Source of the DNA: Flavobacterium aurantiibacter
Lineage (GTDB): Bacteria > Bacteroidota > Bacteroidia > Flavobacteriales > Flavobacteriaceae
DNA: 64,000 bases
Assembly (NCBI RefSeq): GCF_002251775.1
Contig: NZ_NOXX01000207.1
Coordinates: forward strand, 490 to 64,489
Reading direction: 5' to 3'
A program made the translations under genes and the position numbers. The notes below the pieces were generated by a model. That model worked only from the letters and a program-made list of their open reading frames with translations, was not told the DNA's origin and searched no databases. Positions 1-64,000 of this stretch are shown piece after piece (position 1 is the stretch's first letter; each line of letters starts with the position of its first letter).

Positions 1-70
1 GGTAGTGAAACGCGCGAAATGCCGCCCAAAAAATTACCAAAATGCAAACAGTTGTTCCTGCTTAGGCAAT

Positions 71-78
71 TATCTTTG
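71..78 (+). promoter_or_regulatory. -7 promoter box TATCTTTG before the ACC deaminase-family gene
   Basis: The box matches the Bacteroidota -7 consensus TAnnTTTG. No clear TTTG lies at -33. The ATG at 84 starts only five bases after the box, so transcription would begin at or next to the start codon (leaderless mRNA). The base matches are seen; promoter activity is inferred. Confidence 0.55.
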
Positions 79-83
79 CGGTA

Positions 84-983
84 ATGACAATTTTACCGAC
101 ACAAATAAAAAATCAGCGTGTTTTTTTACCGGGATGCGATCGCGTTTCGGTTTCGATGAAGCGACTCGATTTGTGGCATCCGGTGGTTTCTGGCAATAAG
201 TTTTTTAAACTAAAATACAATTTAGAAGCCGCCTCAAAAATGGGTGCAAAGCGTATTGTAACCTTTGGTGGTGCGTTTTCAAACCATATTGCTGCTTGTG
301 CGTATGCGTGTAATAATGCTGGTTTTGAGTCGGTTGGAATCATTCGTGGCGAAGAGCTCGAATTTCAAGAGCGCAACGCTACTCTACGCTTTGCCGAAAG
401 TTGTGGCATGCAGCTGCAGTTTGTGTCGCGCGAGATTTATTCCAAAAAGCAATTGCCGTTTAAAATTGCTTCCACCGATTTTATCATTCCCGAAGGCGGT
501 GCCAACGAATGGGGTGTGCAAGGCTGTCGGGAAATTTTATCGGAATCCGACTCGAAATTCGACTTCATTGCGGTATCGCTCGGAACCGGAATCACGGCGG
601 CCGGTTTGTCGCATGCCTTGTTTCCACAACAACAATTACTCGTTTTTTCTGCTTTGAAAGGCGCACTAACTGACAGCGATTTTTTTACTTTTGCCGATGC
701 AAAGCGATACCGACTTTTTGAGCAGTATCATTGCGGCGGTTACGCGAAATGTCCGCCTGAATTAGTGCACTTTATCAACGATTTTTACAAACAAAACGGT
801 TTTTTACTTGATCCGATTTACACCGGAAAAATGATGTTCGGTTTAGGCGATTTAGTACAAAACGGATTTTTTAAAAACGGGGCAAAAATTTTAGCCATTC
901 ACACCGGCGGATTGCAAGCAATTTCTGGTATGAATGCACGTTTGAAAGCAAATGAACTCTTAGAAATACAAACTGAATTATGA
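84..983 (+). CDS. PLP-dependent 1-aminocyclopropane-1-carboxylate deaminase/D-cysteine desulfhydrase family protein
   Basis: A 299-residue fold-type II PLP enzyme. The family deaminates D-cysteine or 1-aminocyclopropane-1-carboxylate to a keto acid and ammonia in the cytoplasm. The Schiff-base lysine is Lys39 in the SGNKFFKLKYNL motif. The phosphate-binding region is seen as FGGAFSNHIAA (about residues 60-70), with a later glycine-rich stretch SLGTGITAAG. The length fits the family. The start at 84 is set by the promoter box at 71-78 and by the family's short N-terminus. The stop overlaps the next ATG by four bases (ATGA at 980-983), so it is translationally coupled to the glucosaminidase gene. 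The true substrate cannot be read from sequence; flavobacterial members are generally uncharacterised. Confidence 0.85.
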   Translation: MTILPTQIKNQRVFLPGCDRVSVSMKRLDLWHPVVSGNKFFKLKYNLEAASKMGAKRIVTFGGAFSNHIAACAYACNNAGFESVGIIRGEELEFQERNATLRFAESCGMQLQFVSREIYSKKQLPFKIASTDFIIPEGGANEWGVQGCREILSESDSKFDFIAVSLGTGITAAGLSHALFPQQQLLVFSALKGALTDSDFFTFADAKRYRLFEQYHCGGYAKCPPELVHFINDFYKQNGFLLDPIYTGKMMFGLGDLVQNGFFKNGAKILAIHTGGLQAISGMNARLKANELLEIQTEL

Positions 984-1837
984 AGTATTTACTGGCTTTA
1001 GTAGCTGTTTTATTTTTAGCAACCAGCTGCAAATCGAAACAAAATTTAGTGCGAACCACTAAAACGGAACCGAAGATTAAAACCGTGAAAACAAAACCGG
1101 TTGCCCAGAATTCTGCAAACCAAACGCAAACCACGAAATCAAATAACCCGAAAAAAACAGAAACCATTGTATCGACATCAAATACTGTGGTATATACCGA
1201 AGTAGTGCAGTCGTATGTGAACGATTTCAAAGACGTTGCCATGTCGAACATGCGTACTTACGGAATTCCGGCGAGTATAATCTTGGCTCAAGGAATTTTA
1301 GAGTCGGGAGCGGGTAGAGGTCGGCTGGCGGTTGAAGCCAACAATCATTTCGGAATTAAATGTCATAAAGATTGGACCGGCGAGAGTGTTCGTCACGACG
1401 ACGACAGCGAACAGGAGTGCTTCAGAAAATACAACGATGCCAGCGAATCGTATCGGGATCATGCCGTTTTCCTAACAGGAAGACAACGCTATGCTTCGTT
1501 ATTTCAATTAGAAAAAAACGATTACGAAGCTTGGGCACGCGGTTTAAAGAATGCAGGTTATGCCACCGATCCGAAATACCCGGAGAAGTTAATTTCGTAT
1601 ATAGAGCGTTACGAGTTGGCACAATACGATGCGGCTGTTTTGGGTAAAAATTACATTCCGAAGCAGGCATCTAGCGAATCGATTGCCTACAGCAACAGCA
1701 ATTATTACGAAGTGCAAAAAGGCGATACGTTGTATTCGATTTCAAAGCGGTTCGGACTAAGTGTTGAAGAATTAAAATCAAAAAATAATTTGGCAGACAA
1801 TGCGATTGCTGTCGGACAAAAAATTAAAATCAAATAA
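980..1837 (+). CDS. Lipoprotein N-acetylglucosaminidase with C-terminal LysM domain
   Basis: A 285-residue peptidoglycan hydrolase. A lipoprotein signal ends at Cys17 (LFLATSC). A linker rich in Lys, Thr, Asn and Gln runs over residues 18-70. The glucosaminidase domain spans about 75-205, with [12 protein letters not shown] holding the likely catalytic Glu108 and the family motif NNHFGIKC. One LysM domain (about 243-285, [20 protein letters not shown]) binds glycan strands. It is expected on the periplasmic face of an envelope membrane, cutting GlcNAc bonds during wall turnover. It overlaps the upstream gene by four bases and the downstream hemL by one base, so the three form one transcription unit although they share no obvious pathway. 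Confidence 0.9.
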
Positions 1838-3123
1838 TGGAATACAAAAGGAGTAGTGCTTTATTTATTGAAGCGCAACAGTATATTCCGGGAGGTGTAA
1901 ACTCTCCGGTACGAGCATTTAAAGCGGTTGGCGGACATCCGATTTTTGTTAAATCGGCAAAAGGCGCTTATCTGTATGATGAAGATGGCAACCGATTGAT
2001 TGATTATATTAACTCGTGGGGACCAATGATCTTAGGACATGCCTACGAGCCCGTAGTGGAAGCTGTGATTGAAAAAGCAAAATCGGGAACTTCGTTTGGA
2101 ATGCCTACGGAAATTGAAACTGAAATCGCGAAACTAGCCATTGAAATGGTTCCAGGCATCGATAAAATTCGGTTTGTAAATTCCGGAACTGAGGCTTGTA
2201 TGAGTGCTATTCGTTTGGCGCGCGGTTTTACTTCGAGAAACAAGATTATAAAATTTGCGGGCTGTTATCACGGTCATTCCGATTCGTTTTTAATTCAAGC
2301 CGGCAGTGGTGCCAGTACGTTTGGTATGCCAAATAGTCCGGGTGTAACCGTTGGAACAGCACAAGATACGCTATTGGCAACATACAACAATGAAGCTAGT
2401 GTTCGCGAGTTGTTTGCGGCCAATCCGCATGAAATTGCCGCACTAATTGTGGAGCCGGTAGCGGGTAATATGGGTTGCATTCCTCCTGCAGCAGGATTTT
2501 TACAGTTTTTGCGCGACATCTGCTCGGAGAATAATACGCTGTTGATTTTCGATGAGGTAATGACGGGCTTTCGATTAGCTAAAGGAGGCGTACAAGAGTT
2601 ATATGGTATAACAGCCGATATTTGTTGTTTTGGAAAAGTAATTGGCGGCGGTTTGCCCGTAGGTGCATTTGCAGCTCGTCGGGAAATCATGGATTTTTTA
2701 GCGCCAGTTGGACCTGTGTATCAAGCCGGAACATTGTCTGGAAATCCGTTGGCTATGATTGCCGGACTAACGATGCTACGTGCAATTAATTCCGATGCCG
2801 AGCTGTTTAAAAGGCTCGAGGAGAAATGTGCGTATTTAGAAAACGGTTTGCGTGTGGCATTTTCAGAAACTGCGATTCCGTTTACGATAAATCGGGTTGG
2901 ATCGATGATTTCAATTCACTTCGCCAAGGAAAGTGTTGTTGATTTTGCCACTGCAAAGCTCGGCGACAACGAGTGGTTCAAAAAGTTCTTTCACGGCATG
3001 CTTCAGGAAGGCGTTTACATTGCACCTTCGGCTTACGAAAGTTGGTTTTTAACCGATGCTTTAACTTACGAAGATTTAGATTTTACGATTAGAGCCGCTA
3101 AGAAAGTCGCGGCAGAGATGTAA
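1837..3123 (+). CDS. hemL: Glutamate-1-semialdehyde 2,1-aminomutase
   Basis: A 428-residue PLP enzyme that converts glutamate-1-semialdehyde to 5-aminolevulinate in the C5 route to haem. Visible signatures are [12 protein letters not shown] at the N-terminus, the substrate/PLP region [19 protein letters not shown] (residues 112-130), Asp239 in FDEVMTGFR and the Schiff-base Lys267 in [15 protein letters not shown]. Length and motifs match bacterial HemL closely and separate it from other class III aminotransferases. Its ATG shares a base with the stop of the glucosaminidase gene, and a strong bidirectional terminator follows at 3153-3181. Confidence 0.96.
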
Positions 3124-3152
3124 CTGGAAGCTGTTTTATGGGGATATGAAAC

Positions 3153-3181
3153 AAAAAAGGCGGTCAATCGACCGCCTTTTT
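3153..3181. terminator. Bidirectional intrinsic terminator after hemL
   Basis: A perfect seven-base-pair stem GGCGGTC/GACCGCC (3159-3165 with 3170-3176) closes a four-base loop. It is flanked by A6 on the left and T5 on the right, so it can end transcription from both sides. It serves hemL and the converging minus-strand gene whose stop is at 3183. Confidence 0.88.
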
Positions 3182-3182
3182 C

Positions 3183-3545
3183 TTAATGGGTTATATTGTG
3201 AAAAACTTCTTTGTTTGCTTTCAATTTTTCAAATTGATCTGCAGGAATTGATGCCTCTATTTTTCTAGCAATAGTTTGATAAATTATTTCTTTGCGTTCT
3301 TCGCTACCACCTGTTGCTTCATTTAGAAGACGGTATTTTGTGGTAAATAACTCTTTAAACGATTCTCTCTGTTGTTCAGTTAGCGTGAGAACCGTACTTA
3401 ATTCCTCTAAGTTGCTTTCCACTTTTTTCACGTCGATTCCGGCACTTTTAGTTGTTTGCGGAGAGGTGAGAGTAGCTTGAGTGGTTTTTTGAGCAAAACT
3501 AACCAAGGAAAAAAACAATATTCCAACTACTAGAAAATTTTTCAT
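3183..3545 (-). CDS. Small exported protein, Spy/CpxP-like
   Basis: A 120-residue protein with a Sec signal peptide (MKNFLVVGILFFSLVSFAQ, cleavage near residue 19). The mature part is mostly predicted helix and carries LTLTEQQRESFKELF, which fits the LTxxQ motif of periplasmic Spy/CpxP-type chaperones. Only one such motif is clear, so the assignment is tentative and rests on motif and size. It is the second gene of a two-gene minus-strand pair with the protein ending at 3598. The gene ends two bases from the shared terminator. Confidence 0.6.
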   Translation of the reverse strand: MKNFLVVGILFFSLVSFAQKTTQATLTSPQTTKSAGIDVKKVESNLEELSTVLTLTEQQRESFKELFTTKYRLLNEATGGSEERKEIIYQTIARKIEASIPADQFEKLKANKEVFHNITH

Positions 3546-3597
3546 AACTTTTAAATTTATTGTAAAGTCAAATCTAAAGAAAATTTTTCAAATACAA

Positions 3598-4059
3598 TTA
3601 ATCTTGTGGTTCATTTAGTGTAGGTTCTAAATTTTTGCCTCTACGTCGATCTGCTAGTTTTTTTTCGATTTTATCCGCTCTTTTGTCGCGCGATGCTTCC
3701 CACTTGGCGAATTGCTCTGCCTTGAGTATTTTTTTCATTTGGTCGCGCAACGCAATTTTTTCGTCAAGGATTTTGTTCTTCATGTCGAAACGATCTTGCT
3801 CGGTTGGCTTTACACCAGATTTTCTCTTGGCAATCAGTTCTTCGCGAGCCGCTTCTCTTTTCTTTTCTGCTTCTAAAAATACTTGCTTGATCTCCTTTTG
3901 CTGCGCAGCGGTTAATTCGAGCTGCAATGTTAATTCCTTAACACGTAATTCGGTGCGTTGCTCGGGCGTTAGCGGCGCTTTGCGGGTTTTAACTTCTTTC
4001 TCTTGAGCGAAGCCTACGAAACGCGTAAGTACAATCGCAATCATCAATAGTTTCTTCAT
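3598..4059 (-). CDS. Small exported helical protein with LTxxQ motifs, Spy/CpxP-like
   Basis: A 153-residue protein with signal peptide MKKLLMIAIVLTRFVGFAQ. Two LTxxQ-type motifs are visible, PLTPEQRTELR and ELTAAQQKEIKQ, followed by a highly charged Lys/Glu/Arg-rich helix and a basic stretch ADRRRGKN near the C-terminus. This is the pattern of Spy-like periplasmic proteins, which bind unfolded proteins or metals during envelope stress. The exact role here is unknown. It lies 52 bases upstream of its smaller sister gene and may have arisen from the same ancestor by duplication. Confidence 0.65.
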   Translation of the reverse strand: MKKLLMIAIVLTRFVGFAQEKEVKTRKAPLTPEQRTELRVKELTLQLELTAAQQKEIKQVFLEAEKKREAAREELIAKRKSGVKPTEQDRFDMKNKILDEKIALRDQMKKILKAEQFAKWEASRDKRADKIEKKLADRRRGKNLEPTLNEPQD

Positions 4060-4108
4060 ATGCTTATTAATTAAATATATGTCTATGACAATTTAATTTT
4101 CAAAAGGT

Positions 4109-5821
4109 TTAATGTTCGGCTTTTAATTCAAAGAATTTCTCTTCTCCTTCACTAACTACGCCAATTAAGCCTAACTTCGTTAAATTCTTAGTGTACTGAT
4201 CCCATTTTTTGCCAGACAATTGCGCTTTTCCTTTCAATTCAGAAATAAGTAACTTGCCTTCCGCTTGTTGCAGCAAGTCCAAAAGATGCTGCTCTTCAGC
4301 GTGCAATTCAACAGTTTTTTTCTGCTTTTCCGGTCGCATCTGTGGAAAGAAAAGCACTTCCTGAATCGAAGTATTGTCGGTTAAGAACATGATTAGTCGA
4401 TCCATGCCTATTCCCAAACCTGAAGTAGGTGGCATGCCGTATTCCAAAGCTCGTAGAAAATCTTCGTCGATAAATTGTGTTGCTTCCACATCTCCTTTTT
4501 CAGCCAAACGCAATTGCTCTTCAAAGCGCTCACGCTGATCAATCGGGTCGTTTAACTCCGAATAGGCATTGGCAATTTCTTTTCCACAAACCATCAACTC
4601 AAAACGCTCCGTCAACTCCGGATTTTCGCGGTGTTTCTTGCACAGCGGCGACATTTCTATCGGATAATCCGTAATAAATGTAGGTTGAATAAAATTCCCT
4701 TCGCAAAACGCGCCAAAAATTTCGTCAATCAGTTTTCCTTTCCCCATGGTGCCATCCACTTCAATACCCATATTTTTGGCAGCCTCGTATAATTCTTGCT
4801 CCGATTTTCCAGAAATATCAAATTGAGTAAATTTCAAAATGGCATCGCGCATGCTAATTCGCGGGTACGGCGCCTTAAAATCGACATCCGTACCGTTGAA
4901 AGTCGTTTTTGTAGTTCCGTTTACCGCAATCGCACAATGTTCGAGTAATTTTTCGGTAAACGACATCATCCAGTTGTAGTCTTTGTAGGCTACGTAAATT
5001 TCCATAGCGGTAAACTCCGGATTGTGTGTACGATCCATTCCTTCGTTACGGAAATTCTTCGAAAATTCGTAAACTCCTTCAAAACCGCCTACAATGAGTC
5101 GCTTTAAGTACAACTCGTTTGCAATACGCATATACAGCGGAACATCAAGTGCATTGTGGTGCGTAATAAACGGTCTTGCGGCAGCGCCACCTGGGATAGG
5201 TTGTAAAATAGGAGTTTCTACTTCCAAATATCCTTTTTCGTTAAAGAAACTGCGCATTGCATTAAAAAGTTTTGTGCGCTTTATGAAGGTTTCTTTAACG
5301 TGATCGTTTACGGTTAAATCAACATATCTTCTGCGGTAACGCAATTCGGCATCGCTAAAGGCATCGTGTACTTTTCCATCGGCGTCGGTTTTAACTACGG
5401 GCAACGGGCGAAGTGCTTTTGAAAGAACGGTCAGCTCAGTAGCATGTACCGAAATCTCACCTACCTGCGTTTTAAAAACAGTTCCTTTTATTCCAATGAA
5501 ATCTCCTAAATCCAGTAAGCGTTTAAAGACTACGTTATAGGCAGTAGCGGCTTCATCGGTCGAAATATCATCTCGAGAAATGTATACTTGAATACGTCCT
5601 GTCGCATCTTTAAGTTCTGCAAACGATGCCTTCCCCATGATGCGTTTACCCATCAAACGACCGGCAATGGTTACTTCTTTCCCCGCCAGGGCGTCGTAGT
5701 TATTGAGAATTTCTTCCGCGTAAGCGTTGGTGTGAAAGGCCGCCGCTGGAAACGGATCGATATTTAGCTTTTTAAGTTCTTGTAGTGCTTCTCTGCGAAG
5801 TATTTCCTGTTCTGAAAGCAT
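4109..5821 (-). CDS. lysS: Lysyl-tRNA synthetase, class II, with C-terminal extension
   Basis: A 570-residue enzyme that charges tRNA-Lys. An N-terminal OB-fold anticodon-binding domain (about residues 50-150, VTIAGRLMGKRIMGKASFAE) precedes the class II catalytic core, with motif 2 at FRNEGMDRTHNPEFT and motif 3 at GLGIGMDRLIMFL. About 65 residues follow motif 3 and look like an appended small helical domain, common in Bacteroidota LysRS but absent from the E. coli enzyme. The start at 5821 is chosen because the -7 box at 5837-5844 overlaps the only upstream in-frame ATG (5839) and because MLSEQEILRREALQEL is the usual N-terminus. Confidence 0.96.
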   Translation of the reverse strand: MLSEQEILRREALQELKKLNIDPFPAAAFHTNAYAEEILNNYDALAGKEVTIAGRLMGKRIMGKASFAELKDATGRIQVYISRDDISTDEAATAYNVVFKRLLDLGDFIGIKGTVFKTQVGEISVHATELTVLSKALRPLPVVKTDADGKVHDAFSDAELRYRRRYVDLTVNDHVKETFIKRTKLFNAMRSFFNEKGYLEVETPILQPIPGGAAARPFITHHNALDVPLYMRIANELYLKRLIVGGFEGVYEFSKNFRNEGMDRTHNPEFTAMEIYVAYKDYNWMMSFTEKLLEHCAIAVNGTTKTTFNGTDVDFKAPYPRISMRDAILKFTQFDISGKSEQELYEAAKNMGIEVDGTMGKGKLIDEIFGAFCEGNFIQPTFITDYPIEMSPLCKKHRENPELTERFELMVCGKEIANAYSELNDPIDQRERFEEQLRLAEKGDVEATQFIDEDFLRALEYGMPPTSGLGIGMDRLIMFLTDNTSIQEVLFFPQMRPEKQKKTVELHAEEQHLLDLLQQAEGKLLISELKGKAQLSGKKWDQYTKNLTKLGLIGVVSEGEEKFFELKAEH

Positions 5822-5836
5822 GGAATAAATTTTTTG

Positions 5837-5844
5837 CAAAGATA
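5837..5844 (-). promoter_or_regulatory. -7 promoter box of lysS
   Basis: Read on the minus strand this is TATCTTTG, a full match to TAnnTTTG, and a C follows it as in the other strong boxes of the window. The expected transcription start is near 5831, about ten bases before the lysS ATG at 5821. This rules out the upstream in-frame ATG at 5839. Confidence 0.6.
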
Positions 5845-5944
5845 GCTTTTAAGCTCGCGGCTGCAAAACCCAAAGCACGGATAAATTGAGTGGTAAATTT
5901 TTTGGGGTAATTAATTTATTTTCAATTGGATTGTCTGTTTTATC

Positions 5945-6117
5945 AGGGCGGCTTTTCGCGCTGTTCGTTGCAATACCGCCTTGCCGTACCGGTTTGGGCT
6001 GTTTTTCGAGTCAGCTTCCTTTGGTCGCTGGTCTCAAAACGCCCGCACACGGCACGGTTGCGGCTTTATTTCCACTACCATCACGGCCGCGGCAATCGTT
6101 GCTAGGAGGCGTATTGT
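5945..6117. repeat. Dispersed GC-rich hairpin repeat, copy R1
   Basis: A GC-rich island inside the 478-base gene-free stretch between lysS and lipB, whose remainder is AT-rich and empty to my eye. The core AGCTTCCTTTGGTCGCTG (6013-6030) sits in the loop of an imperfect hairpin, GTTTT-GAG (6001-6010) pairing with CTC-AAAAC (6033-6040). An outer arm with TGCCGT...GGGC is partly complementary to GCCCGC...ACGGCA further right. The same core recurs at 20580-20594 and 47593-47610. Open reading frames across it look like chance products of the repeat. Confidence 0.65.
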
Positions 6118-6287
6118 AAAAATTGTTAGAAAGTTATTTTTTTATTTTGGGTTTTTAAGTTTTAAAATATTTTAAATCAGTATTTTATACGAGGTAATAT
6201 TGCAATATTACAAGTGTTAAAATTCAATAGAAAAGTAGTTGCTTTTTCAAAAACATCATCATCAAAAACAGAATGAATTAGGATTCG

Positions 6288-6295
6288 TAACTTTG
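6288..6295 (+). promoter_or_regulatory. -7 promoter box TAACTTTG of lipB
   Basis: A full match to TAnnTTTG, followed by C. The lipB ATG begins at 6300, only four bases after the box, so the message is probably leaderless. No good TTTG is present at the -33 spacing. Confidence 0.55.
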
Positions 6296-6299
6296 CAGC

Positions 6300-7013
6300 A
6301 TGCAAGTACTCCAAAACAAAAAAGTTCTAGTAACCGATTTAGGTTCGAAAGATTACAAGGAAACATGGGATTTACAGGAGCAGATTTTTCAGCAAATTGT
6401 ATCGCAAAAATTAGCAAATCGTTCAGGAGTCTATGAGCCAACGAAAAATCAGTTGCTATTTGTGGAACATCCGCATGTCTACACCTTGGGCAAAAGTGGC
6501 GATTTTGAAAATTTACTATTGTCAGAAGAGCAGTTAACTCGAATTGGAGCTACATTTTATAAGATTAATCGGGGAGGCGATATTACCTATCACGGTCCGG
6601 GGCAGCTGGTTGGTTATCCGATTTTAGATTTGGAGAATTTCTTCACAGATATTCACAAGTACTTGCGTTTGTTGGAAGAGGCAGTAATTGCTGTTGTTGG
6701 ACATTACGGTTTAAAAGGACAACGATCATCGGGTGAAACAGGCGTATGGCTCGATCCCGACACGAAATTTGCGCGGAAAATCTGTGCCATGGGAGTTCGA
6801 GCATCGCGTTGGGTTACCATGCACGGTTTTGCCTTGAACGTAAATGTCGATGTAGGTTATTTCGATCACATCATTCCTTGCGGAATTAGAGGTAAAGGTG
6901 TTACCTCTTTGCAAAACGAACTAGGAGTTACTCAAGTTCCTATAGAAGAAGTAAAAGCTTTGTTTTTGAAATTTTTCCAGCAGTATTTCGAAGCGGAAAT
7001 CGTTACCAGTTAA
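6300..7013 (+). CDS. lipB: Octanoyl-[acyl-carrier-protein]:protein N-octanoyltransferase
   Basis: A 237-residue cytoplasmic enzyme that moves octanoate from acyl carrier protein to the lipoyl domains of 2-oxoacid dehydrogenases and the glycine cleavage H protein. Signatures are RGGDITYHGPGQLVGYP (residues 91-107), Lys160 in RKICAMGV and the acyl-thioester Cys194 in IIPCGIRGKGVTSL. All expected catalytic residues are present and the length is normal. It has its own promoter box and overlaps the convergent rnhB by eleven bases at the 3' end. Confidence 0.95.
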   Translation: MQVLQNKKVLVTDLGSKDYKETWDLQEQIFQQIVSQKLANRSGVYEPTKNQLLFVEHPHVYTLGKSGDFENLLLSEEQLTRIGATFYKINRGGDITYHGPGQLVGYPILDLENFFTDIHKYLRLLEEAVIAVVGHYGLKGQRSSGETGVWLDPDTKFARKICAMGVRASRWVTMHGFALNVNVDVGYFDHIIPCGIRGKGVTSLQNELGVTQVPIEEVKALFLKFFQQYFEAEIVTS

Positions 7014-7608
7014 GCGGAAGTTCTGGGTCGGGGAGTAAGCGGAACGACTTTCGATGATACTCAGTAGCTCCAAACTCTCGAATCGCTTGCCTATGCTGTA
7101 ACGTAGGATATCCCATATTTTTTTGCCAGCCGTATTTTGGATATTTATCTGCAATTTGATTCATGAATTCGTCGCGATAAGTTTTTGCAAGTATGGAAGC
7201 TGCAGCAATGCTTAAAAATTTTGCATCTCCTTTTACAATCGTTTGGTAAGGAATATTTCTATACGGTTTAAAATAGTTTCCGTCAATAATAACAAAATCA
7301 GGCGCAACCTTTAGCTTATCGAGTGCATCTTGCATACATAGAATTGAAGCATTTGCGATGTTTAAAAGGTCGATTTCATAGTTGTCAATAAATGAAACTC
7401 CAAAGGAGATAGCATTGTTTTCAATTTCATTTCTTAGTACATGTCTCTTTTTGGCGGATAGTTTTTTAGAATCATTAAGTTGATTGTTAAAGTAATCTCT
7501 TGGGAGTATGACAGCAGCCGCAGTAACTGGTCCAGCTAGACAGCCTCTACCTGCTTCATCGGTACCTGCTTCAAAATCGTACTGTGAATAACGAGTTTTT
7601 AAACACAT
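7003..7608 (-). CDS. rnhB: Ribonuclease HII
   Basis: Cleaves RNA in RNA-DNA hybrids and removes single ribonucleotides from DNA. The metal-binding motif GTDEAGRGCLAGPV supplies the first Asp and Glu. VIIDGNYFKPY and ASILAKTYRDEFM supply the others. I place the start at 7608 (MCLKTRYSQYDFEAG), which gives 201 residues and the usual dozen residues before the GTDEAG motif. An in-frame ATG at 7626 would add six residues and cannot be excluded. The 3' end overlaps lipB by eleven bases on the opposite strand. Confidence 0.93.
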   Translation of the reverse strand: MCLKTRYSQYDFEAGTDEAGRGCLAGPVTAAAVILPRDYFNNQLNDSKKLSAKKRHVLRNEIENNAISFGVSFIDNYEIDLLNIANASILCMQDALDKLKVAPDFVIIDGNYFKPYRNIPYQTIVKGDAKFLSIAAASILAKTYRDEFMNQIADKYPKYGWQKNMGYPTLQHRQAIREFGATEYHRKSFRLLPDPELPLNW

Positions 7609-7645
7609 ATAAGCGTTTTTTAACAAAATTCGAAAATTAAATATA

Positions 7646-7653
7646 TAATTTTG
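7646..7653 (+). promoter_or_regulatory. -7 promoter box TAATTTTG before the subtilase gene
   Basis: Matches TAnnTTTG and lies sixteen bases upstream of the ATG at 7669, a normal short leader. The surrounding sequence is very AT-rich, so a chance match is more likely here than at the other boxes. Confidence 0.4.
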
Positions 7654-7668
7654 AAAAAAAATTAATCA

Positions 7669-9561
7669 ATGAAATATAATACAATTTTTAAGATTTTATC
7701 TTGCTTTGTTGTTTTTCACGGTTTTTCTCAAACTGCAGAGCAGAGAAAGGATATAAGTAAAAGTTATGATGTTCGTGCAGCAAAAGAACTAGCAAATGAG
7801 CTTTCGGAAAGATATTTTGCTAGAAAAGCCGAGGCAATCCGATTAGCAGAACTCAATAATTGGCCAATTACTTACGTTGCCCAAGATTCATCTTATCGAG
7901 AGTTGATGTATGTAGAAGAGGGAAGACCCATTTATTATGCAACTCACAACGCTGGTGCAGCTAGAACAATTCGGGTAAACAGAATCAATACGGGTGGAGT
8001 AGCTGGATTAGATCTAAATGGTCAGGAAATGGTCGCAGGTATCTGGGACGGCGGTCCAATTCGTACGTCGCATGTTGCGCTGGTTGATCGAGTGATTACA
8101 ATGGATGGTGAAAACTTCGTGAATAGTAACGAAGGTTCTAATCATGGAACGCACGTTGCAGGAACCATGATTGCTAGCGGTGTTGGGAGTGCATCTGCAA
8201 GAGGCCTTGCATATCAGGCAACACTTTGGGCAAATACGTTTGCCAACGACGAATCAGAAGTTGTAAGCCAAGCTTCCGATGGCTTACTTGTGTCCAATCA
8301 TAGCTACGGAATTCCTGTTGAGAACGTAGTAAAAAGTGTTCGCGGGAAATATATAGGTGAGTCTCGTGCATGGGACCAATTTATGTATAGTTATAAATAC
8401 TATCAACCCGTAATCTCAGCAGGGAATGATAGAGGTACGCCTGATGATGATGAAGCAGGTTACGACTTGTTAGTCGGTAACAAAAACAGTAAAAATGCAG
8501 TGGTAGTTGCTGCCGTGGGTACAGTTAATAATTACAATGGGCCAGAATCGGTTGTTATGAGTACATTTAGTAGTTGGGGTCCGACAGATGATGGTAGGAT
8601 AAAGCCAGATATCAGTTCCAAAGGAGTAAGTGTATTCTCGACTGGCTCAGCATCCAATAGTTCTTTTTATTCAAATCAAGGAACGTCTATGGCTGCGCCT
8701 GGTATCGCTGCAGGTTTGTTATTGCTGCAGCAGCATTACTTCAATGAAAACAATACGTTCATGAAATCGGCAACTCTGCGAGGAATCATGATAAATAGTG
8801 CAGATGAAGCAGGGGATTATCCAGGACCTGATTGTAGATTTGGTTGGGGACTGATGAATGCTGAGCGAGGTGCTGAGATAATTTCGAATGTAGAATCTTC
8901 TAGCTTAATTGAAGAGAATGTGCTACAAGAAAACGCCACTTATAGCAAAACAATATTTTCCGATGGTAATGAACCACTAAAGCTTACTTTAGCTTGGACA
9001 GATCCCGCTGGTTCAATTGCAAACTCCGTTGAAGACAGTTCAACTCCTGTTTTAGTGAACGATTTGGACGTTCGTATTACAAAGGATGATCAAACTTACT
9101 TTCCATGGGTACTCGATTTGAATTTTATTCAAGGCGAGGCACTAAAACAAGACAATGCTGTGGACAACGTTGAAACCATTGAAATTTTAGAGCCTACCGC
9201 AGGCTTCTATCAAATTACAGTTAGTCACAAGGGATCTTTGTTTTCAAACGCTCAAGAATATTCTCTGATTGTAAACGGAATCAATGTGCCGCTTTCAACT
9301 CCAGAACTTTCACAGAGTAAAGTGCAGCTGTTCCCTAATCCGGCAACGAGCGAGGTAAGCTTATATCTTGAAAATATTGATAATGCTGATTGTGACATCA
9401 CAATTACAGACGCAATAGGACGAAAAGTAAATAATTTCAAGAAATTAAATCAAAGCGGAGATCTTATTCGTTTAGATGTATCGGCGCTTTCATCAGGTAT
9501 TTACTTTGTTGCTACTCAATATAATGGCTTGAGTGTTGTTAAGAAGCTTGTAATAAAATAG
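7669..9561 (+). CDS. Secreted S8 (subtilisin-like) serine protease with T9SS sorting domain
   Basis: A 630-residue secreted protease. Signal peptide about 1-20 (MKYNTIFKILSCFVVFHGFS). Catalytic triad Asp127 (VAGIWDGGPIRTSH), His159 (SNHGTHVAGTM) and Ser340 (NQGTSMAAPGIAAGL), with oxyanion Asn at SAGND (near 252). A beta-rich P-domain-like region follows (about 410-540). The C-terminus from about 552 (VQLFPNPATSEVSLYLEN) to KKLVIK is a type A T9SS sorting domain, so it should pass the outer membrane and be anchored or released. It lies 135 bases upstream of a SusC/SusD operon on the same strand, which suggests, without proof, that its peptide products feed that transporter. Confidence 0.93.
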   Translation: MKYNTIFKILSCFVVFHGFSQTAEQRKDISKSYDVRAAKELANELSERYFARKAEAIRLAELNNWPITYVAQDSSYRELMYVEEGRPIYYATHNAGAARTIRVNRINTGGVAGLDLNGQEMVAGIWDGGPIRTSHVALVDRVITMDGENFVNSNEGSNHGTHVAGTMIASGVGSASARGLAYQATLWANTFANDESEVVSQASDGLLVSNHSYGIPVENVVKSVRGKYIGESRAWDQFMYSYKYYQPVISAGNDRGTPDDDEAGYDLLVGNKNSKNAVVVAAVGTVNNYNGPESVVMSTFSSWGPTDDGRIKPDISSKGVSVFSTGSASNSSFYSNQGTSMAAPGIAAGLLLLQQHYFNENNTFMKSATLRGIMINSADEAGDYPGPDCRFGWGLMNAERGAEIISNVESSSLIEENVLQENATYSKTIFSDGNEPLKLTLAWTDPAGSIANSVEDSSTPVLVNDLDVRITKDDQTYFPWVLDLNFIQGEALKQDNAVDNVETIEILEPTAGFYQITVSHKGSLFSNAQEYSLIVNGINVPLSTPELSQSKVQLFPNPATSEVSLYLENIDNADCDITITDAIGRKVNNFKKLNQSGDLIRLDVSALSSGIYFVATQYNGLSVVKKLVIK

Positions 9562-9696
9562 TAATTGATAAAAATGTAGATTTCTGGCAAAATCATAGTT
9601 AAATCGTAACATTTCTAAAACCTTTTAATAATAATTATTTGTTTTATTAAGTTTAATTTAAGATTTTTGCCAATAACTAATTTTAACAAAAATAAT

Positions 9697-12669
9697 ATGA
9701 AATCGAAGTTTACTTGGTTTCTAGCGTTAATTTTAACGCTAATGCTAAATGTATCGTTCGCTCAAGAAAAGACGATTACAGGTGTCGTAAGTAACGCTGG
9801 ATTGCCTTTGCCTGGAGCAAGCGTTACTGTTAAAGGTACTACTGTCGGGACTTCAACAGACTTAGACGGTAAGTATTCTCTTAAAGCTCCCGTTGGTGCA
9901 ACTATTGAGTTTAGTTTTCTCTCGATGAAAACAAAGTCAATTGTTGTAGGAGCAAGCAATGTCATTAATGTTTCATTGGAAGAAGATGTAAACAAATTAA
10001 CTGAGGTTGTTATTACCAACAGTTACAACGCTGGTCAAAAGAGAAGCGATGTGGTTAGTTCGGTTAGCACGGTTAGTGCTAAGCAGCTAGAAAACAATGC
10101 ATTTACATCTTTTGATCAAATGCTGCAAGGTCAAGTTGCTGGTTTGACTGTTGTGTCAGGTTCTGGACAACCAGGATCAGCTGCGAAAGTTCGTATTCGT
10201 GGAAATTCATCGATTACGGGAAACAATGACCCACTCTACATCCTCGATGGTGTTCCTATTACTGCAAATGACTATGCAGCGTTAAATCCTAATGATTTTG
10301 AGAACGTTAACGTTCTTAAAGATGCTGCTGCAACGGCTATTTACGGTTCTCGTTCTTCTGCTGGTGTTATTGTAATTACCTCGAAAAAAGGTAAATATAA
10401 TTCGCCTACTCAGTACACTTATCGCGGACAGTCAGGTATTACCGAGGTTAGTCGTGCACGTTTCAATATGATGAATTCAAGCCAACTTTTAAATTTTCAG
10501 CGTTTAGTCTCTAATGGTCGAGGTGCCACTGGTGGCGCAAATGGAGGTCCAATGACAGATGCTGAAATAGCAGAGGCGTCAAAAGTTAACACAAATTGGA
10601 GAGATGTTTTCTTTAGAACTGGATTTACACAGTCTCATGAATTACAAATTCGTGGAGGTTCTGAAAACACAAGATTCTTTAATTCGTTAGGTTATTTTGA
10701 GCAAGATGGTGTTGCTATTCGATCAAACTTGCAACGTTTTACGTTTAGAAGTAATCTCGATCACAAAGCGGATGAGAACACGACAATGGGGTCAACATTA
10801 TCTATTGGTTTTACTAAACAAGATTTGATAGATAGTGAAAACTCAATTACATTGCAGAACCCCTATGCAGCTGCCTATTTAGGTAGTCCTTACGATAGTT
10901 TGTATGATGCCAATGGAGATTTTGCAACAGGTAATGGTTTTATTGGTGCCAATGCCTATGAAAACTTAGTTCGTAATTTACGTTACAATAATCAGCTTAA
11001 GTTAGTAGGTTCTTTGTACGCAGAGCGAAAGTTTGCAAAAAATTTCACTGCCCGTTTCGACTTGGGTATAGATTATTCATATGATCAACTGATTAGAGGA
11101 TCGGATCCTAATTCGTTTTATGGTTCGACGACACAGCCGGGTAATGAGGGTTTCTATGGTGAAACCAATAGTTATATAGCACGTTTTAATAACACTTTCA
11201 AGTTGAACTACTCCAATACATTTGCAGAAAAGCACAGTGTTGATATTTCTGGTTATTTTGAATGGTTGAAGACTCACGCTCGTTCAGGTCAGTTCTTTGG
11301 ATACGGAATTAATCCCAAACTTGTTGGTTATCCTGAGGGGATAACGCAAGGTTCAGCGGCTAATGGATTATTTGCCGAGGTAGGTGGTGCTGAATCCGAA
11401 AGCGGTATTCTCTCTTATTTCATGGTTGGTAAATACGGTTATGGCGAGCGATTTAACGCTGAACTTTCTTTGCGTCGCGATGCATCAAACAGATTCGCTG
11501 ATGCTAACAAGTGGGCAACGTTTTATGCTGTTGGTTTAAACTATAATTTTATTAACGAGAATTTAGATGGCTCAGATAAGCTTTTTCAATCTCTTATAGT
11601 AAGAGCGAGTTATGGTAGCTCTGGGAACCAGAATGGTATAGGTAACTTTCAAGAAGAAGGTACATGGGGAACTGGTGGTTACGGAGGTAATCCGGGAATC
11701 GCCCCTCTAACATTTGGAAACCCTGCACTTAAGTGGGAATCGGGCGTAAAGCGAAATATTGGTGTGGATTATAGTTTGTTAAAGAACCGTCTATTTGGTA
11801 CTGTTGAATATTATGATAACTATACTGATAATCTGTTCATTTCTCAAACTCCACCTTTCGAAAGTGGTAAGCCGCAATTTGATGAAAATGCTGGAAAAAT
11901 GAGTAATAAGGGAGTTGATATTCAATTAGAGGGAATTCTTGTTAAGACTAATGATTTGAGCTTCAGCTTGTATGGTAATTTTAATTACAACAAAAATACG
12001 ATAGAAGATTTAGGTCAGGTAAGTGAATTCGTTCAAGGTACTGCTATTATCCGTGAGGGTTTACCGTTCGGTTCGCACTTTGCTGTGGGTTGGGCTGGAG
12101 TTAATCCTGCCAATGGACAGCCGCTATATTACGATTTAAATGGTAACGTTACAACACAGTTTACAGAAGATAATAGTACTGCGAATTGGGGTACTTACGA
12201 ACCACCTTACTCAGGAGGTTTTGGTCACAAATTGAATTATAAAGGCTTAGAGTTCTCTTCATTATTTACTTTCGCCGCAGATTATATGCGTTATAACAAT
12301 CAGACCTTTTTCCAAGAGAATCCTAATTTTGCGCAATTTAATATGTCCACTCTTATGCTTACAATGTGGCAAAATCCGGGTGACATAACCGAAGTTCAAA
12401 GTTTTAGATACAACAGAGAGTTTTCATCGAAAGACATTGAAGACGCTTCCTTTTTGAGATTAAGAAATATCACTATAGCGTACAACCTGCCAGATAAGGC
12501 CATCAAGAGTTTAAAATACATTTCGTCTGTAAGAATATACGCTCAAGGTCAGAATCTTGCAACATGGACTAAATTCTCTGGATTTGATCCAGAAGATGAT
12601 AACAATATTGCGGGGTACGAATATCCTACACCTCGTATCTACACTTTTGGAGTAGACGTTAAATTTTAA
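9697..12669 (+). CDS. SusC/RagA family TonB-linked outer membrane transporter (operon 1)
   Basis: A 990-residue outer membrane barrel. Signal peptide MKSKFTWFLALILTLMLNVS (to about residue 23), then a carboxypeptidase-D-regulatory-like domain (about 25-100, GLPLPGASVTVKGT and TSTDLDGKYSL), the plug (VRIRGNSSITGNNDPLYILDGVP and VLKDAAATAIYGSRSSAGVI) and a long beta barrel ending in an aromatic residue (GVDVKF). It imports bulky substrates with TonB energy, together with the SusD-like lid encoded next. The ATG at 9697 is chosen because it opens the signal peptide; a TTG thirty bases upstream is not needed. No carbohydrate-active enzyme is adjacent, so the substrate is unknown; the upstream subtilase hints at peptides. 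Confidence 0.94.
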   Translation: MKSKFTWFLALILTLMLNVSFAQEKTITGVVSNAGLPLPGASVTVKGTTVGTSTDLDGKYSLKAPVGATIEFSFLSMKTKSIVVGASNVINVSLEEDVNKLTEVVITNSYNAGQKRSDVVSSVSTVSAKQLENNAFTSFDQMLQGQVAGLTVVSGSGQPGSAAKVRIRGNSSITGNNDPLYILDGVPITANDYAALNPNDFENVNVLKDAAATAIYGSRSSAGVIVITSKKGKYNSPTQYTYRGQSGITEVSRARFNMMNSSQLLNFQRLVSNGRGATGGANGGPMTDAEIAEASKVNTNWRDVFFRTGFTQSHELQIRGGSENTRFFNSLGYFEQDGVAIRSNLQRFTFRSNLDHKADENTTMGSTLSIGFTKQDLIDSENSITLQNPYAAAYLGSPYDSLYDANGDFATGNGFIGANAYENLVRNLRYNNQLKLVGSLYAERKFAKNFTARFDLGIDYSYDQLIRGSDPNSFYGSTTQPGNEGFYGETNSYIARFNNTFKLNYSNTFAEKHSVDISGYFEWLKTHARSGQFFGYGINPKLVGYPEGITQGSAANGLFAEVGGAESESGILSYFMVGKYGYGERFNAELSLRRDASNRFADANKWATFYAVGLNYNFINENLDGSDKLFQSLIVRASYGSSGNQNGIGNFQEEGTWGTGGYGGNPGIAPLTFGNPALKWESGVKRNIGVDYSLLKNRLFGTVEYYDNYTDNLFISQTPPFESGKPQFDENAGKMSNKGVDIQLEGILVKTNDLSFSLYGNFNYNKNTIEDLGQVSEFVQGTAIIREGLPFGSHFAVGWAGVNPANGQPLYYDLNGNVTTQFTEDNSTANWGTYEPPYSGGFGHKLNYKGLEFSSLFTFAADYMRYNNQTFFQENPNFAQFNMSTLMLTMWQNPGDITEVQSFRYNREFSSKDIEDASFLRLRNITIAYNLPDKAIKSLKYISSVRIYAQGQNLATWTKFSGFDPEDDNNIAGYEYPTPRIYTFGVDVKF

Positions 12670-12680
12670 AAATTGTAAAA

Positions 12681-14099
12681 ATGAAAAGTAAATATTTGTT
12701 AATTATCGCAGTTGCGGCATTATTATTAGGCTCATGCGAAAATGTATTAGACATAGGTCCTCGCGATGAAATAACCGATTCGAACGCCATTACGAATATG
12801 GAAGATCTTCGTTTTGCGGTAACTGGTGTATATGGCGCAATTGGTGGTTCTAGGCCGATTTCTTGGTCGGCTTATTTTACCGACGAATGCCGTAGGTCAC
12901 CGCAAAACAGGGGACAAGGTATTCAAATCCATACATGGTCTATTAATTCGGGTACCAACGAAGTAGATGATATTTATGGGGGCTATTATGTGACGATCGT
13001 AAGAGCAAATATTGTTCTTGAAAGGTTAGACGGAGTGCCTACAGTAACTGATGCTGAAGTTGTTGAGAAGACGAAAATTGCTGCTGAGTTACGCGCGATT
13101 CGTGCTTTCTGTCACTTTGAGTTGCTTCGTTTTTTTGCTCCCAGTTATACCGACGGTAATGCTTTAGGTGTTGTTATTGCCGACCGTGAACTTTTCTTGG
13201 AAGAATTACCTAGAAATACAGTATCTGAAGTTTTTGCATTTATTAATGAGGATCTTGCTGCTGCTTACACTACTTTAAATCAAATTAGTAATAATGATGA
13301 TATTACACGTATAACACCTCTAGCCGTTCAAGCTCTTCGCGCCAGAGTTGCTTTGTATGAGAAAAGATATGATGATGCAATTGTTTTAGCAGAGCAAGTA
13401 GCTGCAGCGGTTCCTTTGGCAACTACACCTGCTGCATACTTAGGTATTTGGTCTGATGCACAAGAAACAGAGGTTATTTTTGAATTGAAAAGAGTTGCCG
13501 GTGACGGTGCTGTAGGTACAATTTTTCAGGATACAAACAGAGAAGTCTATTTCAACATATCAAATAGTTTGTTTTCTATTTTTCAGGTGGGTGATTACCG
13601 CAGAAATATTGGAGCACTCCAAGAGTCCGGAAGTACGCCAGCTAATTTAAAAGTTGGTAAGTATTCAGGTTCGTCTTCTAATTATGGTTTAAATGACATC
13701 AAGATATTGCGTGCGTCGGAGATGTACTTGATATTAGCAGAGGCTTATGCTTTAAAGGCAAATCCTGATCTTGATTTAGCTGCCGAATGGTTAAACAGAT
13801 TACGCAGAGCGCGAAGAACTAATCCAAATTCAACGACTGTCTTACCTGATGTCACTTTTAATTCTCAGCAAGTAGCAGTGGATTTAATTTTAACAGAAAG
13901 AAGAAGAGAGCTTTGTTTCGAAGGACACCGCTTCTTCGACCTTAAGCGCTTTGGTCTTGGTGTTGACAGGCTTCCTGCAGACGTTGTTCTAAATTCTTTC
14001 GCGGAAGATTTACAAGCGGGGGATTACCGGTTTACACTTCCAATTCCACAGGAGGCTATTTTTGTTAATCAGAGGTTGGATCAGAATCCTAATTATTAA
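12681..14099 (+). CDS. SusD/RagB family nutrient-binding outer membrane lipoprotein (operon 1)
   Basis: A 472-residue surface lipoprotein. The lipobox LLLGSC gives acylated Cys19, followed by ENVLDIGPRDEITD, a typical start of SusD proteins. The TPR-like helical fold is expected across most of the length, and the C-terminal region has TERRRELCFEGHRFFDLKRFG, the conserved SusD/RagB signature. It forms the hinged lid on the SusC barrel encoded eleven bases upstream and captures substrate at the cell surface. Confidence 0.93.
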   Translation: MKSKYLLIIAVAALLLGSCENVLDIGPRDEITDSNAITNMEDLRFAVTGVYGAIGGSRPISWSAYFTDECRRSPQNRGQGIQIHTWSINSGTNEVDDIYGGYYVTIVRANIVLERLDGVPTVTDAEVVEKTKIAAELRAIRAFCHFELLRFFAPSYTDGNALGVVIADRELFLEELPRNTVSEVFAFINEDLAAAYTTLNQISNNDDITRITPLAVQALRARVALYEKRYDDAIVLAEQVAAAVPLATTPAAYLGIWSDAQETEVIFELKRVAGDGAVGTIFQDTNREVYFNISNSLFSIFQVGDYRRNIGALQESGSTPANLKVGKYSGSSSNYGLNDIKILRASEMYLILAEAYALKANPDLDLAAEWLNRLRRARRTNPNSTTVLPDVTFNSQQVAVDLILTERRRELCFEGHRFFDLKRFGLGVDRLPADVVLNSFAEDLQAGDYRFTLPIPQEAIFVNQRLDQNPNY

Positions 14100-14117
14100 T
14101 TTTTAATAATCATATTT

Positions 14118-14948
14118 ATGAAAAAAATATTTTCAATCTTTTTTCTTGGTCTTTTATTCGCTGGATGTACTGGGGAAGAGGCTGAGGTGTACAAAGTTTC
14201 AGATGGGACAATCGCGTATTTCACTGCGGGCACTACTGATACATATTTTGTGCAAGACACTCCAAATTCGTCTACACTTATAGAAGTTGGCGTTACTGTA
14301 GCCTCACCAGAAGAAAGAACATTTACAGTGTCTGTAGATCCAAGTTCTACCGCAACACCTGATCAATATACTATCGATCAATCTTCTTTAGTTATACCTG
14401 CCAATTCGTATGTAGGCTATTTGAAAGTTGCTGGTAACTATGCTGCTGCAAGCATCACGGGCAGTACATTAGTTTTAAAGCTAGACTCTGTTGAAGGTGC
14501 CGAAGTGCTTTCTACGGATGCAGTATTCTCGCTTGAAATTTTTCAATTTTGTCCTTTAGTAAGAGATGAGTTTCTTGGTACTTATGCAGTGACTGAGTAT
14601 GATGCCGCTGGTGCAGTAATTGATACTTATACAAGTGATGTAACTGCTGGTGAAGGTCCCAATGATATTTTAATGTCGAATATTTATAACTTTAGTCCTG
14701 ACTCACAAACCAAATTGACACTAAATGATGCGGACCCTTCAAACTTTGTAATTGAATTTCCGCCTTTCTTACAGAATTTCCTTTTAGACGGAGGCGCTGC
14801 TAATGGTTTTATTTATGTGGAAGGTTTTTCAGGTACTTTTTCTGCATGTCAGAAAGAGCTTGAGTTTACCTACAGATTAAGATTTGGAGCTGGCAACGGA
14901 GGTACTTCGGCTACAGCTACCTATAGAGTAGTTGCTGTGTTACAGTAA
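14118..14948 (+). CDS. Surface lipoprotein, third gene of SusCD operon 1
   Basis: A 276-residue lipoprotein with Cys17 in the lipobox LLFAGC. Residues about 30-140 look like a beta-sandwich (many Thr, Val and Ser, as in DUF1735/Calx-beta-like domains). A second beta domain starts at FQFCPLVRDEFLGTY. Apart from the lipobox it holds just two cysteines, Cys145 (in CP) and Cys244 (SACQKELEF), a possible disulfide. The same layout (Cys-Pro, then GTY, then one more Cys) is seen in the third gene of the other SusCD operon at 22292. The position suggests a SusE/SusF-like accessory binding protein. I do not recognise a closer family. Confidence 0.7.
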   Translation: MKKIFSIFFLGLLFAGCTGEEAEVYKVSDGTIAYFTAGTTDTYFVQDTPNSSTLIEVGVTVASPEERTFTVSVDPSSTATPDQYTIDQSSLVIPANSYVGYLKVAGNYAAASITGSTLVLKLDSVEGAEVLSTDAVFSLEIFQFCPLVRDEFLGTYAVTEYDAAGAVIDTYTSDVTAGEGPNDILMSNIYNFSPDSQTKLTLNDADPSNFVIEFPPFLQNFLLDGGAANGFIYVEGFSGTFSACQKELEFTYRLRFGAGNGGTSATATYRVVAVLQ

Positions 14949-14978
14949 TTTGTAAATAGTTTTTATTTAATAATTTTA

Positions 14979-15015
14979 GGGTTACAGTGAGTTTTCAGTG
15001 TAACCCTTCTATTTT
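14979..15015 (+). terminator. Intrinsic terminator of SusCD operon 1
   Basis: Eight-base-pair stem GGGTTACA (14979-14986) with TGTAACCC (14999-15006), a twelve-base loop, then TTCTATTTT. The T-tract is imperfect, but the location just after the third gene fits the end of the transcript. Confidence 0.65.
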
Positions 15016-15021
15016 ATATTT

Positions 15022-15627
15022 ATGCGATTTATACTTTATCTTTTCTATTTTTCATTTGCTGTTCATAGCGCGTACGCGCAACAACGTAATCCTGTTGATT
15101 CGTCTATAGTTAAAAAATTGGAACTAGAAGGTGATGCTGCATGTGCTATGCTAGACTGGGAAGCGGCTGTTAACTGCTATAAAAGAATTTTGGAACTACG
15201 ACCAGAAGTAGCAAATTATCACTATAAGTATGGAGGAGCATTAGGTATGTTAGCAAAAAGTAGTAATAAGATTAAGGCGCTTTCAATGATCGGCGAGATA
15301 AAAAAATCGTTTGAAACGGCTTTAAAGATAAACAAAAATCATATTGAGGCTAGATATGCTCTCATTGAACTCTATCTGGAATTACCTGGTATTGTGGGAG
15401 GAAGCGAGAAAAAAGCACAGAGGTATGCAAATGAACTTTTAAGTATTTCTGCAGTAGATGGATACATTTCAAAAGGTCGCATCGCAGAGTTTTTCAAAAG
15501 ATATAAACAGGCCGAGAATTTTTACCTGCAAGCCCACAAAATCGGTAATTCTAAAATAACCAAACAAAAACTGATTAACATATACAAGCTTACAAAGCAA
15601 TTTGATAAATTGCAGAGTCTAGGTTAA
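15022..15627 (+). CDS. Exported TPR-repeat protein
   Basis: A 201-residue protein with a signal peptide (MRFILYLFYFSFAVHSAYA). Helical repeats follow: AACAMLDWEAAVNCYKRILELRPEVA is a clear tetratricopeptide unit, and a later pair covers residues about 90-190 (INKNHIEARYALIELYLELP and FKRYKQAENFYLQAHKIG). Such repeats mediate protein contacts; no enzyme domain is visible. It starts just after the terminator of the SusCD operon and ends ten bases before mpl, so it may be co-transcribed with mpl. The function is unknown. Confidence 0.75.
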   Translation: MRFILYLFYFSFAVHSAYAQQRNPVDSSIVKKLELEGDAACAMLDWEAAVNCYKRILELRPEVANYHYKYGGALGMLAKSSNKIKALSMIGEIKKSFETALKINKNHIEARYALIELYLELPGIVGGSEKKAQRYANELLSISAVDGYISKGRIAEFFKRYKQAENFYLQAHKIGNSKITKQKLINIYKLTKQFDKLQSLG

Positions 15628-15637
15628 TACCAAATAA

Positions 15638-16999
15638 ATGAATATCCATTTTATCGCAATAGGAGGCAGTGCCATGCATAACCTCGCACTAGCTCTGCAT
15701 GCAAAAGGGGAAACTATAACAGGTAGCGACGATGCTATCTTCGAACCATCGTTGACCCGTCTCAAAAATGCGGGTTTACTTCCCAATATTCTCGGTTGGC
15801 ACCCTGAGAAAATTTCAACTTCTCTAGACGCTGTAGTGCTCGGAATGCATGCAAAAGAAGATAATCCAGAGCTTTTACGAGCCAAAGAACTAGGCATAAA
15901 AATTTACTCCTATCCCGAGTTTTTATACGAACAAGGAAAAGATAAAACACGTGTAGTCATTGGTGGTTCCCATGGAAAAACATCAATCACCTCAATGGTA
16001 TTACATGTTCTCAATTACTGCGATAAACCAACCGATTATATGGTGGGTGCACAACTGGAAGGGTTCGATCGTATGGTTTCAATAGAATCTGAAAACGAAT
16101 TTTTCTTAATCGAAGGCGATGAGTACCTTTCCTCACCCATTGATCGGCGACCAAAATTTCACCTATACAATCCAAATATTGCCGTAATCAGCGGAATTGC
16201 TTGGGATCACATCAATGTATTTCCTACTTTCGATTCCTATATAGAACAATTCAGAATCTTTATTTCGAAAATTACTCCAGGCGGGATTTTAATTTATAAC
16301 GAACAAGACGAAGTCGTAAAAACCATCGTTGAGGAAAGCACAAATCCAATTCGTATGATTCCCTACAAAGTTCCAAATTATAACATCAAAAACGGCATTA
16401 CATACCTAAATACTGCGCATGGCGACTTACCCCTAGCGGTTTTTGGCGAACATAACCTCAGTAATTTGGCCGCAGCAAAGTGGGTTTGCCAATGTATGGG
16501 CGTAGATGAAGCTGATTTCTATGAAGCCATCGTTTCATTTAAAGGAGCATCAAAACGACTAGAACTCGTTGCCCGAAACCAAACAAGTACTATTTTCAAA
16601 GATTTTGCACATGCGCCCAGTAAAGTAAAAGCAACAACTGCCGCAGTAAAAAAGCAGTTTCAAGGCGTAAATTTTATTGCGTGTCTCGAATTACATACAT
16701 ATAGCAGCTTGAACCCAGAGTTTCTTGTACAGTATAAGGCTGCGCTTGAACTTGCAGATACAGCTGTGGTATTTTACGACTTGGAAGCGCTAAAAATTAA
16801 AGGGATGACAAAAGTTAGTCCTGAAGACATTAAGAAGGCATTCGATCGAACCGATTTAATTGTTTTTACCTCCGCAGAGGATTTCCGAAATTATGTTTCC
16901 GAACTTCCACTAGAATCAAGAAATTCGGTTCTACTTTTAATGAGTTCCGGGAATTATGGGGCTATTGATTTTGGAAAATTAAAATCAAGATTAGCATAA
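15638..16999 (+). CDS. mpl: UDP-N-acetylmuramate:L-alanyl-gamma-D-glutamyl-meso-diaminopimelate ligase (murein peptide ligase)
   Basis: A 453-residue Mur-ligase family enzyme that joins recycled murein tripeptide to UDP-MurNAc, feeding salvaged wall peptide back into peptidoglycan synthesis. The N-terminal Rossmann-like domain opens with HFIAIGGSAMHNLALALHAKG. The ATP-binding P-loop is GGSHGKTSITSM (about residue 108). ISGIAWDHINVFPTFD and FKDFAHAPSKVKATTAAV are the central and C-terminal Mur motifs. MurC is the main alternative, but the IGGSAMHNLA start and the DFAHAP motif point to Mpl. Confidence 0.88.
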   Translation: MNIHFIAIGGSAMHNLALALHAKGETITGSDDAIFEPSLTRLKNAGLLPNILGWHPEKISTSLDAVVLGMHAKEDNPELLRAKELGIKIYSYPEFLYEQGKDKTRVVIGGSHGKTSITSMVLHVLNYCDKPTDYMVGAQLEGFDRMVSIESENEFFLIEGDEYLSSPIDRRPKFHLYNPNIAVISGIAWDHINVFPTFDSYIEQFRIFISKITPGGILIYNEQDEVVKTIVEESTNPIRMIPYKVPNYNIKNGITYLNTAHGDLPLAVFGEHNLSNLAAAKWVCQCMGVDEADFYEAIVSFKGASKRLELVARNQTSTIFKDFAHAPSKVKATTAAVKKQFQGVNFIACLELHTYSSLNPEFLVQYKAALELADTAVVFYDLEALKIKGMTKVSPEDIKKAFDRTDLIVFTSAEDFRNYVSELPLESRNSVLLLMSSGNYGAIDFGKLKSRLA

Positions 17000-17035
17000 A
17001 AACCGTACTTTTAGGCTTATTTAAAAGCCATACAG

Positions 17036-17743
17036 ATGTACGATTTAATAAACGAAGGGCCAATTAATACTTGGCACGAATCCGAACAGCCCCGTGAAAA
17101 ACTAAGCACAAAAGGTGTAAACGCACTATCCGATTCTGAATTACTAGCCATTATCCTTGGAAGTGGCTTTAAAAGTAAATCGGTCGTAGCCGTAGCTCGA
17201 CACATGCTTAATGTTCATCACAACAAATTACATGTCCTCGCAAATCAGTCGCTAACAGATCTAAAAAAGTTTAAAGGAATTGGTACCGCTAAAGCCGTTG
17301 CCATCTTAGCCGCTTTCGAACTCGGACGCCGCCGAGAACTCGAAGCCGCACAAGAACAAAAAACATTTAAATCAAGCAACGAGATGTATCAGTACCTAAA
17401 ACCACTTATTGGTTATCTCGAGCACGAAGAATTCTGGGTCGTTTATCTAAACAACGCAAATAAAATTCTCAGTTCTGTAAAAATAAGCAGTGGTGGGCTT
17501 ACTTGTACGGTTGTCGACATTCGTGTCATCTTCAAGCAAGCATTGCAACTCTCAGCGGTTGCTATAATACTGGCACACAACCATCCATCAGGAAACGTTA
17601 GCCCAAGCAAACAAGATTTTGAAATCACTCAAAAAATCGCAATCGCCGGGAAGCAACTGGATATCGCCGTACTCGACCACATCATTGTTTCTTCAAATAA
17701 TTATTATAGCTTTAAACGGGAAGAAGAAATGCCCGAAATCTAA
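17036..17743 (+). CDS. radC: RadC family JAB/MPN-domain protein
   Basis: A 235-residue protein. An N-terminal helix-hairpin-helix region (FKGIGTAKAVAILAAFELGRR, about 79-100) precedes an MPN/JAB domain whose metal motif is complete: His181, His183, Ser185 and Asp194 in AHNHPSGNVSPSKQD. The family is historically called a DNA repair protein, but its biochemical role is not settled. The stop abuts the ATG of yjjG with no gap, so the two are coupled. A TACTTTTA box at 17006-17013 may be a variant -7 promoter element. Confidence 0.92.
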   Translation: MYDLINEGPINTWHESEQPREKLSTKGVNALSDSELLAIILGSGFKSKSVVAVARHMLNVHHNKLHVLANQSLTDLKKFKGIGTAKAVAILAAFELGRRRELEAAQEQKTFKSSNEMYQYLKPLIGYLEHEEFWVVYLNNANKILSSVKISSGGLTCTVVDIRVIFKQALQLSAVAIILAHNHPSGNVSPSKQDFEITQKIAIAGKQLDIAVLDHIIVSSNNYYSFKREEEMPEI

Positions 17744-18445
17744 ATGAAAACCAAGCAAATCCAGCATATTTTCTTTGATCTCGATCATACTTTGTACGAC
17801 TTCGAAACCAATTCAGCAAAAGCACTTGAACGAGCATTCGATGAATTGAATATGATACAGCGTGGCATTTCGGTATCCGAGTTTTTACCTATTTATGTTC
17901 CCATTAATAAGGCTTTGTGGGATCTTTACCGCGATAATCTCATCTCACAACACGAATTGCGCTACCGCCGATTTAAAGATAGTTTTGATCGGTTGAATTT
18001 CAATGTCGCAGATACTGAAGTAGCACAGCTATCAGAAATTTACATCAACGAATTACCAAATTTCGCGTCTTTGTTTCCATATGCCACCGATGTACTTCAG
18101 AAACTACAAAGTACTTTTCAGTTGCACATCATCACCAATGGTTTCGAATCGGTACAGCTCAAAAAAATGCAGCAGGCGAATATTCAGAGATTTTTCACTA
18201 CGATAACGCATAGCGAATCAGTCGGATTCAAAAAACCCGACAAACGTATTTACCAGCACGCACTAAATAGCGCTAAAGCACAAGCAAACGAATCTATTAT
18301 GATTGGCGACTGTGAAATCGCCGATTACACCGGAGCACTAAATGCCGGGCTGCACGCGCTACTTTTCGACCCTGAAAACTTGTCTAACATCAATAAAAAA
18401 ATATCATGCTTATCTCAAATACCAGAAATGCTAGAAAAATTCTAG
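17744..18445 (+). CDS. YjjG-family HAD nucleotidase
   Basis: A 233-residue HAD-superfamily hydrolase. Motif I is FFDLDHTLYDF (nucleophile Asp12, general acid Asp14), motif II is HIITNG, motif III is the Lys in GFKKPDKRIY and motif IV is MIGDCEIADYTGA. A helical cap lies between motifs I and II. The YjjG group dephosphorylates pyrimidine nucleoside monophosphates, including non-canonical ones, as house-cleaning. The gene begins directly after the radC stop. Its last 40 bases overlap the next gene in another frame. Confidence 0.87.
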   Translation: MKTKQIQHIFFDLDHTLYDFETNSAKALERAFDELNMIQRGISVSEFLPIYVPINKALWDLYRDNLISQHELRYRRFKDSFDRLNFNVADTEVAQLSEIYINELPNFASLFPYATDVLQKLQSTFQLHIITNGFESVQLKKMQQANIQRFFTTITHSESVGFKKPDKRIYQHALNSAKAQANESIMIGDCEIADYTGALNAGLHALLFDPENLSNINKKISCLSQIPEMLEKF

Positions 18446-19152
18446 CCCTATTCCTTCTAATTTTCGTTTGTTCCACCTCTGTCGCGCAGAAAAACACCTT
18501 TATAGTACCTACGCAATTCGAATGGCAAACCAAAGAAAATCAGTACCGTATCAGTACTGTGCTTAAAACAAAACTAGTTGAATACGGCTACGCTGCTTAT
18601 TATAGTAGCGATATACTTCCAGACGAAGTATCTCTTAATGCTTGTTATAATTTTACCTTAAAGGTGGTGCGTATAAAAAGCGCTTTTATTTCTAAACTCA
18701 GGATAGACGTGTTAGATTGCCAAAATCAAGTGGTCCTTCAAAGTGAAGTGGGAAGTAGCAAAGATAAAGATTACGAACAAGCTTATCGTGAAGCACTAGA
18801 AGAAGCGATACTCAATATATTGCCGAAACTGAAGTCATTAGCGCGTAAAAATCAAATACAAGGCTCAAGTACATCGACAGAAAGTCCTGATACTATCGCG
18901 GATAATGAAGAAACAGACAAAGGCGAATCTAAAAGCGATATAACAGTTACCAAAAATTCGCGTGGCTATACTTTAGTCACAGCAAATAATATAGTGATAC
19001 AGCTGCAAATTACATCACAACAAAATGTGTTTTTAGCTTTTCTCGATACCAAACCTGCAATTGGTTTTTACAATGCTGGAAAGCTATTGTTGGAATACTA
19101 TGAAACAAATAGAAAGGTAACCCTGAATTACGATGTAAAACTCCCGCAGTAA
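18406..19152 (+). CDS. Exported protein of unknown function
   Basis: A 248-residue protein I do not recognise. After a short basic start it has a hydrophobic segment and signal-type cleavage site (ILALFLLIFVCSTSVAQ, about 12-28). Residues 30-145 look like a compact alpha/beta domain (DILPDEVSLNACYNFTLKVV; YEQAYREALEEAILNILPKL). A Ser/Thr/Glu-rich linker (about 150-180) and a second small beta-rich domain follow. The ATG at 18406 lies inside the end of yjjG, giving a 40-base overlap; no later ATG keeps the signal peptide, so the overlap seems real, although a non-ATG start is possible. It converges on rarA with a five-base gap. Confidence 0.72.
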   Translation: MLISNTRNARKILALFLLIFVCSTSVAQKNTFIVPTQFEWQTKENQYRISTVLKTKLVEYGYAAYYSSDILPDEVSLNACYNFTLKVVRIKSAFISKLRIDVLDCQNQVVLQSEVGSSKDKDYEQAYREALEEAILNILPKLKSLARKNQIQGSSTSTESPDTIADNEETDKGESKSDITVTKNSRGYTLVTANNIVIQLQITSQQNVFLAFLDTKPAIGFYNAGKLLLEYYETNRKVTLNYDVKLPQ

Positions 19153-19157
19153 AATCG

Positions 19158-20435
19158 TTAATAGCCGTATTTATCGCCCCAACGCTTTTTCAAAAACGCA
19201 CGATCTGTCGTTTCCCGAGAATTAGTACCCGGCTCGTAAAACTTCGTGCCCGATAGCTCCTCCGGTAAATATTCCTGAAAAGCAAAGTTTCCTTCGAACG
19301 AATGTGCGTATTGGTACTCTTCTCCGTAGCCCAATTCTTTCATCAATTTCGTGGGCGCATTGCGCAAATGCAGCGGAACTGCATACGGCGGAAGCTTCTC
19401 AATCAGTGCCAAAGCCTCATTAATAGCAACGTAAGTGCTGTTCGACTTCGGACTGCTAGCCAAATAAACCGCACATTGGGCTAAAATAATCCGACTCTCC
19501 GGATTGCCAATTGCCGAAACCGCCTGAAAAGTACTGTTCGCTAAAACCAAAGCCGTTGGGTTGGCATTCCCAATGTCTTCCGAGGCTAAAATCACCAATC
19601 GTCGAGCAATAAATTTCACATCTTCACCGCCGCTCAACATGCGTCCCAACCAATAAATTGCCGCATTCGGATCACTGCCGCGAATCGATTTAATAAAAGC
19701 CGAAACTACATCGTAATGCATCTCACCACTTTTATCATACCGCGACATTTGCTGCTGCGCCACCGCTAAAACCTGAGCATCATTAATAATCGCAGGCTCC
19801 GAAGTTTGCGACAACACAACCAGTTCCAACAAATTCAATAATTTTCGTGCATCTCCGCCCGAATAACGCATCAAAGCCGTTGTTTCCTCAATCTTTACTT
19901 GCCGCGTTTTCAATAACACATCTTCCGCCAATGCCCGTCGAATCAAAGTTTCCATTTCCGGAACGCCAAAAGACTCCAAAACATACAACTGGCAACGCGA
20001 CAAAAGGGCAGGAATAACCTCAAAACTCGGATTTTCTGTCGTAGCGCCAATTAAGGTCAACCAACCTTTTTCAACCGCTTCCAACAACGAATCTTGTTGC
20101 GATTTGCTAAACCGATGAATTTCGTCTATAAACAAAAGTGGTTTTTGCGGATCAAAAATTCCACCACCGCGTTTCGCCCGATCAATAACCTCACGAACGT
20201 CTTTCACACCTGCGTTTACAGCACTTAACGAATAAAACGGTCGCGTCGTTTCCGCCGCCAAAAGTTGCGCTAAAGTTGTTTTTCCCGAACCCGGAGGTCC
20301 CCAAAACAACAAACTCGGAACCACACCCGTTTCAATAAACTTAGTCAAAATCCCACTTGCACCAACCAAATGGGGCTGGCTAATATAGTCCCGCAAATGC
20401 TTCGGCCGCAAACGTTCAGCTAAAGGTATATCCAT
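19158..20435 (-). CDS. rarA: Replication-associated recombination protein RarA/MgsA (AAA+ ATPase)
   Basis: A 425-residue clamp-loader-like AAA+ ATPase acting at stalled replication forks. Walker A is GPPGSGKT (residues 46-53), Walker B is LLFIDEIHRF (Asp104, Glu105), sensor 1 is IGATTENPSF, and the arginine-finger region is ALLSRCQLYVLE. The C-terminal part holds the MgsA tetramerisation domain (KSIRGSDPNAAIYWLGRM; VALNEALAL-like stretch). The N-terminus MDIPLAERLRPKHLRDYI is typical. A variant box TACTTTTA reads on the minus strand at 20447-20440, four bases before the ATG. Confidence 0.95.
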   Translation of the reverse strand: MDIPLAERLRPKHLRDYISQPHLVGASGILTKFIETGVVPSLLFWGPPGSGKTTLAQLLAAETTRPFYSLSAVNAGVKDVREVIDRAKRGGGIFDPQKPLLFIDEIHRFSKSQQDSLLEAVEKGWLTLIGATTENPSFEVIPALLSRCQLYVLESFGVPEMETLIRRALAEDVLLKTRQVKIEETTALMRYSGGDARKLLNLLELVVLSQTSEPAIINDAQVLAVAQQQMSRYDKSGEMHYDVVSAFIKSIRGSDPNAAIYWLGRMLSGGEDVKFIARRLVILASEDIGNANPTALVLANSTFQAVSAIGNPESRIILAQCAVYLASSPKSNSTYVAINEALALIEKLPPYAVPLHLRNAPTKLMKELGYGEEYQYAHSFEGNFAFQEYLPEELSGTKFYEPGTNSRETTDRAFLKKRWGDKYGY

Positions 20436-20462
20436 ACCGTAAAAGTAATTCTATTTCATAAA

Positions 20463-20511
20463 TCTTAATACTCCTGTCTTAATACTTAATACTCTCCTCT
20501 TAATACTTCCC
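20463..20511. repeat. Heptamer-phased repeat array A (TCTTAAT/ACTnnnn)
   Basis: Seven consecutive 7-base units: TCTTAAT, ACTCCTG, TCTTAAT, ACTTAAT, ACTCTCC, TCTTAAT, ACTTCCC. The decamer TCTTAATACT recurs with spacings that are multiples of seven (starts 20463, 20477, 20498, with CTTAATACT also at 20485). The array ends in AGTAGCTAATCC, which matches the end of the second array at 47526-47537 (AGTGCCTAATCC). It lies in the 319-base gap between the divergent rarA and rhomboid genes. Confidence 0.8.
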
Positions 20512-20530
20512 AGTAGCTAATCCGCCTATT

Positions 20531-20680
20531 CACTGCAAGTTTGTGCACTTGCGTTTGGTTTTGTCTGGCGCCGCAAAGCGCTTCCTTCGGTCGCGTGTGC
20601 AGCTGCCGTCAAAACACAAGCGCAAGCACACAAAGCTTTCCGTTGCTATGCGGGCTAGGGCAATCGTTCCCACAATCAAA
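20531..20680. repeat. Dispersed GC-rich hairpin repeat, copy R2
   Basis: Core GCTTCCTTCGGTCGC (20580-20594). Arms TTTGTGCACTTGCG (20540-20553) and CGCAAGCACACAAA (20621-20634) are complementary at twelve of fourteen positions, and GTTTTG (20558-20563) pairs with CAAAAC (20610-20615), so the core lies in the hairpin head. It directly follows heptamer array A. Together they fill most of the gap between rarA and the rhomboid gene; I see no gene in it. Confidence 0.7.
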
Positions 20681-20754
20681 CCTGACAAAAAAGCAGTTCA
20701 TTAAAAATCGGACTCGTTTTTGCTTTCAATAAGTAAATCTAGCTATACAGCGCC

Positions 20755-21492
20755 ATGAATTTAAAATTTACACCTGCAACTTGGCTTTTTCCGCTACTAT
20801 TCGTAGGTGTGCTGTGGCTCGTTTTCGGCATCGAAGAGTTTTTAAATACCACTTTCGTGGCGTTCTCGCTCAACCCAAGAACATTCACCGGTCTGGCAGG
20901 TGTCGTTTGTGCCCCTTTTCTTCATGCCGATATCGAACATTTAGCCAATAACAGCGTGGCGCTTCTCGCTTTACTTACGGCATTGATGTATTTCTACCGC
21001 CGACTCGCACTAAAAGTAGTTGTCATTGGTATTTTACTTTCCGGAATCATCACTTGGGTAATCGGTCGGCCTTCTTATCATTTAGGCGCCAGCTCACTAA
21101 TTTATGTGGTTGCGTCGTTTCTTATTTTCAAAGGCTTACAAGTGCAGCATTACCGTTTGGTTGCGTTGTCTTTTCTGGTAATCTTTTTCTACGGAAGTAG
21201 TATTTGGTATATGTTCCCAACAGCCGATGCAGGCATTAGTTGGGAAGGTCACTTGTCGGGTTTCATCGCTGGTTTATTCCTAACCAAAAAATACGCCGAT
21301 TACAATCCGATCATCGAGCCCCAATACGAATGGCAACGACCCGATTACGACCCATCGACCGATAAATTCATGCAACGATTCGACGAAAACGGAAATTTCG
21401 TAAACCCACCACCGCCCGAACCCGAGCCAGAAGCTAGTCCTGAATTTCAGATAATTTACGATTTCAAACCCAAGAAAGAAGAGTCGAATTAG
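20755..21492 (+). CDS. Rhomboid-family intramembrane serine protease
   Basis: A 245-residue membrane protein with about six membrane segments. The catalytic dyad is Ser113 in HLGASSLIYVV and His166 in WEGHLSGFIAG. The upstream HADIEHLANN motif (His57, His62, Asn66) matches the rhomboid oxyanion region. After the last segment a soluble tail of about 65 residues is rich in Pro, Glu and Asp (PPPPEPEPEASP). Rhomboids cut single-pass proteins within the membrane; the substrate is unknown. The 3' end overlaps rlmB by four bases, tail to tail. Confidence 0.88.
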   Translation: MNLKFTPATWLFPLLFVGVLWLVFGIEEFLNTTFVAFSLNPRTFTGLAGVVCAPFLHADIEHLANNSVALLALLTALMYFYRRLALKVVVIGILLSGIITWVIGRPSYHLGASSLIYVVASFLIFKGLQVQHYRLVALSFLVIFFYGSSIWYMFPTADAGISWEGHLSGFIAGLFLTKKYADYNPIIEPQYEWQRPDYDPSTDKFMQRFDENGNFVNPPPPEPEPEASPEFQIIYDFKPKKEESN

Positions 21493-22226
21493 GCAAGACG
21501 CTGCCGAATCGCCTCATACAAAAAAGCACCGCAAGCCACCGAAACATTAAGCGATTCTATGGTTCCGTGCATCGGTAGTTTAGCCGTCGCATCAACAATT
21601 TTTAGAACACTTGGGTTAATTCCGCGGTCTTCACTACCCATAATTATCGCAGAAGGTTTTGTGAAGTCAACATCATAAACCAAAGCATTTGTTTTTTCTG
21701 TAGCTGCTACTACTTGAAAATCGCTGCTTTGTAAATAAAATATAGCGTCTTTAATGTGATCTACTTTGGCAATCGGAACATTAAAAACCGCGCCCGCACT
21801 GGTTTTTACGGTATCTCCGTTTACAGGAGCAGCTCCACTTTTTCCGATTATAATTCCGTGAACTCCCGTACACGATGCTGTTCGAATGATGGCTCCGAAA
21901 TTTCGGGCATCGCTAATTTGATCTAAAATCAAAAAAAGCGGATTCGAAGTTGTTTCAAGTGCTTTTTCCACTAGTGTTTCTAAACTCAGAAAATCAATGG
22001 GAGCAATTGTCGCCACAGCGCCTTGATGGTTTCCGGGCGTTAATTTGTTTAGTTTTTCCAACGGAACTTGTGAATAAGAAATACGCTCCCTGTTTAAGGT
22101 GTTAACGAGCGTTTTCATCAAATCGCTACTGCTGTCCTTTTGTATATATACTTTATCGATTGTCGTTTTCGCTTGTATTGCTTCCAAAATAGCGCGAACG
22201 CCAAAAATATTTTCTGAATTTTGCAT
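21489..22226 (-). CDS. rlmB: 23S rRNA 2'-O-ribose methyltransferase (guanosine 2251), SPOUT family
   Basis: A 245-residue SpoU/TrmH-type methyltransferase. The N-terminal L30e-like substrate-binding domain (ENIFGVRAILEAIQ) is followed by the knotted SPOUT domain with motif 1 DQISDARNFGAIIRTA, motif 2 IIMGSEDRGI and motif 3 LPMHGTIESLNVSVACG. The start at 22226 is chosen over an upstream in-frame start because the -7 box at 22231-22238 leaves only four bases before this ATG, and MQNSENIFGVRA is the family N-terminus. RlmB is the best match; a sister family member acting on another guanosine cannot be excluded. Confidence 0.9.
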   Translation of the reverse strand: MQNSENIFGVRAILEAIQAKTTIDKVYIQKDSSSDLMKTLVNTLNRERISYSQVPLEKLNKLTPGNHQGAVATIAPIDFLSLETLVEKALETTSNPLFLILDQISDARNFGAIIRTASCTGVHGIIIGKSGAAPVNGDTVKTSAGAVFNVPIAKVDHIKDAIFYLQSSDFQVVAATEKTNALVYDVDFTKPSAIIMGSEDRGINPSVLKIVDATAKLPMHGTIESLNVSVACGAFLYEAIRQRLA

Positions 22227-22230
22227 GCGG

Positions 22231-22238
22231 CAAAGATA
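22231..22238 (-). promoter_or_regulatory. -7 promoter box of rlmB
   Basis: TATCTTTG on the minus strand, four bases before the ATG, so probably leaderless. The block TTATCTTTGCCGCAT that contains it is identical at the promoter of the amidinohydrolase gene at 61779-61793. The box touches the T-tract of the terminator at 22238-22268. Confidence 0.6.
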
Positions 22239-22268
22239 AAAAAAGCCCGCTAGCAAGTGCCGCGGGCT
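22238..22268 (-). terminator. Intrinsic terminator of SusCD operon 2
   Basis: On the minus strand AGCCCGC pairs with GCGGGCT (22262-22268 with 22244-22250) around an eleven-base loop, followed by a run of T. It closes the operon whose last gene stops at 22292. The rlmB promoter begins in its T-tract. Confidence 0.85.
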
Positions 22269-22291
22269 GTAGAATTTAAAAATAGGGTTGT

Positions 22292-23200
22292 TTATAACGA
22301 TAAGGGCGGCCAAGGACTACCGTCGGGTCTTGTAAGTGTTACCTCACCACCTTCGCCATAAGTATTCGTCCAGCTAAACGATAAACTAGCACCATTAACA
22401 ACCAGATTACTCATCGTGTATGTGTCTCCAAACTGATCGTTTCCTCCAAATTGAATAGTATTACAAACATCTACTAAGGTTACTCCTTCTGAAATATTTC
22501 CAGGCCCATAAATGGCTTCCCATCCGCCAAAAGAAGCATCTGAAATTTCATACGCACCACCGCCAATAGCAGTAAATGTAACGGTGCCCGTTATTGGACC
22601 CGCAACCGATGCTCCGCCTGGCTCATATGCATCTGTGGTAGAGTAGTTATAGGTACCACCTAAATCCGATGGACAAGAAACCAAAAACGATTGTGAAACA
22701 CTGTAAACCGCCGAATTTGCCACATTAGCACCAAAATTTCTAGAGCCATCGTCGTTATACATTTTGATAACTGTTCCGTTTGGAAGAGTCAAGTCGGCAG
22801 TAATCAATAGTTCATCGCCAACTTCGAAATCCGCGGGAACGTTTATTTGCTCAAACGCATCAAAAATGCTGTTTTTCGTAATCGAAACTGTAGCAGGAAA
22901 TTCTGTTATTCCCGATTGAAGCACCGATCTAAAAACAGATCCGTCAGATTTGTAGTAAAACAATACCACATCCATCGAGGATACTTTGCCAAAGCCTTTA
23001 TCTAAAGTAAGAGAAAGGTTTATGTCTCCACCGTTAGTAACCGCCACGAGATTAATAATCTCATCTGAGGTATCGTTAATTGTAATATCAGGAACGGCCG
23101 CTTCGATCAGATTCAATTTTGAATCGCCGCCGTCGGTTTCGCACCCCGACAGCGTTAGAGCTGTGGAAAGTGCGAGAAAAAATAACTGTATTTTTTTCAT
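22292..23200 (-). CDS. Surface lipoprotein, third gene of SusCD operon 2
   Basis: A 302-residue lipoprotein with Cys20 in LTLSGC. A beta-rich N-terminal domain (about 30-170) is followed by a second domain opening with FLVSCPSDLGGTYNYSTTD. Besides the lipobox it has only Cys176 (in CP) and Cys246 (VDVCNTIQF), the same two-cysteine layout as the protein at 14118, which suggests a shared fold and an accessory substrate-binding role like SusE/SusF. The C-terminal region is rich in Gly, Thr and Ser, as in outer surface beta domains. It follows the SusD gene by twelve bases. Confidence 0.72.
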   Translation of the reverse strand: MKKIQLFFLALSTALTLSGCETDGGDSKLNLIEAAVPDITINDTSDEIINLVAVTNGGDINLSLTLDKGFGKVSSMDVVLFYYKSDGSVFRSVLQSGITEFPATVSITKNSIFDAFEQINVPADFEVGDELLITADLTLPNGTVIKMYNDDGSRNFGANVANSAVYSVSQSFLVSCPSDLGGTYNYSTTDAYEPGGASVAGPITGTVTFTAIGGGAYEISDASFGGWEAIYGPGNISEGVTLVDVCNTIQFGGNDQFGDTYTMSNLVVNGASLSFSWTNTYGEGGEVTLTRPDGSPWPPLSL

Positions 23201-23212
23201 TTTTTTTGCTTT

Positions 23213-24934
23213 TTAGTCTATGTCCCAGAATATTTTGTAGCTCGCCGGATTTTTCTGTGCGGGCGCGTTAGAGTTTACATTTAACTCGTTCACAGGCCAA
23301 AACCAACTGAATTGATATGGATTACTCAAAACCGTATCGGCATCATCTAACGGAAAATCGTCTCCGTTATCGAGTTGGTATTCTGGCGACGGAGCAAGCG
23401 GGTCGGCGAGAACAGGGAAGCCCGTTCTTCGGTAATCATTATACTGATCCATTGGATCGCCATAAGTAGCTACCCATTTTTGAGTCATAATAATCTCCAG
23501 TTTCTTATTGTTTCCAGCACTATTGAATTCATCGATAACGTTGTCAATAAATGTATTTGCCGCAGTAGTGCCAGCTAATACAGGAACATCTTGCGGAGCA
23601 TCGTTAGCTGCAACAACTTGATCTACTTTAGCAAAAGACGCTTCCATAGCTTCTCTTAATTTGGCAGATGCAGAACCTGACATTAAGCCAACATGAATAA
23701 GTTCAGCTTGAATGTACAGGAATTCGTCGTAGGTTAAAATTCGGTGTGGTGCAATTCCAGTCGGACGATCTGTAGTCCCGGCCATCAAAACATTTACACT
23801 CGCTCCTTCACCATCATCATAGCGACCTCCCGCAGGGAAAATTCCTGGATACGTGTATGAGTTTTCAGCGCTGAAGCTAACATTTGGTCCTACAGAACCA
23901 AAACGAATAGAGAAAAATCCGGTACCAGCATCCCAATAGTCGGCAACTGGATCTCCTGTTTCTGGATTTCCTTGATCAACCGGTAGTTGGTTTGCTTGCA
24001 ATTGATTGAAGAAGTAGTAAGGAATTCTAGGGTCTCTATTTCCATTGTGAATGTTCGGATTAACTCCTTTCATAATTTCATAGAACCAAGGCGATTGGTA
24101 GCTGCCAAATTGGGTAGAATTGTAAGATTCTAAAAACAACAGGTTACGTTCGTCGACGGGAGCTAATACATTATAATGTTTAAATTCAAAATCGTCGGCA
24201 CTAGAAGTCATGAAGTTACCTTCTGCGACCAGCGCATTGAATCCTGCAGTGTCAAAATCGGATACTTTTCTAATTTGATTATATAATTTCAATTTGAACG
24301 TATTGGCAAAACGTATCCACTTGTCTGTATCTCCATCATAAATTAAATCGTCACTACCCGGCTGGTTTAAACCTTCTCCGGAGTTAATATTCTCTTTAGC
24401 GGTGTCTAATAGAGCAAAGATTTCATTGTAAATAGTTCTTTGCTCGTCGAATTTCGGACTAATAATACCTGATTCTAGTTGCCCGGCTTCCGAATAAGGT
24501 ACATCACCCCATAAATCAACAGCAACCGACATGATATAGGCTTTCTCAATCTGCGCAATTCCCACATAAACCAGATCGCCTGATTCAGTTCCTTTGGAAA
24601 TAATGTTGTTGATATTAAGTAAAGTGTAATACACAGCATTCCAATCGTTGAGCATGTTGATGTTGTCAACTTTTAGACCGTATTGGTCGTATTCTTCCCG
24701 AGTTGTAGTTTGGTGTGTGTACACAGAAAGAATAGTTCCGCCGTTTACATTAAAATTAGTAAGGTTGTTTAAATCAACTTGACTACCGGTTAATAGCAGC
24801 GAAAGTGGCGCATTTGTTGGATTATCGTTGTCTTTATCCACATCAAGAAAATCCTGACAAGATGAAAAAAGTACGCCTAGAGCGAGTGCATAGGCTCCAA
24901 TGCGTGAACTCAGTTTATATTTTATAGTATACAT
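23213..24934 (-). CDS. SusD/RagB family lipoprotein (operon 2)
   Basis: A 573-residue lipoprotein with acylated Cys26 in VLFSSC followed by QDFLDVDKDNDNPTNA. This opening and the length fit the SusD-like subgroup 2 (SusD/RagB nutrient-binding lipoproteins of the SusD-like_2 type). The region near NNKKLEIIMTQKWVATYGDP and the tail DDADTVLSNPYQFSWFWP are typical of that subgroup. It caps the SusC barrel encoded ten bases upstream. The substrate is not known. Confidence 0.92.
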   Translation of the reverse strand: MYTIKYKLSSRIGAYALALGVLFSSCQDFLDVDKDNDNPTNAPLSLLLTGSQVDLNNLTNFNVNGGTILSVYTHQTTTREEYDQYGLKVDNINMLNDWNAVYYTLLNINNIISKGTESGDLVYVGIAQIEKAYIMSVAVDLWGDVPYSEAGQLESGIISPKFDEQRTIYNEIFALLDTAKENINSGEGLNQPGSDDLIYDGDTDKWIRFANTFKLKLYNQIRKVSDFDTAGFNALVAEGNFMTSSADDFEFKHYNVLAPVDERNLLFLESYNSTQFGSYQSPWFYEIMKGVNPNIHNGNRDPRIPYYFFNQLQANQLPVDQGNPETGDPVADYWDAGTGFFSIRFGSVGPNVSFSAENSYTYPGIFPAGGRYDDGEGASVNVLMAGTTDRPTGIAPHRILTYDEFLYIQAELIHVGLMSGSASAKLREAMEASFAKVDQVVAANDAPQDVPVLAGTTAANTFIDNVIDEFNSAGNNKKLEIIMTQKWVATYGDPMDQYNDYRRTGFPVLADPLAPSPEYQLDNGDDFPLDDADTVLSNPYQFSWFWPVNELNVNSNAPAQKNPASYKIFWDID

Positions 24935-24944
24935 AGCGCTTTAA

Positions 24945-27900
24945 TTAGAAAGTTACATTTAACTTAAATCCGTATCTCTTCGCAGTAGGAGCAGATTGAA
25001 CTTCAATTCCTTGCAGGTTCGTTCCGCCAAAACTGGTAACCTCCGGGTCGAAATTTGTGTATTTGGGAACATTAGGGGCATGATACCATAAGTTACTTCC
25101 GATAAATGCAAACGAAATAGCTCCGAAAGGGGTTTTATCTAACCATTTTTTAGGAACGTCGTAAGTTAAGCTGGCCTCACGTAATCTGAATACGGTTCCG
25201 TCATAAATACTAGCTTCGTCGACAGAATTTATCGCAAAGGTATTTCCGCCATTTGGAGAGAAATACAACTCATTCATTCCCAATTGAACGGTGTTTGGAA
25301 TCTTATTTCCGTTCGCATCTAAAATAGGCGTCCCATCACTGTTTCCATAAAAACCCGGAATAATAAATGTACGTTCGCGATTTTCAGTGTCACGAGTTAC
25401 GCCTCGACCCAATAAAGATTCGATAGTTGATGATTTAATATCGCCACCTTGTCTCCAATCAAATTGTGTTCTTAAAGTAAATCCTTTATAGGAAAGGGAA
25501 TTGATAAAACTCATCTTAAAGTCAGGAGTCGGATCGCCGATAATGCCAGGAGTAGGGTCCTGAATGATACCTCCTCCATTTGGATTAATCAGAAAATTAC
25601 CTTCCTCATCTCTTGCAAATCGCGTTCCGTAAAAGACCCCAAAAGGCTGCCCTTTCGCGACGTATGCAACCTGATTTACATCAATCGGGTAGCGTTCTAA
25701 TCCTTCAATCAATTCAGTCACTTCGTTCTCATTTTTAGTAAACGTTGTAAACACGTTCCATTTGAAATTTTCGCTTTGAAGTGGAGTCACATTCAAACCA
25801 ATTTCAATACCCTTATTAACCATTTCGCTGACATTAGTGTTAAATTCTGCATAACCACTTGAGCCAGGTACTGTAATAGGAGTCAACAAATCTGTTGTTG
25901 TTTTCTGATAAACAGTGAAATCAAGAATGACTTTTCTTTTAAAAAATTCTAAATCAGTTCCCAATTCGATTTCAGTTGTAAACTCGGGAGTTACGTTTGG
26001 GTTTGCCAAGAAGTCTGGATTTCGGATCGTTGAAGTTCCATTAAATGGATTACCGATAACATAGGGTTTGTTCAGAAATTCTGCTGCAGCATCGCGACCT
26101 GCTCTTGCAATACCAAAGCGTATTTTTGCAAAATTCAGAACATCACTTTCTATCTTTAAAGCATCGGTTAAAATCAAGGATGTTGAAAATGAAGGATAGA
26201 AATACGAGTAGTTGTTTTTCGGTAAGGTAGAAGAAATGTCGTTTCTTCCCGTAAGGTTAACAAACCAATAATTTTTATAAGATAATGTCAAATCACCAAA
26301 GAATCCAACATTTCTTCTTTTTGTTTTGGAATCAATCAAGTTCGTAATGGTTTCAACATTACGCATATTGAAAAGTTCAGGCAAAATCATGTCGTTACCT
26401 TGGTAAACTATACGGTCGGTTGTATTGTTCAAGATGTTTGTACCTGTAATTGCAGATAAAGCGATATCATCGGTAAGTTGATAGTCGAAGTTTACCAATA
26501 GCGTTTGCTCTAGGTCTGCAGTCGTAAATTCATCTGTAGTTAAAGAACCGACACCTCCGTTAGCACGCGAATTTATGTCTCTAATTTCCATTCGTTCCAA
26601 CTCGTAACGGTTGTATCCCAAACGATAAGAAGCTGAAATATTCTTGTTAAAGCTGTATGCAAGATTAAATCCAGCGACGGTTCGATTGGTTTCAGTTTTG
26701 ATTTGATCGTTTTCCCAACTCCACAGCGGATGATCGAACTGCCCTTCAAGAGGAGTCACCGATGCTCCTGTCAGCGGATCTTTATATGGAAGGTTGAAGT
26801 CCCAGTTACGCGCTAAGATCATGGTTCGAGCAAATGAGGATGAAGAACCATCAAATTGATTTTCACCAAAGAAGCCACCAACTTGCTCTGTTTTTGTGTA
26901 CGACATGTTGCTGCCAACTGTAATGCCATTTTTCAATTTGAAAGTTCCACCAGTAGAAATCGCTGTCCTATCAAATGTGTTGTACGGAATGTAGCCGTTT
27001 TGATTTAAGTCGGACAATGTTAAGTTAAACGATCCTTCTTCTGAGCCATAGCTTAAATTAACGCTTTGATCGTTTACGGTTCCTGTTCGAAACAAATCTT
27101 TTACGTTGTTTGGTTTAGCGACATAGGGAACCGTTGGTCCGAATCGATCCGGAAAAGCTGCTAAAATCGGCGCCCATGTCGGAATTTCGGTTATAGTTCC
27201 GAATCTTGGTCCCCATGATCCATTTGCGCTAGCATAATTGAAGTTGCTTCCTGCGCCATACTTATTCTGATATTCGGGTAAATTAGCTATATTCTCGAAA
27301 TATGTCCCGCTACTTACCGTAACACCAAGCTTTTTATCTCGTTTTCCACGAGCACTTCCCGATTTCGTGGTGATTACGATTACACCGTTCACAGCTCTAG
27401 ATCCGTAAAGAGCTGCCGCGGGGATAGATTTAAGAACAGTCATAGACGCAATGTCATTAGGGTCAATGCTCGATAATCCAGACTGGTAGCCACCTCCGCC
27501 AGTTGTTTGGCTAGATGTAGTTACTTCGGGATTACTGTATGCAATTCCATCCACAATAATTAGGGGTTGAATATCGCCGTTTAATGTATTAACCCCTCGA
27601 ATTGTAATTTGATTTGCAGCACCTGCAACACCCGTAGATACGTTAATGTTCACACCTGGAACTTTTCCGTTCAGTGCACGCGTAACATCAGGTTCAGAGA
27701 CTTCAGTAAGTTCGGCTGCTTTCACGGTACTTACGGCGTATCCCAAATCTCTTGGATTCCGTTTAATACCGAATGCAGTTACAACAACACCTTCAAGTTC
27801 GACAGATTCATCTTCAAGTGATACATTCACCACATTGCCAGTAACAACAACTTGCTTTGTTTTCATACCAATAAAACTAAATACAAGAGTTTTTTCGTTT

Positions 27901-28097
27901 CTGGTGTTGATGGAATACTTACCATCAAGATCAGTTTGTGTACCATTGGTCGTTCCTTTTTCAACAACTGAGACTCCCGGTATGGGAAGTCCTTTGCTGT
28001 CCGAAACAACGCCGGTTACGGTGCGCTGTTGCGCAAAAGTAATCTCCGCAACTAAACATAGTAGCAGCGCGAGATAGCTGGTTAGTTTCATTTTCAT
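24945..28097 (-). CDS. SusC/RagA family TonB-linked outer membrane transporter (operon 2)
   Basis: A 1050-residue outer membrane transporter. Signal peptide to about residue 22 (LALLLCLVAEITFA), carboxypeptidase-regulatory-like domain (GLPIPGVSVVEKGTT; GTQTDLDGKYSI), plug with ITIRGVNTLNGDIQPLIIVDG and VLKSIPAAALYGSRAVNGVI, then the barrel ending FKLNVTF. ATGs at 28097 and 28091 both lead into the signal peptide. First gene of a three-gene minus-strand operon with SusD and a lipoprotein; no degradative enzyme lies nearby. Confidence 0.94.
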   Translation of the reverse strand: MKMKLTSYLALLLCLVAEITFAQQRTVTGVVSDSKGLPIPGVSVVEKGTTNGTQTDLDGKYSINTRNEKTLVFSFIGMKTKQVVVTGNVVNVSLEDESVELEGVVVTAFGIKRNPRDLGYAVSTVKAAELTEVSEPDVTRALNGKVPGVNINVSTGVAGAANQITIRGVNTLNGDIQPLIIVDGIAYSNPEVTTSSQTTGGGGYQSGLSSIDPNDIASMTVLKSIPAAALYGSRAVNGVIVITTKSGSARGKRDKKLGVTVSSGTYFENIANLPEYQNKYGAGSNFNYASANGSWGPRFGTITEIPTWAPILAAFPDRFGPTVPYVAKPNNVKDLFRTGTVNDQSVNLSYGSEEGSFNLTLSDLNQNGYIPYNTFDRTAISTGGTFKLKNGITVGSNMSYTKTEQVGGFFGENQFDGSSSSFARTMILARNWDFNLPYKDPLTGASVTPLEGQFDHPLWSWENDQIKTETNRTVAGFNLAYSFNKNISASYRLGYNRYELERMEIRDINSRANGGVGSLTTDEFTTADLEQTLLVNFDYQLTDDIALSAITGTNILNNTTDRIVYQGNDMILPELFNMRNVETITNLIDSKTKRRNVGFFGDLTLSYKNYWFVNLTGRNDISSTLPKNNYSYFYPSFSTSLILTDALKIESDVLNFAKIRFGIARAGRDAAAEFLNKPYVIGNPFNGTSTIRNPDFLANPNVTPEFTTEIELGTDLEFFKRKVILDFTVYQKTTTDLLTPITVPGSSGYAEFNTNVSEMVNKGIEIGLNVTPLQSENFKWNVFTTFTKNENEVTELIEGLERYPIDVNQVAYVAKGQPFGVFYGTRFARDEEGNFLINPNGGGIIQDPTPGIIGDPTPDFKMSFINSLSYKGFTLRTQFDWRQGGDIKSSTIESLLGRGVTRDTENRERTFIIPGFYGNSDGTPILDANGNKIPNTVQLGMNELYFSPNGGNTFAINSVDEASIYDGTVFRLREASLTYDVPKKWLDKTPFGAISFAFIGSNLWYHAPNVPKYTNFDPEVTSFGGTNLQGIEVQSAPTAKRYGFKLNVTF

Positions 28098-28196
28098 TAC
28101 TTAGGTTTTGGATTAGTTTACTTACCCAAAAGTCGTAAATAAATCTTAACGAAACACTAAAAATTGTAAGAAATTTACACATCTTTCATTAAAAGC

Positions 28197-29828
28197 TTAA
28201 AAATAACTCTTAAAGCTAATGTGTGCCAATGCGTTGCGTAACGAGTTTTCTGTGCCTGATAATCGCGAAAAAGCATAAGTGAAATTCAGAATACCATTCT
28301 TGGTAGCCAAAACAAATCCGGCACCTGCCGCGAATACCGTTTTTGAAATATTTGTTGTTTGATCACTGAAATATCCAAAATCACTTAAAATTTGAACATT
28401 TAAGTTTGGAGCTACCAAATAATAATAATTATTCATAAGCGAGGTAAAGCTGTGGGCTTGCAAAACATTTTCATTCAATCCGCGGATCGAGTTAAAACCA
28501 CCGAAACGATACAATTCGTTCACAAGAATTCTCTTCGATCCTAAGAAGTGGTTGTCGGTGTTTATTTGAACTCTGCTTTTTGCAGAAAAGGCTATGTTGT
28601 AGCTTCCAGTAAGTCTTAATAAAGTTTGATTCACCTCGTTGGTTTCACGAACCGATTTCCCTAAGCCTAATTTTAAGTTTACAAAATCCGTGTACCGAAA
28701 AAAATCATCACTTTTTGCGTTTCTACTAAAGTCGAAACCAACCGTGTAAAATGTGCTGCGAAAGTCTTGTAGTGTTTCGCTATTTTGCGACTGAATATCA
28801 CTGGATTCTCCACTTTCATATCCTAAAAATACCCGGGAATTGTGTTTGAGTAGATAACCAATTTCTATCGCCGATTTTGAAGTTTGAAAAGTGCTGTCTT
28901 GCCTGAAAATGTTTAGCTGACCTCGTAGCACTAAGTTCGAATTGAAAAGATAGGGTAGGGTACCAGAGAAAAAGAAATTGCGTTGTTCTTGTCCGTCGGT
29001 TTTCCAGTTTAACTGAAATTCTTCGCTAGACTTTAAAATATTGACCAATGCTAGATCTAAATAGCCATTTACCACCAATTTATTGTCTGCGTTTTGTAGT
29101 CCTGCAAATCCTTCAAATCGATTATTTCGTACTTTCTCATCGTATATATATAGGAGTGTCGAATCTTTGGTAAACAAGACTTCACTTTTACGCGCAATCC
29201 GAGCAAATTTCAAGTTGTTGATTTCTGCTTCGATTTTAGAAATGGTTTTATCGTTGAAAATGCTTTTCCGATAGCGGGCTTTTAAGTGTTTTAAAACGTT
29301 TTTAGGAATCTCGGTATTTTCTGCAAAGATTAAATTTGAAATTTTTCGTACCGTCGTATTCGAAATCTCCACTTTTAAAAAAACTTGATCAGCGCGCTCT
29401 TCAGTAACCACCGTTTTTAAACCAGCAAGTGCCATTCCTTGATCTTGAAGTTTAGCAGTGATTGATTCCATAAAAGCAGGCAGCTCGGCGGGTTTCATCA
29501 ATATACTTTCCGCTTGTTCTTTTAGATAGGGTGTTATCGAGCTTAAGTCGATTTGAACGGTATTAAATTTCGTTCCAGATTCACATTCAAAAAGAATGCT
29601 GTTTTTTTCAATGATGCTCGATTTACAGCTGGCAAACAAATAGCCCGATTGCCTTAAAGAATCTGTGAATTGCTGTAGCCGGTCTTCATCGGATACTTTG
29701 GCAGGGATTTTTAGTGTGCGCTCTATCTTTTTATCGGGAAAATTAACTTTTATCAAAACGGTTTTTTGGCCGTACATCAGTGTTTGCAGTAGCAAGAAAA
29801 GCACTAAATAAGCCGATTTTGGTGTCAT
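28197..29828 (-). CDS. POTRA-containing outer membrane beta-barrel protein (BamA/TamA/ShlB-like)
   Basis: About 543 residues. Signal peptide MTPKSAYLVLFLLLQTLMYG. Residues about 20-230 contain POTRA-like repeats (for example TVRKISNLIFAENTEIPKNV, where a beta strand leads into a helix). The C-terminal half is a 16-strand-type barrel ending ALAHISFKSYF with a terminal Phe, the usual outer membrane insertion signal. FGGFNSIRGLNEN matches the RGxN-type conserved loop of the bacterial surface antigen family. The start is set at 29828 because a variant box TACTTTTA (minus strand, 29849-29842) lies just upstream; ATGs at 29837 and 29867 are alternatives. It is shorter than BamA and is probably a paralogue with another cargo. 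Confidence 0.78.
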   Translation of the reverse strand: MTPKSAYLVLFLLLQTLMYGQKTVLIKVNFPDKKIERTLKIPAKVSDEDRLQQFTDSLRQSGYLFASCKSSIIEKNSILFECESGTKFNTVQIDLSSITPYLKEQAESILMKPAELPAFMESITAKLQDQGMALAGLKTVVTEERADQVFLKVEISNTTVRKISNLIFAENTEIPKNVLKHLKARYRKSIFNDKTISKIEAEINNLKFARIARKSEVLFTKDSTLLYIYDEKVRNNRFEGFAGLQNADNKLVVNGYLDLALVNILKSSEEFQLNWKTDGQEQRNFFFSGTLPYLFNSNLVLRGQLNIFRQDSTFQTSKSAIEIGYLLKHNSRVFLGYESGESSDIQSQNSETLQDFRSTFYTVGFDFSRNAKSDDFFRYTDFVNLKLGLGKSVRETNEVNQTLLRLTGSYNIAFSAKSRVQINTDNHFLGSKRILVNELYRFGGFNSIRGLNENVLQAHSFTSLMNNYYYLVAPNLNVQILSDFGYFSDQTTNISKTVFAAGAGFVLATKNGILNFTYAFSRLSGTENSLRNALAHISFKSYF

Positions 29829-29908
29829 ACTACCCATAACGTAAAAGTATCGGAAAATCTTTTGCAAACCCTTGTTTTAGAATTGTATTGAAAATTAATA
29901 GTTTAAGA

Positions 29909-29939
29909 TTTGGAAGCATAAATATTATTTCTACCTTTG
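29909..29939 (+). promoter_or_regulatory. Promoter of the rpsL operon (TTTG-N19-TACCTTTG)
   Basis: The -33 TTTG (29909-29912) and the -7 TACCTTTG (29932-29939) are separated by exactly nineteen bases, the best spacing for the Bacteroidota primary sigma factor. The expected start is near 29946, leaving a leader of about 47 bases before rpsL. Confidence 0.8.
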
Positions 29940-29992
29940 CAACCCCGTAAAAAGCGGGAATTTAGAAATTTTAGAAACTTGTAGTATTAATT

Positions 29993-30376
29993 ATGCCAAC
30001 AATTCAACAATTAGTAAGAACTGGAAGAACCCAGATAACTAAGAAGAGTAAATCGGTTGCATTAGATTCTTGTCCACAAAGACGAGGAGTTTGTACTCGT
30101 GTTTACACCACAACGCCAAAGAAACCAAACTCTGCAATGCGTAAAGTTGCGCGTGTACGTTTGACTAATGGGAACGAGGTAAACGCGTACATTCCTGGTG
30201 AAGGACACAATCTTCAAGAGCACTCGATAGTATTAGTTAGGGGAGGAAGGGTAAAAGACTTACCTGGAGTTCGTTATCACATTGTTCGCGGTGCACTAGA
30301 TACATCTGGTGTTGCTGGTAGAACACAAAGACGCTCTAAGTATGGTGCTAAACGCCCAAAAGAAGCTAAAAAGTAA
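29993..30376 (+). CDS. rpsL: 30S ribosomal protein S12
   Basis: 127 residues, normal length. S12 lines the decoding centre. The conserved [16 protein letters not shown] and [13 protein letters not shown] blocks are intact. Lys43 and Lys88, the two classical streptomycin-resistance positions, carry the wild-type lysine. First gene of the transcript, with its own strong promoter. Confidence 0.98.
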
Positions 30377-30398
30377 TTCAAACTTTTAAGAAAAAGAC

Positions 30399-30875
30399 AT
30401 GAGAAAAAGACAGGCAAAAAAGAGACCTCTTTTACCAGATCCTCGTTTTAACGATCAATTAGTTACACGTTTTGTGAACAATTTGATGTGGGATGGTAAA
30501 AAATCTACCGCTTTTAAAGTGTTTTACGATGCGCTTGATATCGTAGAAAACAAGAAGCAAGACGCTGAAAAATCAGCTTTAGAGATTTGGAAAGATGCAT
30601 TAACTAATGTGATGCCGCACGTAGAAGTACGTAGCCGTCGTGTAGGTGGAGCAACATTCCAAATTCCAATGCAAATCAGACCAGATCGCAAGATTTCTAT
30701 GGCAATGAAATGGTTAATCCTTTACGCGCGCCGCAGAAACGAAAAATCGATGTCTCAAAAACTTGCTGCCGAAGTTTTAGCTGCTGCTAAAGAAGAAGGT
30801 GCTGCGGTTAAAAAGAGAATGGATACTCACAAAATGGCAGAAGCTAACAAAGCGTTTTCACACTTTAGATTCTAA
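30399..30875 (+). CDS. rpsG: 30S ribosomal protein S7
   Basis: 158 residues. S7 nucleates assembly of the 16S rRNA 3' domain and contacts the E site. Signatures are [17 protein letters not shown] and [19 protein letters not shown]. It starts 22 bases after rpsL and ends six bases before fusA, the usual str-operon order. Confidence 0.98.
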
Positions 30876-30881
30876 TCGGAA

Positions 30882-33038
30882 ATGGCAAGAGATCTTAAAT
30901 ATACTAGAAATATCGGTATTGCTGCGCACATTGATGCGGGTAAAACAACCACCACTGAGCGTATCTTGTTCTACACAGGAAAGTCGCATAAAATTGGTGA
31001 GGTACACGATGGAGCTGCTACCATGGACTGGATGGCGCAAGAGCAAGAGCGTGGTATTACCATTACCTCTGCAGCTACAACTTGCGAATGGAATTTCCCA
31101 ACTGTACAAGGTAAAGTTATTCCAGAATCTAAACCATACCACTTTAACATCATCGATACTCCCGGACACGTTGACTTTACCGTAGAGGTAAACCGTTCAT
31201 TACGCGTTCTCGACGGATTGGTGTTCTTGTTTTCAGCGGTTGACGGCGTTGAGCCACAATCAGAAACCAACTGGCGTCTTGCAGATCAGTACCGAGTGCC
31301 ACGTATGGGCTTCGTGAACAAAATGGACCGTCAAGGCTCAAACTTCTTGGCTGTATGTCAGCAAGTTCGCGATATGTTGAAATCTAATGCAGTTGCAATT
31401 ACACTTCCTATCGGTGAAGAAGCTGATTTCAAAGGAGTAGTTGACTTGGTGAAGAATCAGGCGATCATTTGGCATGATGAAACTCAAGGAGCAACTTTTG
31501 ATATCGTAGACATTCCTGCGGATATGGTTGATGAAGTTAAGGAATATCGTTCAGCGCTTATCGAAGCAGTAGCCGAGTACGATGAGAACCTTCTTGATAA
31601 GTATATGGAAGATGAAAATTCTATTACTGAGGAGGAAATCAACAATGCACTTCGTGCTGCTACCATCGACATGGCTATTATTCCGATGTTGTGTGGTTCT
31701 TCTTTCAAAAACAAAGGCGTTCAGTTCATGCTTGATGCAGTTTGTAAATATCTTCCATCTCCCTTAGATAAAGAAGGTATCGAAGGTATTCACCCTGACG
31801 ATTCTGAATTGTTAGAAGAAGATCAAAAGAAAATTATGCGTCGTCCTGACGTAAAAGAGCCTTTCGCGGCTTTAGCTTTCAAGATTGCAACTGACCCATT
31901 CGTAGGTCGTTTAGCTTTCTTTAGAGCGTACTCAGGTCGTTTAGATGCAGGTTCATATGTGTTAAATACACGTTCAGGTAATAAAGAGCGTATCTCTCGT
32001 ATCTACCAAATGCACGCAAACAAGCAAAACCCAATCGAATTTATCGAAGCAGGTGATATTGGAGCAGCAGTTGGATTTAAAGATATCAAAACTGGAGACA
32101 CTCTTTGCGACGAGAAGAATCCAATTATCTTGGAATCAATGAAGTTCCCGGCGCCGGTTATTGGTATCGCTATCGAGCCTAAAACTAAGGCTGATGTGGA
32201 TAAAATGGGTATGGCGTTGGCAAAACTTTCTGAGGAAGATCCTACGTTTACCGTTCGTACTGACGAAGCGTCTGGCCAAACAATCATTTCGGGTATGGGT
32301 GAGCTTCACTTAGATATCTTGATCGATCGTATGAAGCGTGAGTTCAAGGTTGAAGTAAACCAAGGTGAGCCACAAGTAGAATACAAAGAAGCGTTTACTA
32401 AATCAGCACAACACCGTGAAGTTTACAAAAAACAATCGGGTGGTCGTGGTAAATTTGGTGACATTGTATTCCGTCTTGAGCCTGCTGATGAAGTGGATGG
32501 AAAAGTTCCAGATGGATTACAGTTTGTTAACGAAGTTAAAGGGGGTAACGTACCAAAAGAATACGTTCCGGCTGTTGAGAAAGGTTTCCGTGAAGCTATG
32601 AAAACAGGTCCTTTGGCTGGTTACCAAGTAGATAGTTTAAAAGTTACTCTTTTGGATGGTTCATACCACCCTGTTGACTCGGATGCACTTTCTTTCGAAT
32701 TAGCAGCGCGTATGGGTTACAAAGAGGTAGCTAAAGCTGCAGGTGCAATCATCCTTGAGCCAATCATGAAGCTTGAAGTATTAACTCCTGAAGAAAACAT
32801 GGGTGATATCGTTGGTGATATCAACAGAAGACGTGGTCAGGTGAACGATATGAGCGACAGAGCTGGTTCTAAGGTTATCAAAGCAAATGTGCCACTTTCG
32901 GAAATGTTCGGATATGTAACAACTTTACGTACCCTTTCTTCCGGTCGTGCAACTTCAACTATGGAGTTCTCGCACTACGCTGAGACACCTTCAAACATCT
33001 CTGAAGAGGTAATCAAAAAAGCAAAAGGTAACGCTTAA
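30882..33038 (+). CDS. fusA: Elongation factor G
   Basis: 718 residues. EF-G drives ribosomal translocation with GTP. G1 is [16 protein letters not shown]2 [11 protein letters not shown]3 DTPGHVDFT and G4 NKMDRQG. The later domains are complete, ending with [16 protein letters not shown]. No tuf gene follows; rpsJ comes next, eleven bases on. Length and motifs fit the primary translocase rather than the recycling paralogue. Confidence 0.97.
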
Positions 33039-33049
33039 TTCTTAAGAAA

Positions 33050-33355
33050 ATGAGTCAAAAAATCAGAATAAAATTGAAGTCTTACGACCATATGTTGGTT
33101 GATAAATCTTCGGAGAAAATTGTGAAGACTGTGAAAAGTACCGGAGCTGTTGTTACTGGTCCAATTCCACTTCCAACACACAAAAAACTTTTTACTGTGT
33201 TGCGTTCGCCACACGTAAACAAGAAAGCGCGTGAGCAATTTGAAGTAATGTCGTACAAGAGATTGATCGATATTTACTCTTCGTCTTCGAAAACTATCGA
33301 CGCATTAATGAAACTTGAATTGCCTAGCGGTGTTGAAGTGGAAATTAAAGTGTGA
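33050..33355 (+). CDS. rpsJ: 30S ribosomal protein S10
   Basis: 101 residues. S10 (NusE) works in the 30S head and in transcription antitermination. Signatures are [21 protein letters not shown] and GPIPLPTHK. It ends the str transcript: a terminator at 33377-33410 separates it from rplC, so here S10 is transcribed with fusA rather than with the S10-type operon. Confidence 0.97.
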
Positions 33356-33376
33356 TGCTTCGTAAGCAATAAGTCA

Positions 33377-33410
33377 AATCCGTCGGACACAGTTCGGCGG
33401 ATTTTTTTTT
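33377..33410 (+). terminator. Intrinsic terminator between rpsJ and rplC
   Basis: Nine-base-pair stem AATCCGTCG (33377-33385) with CGGCGGATT (33395-33403), including one G-U pair, followed by a run of T. It ends the rpsL-rpsG-fusA-rpsJ transcript or attenuates it. The rest of the gap to 33540 holds an AT-rich inverted repeat (CTTTTTTAAG at 33493 and CTTAAAAAAAG at 33518) and no gene. Confidence 0.82.
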
Positions 33411-33540
33411 GAAGAAAATGTACTGTGTTCTTTTTTGCCGAAGTTGTTACTTGCGGAAGGTCGAAACACGAGTTTTTTATGGCAGTTTTGGACTTTTTTA
33501 AGTTGTTAGGAAAACTTCTTAAAAAAAGGAATATCAATAG

Positions 33541-33571
33541 TTTGCATTACAAAATAAAAATATTACTTTTG
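33541..33571 (+). promoter_or_regulatory. Promoter of the rplC-rplQ operon (TTTG-N19-TACTTTTG)
   Basis: TTTG (33541-33544) and TACTTTTG (33564-33571), again exactly nineteen bases apart. The expected start is near 33578, giving a leader of about 55 bases before rplC that contains CTCTTGGGAG and two GCGC runs and could fold. Confidence 0.82.
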
Positions 33572-33632
33572 CGCGCTCTCTTGGGAGTAGTATGCGCTAT
33601 TCTCAAATTTAATAATTTATAACTAATTTAAT

Positions 33633-34250
33633 ATGTCTGGGTTAATTGGAAGAAAAATCGGCATGACCAGCATCTTCGACGAGAACGGGAAGAATATTCC
33701 TTGCACCGTTATCGAAGCTGGACCATGTGTTGTTACCCAAGTCAGAACCAAAGAGGTCGACGGGTATGAAGCGTTGCAACTTGGTTTCGATGACAAAACT
33801 GAAAAGCACAGTACAAAAGCTGCTCTTGGTCATTTCAAGAAAGCGGGAACTGTTGCTAAAAAGAAAGTTGTCGAGTTTCAAGAATTTGCAACAGAACAAA
33901 AATTAGGAGACATCATTGATGTTACAATCTTCGAAGAAGGAGAATTTGTGGATGTTCAAGGTGTTTCGAAAGGTAAGGGATTCCAGGGCGTTGTTAAACG
34001 TCACGGGTTTGGAGGTGTTGGACAGTCTACGCACGGTCAGCACAACCGTTTAAGAGCTCCAGGTTCTGTCGGAGCATCGTCTTACCCATCTCGCGTATTC
34101 AAAGGAATGCGTATGGCCGGCCGTATGGGTGGCGAAAATGTAAAAGTCCAAAACCTTAGAGTTTTAAAAGTGATGGCGGAGAAGAACTTACTTCTTGTTA
34201 AAGGTTGCGTTCCAGGTCACACAAACTCTTATGTAATCATTCAGAAGTAA
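33633..34250 (+). CDS. rplC: 50S ribosomal protein L3
   Basis: 205 residues. L3 is an early 50S assembly protein whose loop reaches the peptidyl-transferase centre; the loop is seen as [16 protein letters not shown] with [15 protein letters not shown]. First gene of the large operon behind its own promoter. Its stop shares a base with the rplD start (TAATG). Confidence 0.98.
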
Positions 34251-34879
34251 TGGAAGTAAAAGTTTTAAATACCAGCGGAAAAGAAACAGGTAGAACAATT
34301 ACGCTATCTGATTCAGTTTTTGGAATTGAGCCTAACAAGCACGCCATTTACTTAGATGTTAAGCAATATCTTGCGAACCAACGTCAAGGAACACACAAGG
34401 CGAAAGAGCGTAACGAAGTTACAGGTTCTACTCGCAAAATCAAGAAACAAAAAGGTACAGGTACTGCTCGTGCAGGTTCTGTAAAGAGCCCTGTATTCAA
34501 AGGAGGAGGTACTATTTTTGGTCCTAGACCAAGAAGCTATTCTTTCAAATTGAATAAGAATTTAAAGCGTTTAGCACGTCGCTCGGCTTTAAGTATTAAA
34601 GCAAATGAGGCGTCTTTAATCGTTCTTGAGGACATTACACTAGACGCTCCAAGCACTAAAGGTTTTATTAACATCCTGAAAGCTTTAGGGTTAGAAGGTA
34701 AAAAATCTTTGTTCGTGTTGGGCGAGTCTAATAATAATGTATATGTGTCCTCACGCAATTTGAAGGCTACTTCTGTCGTAACAACCTCAGAATTAAACAC
34801 TTACAGCATTCTTAACGCTAATTCTTTAGTGGTTTTAGAGAGCGCTTTGGAAGGAATTGTAGAGAATTTAAATAAATAA
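34250..34879 (+). CDS. rplD: 50S ribosomal protein L4
   Basis: 209 residues from the ATG at 34250 ([17 protein letters not shown]). A longer frame from 34205 runs through the end of rplC and is not needed. The exit-tunnel loop is KIKKQKGTGTARAGS with KSPVFKGGGTIFGP. In E. coli L4 also represses the S10 operon; whether that holds here is not visible. Confidence 0.97.
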   Translation: MEVKVLNTSGKETGRTITLSDSVFGIEPNKHAIYLDVKQYLANQRQGTHKAKERNEVTGSTRKIKKQKGTGTARAGSVKSPVFKGGGTIFGPRPRSYSFKLNKNLKRLARRSALSIKANEASLIVLEDITLDAPSTKGFINILKALGLEGKKSLFVLGESNNNVYVSSRNLKATSVVTTSELNTYSILNANSLVVLESALEGIVENLNK

Positions 34880-34886
34880 GACGCAA

Positions 34887-35180
34887 ATGGAGATCCTAGT
34901 TAAGCCAATTGTAACTGAAAAAGTTACCAAACAAAGCGAGGTTTTGAACCAGTATGGCTTTGTAGTGGAGCGTCGCGCTAATAAAGTGCAAATTAAGAAA
35001 GCTGTTGAAGCTGCTTACGGAGTAACTGTAGTTAGTGTGAACACAATGAACGTTCGTCCAGATCGCTCTACAAAATACACCAAAAGCGGAATGATTCACG
35101 GCAAAACAAACGCGATTAAAAAAGCAATTGTCGAAATCGCTGAAGGTGAAACAATCGATTTATATAATAACAACATCTAA
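34887..35180 (+). CDS. rplW: 50S ribosomal protein L23
   Basis: 97 residues. L23 sits at the tunnel exit and docks trigger factor and SRP. Opening [18 protein letters not shown] and the block [21 protein letters not shown] are typical. Seven bases after rplD. Confidence 0.97.
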
Positions 35181-35194
35181 TACAAGGCAGAACA

Positions 35195-36019
35195 ATGTCA
35201 GTTAGAAAATTAAAACCTATTACCCCGGGTCAGCGTTTTAGAGTTGTGAATAGTTTTGACGCTATTACAACTGATAAGCCGGAGCGTTCATTACTCGCAC
35301 CGATAAAAAAATCTGGAGGTAGAAATAGTCAAGGAAAGATGACCATGCGCTACACAGGTGGTGGTCATAAGAAACGTTATCGTGTTATTGATTTCAAAAG
35401 AACAAAAGCGGGAATTCCTGCTACTGTGAAATCTATCGAATACGATCCAAACAGAACTGCTTTTATCGCTTTATTGGCGTATGCTGATGGTGAGAAAACA
35501 TACATAATTGCACAAAATGGTTTACAAGTAGGTCAAACGGTTATGAGCGGTGCAACTGCTCAGCCAGAGATCGGAAACACGATGCCATTGTCGCAAATTC
35601 CTCTGGGAACTGTAATCTCTTGTATTGAGTTACGCCCAGGTCAGGGAGCTGTTATTGCTCGTTCTGCTGGTACTTTCGCGCAGCTTATGGCTCGTGACGG
35701 AAAATATGCAACAATTAAAATGCCATCCGGTGAAACTCGTTTGATTTTGTTGACTTGTTCAGCAACTATCGGTGCAGTTTCAAACTCGGATCACCAATTG
35801 ATCGTGAGCGGTAAAGCCGGTCGCAGCCGTTGGTTAGGTCGTCGTCCAAGAACAAGACCAGTAGCGATGAACCCTGTCGATCACCCGATGGGTGGTGGAG
35901 AAGGTCGTTCTTCTGGAGGACACCCAAGATCTAGAAAAGGTTTACCTGCTAAAGGATACAGAACCCGTTCTAATCAAAATCCGAGCAACAAGTACATTGT
36001 AGAACGTAGAAAGAAATAA
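35195..36019 (+). CDS. rplB: 50S ribosomal protein L2
   Basis: 274 residues. L2 is needed for subunit joining and peptidyl transfer; the critical C-terminal loop [19 protein letters not shown] with its conserved His is intact. Basic N-terminal tail [15 protein letters not shown]. Confidence 0.98.
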
Positions 36020-36025
36020 TAAGAG

Positions 36026-36304
36026 ATGGCACGTTCATTAAAAAAAGGACCTTTTGTTCACTATAAATTAGAGAAAAAGGTATTAGAAAATAACGAGAAA
36101 GGAAATAAGGCTGTAATCAAAACGTGGTCTCGTGCTTCGATGATTACTCCAGATTTCGTAGGTCAAACAATTGCAGTACACAATGGTCGCCAGTTTGTTC
36201 CAGTATACGTTACTGAGAACATGGTAGGACACAAACTAGGTGAGTTTTCACCAACACGTTCGTTCCGCGGTCATGCCGGTGCTAAAAATAAAGGTAAAAA
36301 ATAA
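36026..36304 (+). CDS. rpsS: 30S ribosomal protein S19
   Basis: 92 residues. S19 partners S13 in the 30S head. [19 protein letters not shown] and [18 protein letters not shown] are the family signatures. Six bases after rplB. Confidence 0.98.
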
Positions 36305-36310
36305 GCAGTT

Positions 36311-36724
36311 ATGGGAGTTCGTAAAAGAGAAAGAGCTGAAGGCATTAAAGAAGCTAATAAAAAAGTTGCTTTTGCTAAACTAAATAACTGTCCTTCTTCT
36401 CCAAGAAAAATGCGTTTAGTCGCTGATTTAGTTAGAGGTCAGAAGGTGGAAAGAGCTTTGAGTCTATTGAGATTCAGCTCTAAAGAAGCTTCACGAAAGT
36501 TGGAAAAACTATTGTTATCTGCCATCAACAACTGGGAACAGAAAAATGAAGGTGGTGATGTTAGTGCAGCCGGACTATTCGTTAAAGAAATCCGCGTTGA
36601 TGGTGGTATGATGTTGAAAAGACTACGTCCAGCACCTCAAGGTCGCGCACACAGAATTAGAAAACGTTCTAACCACGTAACCGTAGTTTTAGGACAAGCA
36701 GATAATACACAAAGCAATTCATAA
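36311..36724 (+). CDS. rplV: 50S ribosomal protein L22
   Basis: 137 residues. L22 lines the exit tunnel with a long hairpin, seen as [20 protein letters not shown]. The N-terminus is about twenty residues longer than in E. coli L22 ([20 protein letters not shown]). Confidence 0.97.
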
Positions 36725-36729
36725 GCAGT

Positions 36730-37488
36730 ATGGGACAGAAGACAAATCCAATTGGTAACAGACTTGGGATCATCAGAGGTTGGGATTCTAACTGGTTCGG
36801 TGGTAATGACTACGGCGACAAAATCGCTGAAGATTACAAAATCAGAAAGTACATCCATGCTCGTTTATCAAAAGCTAGTGTTTCTAAAGTAATCATCGAG
36901 AGAACTTTAAAACTTGTAACCGTTACTATCACCACCGCTCGTCCAGGAATTATCATTGGAAAAGGCGGCCAGGAGGTAGACAAGTTGAAAGAGGAATTGA
37001 AGAAGATTACCGACAAAGAAGTTCAGATCAATATTTTCGAAATCAAAAGACCTGAGCTAGATGCATTTCTTGTTGCTTCAAGCATTGCACGTCAGATTGA
37101 AAGCCGTATTTCTTATAGAAGAGCGATCAAAATGGCTATTGCAGCTTCTATGCGCATGAATGCAGAAGGTATCAAAGTTATGATTTCAGGACGTTTGAAT
37201 GGTGCTGAAATGGCGCGTTCAGAGTCTTTCAAAGAAGGTCGTATTCCTTTGTCTACTTTCAGAGCCGACATTGATTACGCTTTGGCTGAAGCACATACTA
37301 CTTACGGTCGTATGGGAATCAAAGTATGGATTATGAAAGGTGAAGTTTACGGAAAGAGAGATCTTTCTCCACTTATCGGAATGGATAAGAAACAAGCGGG
37401 AGGTAATTCAGGTAAGTCTGATGCACCACGCGGAGGAAAGTCAAACTTTAACAAGGGTCCAAAATCGGACGCTCGTAAACGCAAATAA
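36730..37488 (+). CDS. rpsC: 30S ribosomal protein S3
   Basis: 252 residues. KH domain with [14 protein letters not shown], and [20 protein letters not shown] and [14 protein letters not shown] at the mRNA-entry face. The C-terminal 35 residues are a Gly/Lys/Ser-rich tail, longer than in E. coli. Confidence 0.97.
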
Positions 37489-37507
37489 TTTTTAAAAGTA
37501 AAATCGA

Positions 37508-37933
37508 ATGTTACAGCCTAAAAGAACGAAGTACCGCAAGGTACAAAAAGGTAGAATGAAAGGGAACAGCCAAAGAGGCCACGAACTTTCAAATGGCATG
37601 TTCGGAATTAAATCTGTGCACGAAACAGGCATGTTCTTAACCTCACGTCAGATCGAAGCAGCTCGTATCGCAGCAACGCGTTACATGAAACGTGAAGGAC
37701 AACTTTGGATCAAAATCTTCCCAGATAAACCAATCACCAAAAAACCTCTAGAGGTACGTATGGGTAAAGGTAAAGGTGCTGTCGAATATTGGGCAGCAGT
37801 TGTTAAGCCAGGAAGAATCATGTTCGAAGTTGGTGGAGTGCCATTGGCAGTTGCAAAAGAAGCTTTGCGCCTTGCGGCTCAAAAACTTCCAGTGAAAACT
37901 AAATTTGTAATCGCTAGAGATTTCGAAGCCTAA
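37508..37933 (+). CDS. rplP: 50S ribosomal protein L16
   Basis: 141 residues. L16 helps place A-site t[22 protein letters not shown] and [20 protein letters not shown] are the signatures. Nineteen bases after rpsC. Confidence 0.97.
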
Positions 37934-37943
37934 TCTGTTAATT

Positions 37944-38135
37944 ATGAAACAATCAGAAATTAAAAATCTTTCCGTAGAGCAACTACGAGAAAACTTAAGC
38001 CAGGCCAAGAAAACTTACAACAGTTTGAAGATGGCTCACGCGATCTCTCCAATCGAGAATCCGCTTCAGATCAGAACTGTTCGCCGAACAGTCGCTCGTC
38101 TTGCTACTGAAATAACTAAACGTGAGCAACAATAA
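37944..38135 (+). CDS. rpmC: 50S ribosomal protein L29
   Basis: 63 residues, two helices. MKQSEIKNLSVEQLRENL and the C-terminal IRTVRRTVARLATEITKRE match L29, which sits beside L23 at the tunnel exit. Confidence 0.96.
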   Translation: MKQSEIKNLSVEQLRENLSQAKKTYNSLKMAHAISPIENPLQIRTVRRTVARLATEITKREQQ

Positions 38136-38144
38136 TTCTGTATT

Positions 38145-38405
38145 ATGGAAGCTAAAAGAAATTTAAGAAAAGAGAGAATCGGTGTGGTGACTTCCAATAA
38201 AATGGAAAAGTCAATCGTTGTGGCTCAGGTAACACGTGTAAAACACCCACTATACGGTAAATTCGTATTGCGTACTAAGAAATTTGTTGCGCACGACGAG
38301 AAAAACGACTGTAACATTGGAGATACTGTTCGCATCAGCGAAACACGTCCAATGAGTAAAACAAAGTGTTGGAGATTAGTAGAAATCATTGAAAGAGCTA
38401 AGTAA
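38145..38405 (+). CDS. rpsQ: 30S ribosomal protein S17
   Basis: 86 residues, OB fold. [19 protein letters not shown] and [20 protein letters not shown] are diagnostic. The stop shares a base with the rplN ATG (TAATG at 38403-38407). Confidence 0.97.
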
Positions 38406-38773
38406 TGGTACAACAAGAAAGTAGATTAAAAGTTGCGGATAACACCGGTGCTAAAGAAGTACTGACCATCCGTGTGCTTGGAGGTACTAAGCGCAGATAT
38501 GCCTCTGTTGGCGATAAAATTGTAGTTTCAATCAAAGATGCTACTCCAAACGGTAACGTGAAAAAAGGAGCTGTATCAACTGCTGTAGTAGTGCGTACTA
38601 AAAAAGAAGTACGTCGTGCAGATGGTTCTTACATCCGTTTTGACGATAATGCTTGCGTACTTTTGAATGCAGCTGGTGAAATGCGCGGAACTCGCGTTTT
38701 CGGTCCAGTAGCAAGAGAACTTCGCGAAAAGCAATTCATGAAAATTGTATCACTTGCACCTGAGGTGCTTTAA
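38405..38773 (+). CDS. rplN: 50S ribosomal protein L14
   Basis: 122 residues, standard length. [18 protein letters not shown] opens the beta barrel, and [20 protein letters not shown] closes it. L14 forms an intersubunit bridge. Confidence 0.98.
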
Positions 38774-38785
38774 TTTTAGGAGACA

Positions 38786-39100
38786 ATGACTAAGTTAAAA
38801 ATTAAATCAGGAGACGTTGTTCGCGTTATCGCAGGTGATCACAAAGGTGCCGAAGGCAAAGTTGTACGCGTAGATCGCGAAAAGAACAGAGCAATCGTTG
38901 AAGGGGTAAACATGGTGTCTAAGCACACAAAGCCTAGCGCTAAAAACCCTCAAGGCGGTATTATTAAAAAAGAAGCTCCTATTCATATCTCAAACATTGC
39001 ACTAATCGATCCAAAGTCTAAAGAGACTACTCGCGTTGGTTTCCGTGTTGAAGGAGATAAGAAAGTGAGATTTTCTAAAAAATCAAATCAAGTATTGTAG
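38786..39100 (+). CDS. rplX: 50S ribosomal protein L24
   Basis: 104 residues. KOW motif at the start ([19 protein letters not shown]), then [19 protein letters not shown]24 initiates 50S assembly. Twelve bases after rplN. Confidence 0.97.
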
Positions 39101-39102
39101 TT

Positions 39103-39654
39103 ATGGCTTATATCCCTAGACTTAAAGAAGAATATAAAGCCCGCGTAATCGCTGCTTTAAAAGAAGAATTCGGCTATAAAAACGTAATGCAAGTTCCTAA
39201 ATTGGAGAAAATCGTTTTAAGCCGTGGTGTTGGTGCTGCTGTGTCGGATAAGAAATTAATCGAATACGCAGTAGACGAATTGACAAAAATCACTGGTCAA
39301 AAAGCGGTTTCTACAATCTCTAAGAAAGACGTTGCATCGTTTAAACTTAGAAAAGGTATGCCAATTGGTGCAAAAGTTACTCTTCGCGGAGAGCGTATGT
39401 ACGAATTCTTAGATCGTTTAATCACTTCTGCACTTCCACGTGTAAGAGATTTTAACGGTATTAAGGCTACTGGTTTTGACGGACGTGGTAACTACAATTT
39501 AGGTATTACTGAGCAAATTATTTTCCCGGAAATCGATATCGACAAGGTAAATAAGATTGCAGGTATGGATATCACTTTTGTGACTACCGCTAAAACAGAC
39601 AAAGAAGCGAAATCACTTTTAGCAGAATTAGGTTTACCATTTAAAAAGAATTAA
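39103..39654 (+). CDS. rplE: 50S ribosomal protein L5
   Basis: 183 residues. Binds 5S r[21 protein letters not shown] and [20 protein letters not shown] are family signatures. Two bases separate it from rplX, and two from rpsN. Confidence 0.98.
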
Positions 39655-39656
39655 GG

Positions 39657-39926
39657 ATGGCTAAAGAATCAATGAAAGCACGTGAAGTAAAACGTGCAAA
39701 AACTGTAGAAAAATACGCTGCGAAAAGAAAAGCACTTTTGGAAGCTGGCGACTATGTTGGCCTTCAAAAATTGCCTAAAAACGCTTCTCCAGTAAGAATG
39801 CACAATCGTTGCAAACTTACAGGTCGTCCAAGAGGTTATATGCGCCAGTTTGGTATTTCACGTGTTACTTTCCGTGAAATGGCAAACATGGGTTTGATTC
39901 CAGGTGTGAAAAAAGCTTCTTGGTAA
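39657..39926 (+). CDS. rpsN: 30S ribosomal protein S14, zinc-free long form
   Basis: 89 residues, the long C-minus type: only one cysteine (in [19 protein letters not shown]) and no CxxC pairs. Signature [18 protein letters not shown]. It is followed by an unusually long structured gap of 76 bases before rpsH. Confidence 0.97.
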
Positions 39927-39943
39927 TAAAAAAAGAGTATCAA

Positions 39944-39984
39944 TTGGTTTAAGGTTCGCCGCGAGAGCCGTAGGCGAAAACCAA
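39944..39984 (+). promoter_or_regulatory. Predicted stem-loop between rpsN and rpsH
   Basis: Outer stem TTGGTT (39944-39949) with AACCAA (39979-39984), a five-base 5' bulge TAAGG, inner stem TTCGCC (39955-39960) with GGCGAA (39973-39978), and a twelve-base loop. No T-tract follows, so it is not a terminator. It may be a protein-binding or processing site before rpsH; S8 is a regulator of its own operon in E. coli, but a link here is only inference. Confidence 0.5.
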
Positions 39985-40002
39985 AACCGCAATTAATTAA
40001 AT

Positions 40003-40401
40003 ATGTACACAGATCCAATCGCAGATTATCTGACCCGAGTACGAAACGCTGTGGCTGCAAACCACAAGGTTGTCGAAATTCCGGCTTCTAATCTGAAAAA
40101 AGAAATCACTAAGATTTTGTTCGATCAGGGTTATATCCTGAGCTACAAATTCGAGCAAAACACCGTACAGGGTACGATTAAAATCGCTCTCAAATACGAC
40201 AAAGAAACCAAAGAGCCTGTAATCAAGGACATTCAGAGAATCAGTAAGCCTGGTTTGAGAAAATATGCCGGAGCTACAGAAATTCCAAGAATCTTGAATG
40301 GTCTTGGTATCGCTATTGTATCAACTTCAAAAGGTTTGATGACCGGAAAGCAAGCACGCCAGTTAAATATTGGTGGCGAGGTCATCTGCTACGTTTATTA
40401 A
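40003..40401 (+). CDS. rpsH: 30S ribosomal protein S8
   Basis: 132 residues. [17 protein letters not shown] and the C-terminal block [18 protein letters not shown] are diagnostic. S8 is a primary 16S-binding protein and a translational repressor of the spc operon in E. coli. Confidence 0.98.
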
Positions 40402-40418
40402 TCTTAATCCAGCAAGAA

Positions 40419-40961
40419 ATGTCTAGAATTGGTAAAAATCCCGTTTCGATTCCTGCAGGTGTTACAGTAAACTATGCAGATGGTATCCTTACAGTGAAAG
40501 GAAAAAAAGGTCAGCTTACGCAAGTTATCAGCGATGTGGATCTTAAAATAGAAGAGAACCAAATCGTGGTAGAGCGCTCATCAGATCACAAAGATCAACG
40601 CGCGAAGCACGGTTTGTACAGATCACTAATCAGCAATATGGTTGTTGGTGTTTCTGAAGGTTTTACAAAAGAGTTAGAATTAGTTGGTGTAGGTTATAGA
40701 GCTTCTAACCAAGGTCAAAAGCTCGACCTAGCTCTTGGTTTTTCTCATAACATTATTCTTGAAGTTGCTCCAGAAGTAACTTTGGAAACAATTTCTGAGA
40801 AAGGTAAGAACCCAATCGTGAAACTAACTTCATACGACAAACAATTGTTAGGTCAAGTAGCTGCTAAAATCCGCGGATTCCGTAAGCCAGAACCTTACAA
40901 AGGAAAAGGTGTGAAATTCGTAGGTGAAGTATTGAGAAGAAAAGCAGGTAAATCAGCTTAA
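40419..40961 (+). CDS. rplF: 50S ribosomal protein L6
   Basis: 180 residues, two related domains. MSRIGKNPVSIPAGV opens and IRGFRKPEPYKGKGVKFVGE closes. L6 sits near the factor-binding site. Confidence 0.98.
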   Translation: MSRIGKNPVSIPAGVTVNYADGILTVKGKKGQLTQVISDVDLKIEENQIVVERSSDHKDQRAKHGLYRSLISNMVVGVSEGFTKELELVGVGYRASNQGQKLDLALGFSHNIILEVAPEVTLETISEKGKNPIVKLTSYDKQLLGQVAAKIRGFRKPEPYKGKGVKFVGEVLRRKAGKSA

Positions 40962-40973
40962 AAATATTAGATT

Positions 40974-41327
40974 ATGTCATTAACAAAAACTGAAAGAAGA
41001 CAACGTATTAAATTCAGAATCCGTAAAATCGTTTCGGGTACTGCTGCTAAGCCACGTTTGTCTGTGTTTAGAAGTAATAAAGAGATCTATGTTCAGCTGA
41101 TTGACGATGTACAAGGTGTAACTATCTTGGCAGCTTCATCTCGCGACAAAGACGTAGATTCTAAAGGTACTAATGTGGAAGTGGCTGCAGCTGTAGGTAA
41201 AGCTATCGCTGAAAAAGCTCTTAAAGCAGGTATCGAGAATGTAACATTTGATCGTGGTGGTTATTTGTACCACGGTCGTATTAAATCACTAGCCGAAGGC
41301 GCAAGAGCCGCTGGTTTAAAATTCTAA
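40974..41327 (+). CDS. rplR: 50S ribosomal protein L18
   Basis: 117 residues. Binds 5S rRNA with L5. [20 protein letters not shown] and [19 protein letters not shown] are family motifs. Confidence 0.98.
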
Positions 41328-41333
41328 TCGAAG

Positions 41334-41855
41334 ATGTCAAAGTATAAAAACGTAGAATTCGTAAAGCCTAGCGGTCTTGAATTGAAAGATCGATTGGTGA
41401 GTGTAAACCGTGTAACGAAAGTTACTAAAGGTGGACGTGCTTTCGGTTTCTCTGCCATCGTAGTAGTTGGCGACGAAAACGGAGTTGTAGGTCACGGTCT
41501 AGGAAAATCTAAAGACGTATCTGAAGCAATCGCTAAAGCTGTGGAAGATGCTAAGAAAAACTTGGTACGTGTACCGCTTAGCGGACAATCGGTTCCGCAC
41601 GAGCAAAAAGGTAAATTTGGTGGAGCAAGAGTATTCTTGATGCCAGCATCTCACGGTACTGGAGTTATTGCTGGTGGTGCTGTACGTGCGGTATTGGAGT
41701 CTGTTGGTATTCACGACGTACTTTCTAAGTCGCAGGGATCATCAAACCCACACAACGTAGTTAAAGCTACTTTCGATGCCTTGCTTCAAATGAGAAGTGC
41801 TCACACGGTAGCAAAACAACGTGGTATTTCATTAGATAAAGTGTTTAAAGGTTAA
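41334..41855 (+). CDS. rpsE: 30S ribosomal protein S5
   Basis: 173 residues. The double-stranded RNA-binding-like domain has [18 protein letters not shown] and [14 protein letters not shown]; the C-terminal domain ends with [17 protein letters not shown]5 guards decoding accuracy. Six bases after rplR. Confidence 0.98.
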
Positions 41856-41866
41856 TTCAGCGAATC

Positions 41867-42049
41867 ATGGCAAAAATTAAAGTAAAACAAGTTCGCAGCA
41901 AAATCAATTGCCCGCTAACACAGAAGAGAAGCCTTGAGGCTCTTGGACTTCGCAGAATGGGACAGGTTGTTGAGCACGAAGCCAACCCTGCTATTCTCGG
42001 AATTATCAATAAAGTTAAACACTTAGTTTCTGTTGAAGAAGCTAAATAA
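41867..42049 (+). CDS. rpmD: 50S ribosomal protein L30
   Basis: 60 residues. VKQVRSKINCPLTQKRSLEA and LGLRRMGQVVEHE are typical of the short bacterial L30. Eleven bases after rpsE. Confidence 0.97.
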   Translation: MAKIKVKQVRSKINCPLTQKRSLEALGLRRMGQVVEHEANPAILGIINKVKHLVSVEEAK

Positions 42050-42059
42050 TCCGTAAACT

Positions 42060-42512
42060 ATGAACTTACATAACTTACAACCTGCAGAGGGATCAACGCA
42101 CAACCAAAATAAGCGCGTAGGTCGTGGAGAAGGCTCCGGAAAAGGCGGAACTGCTGCACGTGGACACAAAGGTGCGAAGTCTCGCTCAGGTTACTCAAAG
42201 AAGATCGGATTTGAAGGTGGACAAATGCCACTACAAAGACGTGTTCCTAAATTTGGATTTAAAAATATCAACAGAGTGGAATATCAAGGAATCAACCTTG
42301 ATACAATTCAAGCACTAGTTGACGCAGGTGTTATCTCCGACTCATTAGATTTCGCAACAATCGTTGAGAATCGTTTGGCTACTAAAAATGAAGTAGTTAA
42401 AATTTTGGGTAGAGGTACTCTTACTGCAAAAGTGAAAGTTAGCGCACATAAATTTACTGCTACTGCTAAAGCTGCGATTGAAGCGGCAGGTGGTGAGGCA
42501 GTTAGCTTGTAA
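42060..42512 (+). CDS. rplO: 50S ribosomal protein L15
   Basis: 150 residues. The basic Gly-rich N-terminus (GRGEGSGKGGTAARGHKGAK) threads into 23S rRNA, and GFEGGQMPLQRRVPKFGF follows. Eleven bases before secY. Confidence 0.98.
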   Translation: MNLHNLQPAEGSTHNQNKRVGRGEGSGKGGTAARGHKGAKSRSGYSKKIGFEGGQMPLQRRVPKFGFKNINRVEYQGINLDTIQALVDAGVISDSLDFATIVENRLATKNEVVKILGRGTLTAKVKVSAHKFTATAKAAIEAAGGEAVSL

Positions 42513-42523
42513 TTCTAAGACTG

Positions 42524-43867
42524 ATGAAGAAATTTTTCGAATCTGTATCGAATATCTGGAAAATCGATGAACTGCGTTCTCGTATCGTTCTAACTTTAGG
42601 CCTTTTGTTGGTTTATCGTTTCGGCGCTCACGTAACGTTGCCAGGCATCGATGCAACCCAGTTGAATGCGTTAGCAGGCCAAACTAAAGACGGTATTGGT
42701 TCTATTCTTGATATGTTTACCGGAGGCGCTTTTTCTAAGGCTTCCGTTTTTGCATTGGGAATTATGCCATACATCTCGGCCTCTATCGTAGTACAATTAA
42801 TGGGAATTGCAATTCCTTACCTTCAGAAACTTCAGAAAGATGGGGAAAGCGGTCGCAAAAAGTTGAATCAAATTACCCGTTGGTTAACAATTGTGATTAC
42901 AGTTGTTCAAGGTCCAGGTTATATCTATAATTTGTATTCAACGCTACCCGCACAAGCATTTTATCCAGAAGTAAGTCAACAAGTGTTTGTGGCACTTTCT
43001 ATTGTAATCCTAACAACAGGAACAATATTTGCAATGTGGCTTGGTGAGAAAATTACTGATAAAGGTATCGGAAACGGAATTTCGCTGCTAATCATGGTTG
43101 GAATTTTGGCTCGTCTTCCACAAGCATTTTTACAAGAATTTACTTCGACCATCACAAATAACGGAGGTGGACCAATGATTTTGGTGCTTGAAGTTATCGG
43201 CTGGTTATTAGTAATCATGTCTTGTGTACTCCTTGTTATGGCTGTGAGAAAGATACCGGTACAGTATGCACGTCGTACCGTTTCTGGAGATTTCGAACAA
43301 GATATCAATGGTGAAAACAGACAATTCATTCCTCTAAAATTAAACGCTTCTGGCGTAATGCCAATCATCTTTGCGCAAGCAATTATGTTTATTCCAGCAG
43401 CAGTGGCAGGCTTGTCGCAGTCAGAAACTTCACGATCTATTGCATCAACGTTTGGTGATTTATTCGGATTCTGGTACAATCTCGTATTCGCATCCTTAAT
43501 CATCATCTTTACTTACTTTTATACTGCTATTACTGTTCCAACGAATAAAATGGCAGACGACCTGAAGCGAAGCGGTGGCTTTATCCCTGGAATCAGACCA
43601 GGAGTTGAAACGTCTGATTATCTGGATAAGATTATGTCTTTGATTACGTTCCCGGGTTCGTTATTCCTAGCGCTACTTGCTGTGTTCCCAGCAATCGTAG
43701 GTAGTTTAGGTGTACAACAGTCTTGGGCAATGTTTTTCGGAGGTACCTCTTTGATCATCATGGTAGGTGTTGTTATTGATACCGTTCAACAAGTGAATTC
43801 ATATCTGCTTAACAAGCATTATGACAGCTTGATGAAATCGGGCAAAAACCGTAAAGCTGTAGCATAA
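42524..43867 (+). CDS. secY: Preprotein translocase subunit SecY
   Basis: 447 residues with about ten membrane segments. SecY is the channel of the Sec translocon. The first segment follows [20 protein letters not shown]; the plug region [20 protein letters not shown] and the late loop [16 protein letters not shown] are diagnostic. It stands between rplO and infA with no adk or map gene between, unlike many other bacteria. Confidence 0.98.
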
Positions 43868-43869
43868 TT

Positions 43870-44085
43870 ATGGCAAAACAAGCGGCTATTGAACAAGACG
43901 GATCTATCATCGAAGCATTGTCGAATGCAATGTTCCGTGTCGAATTGGAAAACGGACACGTAGTAATTGCTCACATTTCTGGAAAGATGCGTATGCACTA
44001 CATCAAATTGCTTCCGGGCGATAAGGTGAAACTGGAAATGAGTCCTTACGACTTGTCAAAGGCAAGAATAACTTATAGATATTAA
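43870..44085 (+). CDS. infA: Translation initiation factor IF-1
   Basis: 71 residues, single OB fold. The N-terminus [20 protein letters not shown] and the block [20 protein letters not shown] match IF-1. Two bases after secY. Confidence 0.98.
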
Positions 44086-44102
44086 TATAGCTCATAGCAA
44101 TG

Positions 44103-44157
44103 GGTTTCATGTTCATAATCGTGTGGAAATGAAACCAAAAGCTAAAAGCTAAAAGCT
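44103..44157 (+). promoter_or_regulatory. Stem-loop and AAAAGCT triplicate repeat between infA and rpmJ
   Basis: An eight-base-pair stem GGTTTCAT (44103-44110) with ATGAAACC (44129-44136) encloses an eighteen-base loop. It is followed at once by three exact tandem copies of AAAAGCT (44137-44157). The 80-base gap is long for this operon. The period-7 array is the same length class as the arrays at 20463 and 47456. Confidence 0.55.
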
Positions 44158-44165
44158 AAAAAAAG

Positions 44166-44282
44166 ATGAAAGTTAGAGCATCAGTTAAGAAAAGAAGCGC
44201 CGAGTGCATTATTGTGCGTAGAAAAGGGCGTCTGTACGTAATCAACAAAAAGAATCCTAGATTTAAACAAAGACAAGGATAA
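44166..44282 (+). CDS. rpmJ: 50S ribosomal protein L36, zinc-free form
   Basis: 38 residues: [14 protein letters not shown], then [20 protein letters not shown], ending QRQG. Only one cysteine (Cys14) is present where zinc-binding L36 has three Cys and a His, so this is the C-minus type. It lies two bases before rpsM in the usual place. Confidence 0.96.
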
Positions 44283-44284
44283 TT

Positions 44285-44659
44285 ATGGCAAGAATAGCAG
44301 GGGTAGACATCCCAAAAAATAAAAGAGGCGTAATTGCTTTAACCTATATCTTCGGATTAGGAAGAAGCCGTGCTAAAGATATTTTAGCGAAAGCGCAAGT
44401 AAGCGAAGACAAAAAAGTTCAAGATTGGAATGACGACGAAATCGGAGCAATCCGTGACGCCGTTTCATACTACAAAATCGAAGGTGAACTTCGTTCTGAA
44501 ATTTCATTAAACATCAAACGTTTAATGGACATCGGATGCTACCGTGGTATCCGTCACAGAAGCGGACTTCCATTGCGTGGTCAGAGAACCAAAAATAACT
44601 CTCGTACTAGAAAAGGTAAGAGAAAAACTGTCGCTAACAAGAAAAAAGCAACTAAATAA
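44285..44659 (+). CDS. rpsM: 30S ribosomal protein S13
   Basis: 124 residues. [20 protein letters not shown] opens, and [20 protein letters not shown] is the C-terminal signature, with a very basic tail. S13 bridges the subunits. Confidence 0.98.
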
Positions 44660-44667
44660 GAATTAGT

Positions 44668-45051
44668 ATGGCTAAAGCAACAACTAAAAAACGTAAAGTT
44701 ATTATCGAGTCTTCAGGTGAAGCTCATATTAACGCAACTTTCAATAACATCATCATATCACTTACAAACAAAAAAGGTGAAGTTATCTCTTGGTCTTCGG
44801 CCGGTAAAATGGGTTTCCGTGGTTCAAAGAAAAACACACCTTACGCTGCGCAAATGGCCGCGGAAGATTGCAGCCGCGTAGCTTTGGAAGCTGGTTTGAA
44901 GAAAGTGAAAGTTTTCGTGAAAGGACCAGGTAACGGACGCGAGTCTGCTATCCGCTCTATTCACAACGGTGGAATCGAAGTTACTGAAATCATCGACGTA
45001 ACTCCAATGCCACACAACGGGTGTAGACCTCCAAAAAGACGTCGAGTTTAA
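44668..45051 (+). CDS. rpsK: 30S ribosomal protein S11
   Basis: 127 residues. [20 protein letters not shown] and [20 protein letters not shown], with the C-terminal [15 protein letters not shown]11 forms part of the 30S platform. Confidence 0.98.
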
Positions 45052-45080
45052 TCCCAAATTAAAGTAGTATAGTATAACCC

Positions 45081-45132
45081 GGAAAGCAAAAGCGCTATCG
45101 AAGGATCTGACCTGAATTCATAGTGGCTTTCC
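45081..45132 (+). promoter_or_regulatory. Predicted structured leader before rpsD
   Basis: A 52-base hairpin: outer stem GGAAAGC (45081-45087) with GCTTTCC (45126-45132), a five-base 5' bulge, inner stem CGCTAT (45093-45098) with ATAGTG (45120-45125, one G-U pair), and GAA/TTC further in. There is no T-tract. It resembles in plan the stem-loop before rpsH. S4 represses its own synthesis in E. coli and B. subtilis, so this is a candidate S4-binding site, but that is inference. Confidence 0.55.
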
Positions 45133-45145
45133 AAAATCATTAAAA

Positions 45146-45751
45146 ATGGCAAGATATACTGGTCCAAAAACCAAAATCGCGCGTAAATTCGGCGAGGCAA
45201 TCTTCGGCGAAGACCGCGCTTTCGAAAAGAGAAATTACCCACCGGGACAACACGGTCTCGCAAAAAAAAGAGGTAAAAAGTCAGAGTACGCAATCCAATT
45301 AATGGAGAAGCAAAAAGCTAAGTATACTTACGGAATCCTTGAAAAACAATTCCGTGGTTTGTTCGAAAGAGCTTCTGCTGCTCGTGGTGTAACAGGTGAA
45401 GTACTTATCCAGTTGTGTGAAGCACGTCTTGATAATGTAGTTTTCCGTATGGGTCTTGCACCTTCTCGCAGAAGTGCACGCCAAATCGTTTCTCACAGAC
45501 ACATTACAGTGAATGGTGAAGTTGTAAACATCCCATCGTATCACCTGAAAGCAGGCGATAAAGTTGCCGTTCGTGAGAAATCAAAATCTTTAGATATCAT
45601 CGAGCGTTCCCTAGCTGCGTCTTCTCATGTTTATGAGTGGATCACTTGGAACGATTCACAAAAAGAAGGTGTTTTCGTTTCAGTACCTACTCGTACTCAA
45701 ATCCCAGAAAACATCAAAGAACAGTTGATCGTCGAATTGTACAACAAATAA
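45146..45751 (+). CDS. rpsD: 30S ribosomal protein S4
   Basis: 201 residues. [20 protein letters not shown] lacks the CxxC pairs of zinc-binding S4. The S4 RNA-binding domain includes [20 protein letters not shown] and [19 protein letters not shown] primary 16S binder. The 94-base upstream gap holds a hairpin. Confidence 0.98.
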
Positions 45752-45771
45752 TAACTGACTTAGTCGAAATT

Positions 45772-46764
45772 ATGGCAATATTTAATTTTCAAAAGCCCGA
45801 TAAGGTAATTATGGTCGACTCAACGGACTTCGAAGGAAAGTTCGAATTCAGACCATTAGAACCCGGATACGGTCTTACTGTCGGTAATGCGCTGAGAAGA
45901 GTTCTACTTTCTGCTCTTGAAGGTTATGCCATCACTTCTGTCCGTATTGAAGGTGTAGATCACGAATTCTCCACCATTCCGGGCGTTGTAGAAGACGTAA
46001 CCGAAATCATCTTGAATTTGAAGCAAGTTCGATTCAAACGTCAGATTGAAGATGTTGACAACGAAGCGATCACAATCTCTATTTCAGGTAAAGATCAAAT
46101 AACAGCAGGCGACTTCCAAAAGTTCATCTCTGGTTTCCAAGTTCTTAACCCAGAATTAGTAATCTGTAATCTAGATAGCAAAGTCAATATCAACATGGAA
46201 CTTACGATCGAAAAAGGTCGTGGATACGTTCCTGCTGAAGAAAACAAGAAAGCTAATGCTCCAATCGGAACTATCGCTACAGACTCAATCTACACTCCAG
46301 TAATCAATGTGAAATACGCAATTGAAAACTTCCGTGTAGAGCAAAAAACCGACTACGAAAAGTTAGTGTTCGAAATTAAAACCGATGGGTCTATCACGCC
46401 TAAAGATGCGTTGACAGAAGCTGCAAAAGTTTTGATTCACCACTTTATGCTATTCTCTGACGAGCGTATCACGCTTGAAGCAGACGAAATTGCACAAACT
46501 GAATCGTACGACGAAGAGTCATTGCATATGCGTCAGTTGCTTAAAACGAAGTTGGTCGATATGGATTTATCTGTTCGCGCACTTAACTGCTTGAAAGCCG
46601 CTGAAGTAGAAACACTTGGAGATCTTGTATCTTTCAACAAAAACGACTTAATGAAATTCAGAAACTTTGGTAAGAAATCTCTTACTGAGCTTGACGAGCT
46701 TGTTGCCGTGAAGAACCTTACTTTCGGAATGGACTTAAGCAAATACAAATTAGATAAAGACTAA
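45772..46764 (+). CDS. rpoA: DNA-directed RNA polymerase subunit alpha
   Basis: 330 residues from the ATG at 45772 ([20 protein letters not shown]); the frame stays open upstream through rpsD but has no reason to start there. The N-terminal assembly domain shows [20 protein letters not shown]. The C-terminal domain (about 255-330) carries [20 protein letters not shown], the helix-hairpin-helix that contacts upstream DNA and activators. Confidence 0.98.
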
Positions 46765-46803
46765 CCTGAGTCTGAAGTTTGCAGATTCTAAGTTTATTAA
46801 GAA

Positions 46804-47355
46804 ATGAGACACGGAAAGAAAAATAATCACTTAAGCAGAAAAGCTGGTCACAGACGCGCTTTACTTGCAAATATGGCTTGCTCGTTAATCGAACACAAGC
46901 GAATCAATACTACTGTGGCGAAAGCTAAAGCGCTTCGTTCATACGTAGAGCCTTTGATCACCAAATCAAAAGAAGATACTACGCACAATCGTCGTATCGT
47001 ATTCTCTTACCTACGTAGCAAATACGCTGTAACAGATTTGTTCCGCGACGTTGCTGCTAAAGTAGGAGATCGTCCAGGAGGATACTGCCGAATCATCAAA
47101 TTAGGAAATCGTCTTGGTGACAACGCGGATATGGCGATGATCGAATTAGTTGACTTCAACGAACTTTACAACGGAGGTAAAAAAGAAGTTAAGAAAGCAA
47201 AAAGCAGAAGAGGTGGTAAGTCGAAAGCGGCTGCTACTCCTGAAACCGCTCCAGTTGCCGAAGAAGTTCAAGCTCCAGTTGCCGAAGAAACTGCTGCTCC
47301 AATCGTTGATGAAGCTCCAGAAGCTTCTAACGAAGAGTCAGAAGACAAAGCTTAA
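46804..47355 (+). CDS. rplQ: 50S ribosomal protein L17 with low-complexity C-terminal tail
   Basis: 183 residues. Residues 1 to about 120 are ordinary L17 ([40 protein letters not shown]). The last 60 or so are a basic stretch ([19 protein letters not shown]) followed by an Ala/Pro/Glu-rich acidic tail with repeated APVAEE units. Such tails are seen on other Bacteroidota L17 proteins; no function is evident. Last gene of the operon. Confidence 0.97.
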
Positions 47356-47377
47356 TTACAAAGCAAAACAAACTTTG

Positions 47378-47407
47378 AAAGACCTGCATTTTGTGGGTCT
47401 TTTTTTT
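47378..47407 (+). terminator. Intrinsic terminator of the ribosomal operon
   Basis: Seven-base-pair stem AAAGACC (47378-47384) with GGTCTTT (47396-47402), then a T-run to 47407. It directly follows rplQ. Confidence 0.85.
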
Positions 47408-47455
47408 GGAAAATGGTTTGTGTTTGTAAACCTATGTTAATACCCATTTCTTAGG

Positions 47456-47539
47456 TCTTAATACTGCGGTCATCCGTCTTAATACTCAAGTCTCCAGTCT
47501 TAATACTCCAATCTTAATACTCCTTAGTGCCTAATCCCG
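47456..47539. repeat. Heptamer-phased repeat array B (TCTTAAT/ACTnnnn)
   Basis: Twelve consecutive 7-base units starting at 47456, of which four are TCTTAAT, each followed by ACTnnnn. TCTTAATACT starts at 47456, 47477, 47498 and 47512, spacings of 21, 21 and 14. The array ends with AGTGCCTAATCCCG, like the end of array A at 20512 (AGTAGCTAATCCGC). It fills the first half of the gap between rplQ and carA. Confidence 0.82.
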
Positions 47540-47549
47540 TTTTCCGTTT

Positions 47550-47654
47550 CAAAGCCGCAGCCAAAAACCGCCGCTTGCTGGCCTTTAACAGCAGCTTCCG
47601 TTGGTCGCTGTGTTAAAAACCGCCGCGGTCGGTTTCTGGCCTTGCGGGTTTTCC
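47550..47654. repeat. Dispersed GC-rich hairpin repeat, copy R3
   Basis: Core AGCTTCCGTTGGTCGCTG (47593-47610) is the loop of an exact inner stem TTTAACA (47584-47590) with TGTTAAA (47611-47617). Outer arms at 47550-47570 and 47630-47654 are complementary with few mismatches. It directly follows heptamer array B, in the same order as array A and copy R2 at 20463-20680. No gene lies in the gap. Confidence 0.72.
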
Positions 47655-47697
47655 ACTTCAACCGGGGGCAGGGGTTGCGTGTTTACGTATCAAAGAC

Positions 47698-47705
47698 TAC
47701 TTTTG
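47698..47705 (+). promoter_or_regulatory. -7 promoter box TACTTTTG of carA
   Basis: A full TAnnTTTG match followed by C. The predicted start near 47711 lies downstream of the in-frame ATG at 47707 and upstream of the one at 47722, so the latter should be the real carA start. Confidence 0.6.
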
Positions 47706-47721
47706 CATGAACAACACAACT

Positions 47722-48825
47722 ATGAAATATCAACAACGCGATGCAGCCATCCTTCTCCTTGCAGATGGCACTATCTTCCACGGAAAATCGATTGGAATAC
47801 CAGGAAAAGCAACTGGCGAACTTTGTTTTAACACCGGAATGACCGGCTATCAGGAAATCTTTACCGACCCGTCGTACTTCGGTCAGCTTATGGTGACAAC
47901 CAATGCCCACATTGGTAATTACGGCGTTAACCGCAACGAAAAGGAATCCGGATCTATAAAAATTGCGGGCTTGATTTGTCGTAATTTTAGTTTTCAGCAC
48001 TCGCGTCCCGATTCAGATGGTAATCTATTCGATTATTTTAAAGCACAAAGTTTAATCGCAATCAGCGATGTTGATACACGTGCGTTAACGGCTTACATCC
48101 GCGATCACGGCGCTCAAAACGCCATCATTTGCACAGACGAGACGCCCGTTGATGAACTAAAATCGATTTTAAAGGCGGTTCCCGATATGAAAGGTCTAGA
48201 ATTAGCCAGCAGAGTATCGGCTACCGAACCTTATTTCTACGGCAATCCTGAAGCTAAGTTCCGAATTTCAGCACTCGATTTAGGAATCAAAGAAAATATT
48301 CTTCGTCACTTAGCAAGCCGCGACTGTTACATCAAAGTATTTCCGTACAACAGTGCTTTTTCTGATTTAAGTAGTTTTAATCCGCACGGTTATTTCTTGT
48401 CAAACGGTCCTGGCGACCCAGAACCGCTTACGGAAGTTATTGCTTTGGCAAAAGAAATTATTAGTCGCGATCTTCCTCTATTTGGAATTTGTCTCGGACA
48501 TCAGCTTATCGGATTGGCTAATGATGTTCCAACGTACAAGATGTTTAACGGCCATCGCGGAATCAACCATCCTGTTTTCAATGTAGTAACTGGAAAAGGC
48601 GAAATTACATCCCAAAATCACGGATTTGCAGTAGAGCGTGCCGCGGTTGAAGCGCATTCCGAACTTGAAATCACTCACCTTCACTTAAACGACGGAACTA
48701 TTGCAGGAATGCGAATGAAAAATAAACCCGTATTTTCAGTACAATACCATCCCGAAGCAAGTCCAGGACCTAACGATTCGATTTATTTATTTGATGCGTT
48801 TGTTGCAACTTTAGATCAAGATTAA
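47722..48825 (+). CDS. carA: Carbamoyl-phosphate synthase small (glutaminase) subunit
   Basis: 367 residues from the ATG at 47722, chosen from the promoter box. The class I glutamine amidotransferase supplies ammonia from glutamine to CarB for arginine and pyrimidine synthesis. The N-terminal domain opens AAILLLADGTIFHGKSIG. The glutaminase domain has LFGICLGHQLIG (nucleophile Cys) and QYHPEASPGPNDS (His and Glu). carB is not in this window, so the two subunits are encoded apart or carB lies outside. Confidence 0.96.
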   Translation: MKYQQRDAAILLLADGTIFHGKSIGIPGKATGELCFNTGMTGYQEIFTDPSYFGQLMVTTNAHIGNYGVNRNEKESGSIKIAGLICRNFSFQHSRPDSDGNLFDYFKAQSLIAISDVDTRALTAYIRDHGAQNAIICTDETPVDELKSILKAVPDMKGLELASRVSATEPYFYGNPEAKFRISALDLGIKENILRHLASRDCYIKVFPYNSAFSDLSSFNPHGYFLSNGPGDPEPLTEVIALAKEIISRDLPLFGICLGHQLIGLANDVPTYKMFNGHRGINHPVFNVVTGKGEITSQNHGFAVERAAVEAHSELEITHLHLNDGTIAGMRMKNKPVFSVQYHPEASPGPNDSIYLFDAFVATLDQD

Positions 48826-48935
48826 TAAATGAGTTAGATTTTTTCTGGAGGAATCGGGTGCTTATACATTTCCTTTACAGACGTGCTTCTTATTAAAGGT
48901 CTAAATAGCATCACATCACAAATACGATATAGCAT

Positions 48936-49412
48936 ATGAAAAACGCTCTCAGTTTAGATAAATGGCTTGAGATTGCAGCGCTTTCAATGTTCGCTATTCT
49001 TTTGGGCTTTTCGATCTATCTTTATTTTAATTTGCCAGAAACTATTGCAACACATTTTAATGCAGTGGGTAAAGCCGATGCATACGGTCCTAAATCCACC
49101 GTATTTATCTTGCCTGGAATTTATTTGTTCTTACAGTTGTTACTGAGTTCAATTTCGCTGTCATCAGATTTGCTGAATACGCCAGTTGAAATTACAGCAG
49201 AAAATCAAGAACGCCAGATTGAATTGGGAAGACGTTTTTTACTTGTGCTCAGAATTGTTGTTGGTTTTATCTTTTTAAGTATCGAATATGCAGCTTATGG
49301 TTTAGGCGATAAAATCGACGACGATTTAACTATCTGGTTGCTGCCTCTGATTATACTGCTTCTTGCCATTCCAATTGTTGGATATATCGTATTAGCCCGA
49401 CGTGCCCGCTAA
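48936..49412 (+). CDS. DUF1648 domain-containing membrane protein
   Basis: 158 residues with about four membrane segments. After the first segment comes YFNLPETIATHFNAVGKADAYGPKS, whose HFN...G..D..G.K pattern defines DUF1648. The domain occurs in SdpI-like and other small membrane proteins, without a settled role. It is 110 bases after carA and converges with the MBOAT gene, seven bases apart. Confidence 0.78.
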   Translation: MKNALSLDKWLEIAALSMFAILLGFSIYLYFNLPETIATHFNAVGKADAYGPKSTVFILPGIYLFLQLLLSSISLSSDLLNTPVEITAENQERQIELGRRFLLVLRIVVGFIFLSIEYAAYGLGDKIDDDLTIWLLPLIILLLAIPIVGYIVLARRAR

Positions 49413-49419
49413 CTGGCTT

Positions 49420-50901
49420 TTAAAACTGAAAATAGATAAAGGTTGTTCTTGTAGTAAATACACCAAAAACCAGAATTGAAAGTAACAGCAGTAAACACTT
49501 TGTATACTGGTATTTTCCGAAAATAGGATGTTCTCTTCCGCGTGATAGCCAGTCTATTCCAACAAATAGTACTAGCAGAACAATGGTTAGTTTTGTGTTT
49601 TCTGGCCATCCGCTGCTGTTTTTGTATTTTGAGAATGCTAGTAGGTTTTCAATATAAAGAAAGGCTTCATTGATGCTTTTGGAACGGAAGAAAATCCAAG
49701 CGAAGCAAACAAGTAGGAATGTTACAGACATCTGAAACAACTCTTGTAATCGCGGAATCATTCTATGTTCCGCAACAATACCAAGATGCTTTTTTGTTTG
49801 GTTTAGAAAAATTAAAGGAAGGAAAAATAATGCGTGCAGCAATCCCCAAAAAACAAAAGTTAGGTTAGCTCCATGCCAGAAACCACTGAGTAAAAAAACA
49901 ATTAAGGTATTTCGAATCGTTTTTACTTTTCCTTGCCGGTTCCCACCCAATGGGATGTACACATAGTCGCGAAACCAATTGGAAAGCGACAAGTGCCAGC
50001 GACGCCAAAACTCGGCTATATCTCTCGAAAAATAAGGTTGTTTGAAATTTTGAATCAGCTCTATTCCGAAGAGTTTTGAGGTACCTAGTGCTATGTCGGA
50101 ATAACCAGAAAAGTCGCCGTATATCTGAAAAGCGAAACAAATAGCGCCAAGTGCTAAAAACGTTGAGTCGTGATTTTCGCTGTTGTCGAAAGCTGCATTC
50201 GCCACAACGGCACACTGGTCGGCAACGACAACTTTCTTGAAAAAGCCCCAAGCGATTTGATAAAATCCTTGAATCGCCGCGTCGTAACTGAACTTTCGCG
50301 ATTTTTTTAGCTGTGGTAACAAATGCGTAGCTCGCTCGATGGGGCCTGCAACTAATAAAGGGAAATAGCTTACAAACAAGGCATAAGTTATAATATTTCT
50401 TTCTGGCTTTATTCGCTCTTTGTAAACGTCGATTATATAAGAAATTCCGTGGAACGTGTAGAACGATATTCCAACTGGCAGAATTATCTCTAGGCTATGC
50501 ATTCCTATGTTAAATCCGATATTTTCTAGTAACTGGCTGAACGAGTCGATGAAAAAGTTGACGTACTTAAAATAGCCAAGAAATGCCAAATTCATTCCGA
50601 CGCTTACCCAAAGCCAAAGTTTTCGTTTTTTTAGAACCTTTTCTCGGTCTATTTTAAACGCACAATAATAGTCGAGCAGCGTAGAAAACCCCAACAGAGC
50701 CAAAAATCGGTAGTCCCAAAAACCATAAAATAAAAAGCTCGCACCTAATAGTAAGCTGTTTTGCCATTTGATGCTGTTTTGAAAACGGATCCAATACAAA
50801 CCGAAAACGATTGGTAAAAAGAGCGCATAATCAAACGAATTAAACAGCACAGTTTTTTGTTTATTAGGTGTTGAAAGTAGGAATTTTTTACCAAACACCA
50901 T
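49420..50901 (-). CDS. MBOAT-family membrane O-acyltransferase (AlgI-like)
   Basis: 493 residues with about ten membrane segments. The AlgI/DltB-type MBOAT signatures are FWRRWHLSLSNWFRDYVYIP with GGNRQGK, and the presumed catalytic His in SGFWHGANLTFVFWGL. Family members transfer acyl groups to exported polysaccharides or teichoic acids. The acceptor here is unknown, and no partner SGNH (AlgX/DltD-like) gene is adjacent. The start is uncertain: the ATG at 50901 adds seventeen residues before LFNSFDYALFLPIVF, which normally begins the family, so a GTG at 50850 is a good alternative. Confidence 0.88.
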   Translation of the reverse strand: MVFGKKFLLSTPNKQKTVLFNSFDYALFLPIVFGLYWIRFQNSIKWQNSLLLGASFLFYGFWDYRFLALLGFSTLLDYYCAFKIDREKVLKKRKLWLWVSVGMNLAFLGYFKYVNFFIDSFSQLLENIGFNIGMHSLEIILPVGISFYTFHGISYIIDVYKERIKPERNIITYALFVSYFPLLVAGPIERATHLLPQLKKSRKFSYDAAIQGFYQIAWGFFKKVVVADQCAVVANAAFDNSENHDSTFLALGAICFAFQIYGDFSGYSDIALGTSKLFGIELIQNFKQPYFSRDIAEFWRRWHLSLSNWFRDYVYIPLGGNRQGKVKTIRNTLIVFLLSGFWHGANLTFVFWGLLHALFFLPLIFLNQTKKHLGIVAEHRMIPRLQELFQMSVTFLLVCFAWIFFRSKSINEAFLYIENLLAFSKYKNSSGWPENTKLTIVLLVLFVGIDWLSRGREHPIFGKYQYTKCLLLLLSILVFGVFTTRTTFIYFQF

Positions 50902-52492
<1,591 letters not shown>

Positions 52493-52510
52493 GTAATTAC
52501 TATACTTTGT

Positions 52511-52538
52511 AAGACCCGGATTTTGTCCGGGTTTTTTT
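52511..52538 (+). terminator. Intrinsic terminator of eno
   Basis: Perfect stem ACCCGGA (52514-52520) with TCCGGGT (52526-52532), a five-base loop and a T7 run. Confidence 0.9.
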
Positions 52539-52660
52539 GTGCAATTAAGTCAATGAATATCAGTTTTTAACCCCAAGATTTGATGGAAATCTAATCCATT
52601 AACGCAACCCGATTCATTTTTGTTTATCCTATGGTTGTAACCTTTAAACAAACCCAGGAC

Positions 52661-55498
52661 ATGAAACAGAAATTACTTCTATTGCTCTTTGTAGCATGGA
52701 GCGGATTTTCCCAGCAGGTAAATTTCACCGATCCAAATTTGAAGGCGTTCCTTCTTGTAGCGGGAACAAGTTTTTCAAATGCCTTTGACGAAAATTATAA
52801 TCCAATTGCTGTCGATGCAGACGGCGATGGTGAAATATCTACTCAAGAAGCTCAAGCCGTTTACTATTTAGATATCGCCTTTTTTGATATCAGTAGCATT
52901 GGTGGTTTGGAGGCTTTTACCAATCTGCGAATGCTCGACTGTTCATATACAAACTTGCAGGGTCAGTCGATAGATTTAACAACTCTTACCAATTTGGAAG
53001 TACTGCGTATAAGCAATTGCGGTATCGCCGATTTAAACATCGCCGGATTAAACGCACTTAAAACTTTGTATGCCGACCAAAATAACCTTATTGGTTTCAG
53101 CCTCTCCAATCATAATGCGATAGAAGCTATTTCATTGTCCGCTAACCAATTGACGGCTATTAATTTGGCGAATCTTCCTGGCTTGAAACTTTTAAATGTA
53201 AATCAAAATCAACTAACAGCGCTAGGATTAGACAATACGCCAGCTCTAGAAAATCTGATGTTTTTCAGTAACTCGATTAGTCAGGTAGATTTTTCAGGTT
53301 TTCAGTTCCTGCGAAGCATTATCGGTTACGATAATAATTTGACAACAGTCGACGTGTCATCTAACCCTAATTTATTCGAGCTTGGTTTAAGCGATAACGA
53401 AATCACTTCGGTAAATTTTTCAGCTACAAATGCACTACTGTACACGGTTAATTTGTCTAATAATCTGCTAACATCGATCGATGTTTCTGGATTAATATCA
53501 TTATCCGATTTAGCACTAACAAATAACCAGATTAGTTCGTTAGATGTCGCTTCAAATGCATCCCTACGCGGTTTGTTTGTGTCGCAAAACAGTTTGAGCC
53601 AGCTCGATGTATCGGCAAATCTTATGTTGAATATACTCGAATGTGCTAGCAACAACTTAACGGAATTAAATCTAGAAGGTTTGAGTTTTCTTTATCAATT
53701 AGATTGCAGCTATAACGCACTTACAAGCCTGTCTCTAGAAACAAATACCGCTATTTATTCGTTGCGCTGCAATAATAATGCATTAACTGCTTTAGATGTT
53801 TCAGGTCAGCCGACTCTTTATGTTTTGGATTTTTCATCGAATCCTATTTCAGAAATCGATTTAAGTACGCAAATGTATTTGTCGGAACTTTATGCAAACA
53901 ACACCAATGTAGTTGATTTGGATTTATCGAATGCCTCATACTTGTTTGTAGTGCGATTCGCTCCAAACGAAAATCTTGAATCGGTTAATTTAAAGAATAA
54001 CGGTTTTCAGGATATCTCATTCTCTGGAAACGATTTTACGCAAGTTCCTAATTTGCAATTTATTTGTGTAGATGAATTTGAAACGACGTTCTTTCAGTAT
54101 TACGTCAATCAAGTAAATCCGAACATCATCGTAAACGGATATTGTACGTTTGAACCTACAGGAACATTCAATACAATTTCAGGTGTTGCGCGATTCGACT
54201 TCGACAACGATGGTTGCGAAGATGCCGATTTACCCGTGCCGAATCTTCAAATAAACATCACAAATGGTCAAGGAAGCGGAGCTTATTTCACTAACGAAAG
54301 CGGAACCTTTGCATTTGCAGTTCCCGCCGGAACCTATACGTTAAATGCTTCGATTGCCAATGCAGAAGCTTTTCAAATTTCTCCATCACAATCAACCGTT
54401 TCCTTTACAGAGGAAGACGGCGCTCAAACCGCAACCGTTGATTTTTGCTTGACACCAATAAATCCGACTGCCGACGGAGAAATTACCGTACTTCCGTTTT
54501 CTGTTCCGTACATTGGATACGAAACGTATTACCAAATTATCGTCACAAACAAAGGCAGCTTACCTATATCTGGAACGGTTTTCTTTAACTTCGATGGAGA
54601 TGTTGCATATTTAAGTATTGCTTCGCCTTTCGCCGATTCGGTAACCGCGAATCAAGCAGCTTTTAACGTAGATCAGTTATTGCCTTTTGAACAACGTACT
54701 ATTATAGTAGCTTTGATGTTTCAGGCTGATCCTACGGTAGCACTTCCAATAGATTCATTTAATTTCTCAGCTCAGTTCGTGATTAATCAAACCGATGTTA
54801 ACCCAGACGACAATACATTCGAGTTTATACAATCAACACAAGAGGCTCAAATTGAAAATGCAGTTTTCTGTTTGGAAGGCGAAACAGTTGATGCGTCGGA
54901 AATTGGAGAATACCTGCACTATGCAGTAAGCTTTAGAAATACCGGTACAACAGCAGCTCCTTTTGTAGTGTTGCGTTCCGAGTTAGACGGAAATAGCTTC
55001 GATTTAAGTTCCATTCAAGTAGTTAGCGCCACTTCTCCAGTAACTACACAAATCACAGGAAATGTACTGGAATTGATTTTTGAAGATTTAAATCTGCAAC
55101 CGGGTGCTGAAGGAGACGTACTGCTCAGAATGAAGTCGAACCCTAATTTACAACCTGGCGATACAGTGGCGTATGGCACTTCAGTTTATCTGGATTACGA
55201 CACCATGGTTAACACTAATTTAGCCCAAACAACGTTCCAAGCTGCTCCACTTTCTGTTGACGACAATGAAGTTACTGTTGGCGTTTATCCAAATCCAACG
55301 AGCAGTAAACTATTCATCGACGCCAAGAATAAAACAATTGGAAAAATTGCTGTTAGCGATCTTGCAGGAAAGCAAGTTTTAACCACAACATATAACAATA
55401 CCACCGGAATCGACGTGCAAAGTTTAGCCCCAGGCATGTATATACTTAATGTGGAAACATCCAACGGTAAATCCGTTCAAAAATTTATGAAAAAGTAA
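52661..55498 (+). CDS. Secreted leucine-rich-repeat protein with T9SS sorting domain
   Basis: 945 residues from the ATG at 52661, which opens the signal peptide MKQKLLLLLFVAWSGFSQ; an ATG thirty bases upstream is not needed. Residues about 60-470 are some eighteen repeats of 20-21 residues of the type LxxLDVSxNxxLxxLxLxxN (for example NQISSLDVASNASLRGLFVS). A FDFDNDGCEDADLPVPN stretch opens a Cna-B/SdrD-like beta domain (about 500-590), then a DUF11-like domain region (about 600-830). The C-terminus VGVYPNPTSSKLFIDAKNK...KFMKK is a T9SS type A sorting domain. Likely cell-surface binding or adhesion; the ligand is unknown. Confidence 0.92.
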   Translation: MKQKLLLLLFVAWSGFSQQVNFTDPNLKAFLLVAGTSFSNAFDENYNPIAVDADGDGEISTQEAQAVYYLDIAFFDISSIGGLEAFTNLRMLDCSYTNLQGQSIDLTTLTNLEVLRISNCGIADLNIAGLNALKTLYADQNNLIGFSLSNHNAIEAISLSANQLTAINLANLPGLKLLNVNQNQLTALGLDNTPALENLMFFSNSISQVDFSGFQFLRSIIGYDNNLTTVDVSSNPNLFELGLSDNEITSVNFSATNALLYTVNLSNNLLTSIDVSGLISLSDLALTNNQISSLDVASNASLRGLFVSQNSLSQLDVSANLMLNILECASNNLTELNLEGLSFLYQLDCSYNALTSLSLETNTAIYSLRCNNNALTALDVSGQPTLYVLDFSSNPISEIDLSTQMYLSELYANNTNVVDLDLSNASYLFVVRFAPNENLESVNLKNNGFQDISFSGNDFTQVPNLQFICVDEFETTFFQYYVNQVNPNIIVNGYCTFEPTGTFNTISGVARFDFDNDGCEDADLPVPNLQINITNGQGSGAYFTNESGTFAFAVPAGTYTLNASIANAEAFQISPSQSTVSFTEEDGAQTATVDFCLTPINPTADGEITVLPFSVPYIGYETYYQIIVTNKGSLPISGTVFFNFDGDVAYLSIASPFADSVTANQAAFNVDQLLPFEQRTIIVALMFQADPTVALPIDSFNFSAQFVINQTDVNPDDNTFEFIQSTQEAQIENAVFCLEGETVDASEIGEYLHYAVSFRNTGTTAAPFVVLRSELDGNSFDLSSIQVVSATSPVTTQITGNVLELIFEDLNLQPGAEGDVLLRMKSNPNLQPGDTVAYGTSVYLDYDTMVNTNLAQTTFQAAPLSVDDNEVTVGVYPNPTSSKLFIDAKNKTIGKIAVSDLAGKQVLTTTYNNTTGIDVQSLAPGMYILNVETSNGKSVQKFMKK

Positions 55499-55528
55499 AT
55501 TACAGAAGTTCTCAGTATTTTACGAGGG

Positions 55529-55560
55529 AAAGTCGGCCATTTGAGCCGACTTTTTCTTTT
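55529..55560 (+). terminator. Intrinsic terminator of the leucine-rich-repeat gene
   Basis: Nine-base-pair stem AAAGTCGGC (55529-55537) with GCCGACTTT (55545-55553), then TTCTTTT. It separates this gene from the unknown gene and kinase pair. Confidence 0.88.
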
Positions 55561-55599
55561 TTCTAACCACTGTGTTAAATTTTTAAATGAACCAAAAAA

Positions 55600-55615
55600 T
55601 ACCTATAAGTAGGTA
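55600..55615. promoter_or_regulatory. Inverted heptamer pair TACCTAT-AA-GTAGGTA, candidate operator
   Basis: Arms TACCTA and TAGGTA are perfectly inverted; counted as heptamers the layout is 7-2-7, as in NarL-type sites. The centre (55607.5) lies at about -44.5 of the start predicted from the TAAGTTTG box at 55638-55645. That is an activator-type position for the gene at 55669. The neighbouring NarL/FixJ regulator (57093) is the obvious candidate protein; this is inferred. Confidence 0.5.
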
Positions 55616-55637
55616 GTTTTTAGTTTTTGCTTCTCTA

Positions 55638-55645
55638 TAAGTTTG
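55638..55645 (+). promoter_or_regulatory. -7 promoter box TAAGTTTG of the unknown gene at 55669
   Basis: A full TAnnTTTG match. No TTTG lies at -33 (TTTT at 55617-55620 instead), which fits a promoter needing an activator. The predicted start near 55652 leaves a leader of about 17 bases and excludes an in-frame start at 55627. Confidence 0.5.
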
Positions 55646-55668
55646 GACATGTAAAAAACAACTTTGTT

Positions 55669-56202
55669 ATGTCTATCATTGTTAATTACCCGCACAAACC
55701 ATATTCGGTGAGAAATTCTCGAAATTTTAGTTCAGGAAGCATCGATGTGCAAATTATTTTGCCAGAGGAAGTAAACGGATTGCCCTTACATTTTGAAATA
55801 GGGCCGGTTTACAATATTTCAAGTGGTATTCGAAACGCGATTATGATTTACCTCAAAGAAAAAAGTGGTAACGACATCAACGTATCAAGAGAATCATCTT
55901 TCTTAATCAACAAGAGTTTCAACATCAATCTCGACAATTTAATCGCAGTAGAAGGGAGCAGAGACATTAATTTTTCACGCGATAGCATTCACGTTTACGT
56001 TTGTCATCAAGCTCCCGAATTACGAAATATTAACGATGTAGTTTATTGCCAAAATCATGTTCCAGGTCCCGCTACATTAGCAAGTTTGTTACTTGAAGAA
56101 AGCAGGTACTTTGCAGTTAATGGCGATAGTTTTTTTGAGGATGATCCTTCACAAGTTCCAAGTTTTCCAACAAAATACGGAATGGGAGTCATTAGAAATT
56201 AA
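55669..56202 (+). CDS. Protein of unknown function upstream of the kinase/regulator pair
   Basis: 177 residues with no signal peptide, membrane segment or family motif that I recognise. It begins MSIIVNYPHKPYSVRNSRNF and contains several short beta-strand-like segments (IDVQIILPEEV; LHFEIGPVYNIS) and a hydrophilic centre rich in Asn, Asp and Ser. The last 30 residues (EDDPSQVPSFPTKYGMGVIRN) look extended. It is the only gene between the terminator at 55529 and the kinase gene, 93 bases downstream, so it may belong to the same unit or be its target. Confidence 0.6.
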   Translation: MSIIVNYPHKPYSVRNSRNFSSGSIDVQIILPEEVNGLPLHFEIGPVYNISSGIRNAIMIYLKEKSGNDINVSRESSFLINKSFNINLDNLIAVEGSRDINFSRDSIHVYVCHQAPELRNINDVVYCQNHVPGPATLASLLLEESRYFAVNGDSFFEDDPSQVPSFPTKYGMGVIRN

Positions 56203-56295
56203 ATCGAGTCAAAACAAAAAAATAACAAAAAACAGTTTCTGATTTACTAATTGCTGTCGCTACATGGATATTTAGCAGCAGCCAAAAAATAAAAA

Positions 56296-57096
56296 ATGCA
56301 AGTAATTACCGGCCACATAACGCCAACTTTCGCTCTAACTCTTATTCTAGTGCTTTTTGCAGTTGTTGCGCTATTAATTTATTTAACGATTTTATGCCGT
56401 CGTGTATATGTGCAGCAAAACCAGAAGATTCTGCTGCAGCGAAAGGTTTCCGAAATTAAAGAACGTGAACTTGATCAAATAAGCTTAATTCTCGAAAGCC
56501 ACGAAATATATCGCAAACGCCATGCAGAAGATTTTGTCGACTTCATCGGAAATACCATAACAGCAATTCGACTCAACTTCGAAGAATATGCTTCAGACGT
56601 TCGAAAGCCAGAGTATAAAGCACAGAAAATCTCGGAATTATTGTCGAAAGTGTACGAGAATGTTCGCAAAGCGCCAGAAAACAAATATGTTGAAGCTCCA
56701 AAGACATCGGGACTTGTAGCGGCAGTTCAATCGTTAGCGCAGCAAATTGGTGTCGTCGGAAAGTTAAAAGTGCAAGTCCTTCCGTTTAACCTGCAAAGCC
56801 GGATCGAAGAGCGTATTGAATTATTGCTGTTTAGCATTATTCGCGAACTCGGTACGAATGTCGTTGAACACGCACAAGCCTCCGATCTGACTATTTATTT
56901 AAATGAAGATGATGCCCGAAATTTAACGATCATTGTCGAAGACAACGGAAAAGGTTTTACATTCGATGCTATAAACGCCAAAGCTGAGTCTGGTCTAAAG
57001 AAAATAGAAAAGATAATTGAAGATTTAGGCGGCACGTTTAATGTTGATTCAAACATCAACAACGGAACAACCATTATTGTAACTTTAAAGATATGA
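56296..57096 (+). CDS. Sensor histidine kinase-like protein with degenerate H-box
   Basis: 266 residues. One membrane segment (about 11-34) has no sizeable sensor domain outside, then a coiled coil (40-70). The HisKA_3-type dimerisation region aligns residue by residue as LILESHEIYRKRHAEDFVDFIG; the usual IAEDLHD reads HAEDFVD, so Val81 occupies the phospho-acceptor His position. The ATPase domain is intact: N-box RELGTNVVEHAQAS, G1 VEDNGKGF, and GLKKIEKIIEDLGGTF with NNGTTIIV. The stop overlaps the regulator start by four bases. It may be a phosphatase, a non-phosphorylating partner, or use another His (His69, His76). Confidence 0.75.
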   Translation: MQVITGHITPTFALTLILVLFAVVALLIYLTILCRRVYVQQNQKILLQRKVSEIKERELDQISLILESHEIYRKRHAEDFVDFIGNTITAIRLNFEEYASDVRKPEYKAQKISELLSKVYENVRKAPENKYVEAPKTSGLVAAVQSLAQQIGVVGKLKVQVLPFNLQSRIEERIELLLFSIIRELGTNVVEHAQASDLTIYLNEDDARNLTIIVEDNGKGFTFDAINAKAESGLKKIEKIIEDLGGTFNVDSNINNGTTIIVTLKI

Positions 57097-57707
57097 TTCG
57101 AATTGTTTTGGCGGACGATCATCAATCACTTATCGACGGTTTGGTGTCGGGAATTTCCGATAGCGGTAACATAAGTGTTATCGGAACGGCACAAAACGGC
57201 ACCGATTTGGTGAAACTCGTTCGCTTAAAAAATCCCGATGTTGTTGTAACAGATATTCGTATGCCGGGAATCGATGGTAAAGCGGCGGTTTACGAAATTC
57301 TTAAATATCAGCCCCATGCACGAGTAATTGCATTCAGTATGTTTGATTCGCCACCACTTGTAAAACATTTTCAGGAAATTGGCGCTCGCGGCTACGTTTT
57401 TAAAAGTTCACCGCTTTCGGTATTGATAAGCGCAATAGAAACAGTTGCACATGGAGGAACGTATTTTGAAAGACCTGTAACTACTTTTAGCATCGATAAT
57501 CTTGAAGAAAAAGTACAGCTCAGTAAACGGGAACAAGAAATTTTAGAACTGATCGCAAAAGGACAAACCTCCATTGAAATTGCAACATCACTGAATATTA
57601 GCAAAACCACTGTCGACACACATCGAAAAAATATTCTTCAAAAGTTACAGCTTGATGGCCGAGCCGATTTGGTGCGATTTGCCGTTGAAAATAAATTCGA
57701 CTTGTAA
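57093..57707 (+). CDS. NarL/FixJ-family response regulator
   Basis: 204 residues. The receiver domain (1-120) has the acidic pair Asp8-Asp9, phospho-acceptor Asp54 in VVVTDIRMPGIDG, Ser82 and Lys104, all canonical. The LuxR-type HTH (about 140-200) has LSKREQEILELIAKGQTSIE and SKTTVDTHRKNILQKL. It should bind DNA as a dimer. Coupled by a four-base ATGA overlap to the kinase-like gene. Unlike its partner it lacks no key residue. Confidence 0.93.
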   Translation: MIRIVLADDHQSLIDGLVSGISDSGNISVIGTAQNGTDLVKLVRLKNPDVVVTDIRMPGIDGKAAVYEILKYQPHARVIAFSMFDSPPLVKHFQEIGARGYVFKSSPLSVLISAIETVAHGGTYFERPVTTFSIDNLEEKVQLSKREQEILELIAKGQTSIEIATSLNISKTTVDTHRKNILQKLQLDGRADLVRFAVENKFDL

Positions 57708-58054
57708 TCTAATTTTCAGGAACCTTTGAATCAAAATCTCTAGTTCGGATTTTATCTAATTTTTTTCGCTTTCGCGGAAGATTCTATGCGCAGCGTAAAA
57801 ATATGAAGTCCATTAATCGACAACATTTCCAGTGGTCGTTTTGTTCAGGAAGTGTTTTGTTTCGTTAACTCGAAGCATTAACTAACAGTATTTCTTCGAA
57901 GAAGGCACGATTCATTCCCAACAGGTTTGCACTACAATTTCGACCGATTTATAAATAAATTAACGAAAACGTTAGCGCAAAGATTTTTTTAACGGTTTTG
58001 TATTATGTAAGTTTGTTAAATCTTTAAACAAGTTTACTTAAACACATTTATTAT
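57708..58054. other. Intergenic region before gltA
   Basis: 347 bases with no gene. It holds a perfect inverted repeat TAACG-AAAA-CGTTA (57961-57974) and the gltA -7 box (58008-58015). No clear terminator for the response regulator gene is visible. Confidence 0.5.
58008..58015 (+). promoter_or_regulatory. -7 promoter box TAAGTTTG of gltA
   Basis: A full TAnnTTTG match 39 bases before the ATG. The -33 position carries TTTT rather than TTTG. The inverted repeat at 57961-57974 is centred about 54 bases upstream of the predicted start and could bind a regulator. Confidence 0.5.
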
Positions 58055-59338
58055 ATGTCAAAATCGGCATTTCTAGAATTAGATGGCAACAGGTATGAGT
58101 TTCCTATTATCGAAGGAAGCGAAAACGAAGTTGCAATTGATATCAATAAACTGCGAGATGTTACCGGTGCAATAACCATGGATCCGGGATACAAAAATTC
58201 AGGTTCGTGTACCAGCAACATTACATTCCTCGATGGCGAGGAGGGTATTTTGCGCTACCGTGGTTACGCTATCGAAGATCTGGCAGAAAAAGCAACTTTT
58301 CTTGAAGTCTCTTACCTAATTATTTTTGGCGAATTGCCAACTCATGCGCAACTAGCACAATTTGAGGCTGATATTCGAAAATATTCGCTTGTGAACGAAG
58401 AAATGAAAAACATCATCGATGGTTTTCCAAAAACAGCACATCCGATGGGCGTACTTTCTTCGCTAACAAGTGCCTTAACCGCTTTTAATCCAAAAGTTGT
58501 TAATGTTGAAAACGAAGCCGAAATGTATGAGGCTATCGTTAAAACTATGGGTAAATTCTTGGTTTTGGCTACTTGGACATTCCGCAAGTCGTCGGGATAT
58601 CCATTGAATTACTACGATAATACAAAAGGGTATGTCGAAAACTTCATGCGACTTATGTTTGAATTACCAACGGGTCCGTATGAAATAAATCCAGTTGTTG
58701 TTAAAGCTTTAGACAAGTTGTTTATTCTGCATGCCGATCACGAGCAAAACTGTTCTACATCGACCGTTCGTATGGTTGGATCTTCGCACGCAGGCTTGTT
58801 TGCATCTATTTCGGCAGGCGTTTCTGCACTTTGGGGTCCGCTCCACGGTGGTGCAAATCAAGCGGTATTAGAAATGCTTGAAGCAATTCAAAAAGACGGT
58901 GGCGATGCAGGAAAATACCTTGCAAAAGCAAAAGATAAAAATGATCCGTTCCGTTTGATGGGATTCGGACACCGTGTATACAAAAACTTCGATCCAAGAG
59001 CTAAAATTATTAAAAAAGCCGCCGACGAAGTATTGGCTAATTTAGGAGTTAATGACCCGATTCTAACTATAGCCAAGCAATTGGAAGAAGCTGCTCTTGT
59101 TGATGAATACTTCGTAAGTCGTAAGCTGTATCCAAACGTCGATTTCTACAGCGGTATCATTTACCGTGCGCTCGGTATTCCAACGGATATGTTTACCGTT
59201 CTTTTTGCCATCGGTCGTTTGCCTGGATGGATCGCGCAATGGAAAGAAATGCGCGAAAACAAAGAACCAATTGGTCGTCCGCGACAAATTTATACCGGAC
59301 ATCCACTGCGCCCATTTAAAACGTTTGAACAGCGCTAG
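58055..59338 (+). CDS. gltA: Citrate synthase
   Basis: 427 residues, the long Gram-negative type. First step of the citric acid cycle. Catalytic regions: His in GSSHAGLFASISAGVSAL, HRVYKNFDPRAKIIK with the second His, and the Asp in VDFYSGIIYRALGIP. ILHADHEQNCSTSTVRMVG is also diagnostic. Preceded by its own promoter and followed by a terminator. Confidence 0.97.
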   Translation: MSKSAFLELDGNRYEFPIIEGSENEVAIDINKLRDVTGAITMDPGYKNSGSCTSNITFLDGEEGILRYRGYAIEDLAEKATFLEVSYLIIFGELPTHAQLAQFEADIRKYSLVNEEMKNIIDGFPKTAHPMGVLSSLTSALTAFNPKVVNVENEAEMYEAIVKTMGKFLVLATWTFRKSSGYPLNYYDNTKGYVENFMRLMFELPTGPYEINPVVVKALDKLFILHADHEQNCSTSTVRMVGSSHAGLFASISAGVSALWGPLHGGANQAVLEMLEAIQKDGGDAGKYLAKAKDKNDPFRLMGFGHRVYKNFDPRAKIIKKAADEVLANLGVNDPILTIAKQLEEAALVDEYFVSRKLYPNVDFYSGIIYRALGIPTDMFTVLFAIGRLPGWIAQWKEMRENKEPIGRPRQIYTGHPLRPFKTFEQR

Positions 59339-59360
59339 TTAGCGATAATTATAAAAGGTA

Positions 59361-59393
59361 AAATGGTTGTGCGCGTTCACAACCATTTTTTTT
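59361..59393 (+). terminator. Intrinsic terminator of gltA
   Basis: Eleven-base-pair stem AAATGGTTGTG (59361-59371) with CACAACCATTT (59378-59388), a six-base loop, then more T. Confidence 0.9.
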
Positions 59394-59527
59394 GCGTGAA
59401 AATTAAAATTTACGGGTTTTCCGTAACCAACTAATTAAATTCTGCCGTAGTTTTAGCATTCCAAAATTTAGTGCTATTTTTTATAACCTCTGAAAAACAG
59501 TATTTTAGTAAACCAAAACAATTTATC

Positions 59528-61726
59528 ATGAAAAAACTATTAGCCATTATTCTTGTTTTATCCGCCGTTAATTTTCATGCGCAACAAATTTCCTTGACTG
59601 GGAATACGCCGCGCCAAAAGTCGATTAAATTTACAAATGCTTTGAATTTACCGCCAGGCGTTAATTTGAACGGAAATTCCTATTTGGATTTTTCCAAGGT
59701 TTCAAAAGTTCTATTAATGGATGCAGGAGCGCCAGCCTTACCTGTTTTCCGTGAATCTATTACCGTTCCAACAGCAAATCCAGTGACGTTCCAAGTGCTA
59801 CCGGGCTCTTATGTCGAATATCAAAATATTGATGTTTTGCCTTCTAAAGGTAGCTTGAAACGAAATGTAAATCCAGCTGAGGTTCCGTATCTTTTTGGAT
59901 CGGAATATGCCGAAAATAAATTTTATCCAGAGCAAATCGCTAGCGTATCAAACCCATTTACATTTCGAAATCGATTTGGGGTTAATTTGAGTTTCACTCC
60001 TTTTCAATACAATCCTGTAACTAAAGTATTGCGTGTTTATAGCGAAATAAATCTAGTGGTTCAAACGCCAGCGGCTTTTAGTCCGATTCGCGAAGAAGAT
60101 GCATTTCAGTCGCTCTATTCTGCCTTGTTTCTCGATGAAGCAGGTTACACGCCCGTTTCTGATTTAGGTGATTTACTCATCATTACGCCGCCGAACTACC
60201 AGAATTTACTAACTAATTTTGTGGATTGGAAAAACGAAAGTGGAATCAAAACTACAGTCGTTACAACAGCGCAAACAGGAAGCACTCCAGAAAGTATCAA
60301 GTCGTATATCACTACTTTTTATGATTCAAATCTGGATTTAACGTACGTGTTATTTATTGGCGATCATCAAAATATACCGACATATTCGTACGGAACCAGT
60401 GGTGCCGACGAGCAGTTTTACAGCGATTCATACTACGGACAGTTAACAGAGGAAGATTTTTACCCGGAATTGCTCGTTGGCCGATTATCGGGAACCACAC
60501 AGCAAATGCCGCGCATCCTTCAAAAAATTCTCAATTATGAAACCACACCTTTAGCAGGAACGTGGATGACAAATGCCATAGGAATTGCCTCAAATGAAGG
60601 TGCTGGTTACGGCGATGAAGGTGAAGCAGATTTTGAACACTTACGCGGAATTGGTGACAAATTGTTGGAATTTGGATACAATACCATTTACGAGTTTTAT
60701 CAAGATTATCAAGAAGGCAACGATGAATGGGGCGATCCTACTCCGGAAATGATTTCAGCTGCCATCGATGAAGGCGTAGGCTTAATTAATTATACTGGGC
60801 ACGGCGCAACGCAAATAATGTCGACCGGTAGTTATACCAATGCCGACGTTAATCAACTAAACAATGCTGGTAAATTTCCTTTCGTTGTTTCAGTTGCGTG
60901 TAACAACGGAACATTTGTGGGAGGAACTGCATTATGTGAATCGTTTCTCACAGCCGGTCAAGGATTGAATCCAACTGGAGCAATTGCCGCATGTGGGTCT
61001 TCTATTCTTATGGCCTGGGCCGAACCAATGCAAACTCAAGATGAAATCGCGGCACTAATTACAAGAGCTAACCCTACAAGTACCACAACCACTTTAGGAG
61101 GTTTGTTTTTTAATGGGCAACTTAGCATGCTAGAAACTTACGGAAACAGTCCATCTGCAATCGAGGTGATGCAAACCTGGATTATGTTTGGCGATCCTAC
61201 AGTGGTATTTAGAAGCACAAGCTTTGATGAACTTGCGGCAACGCACCCAGCAGAAGTTAGCCAAAGCGGACAAGCGATTACTGTTAACTCATCAAGCAAT
61301 GGTGCACGTGTCTTTTTAACTCAAAACAATGTTCAGGTAGCAACAGGTGTAATTGCTGAGGGCGGCGCAACGCTCGATATACCAAATCTTGCCAGTAACG
61401 ATCCAATAAAGATTACATTGACCAAAGTAAATGCAAAACCTTATCGCAGCAGCATAAACGTTTCGTCACCCTTATCGGTTGACGGTACTAGCTCCAAAAA
61501 TGTACAAGTATTTCCAAATCCCGTGCGAAATGTGCTTACAGTCAATTTATTTGAAGCGGAGAAAGCTGCGGTAAAGATTTTAGATTTGAACGGACGTGTA
61601 GTTCTTGAGCACGATTTTAACAGTAACTCAGCCCAAATCGATATGTCGCAGCTTAGCAACGGTATGTATTTGGCAGTGGTCGAAACTTCAAACGGACGCG
61701 TAATTAAAAAGCTATCAAAAGAGTAG
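59528..61726 (+). CDS. Secreted C25 (gingipain-family) cysteine peptidase with T9SS sorting domain
   Basis: 732 residues from the ATG at 59528, which opens the signal peptide MKKLLAIILVLSAVNFHAQ. A propeptide-like region runs to about 200. The caspase-like C25 domain follows (DLLIITPPNYQNLL; LFIGDHQNIPTYSYG), with catalytic His425 in INYTGHGATQ and Cys458 in SVACNNGTF. The C-terminus VQVFPNPVRNVLTVNLFE...KKLSKE is a T9SS type A domain. It is much shorter than the T9SS sortase PorU, so it is cargo, a surface or released protease. It lies between gltA and the amidinohydrolase pair. Confidence 0.92.
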   Translation: MKKLLAIILVLSAVNFHAQQISLTGNTPRQKSIKFTNALNLPPGVNLNGNSYLDFSKVSKVLLMDAGAPALPVFRESITVPTANPVTFQVLPGSYVEYQNIDVLPSKGSLKRNVNPAEVPYLFGSEYAENKFYPEQIASVSNPFTFRNRFGVNLSFTPFQYNPVTKVLRVYSEINLVVQTPAAFSPIREEDAFQSLYSALFLDEAGYTPVSDLGDLLIITPPNYQNLLTNFVDWKNESGIKTTVVTTAQTGSTPESIKSYITTFYDSNLDLTYVLFIGDHQNIPTYSYGTSGADEQFYSDSYYGQLTEEDFYPELLVGRLSGTTQQMPRILQKILNYETTPLAGTWMTNAIGIASNEGAGYGDEGEADFEHLRGIGDKLLEFGYNTIYEFYQDYQEGNDEWGDPTPEMISAAIDEGVGLINYTGHGATQIMSTGSYTNADVNQLNNAGKFPFVVSVACNNGTFVGGTALCESFLTAGQGLNPTGAIAACGSSILMAWAEPMQTQDEIAALITRANPTSTTTTLGGLFFNGQLSMLETYGNSPSAIEVMQTWIMFGDPTVVFRSTSFDELAATHPAEVSQSGQAITVNSSSNGARVFLTQNNVQVATGVIAEGGATLDIPNLASNDPIKITLTKVNAKPYRSSINVSSPLSVDGTSSKNVQVFPNPVRNVLTVNLFEAEKAAVKILDLNGRVVLEHDFNSNSAQIDMSQLSNGMYLAVVETSNGRVIKKLSKE

Positions 61727-61760
61727 AAGGAGTTCGAAATCGTTTTCGAAAACTTAACTA

Positions 61761-61792
61761 TGCGGCAAACTAATATGATTATCTTTGCCGCA
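61761..61792 (+). promoter_or_regulatory. Promoter of the amidinohydrolase gene, within an inverted repeat
   Basis: The -7 box TATCTTTG (61780-61787) lies mostly inside the right arm of the perfect inverted repeat TGCGGCAAA (61761-61769) / TTTGCCGCA (61784-61792). The expected start is at about 61793, just after the repeat. The ATG at 61805 is thus chosen over a TTG at 61796. Confidence 0.55.
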
Positions 61793-61804
61793 TAATTGCT
61801 TTTT

Positions 61805-62725
61805 ATGCTTTCATTACATATTTCCGACGAGACTTCATTACTTAAAGAGGTGGTTCTCGGAACGGCACAAAACAATGGGCCAACACCTACGGCTGAAGAG
61901 GCCTATGATCCAAAATCGCTTGAACACATTTTAGCAGGAACTTATCCAGTTGAAGAAGATATGGTTCGCGAAATGGACGCTTTTGCAGCAGTTTTCGAGA
62001 AGTATCACGTAAAAGTGTATCGACCCGAGTTGATCGAAAATTACAATCAGATTTTTTCCAGAGATATAGGTTTTGTGATTGAAGACACTTTTATTAAAGC
62101 CAATATCTTACCTGATCGTGAACGTGAACTTGATGCGATACAGTACGTTATTGACCTTATGAACCCAGCAAAAGTAGTTCGCCCGCCCGAAAATGTTCAT
62201 ATCGAAGGTGGCGATGTTATGTTGTGGAACGATCATATTTTTATTGGAACGTACAAGGGAAGTGATTACAAAAATTACATCACCGCTCGAACCAATATGG
62301 ATGGAGTACAGTATATCAGAGATTTGTTTCCCAGTAAAATCGTCAAAGAATTCGATCTCGTAAAGTCAAAAATCGAAGCTCGCGATAATGCGTTGCACTT
62401 AGATTGCTGTTTTCAACCCGTTGGAAAAGACAAAGGCATCATTTATAAAAGCGGCTTTCGTGAAGAGTCGGATTATATGTATTTGGTGAATTTGTTTGGT
62501 ATGGAAAATTTATTTCACATCACCCGAGACGAGATGTACGATATGAATTCCAATGTATTTTCGATAGCGCCAGATGTGGTGGTTTCGGAGCGTAATTTTA
62601 CAAGACTTAATACCTGGTTACGCTCGCAAGGTTTTACCGTAGAGGAAATACCGTACGCAGAAATAGCAAAACAAGAAGGATTACTTAGATGTAGCACATT
62701 GCCCTTGTTACGGATGCCGCAATAG
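61805..62725 (+). CDS. Dimethylarginine dimethylaminohydrolase/arginine deiminase-family protein
   Basis: 306 residues of the guanidino-modifying superfamily. The catalytic set is visible: Glu and Asp in VHIEGGDVML, His in ALHLDCCFQPVG, and the nucleophile Cys296 in GLLRCSTLPLLR. The family hydrolyses arginine or methylarginine to citrulline or transfers amidino groups. The substrate cannot be told from the sequence. It precedes a ctlX-like gene, with a palindromic intergenic repeat between them. Confidence 0.85.
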   Translation: MLSLHISDETSLLKEVVLGTAQNNGPTPTAEEAYDPKSLEHILAGTYPVEEDMVREMDAFAAVFEKYHVKVYRPELIENYNQIFSRDIGFVIEDTFIKANILPDRERELDAIQYVIDLMNPAKVVRPPENVHIEGGDVMLWNDHIFIGTYKGSDYKNYITARTNMDGVQYIRDLFPSKIVKEFDLVKSKIEARDNALHLDCCFQPVGKDKGIIYKSGFREESDYMYLVNLFGMENLFHITRDEMYDMNSNVFSIAPDVVVSERNFTRLNTWLRSQGFTVEEIPYAEIAKQEGLLRCSTLPLLRMPQ

Positions 62726-62826
62726 GGATAGAAGTGGAAAGCCCACAGCCCCGAAAGCTTTCGGGGCGAGGACTTGGAACGAATAGCCCGACCCGACGGA
62801 GGAACGGAGGAGGGGATTGCCCAAAA
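62723..62826. repeat. Palindromic intergenic element between the two amidinohydrolase genes
   Basis: A GC-rich stretch holding the perfect 18-base palindrome CCCCGAAAGCTTTCGGGG (62749-62766), flanked by GAAGTGGAAAGCCC (62731-62744) on the left and GAATAGCCCGACCC plus GGGATTGCCC on the right. The pattern reminds me of a repeat type found between many flavobacterial genes, but I cannot verify that here. It has no reading frame role: the ATG of the next gene is at 62842. Confidence 0.6.
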
Positions 62827-62841
62827 AATAAAAAATTTAAA

Positions 62842-63777
62842 ATGAGACAATCAACTGATACTTTATTAATGATTCGCCCAGTGGCGTTTCGAATGAATGA
62901 ACAAACTGCCGTAAATAATTACTACCAAAAAGTAATCGATGGTTTGCTGCCGGCAACGGTAAATGCAAAAGCGCAAGAAGAATTTGATGCTTTTGTGAGT
63001 AAGTTGGAAGCGGCAGGAATACGCGTCATAGTTGTAAATGATACTGTGGAACCCGATACGCCCGATTCGATTTTTCCAAATAATTGGGTTTCGTTTCACG
63101 ATAACGGCGATGTCGTTCTGTATCCGATGTTTGCTGAAAATCGGCGGTTGGAGCGCAGAGAAGATATTTTAGATGAAATCGAAAATGCAGGTTTTGTGAT
63201 CGAGGAAATCATGGATTATACAGCTGCGGAAGAAGATAACTTTTTCTTGGAAGGAACCGGGAGTTTACTGCTCGATCGCATCAACAAAATCGCGTATTGC
63301 GCCTTATCGCCACGTGCCGACGAGGAGTTGTTTATCGAATTTTGTGAAGATTTCGACTACGCTCCAGTGATTTTTGAAGCGTTTCAAACCGTTGACGGTG
63401 TGCGAAAGCAGATTTACCACACCAATGTAATAATGTGTTTAGGTACCGATTTTGCTGTTCTTTGCGCCGATTGCATTGACGACAAACAAGAACGAAAGCA
63501 CGTTCTAGAACAGCTTCGGAATTCAGGAAAAGAAGTTGTTTTAATTTCGGAAGATCAGGTAAATAATTTTGCGGGAAATATGCTTGAAGTAACTACAGCC
63601 GACGGCAAACGATACATAGTTATGAGCGAAGCGGCACGAACATCCTTACGACCTGCTCAGATTCAGATTTTAGAAAAGTACGGCGTAATTTTGTCTTCAA
63701 GTTTAGATACGATCGAAGCCTGCGGCGGCGGAAGTGCACGTTGTATGATGGCTGAGGTTTTTCTACCAAAGAAATAA
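62842..63777 (+). CDS. ctlX: Citrulline utilization hydrolase CtlX-type amidinotransferase-family protein
   Basis: 311 residues from the ATG at 62842 (MRQSTDTLLMIRPVAFRMNE). A longer frame from 62734 would translate the palindromic repeat and is rejected. Signatures are SIFPNNWVSFHDNG, FLEGTGSLLLDR (Glu), YHTNVIMCLG (His) and CGGGSARCMMAEVF (nucleophile Cys301). CtlX proteins belong to the arginine deiminase-like superfamily and are linked to citrulline breakdown; the activity here is inferred from the family. Confidence 0.85.
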   Translation: MRQSTDTLLMIRPVAFRMNEQTAVNNYYQKVIDGLLPATVNAKAQEEFDAFVSKLEAAGIRVIVVNDTVEPDTPDSIFPNNWVSFHDNGDVVLYPMFAENRRLERREDILDEIENAGFVIEEIMDYTAAEEDNFFLEGTGSLLLDRINKIAYCALSPRADEELFIEFCEDFDYAPVIFEAFQTVDGVRKQIYHTNVIMCLGTDFAVLCADCIDDKQERKHVLEQLRNSGKEVVLISEDQVNNFAGNMLEVTTADGKRYIVMSEAARTSLRPAQIQILEKYGVILSSSLDTIEACGGGSARCMMAEVFLPKK

Positions 63778-63794
63778 CAATAAACATCAAAATG

Positions 63795-63830
63795 AAAAAG
63801 GCGTTAACATTCAATAGTTAACGCCTTTTT
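63795..63830. terminator. Bidirectional terminator between ctlX and the right-edge gene
   Basis: Fourteen-base-pair stem AAAAAGGCGTTAAC (63795-63808) with GTTAACGCCTTTTT (63817-63830), with A- and T-runs on both sides. It serves ctlX and the converging partial gene. Confidence 0.92.
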
Positions 63831-63855
63831 TTTATTTTGAACTATTTTCTACTTC

Positions 63856-64000
63856 TTACTTTCGAGCAAATTTAGCTGTTTGAGTAACGCCATCGGTAGT
63901 AAATTGAATGATGTACATGCCTACGGGTAGATTGGCTACTGAGATCGCAACTTTTGAATCGGATTGATTTTTCAAATAGCGAACATCTTGTCCTAAAGTA
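63856..64000 (-). CDS. Partial T9SS cargo protein (C-terminal sorting domain only)
   Basis: The stop is at 63856-63858 on the minus strand. The 47 visible residues are a T9SS type A C-terminal sorting domain: ISVANLPVGMYIIQF, then TDGVTQTAKFARK at the end. The rest of the gene lies beyond the right edge, so its catalytic or binding domains cannot be named. Confidence 0.85.
   Translation of the reverse strand, partial: TLGQDVRYLKNQSDSKVAISVANLPVGMYIIQFTTDGVTQTAKFARK

Follow-up and report, generated by a model that had tools for sequence, protein, structure and literature searches.

The window analysed here is a 64,000-nucleotide stretch of Flavobacterium aurantiibacter DNA (NCBI RefSeq assembly GCF_002251775.1, contig NZ_NOXX01000207.1, positions 490 to 64,489 of the forward strand), in which eno, an LRR-type gene, orf191, a kinase-like gene, a gene for a LuxR-type response regulator, and gltA follow one another in that order (Table 1). 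The start of the regulator gene overlaps the stop of the kinase-like gene (ATGA), an overlap present in all three species of the clade described below. The kinase-like open reading frame (56296-57096, plus strand) contains YRKRHAEDFVDFIGN, with Val at residue 81, and its 266-aa product comprises, from N to C terminus, a membrane helix, a helical linker, a DHp-like hairpin, and a CA domain. Pfam recognizes HATPase_c (PF02518) in this protein at 42.3 bits, against a cut-off of 26.4, and gives no match to HisKA_3 (PF07730) at E values up to 1; of the 43 sequences in our core alignment (A1), 40 match HisKA_3 at E up to 0.1, with the window protein among the three that do not. Its best NCBIfam match is UhpB (residues 47-264, E 1.9e-19), far under the cut-off of that model.

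The neighbouring orf191 is 90-92% identical across the three-species clade (dN/dS 0.09-0.15), was matched only in its own genome among 199 genus genomes searched, has no Pfam, NCBIfam, or PHROG match, and yields a model of pLDDT 49. Since it ends 93 bases before the kinase-like gene, the two possibly belong to one transcription unit. Farther upstream, LRR-type genes related to that of the window also precede gltA, sometimes more than one at a time, in 7 of 11 stretches from other species (L076, L077, L079-L081, L083, and L084); the region upstream of gltA is perhaps a hot spot for such genes.

Table 1. Genes and residues at the locus, in window coordinates
Feature	Position	Strand	Basis
eno	51200-52492		named by eye
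large LRR-type surface protein gene	52631-55498		named by eye
orf191 (from inner ATG), clade-restricted neighbour	55669..56202	+	conserved in three-species clade
pseudo-histidine kinase gene, 266 aa	56296..57096	+	ORF; HATPase_c 42.3 bits, no HisKA_3; DesK-like model
hydrophobic helix, ~residues 12-34, probable membrane anchor	56329..56397	+	by eye; model helix pLDDT 88-94
Val81 codon GTC, phospho-acceptor His position	56536..56538	+	alignment with relatives
Asp82 (DesK Asp189), kept	56539..56541	+	D in 61/61 family, 3/3 clade
Asn86, clade-specific amide at DesK Gln193	56551..56553	+	family S 41, G 13, A 7
Leu93, regulator-docking residue at DesK Leu200, kept	56572..56574	+	L in 52/61 family, 3/3 clade
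Glu128, family His	56677..56679	+	H in 61/61 family
Glu191, N-box Lys lost	56866..56868	+	family K 60, R 1 of 61
Glu231, first G2-box Gly lost	56986..56988	+	family G 61/61; clade E/E/D
LuxR-type response regulator, receiver intact	57093..57707	+	Response_reg + GerE; D8, D9, D54, S82, K104
gltA	58055-59338		named by eye

The phospho-acceptor histidine is absent from a three-species clade

A preliminary description of this DNA had proposed that Val81 takes the place of the phospho-acceptor His, to be checked by alignment with orthologues at the same locus, and this proposal is borne out. Two orthologues, L038 and L039, are 94 and 93% identical to the window protein in the best segment of a contig scan; a search of 398 genus genomes recovered the same two (94 and 92% identical), and the clade of this protein, as found, consists of three pond Flavobacterium species. 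Gene order is that of the window from the LRR gene onward in L038 and from eno to gltA in L039. Residue 81 is encoded by GTC in the window and is Ile (ATC) in both orthologues; across 72 aligned kinase cores, the same position is His in 61/61 family and 8/8 outgroup rows. All 40 non-clade rows of A1, each contained in the larger alignment, likewise carry His. GTC and ATC each lie two bases away from a His codon (CAY) and, as the loss is common to three species, sequencing error at residue 81 is ruled out; so is a misplaced H-box, which aligns gap-free to both the family and DesK.

These counts are defined by the following samples. A1 holds 3 clade members, 32 members of the genus TPR-containing kinase family, and 8 more distant sequences; it omits L001, L040, L041, and L062, which are copies, along with some further distant loci. 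The 72-row alignment adds 29 loci from the family search, in which 91 genomes matched and 30 were taken as loci (29 besides our own), with L145-L150 outside the His count. The genus search had 52 matched genomes, with 30 matches taken as loci, and His was read in loci only. In two further sets of non-window rows, His was read in 34/36 and 29/29, L004 and L007 being unaligned over the H-box. Thirty kinase loci of the F. aurantiibacter genome were scanned with short motif patterns, which are too crude for counting His-less kinases. Two kinase matches in that genome, L005 and L006 (contigs C185 and C189), have the same scores in opposite orientation and are perhaps an assembly duplicate, and a HATPase_c match at 9210-9503 of its contig C159 has an internal in-frame TAG, which may mark a broken kinase gene or an error of assembly.

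ATP-site residues are lost while the gene is held by purifying selection

The N, G1, and G2 boxes had been described as intact, which applies only in part. The clade keeps N188 of the N-box, D216, G218, and G220 of G1, and G233, but in all three members the N-box Lys191 is replaced by Glu (family K in 60/61 and R in 1/61) and the first Gly of the G2 box, Gly231, by Glu, Glu, and Asp (family G in 61/61). We take these two positions to lie at the ATP phosphates in GHKL kinases. VraS reads S-Y-G-L at its G2 box and its structure was solved with ADP, so a protein lacking only the first Gly may still bind nucleotide; catalysis with an acidic residue at position 231 together with K191E is, judging from these residues, unlikely. 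Elsewhere, the His at position 128 has become Glu (family H in 61/61) and Glu72 has become Tyr, His, and Tyr (family E in 61/61). Where the genus family is conserved to 90% or more, all clade members differ from it at 43/97 positions in the kinase and 25/99 in the regulator (Fisher p 0.007, with sites treated as independent). On sequence grounds, the protein at 56296-57096 is a pseudo-histidine kinase, i.e., a protein of histidine kinase fold in which the acceptor His is absent and ATP-site residues are lost, and it is very probably kinase-dead.

His69 and His76 had both been put forward as alternative acceptors. His76 is ruled out, being Asn in both orthologues. His69, present in all three clade members, is an unlikely acceptor because it stands twelve residues ahead of the acceptor position, at a site where the family has Gln (61/61). 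Retention of His69, of N188, and of the G1 box would be what a still active kinase working through such a residue had to offer; set against the position of His69, the Asn of the orthologues at residue 76, and the loss of K191 and G231, we consider continued kinase activity very improbable.

Nei-Gojobori dN/dS values among the three species are 0.072, 0.054, and 0.064 for the kinase-like gene (dS 0.36-0.62), 0.034, 0.039, and 0.039 for the regulator, 0.022, 0.026, and 0.013 for gltA, and 0.151, 0.110, and 0.087 for orf191. The kinase-like gene is held by purifying selection and is not decaying. Loss of several highly conserved residues and of the TPR half found in relatives is what might be expected of a functionless relic; with dN/dS of 0.054-0.072 at this dS, an open frame, and the overlapping start and stop in three species, decay is ruled out by the low ratios and a relic is the least credible of the readings we considered. 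The earlier suggestion that selection preserved the fold and the partner, with canonical phosphotransfer very probably lost, agrees with these ratios, with the DesK-like fold described below, and with the intact regulator.

The receiver residues of that regulator, D8, D9, D54, S82, and K104, are indeed present in all three orthologues, as had been noted for the window; residue 8 is Asp in the clade and Glu in the family. Phe84, at T+2 (the position of DesR Phe82), occurs in the clade and in 31/31 family regulators, and the position of DesR Arg84, which pairs with DesK Asp189, is Ser86 in the clade and Gln (27), His (3), or Asn (1) in the family. These regulator counts derive from 31 of the 32 genus family loci, one of them partial, L055 being without a regulator.

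The pair is related to TPR-containing kinases of Flavobacteriaceae

The nearest relatives of the protein are Flavobacteriaceae TPR-containing HisKA_3 kinases paired with a LuxR-type regulator, mostly 585-650 aa long (~600), with TPR_12, HisKA_3, and HATPase_c in the four full-length members scanned (4/4). The core of the window protein is 31-39% identical to theirs (32 genus rows) and the adjacent regulator 42-52% identical to their regulators. These kinases share its core from the membrane helix onward, but they differ in that (i) they carry a TPR half that is absent from the window protein, (ii) they keep the His, the N-box Lys, the first G2 Gly, and His128, all lost in the window protein, (iii) they have Ser, Gly, or Ala where the clade has Asn86, and (iv) their genomic place is different. 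No TPR match was found by Pfam in the 266-aa frame, and tblastn with the N-terminal 330 residues of as many as five TPR kinases returned no upstream relic better than E 0.31 in 50000-58100. A separate arrangement occurs in L152 (G567, 843-3388), where a TPR-like open reading frame stands apart from a family kinase-core frame that keeps its His (DLHDNLGS).

In the kinase tree, the clade nests within the Flavobacterium part (99/89*), and its stem measures 3.0 changes per column compared with a median end branch of 0.14; the regulator tree, made without 7 of the 72 kinase rows for which the regulator match was too short (L055, L059, L002, L091, L093, L109, and L104), likewise places it there (99/94*), with a stem of 2.0. 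A sister position to the whole family was unrejected by AU tests (p 0.056 for the kinase, 0.276 for the regulator, and 0.137 without six long rows). Descent of the clade from within the TPR-kinase family is favoured by these trees, and the long stems would reflect either fast change or an unsampled lineage. Under either origin, every relative and outgroup sequence that was read has the His.

A canonical pair at the same locus was absent from 11 gltA stretches (11-11.5 kb, from 11 genomes; tblastn, E up to 1e-4). No second close copy was found in the F. aurantiibacter genome, where the next match has E 4.1e-20 and the best other kinase is only 28% identical to the window protein. Searches beyond the genus gave no closer relative in 397 family genomes (E up to 1e-28), 296 order genomes (E up to 1e-38), or 395 phylum genomes (E up to 1e-32), draws that overlap; the best match outside the genus is 37% identical. 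In another Flavobacterium genome (G016), locus L073 (6679-15566) has a diverged, His-bearing kinase-regulator pair that is separated from eno by ~6 kb and lies on the opposite strand; the pair may perhaps have been linked to eno in the past.

The predicted fold corresponds to that of DesK

The AlphaFold2 model of the window protein has a mean pLDDT of 77 and a pTM of 0.53, with moderate confidence (pLDDT ~55-72) in the blocks of the DHp hairpin. Its CA domain resembles that of VraS (4gt8; Z 18.3, rmsd 2.2 over 131 residues), and matches to DesK chains range from Z 15.1 to 16.5. Among the latter are the DesKC-H188V entries 3ehh (Z 15.7, rmsd 7.8 over 175) and 3ehj (Z 15.5, rmsd 9.2 over 187), for which we take the large rmsd to reflect domain arrangement. 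Of the 12 DesK rows that cover the DHp domain, 7 start at an offset of 107 residues (the others at 106, 110, 110, 111, and 111), and the profile alignment of the two proteins is ungapped through the H-box; V81 would thus correspond to His188, D82 to Asp189, N86 to Gln193, and L93 to Leu200.

This correspondence brings in an engineered protein of Bacillus subtilis. DesK H188V has Val at the structural position of Val81, followed by Asp, and shares the DHp and CA fold of the window protein. It is a laboratory mutant, whereas the loss in the clade is natural; it has Gln193 where the clade has Asn86; and its structures bind ADP or AMP-PCP, according to their entry titles, while the CA domain of the window protein has lost K191 and G231. 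As described in PMC5231405, DesKC H188V still acts as a P~DesR phosphatase, in vitro as well as in vivo, and stays trapped in the phosphatase state, in which His188 of DesK is buried in the DHp core. In the same account, Gln193 is placed for positioning the hydrolytic water, Leu200 docks in the regulator, Phe82 (T+2) of the regulator inserts into the hairpin, and the CA domains of the phosphatase complex carry nucleotide. H188V is also reported to abolish DesK activity (PMC8301901), and the ChrS variant Q191A is termed phosphatase-deficient (PMC9491836). DesK has five membrane helices (PMC8301901), in contrast to the single N-terminal hydrophobic helix of the window protein. With respect to the hallmarks of DesK-type phosphatases, the clade has the Asp directly after the acceptor position (D82), whereas the residue five positions after it is Asn86 instead of Gln.

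Discussion

We propose that the clade protein is a kinase-dead, dimerizing, regulator-docking protein that lowers the phosphorylation of its regulator, an explanation that is the best available and to which we give about even odds. The protein would dimerize at the membrane through its DHp-like hairpin, which would dock on the receiver domain of the co-encoded LuxR-type regulator; once docked, it would lower the phosphorylated pool of the regulator, as a natural counterpart of DesK H188V. The aliphatic residue 81 would pack into the site that buries the His side chain in the phosphatase state, with Asp82 retained, and Asn86 could position a hydrolytic water. Phosphate would reach the regulator from another kinase or from a small phosphodonor. 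The parts of this proposal differ in strength: we infer that autophosphorylation by the clade protein is very probably lost, and docking on its own regulator is quite probable, while phosphatase or other net negative action on the regulator could equally well prove right or wrong.

The phosphatase idea gains strength from the DesK H188V precedent and from the presence of Asn86 at the position of Gln193, and the kept Leu93 and regulator Phe84, along with Asn86, would fit a phosphatase-like, regulator-binding state. Several points speak against it. The amide is Asn and not Gln, and we came across no experiment on a DxxxN motif within a HisKA_3 hairpin; DesK-like docking would have to accommodate Ser86 in place of DesR Arg84, as well as DHp positions 83, 89, and 90, near the dock, which differ from the commonest residues of the family. 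In addition, the CA domain is without K191 and G231, while the DesK complex carries nucleotide according to the account cited above (PMC5231405). A stronger version of the idea, which we advance only tentatively, is that nature turned a former sensor kinase into a dedicated, sensorless regulator phosphatase. The aliphatic residue 81 would then lock the state that traps DesK H188V, contacts to the ATP phosphates would have been discarded, and a catalytic amide, Asn86, would have been acquired at a site that is Ser, Gly, or Ala in the parent family.

The main rival takes as its model DivL of Caulobacter, which is of the HisKA class and not HisKA_3. Here, the hairpin would bind the regulator, perhaps only when phosphorylated, without hydrolysis, as a silent reader or tether that changes the location or availability of the regulator or the state of a third protein. 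DivL is a natural case of acceptor-His loss in which the fold, regulator binding, and a conformational switch are kept with Tyr in place of His, according to PMC5361649, and it is described as a pseudohistidine kinase without catalytic activity that acts on CckA (PMC12189002). The loss of K191 and G231 from the CA domain and the retention of the docking residues Leu93 and regulator Phe84 would suit such a reader. Differences from DivL are that the clade has Val or Ile at the acceptor position, that the window protein has no large sensor or partner domain, and that its regulator is the gene's own neighbour and DivL acts through CckA. The missing sensor counts against this reading, as does Asn86, whose occurrence in all three clade members in place of the family Ser, Gly, or Ala suggests catalysis over mere binding. 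We therefore consider a silent reader rather unlikely.

Next comes the possibility that the protein must heterodimerize with, or else modulates, a second HisKA_3 kinase in the cell, and that this kinase phosphorylates the regulator. The Corynebacterium ChrS pseudokinase offers a comparison: ChrS is of the NarL-type class, and its pseudokinase form is a kinase-dead two-component member like the window protein, although it arose in the laboratory by a frameshift in the CA domain and retains its His. DesK heterodimers with H188V in one partner are active depending on which partner carries the change (PMC8301901). Native ChrS and HrrS heterodimerize, and the ChrS pseudokinase promotes HrrS-dependent signalling, its effect depending on HrrS; the same source gives no significant two-hybrid evidence for heterodimers of the truncated ChrS pseudokinase (PMC9491836). 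The F. aurantiibacter genome has other HisKA_3-like kinases, yet the best of them is the distant one noted above (28%) and gene order points to no partner. This makes a heterodimer improbable, and we return to a docking protein that lowers regulator phosphorylation as the preferred reading.

Pseudo-histidine kinases are a recognized kind of protein, and the window protein is a real, conserved member in which the set of lost and kept residues is unusually clear. The acceptor His is substituted in ~1% of kinases, with Tyr, Gln, Asn, Arg, and Asp given as examples (PMC5361649). The survey in PMC12632262 counts domains without His as 56 of 16,025 for HisKA_3 and 722 of 76,471 for HisKA; natural His-less HisKA_3 domains are thus rare there, rarer than in HisKA, and its authors note that the trend should run the other way if pseudo-kinases generally acted as phosphatases. 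The window protein goes unrecognized by the HisKA_3 model of Pfam, and proteins of this sort can therefore escape surveys that begin with that model. In the open-licence literature, we found no mention of this Flavobacterium kinase-regulator pair.

Ultimately, the pair is of interest in that a natural Val or Ile for His substitution is one already characterized as a DesK laboratory mutant, and its own intact regulator adjoins the gene, with close orthologues and many canonical members of the parent family available, which makes a pseudokinase role directly testable. If a dedicated phosphatase is indeed what this locus encodes, the pair would be a one-way off-switch for a regulator that is charged by another source.
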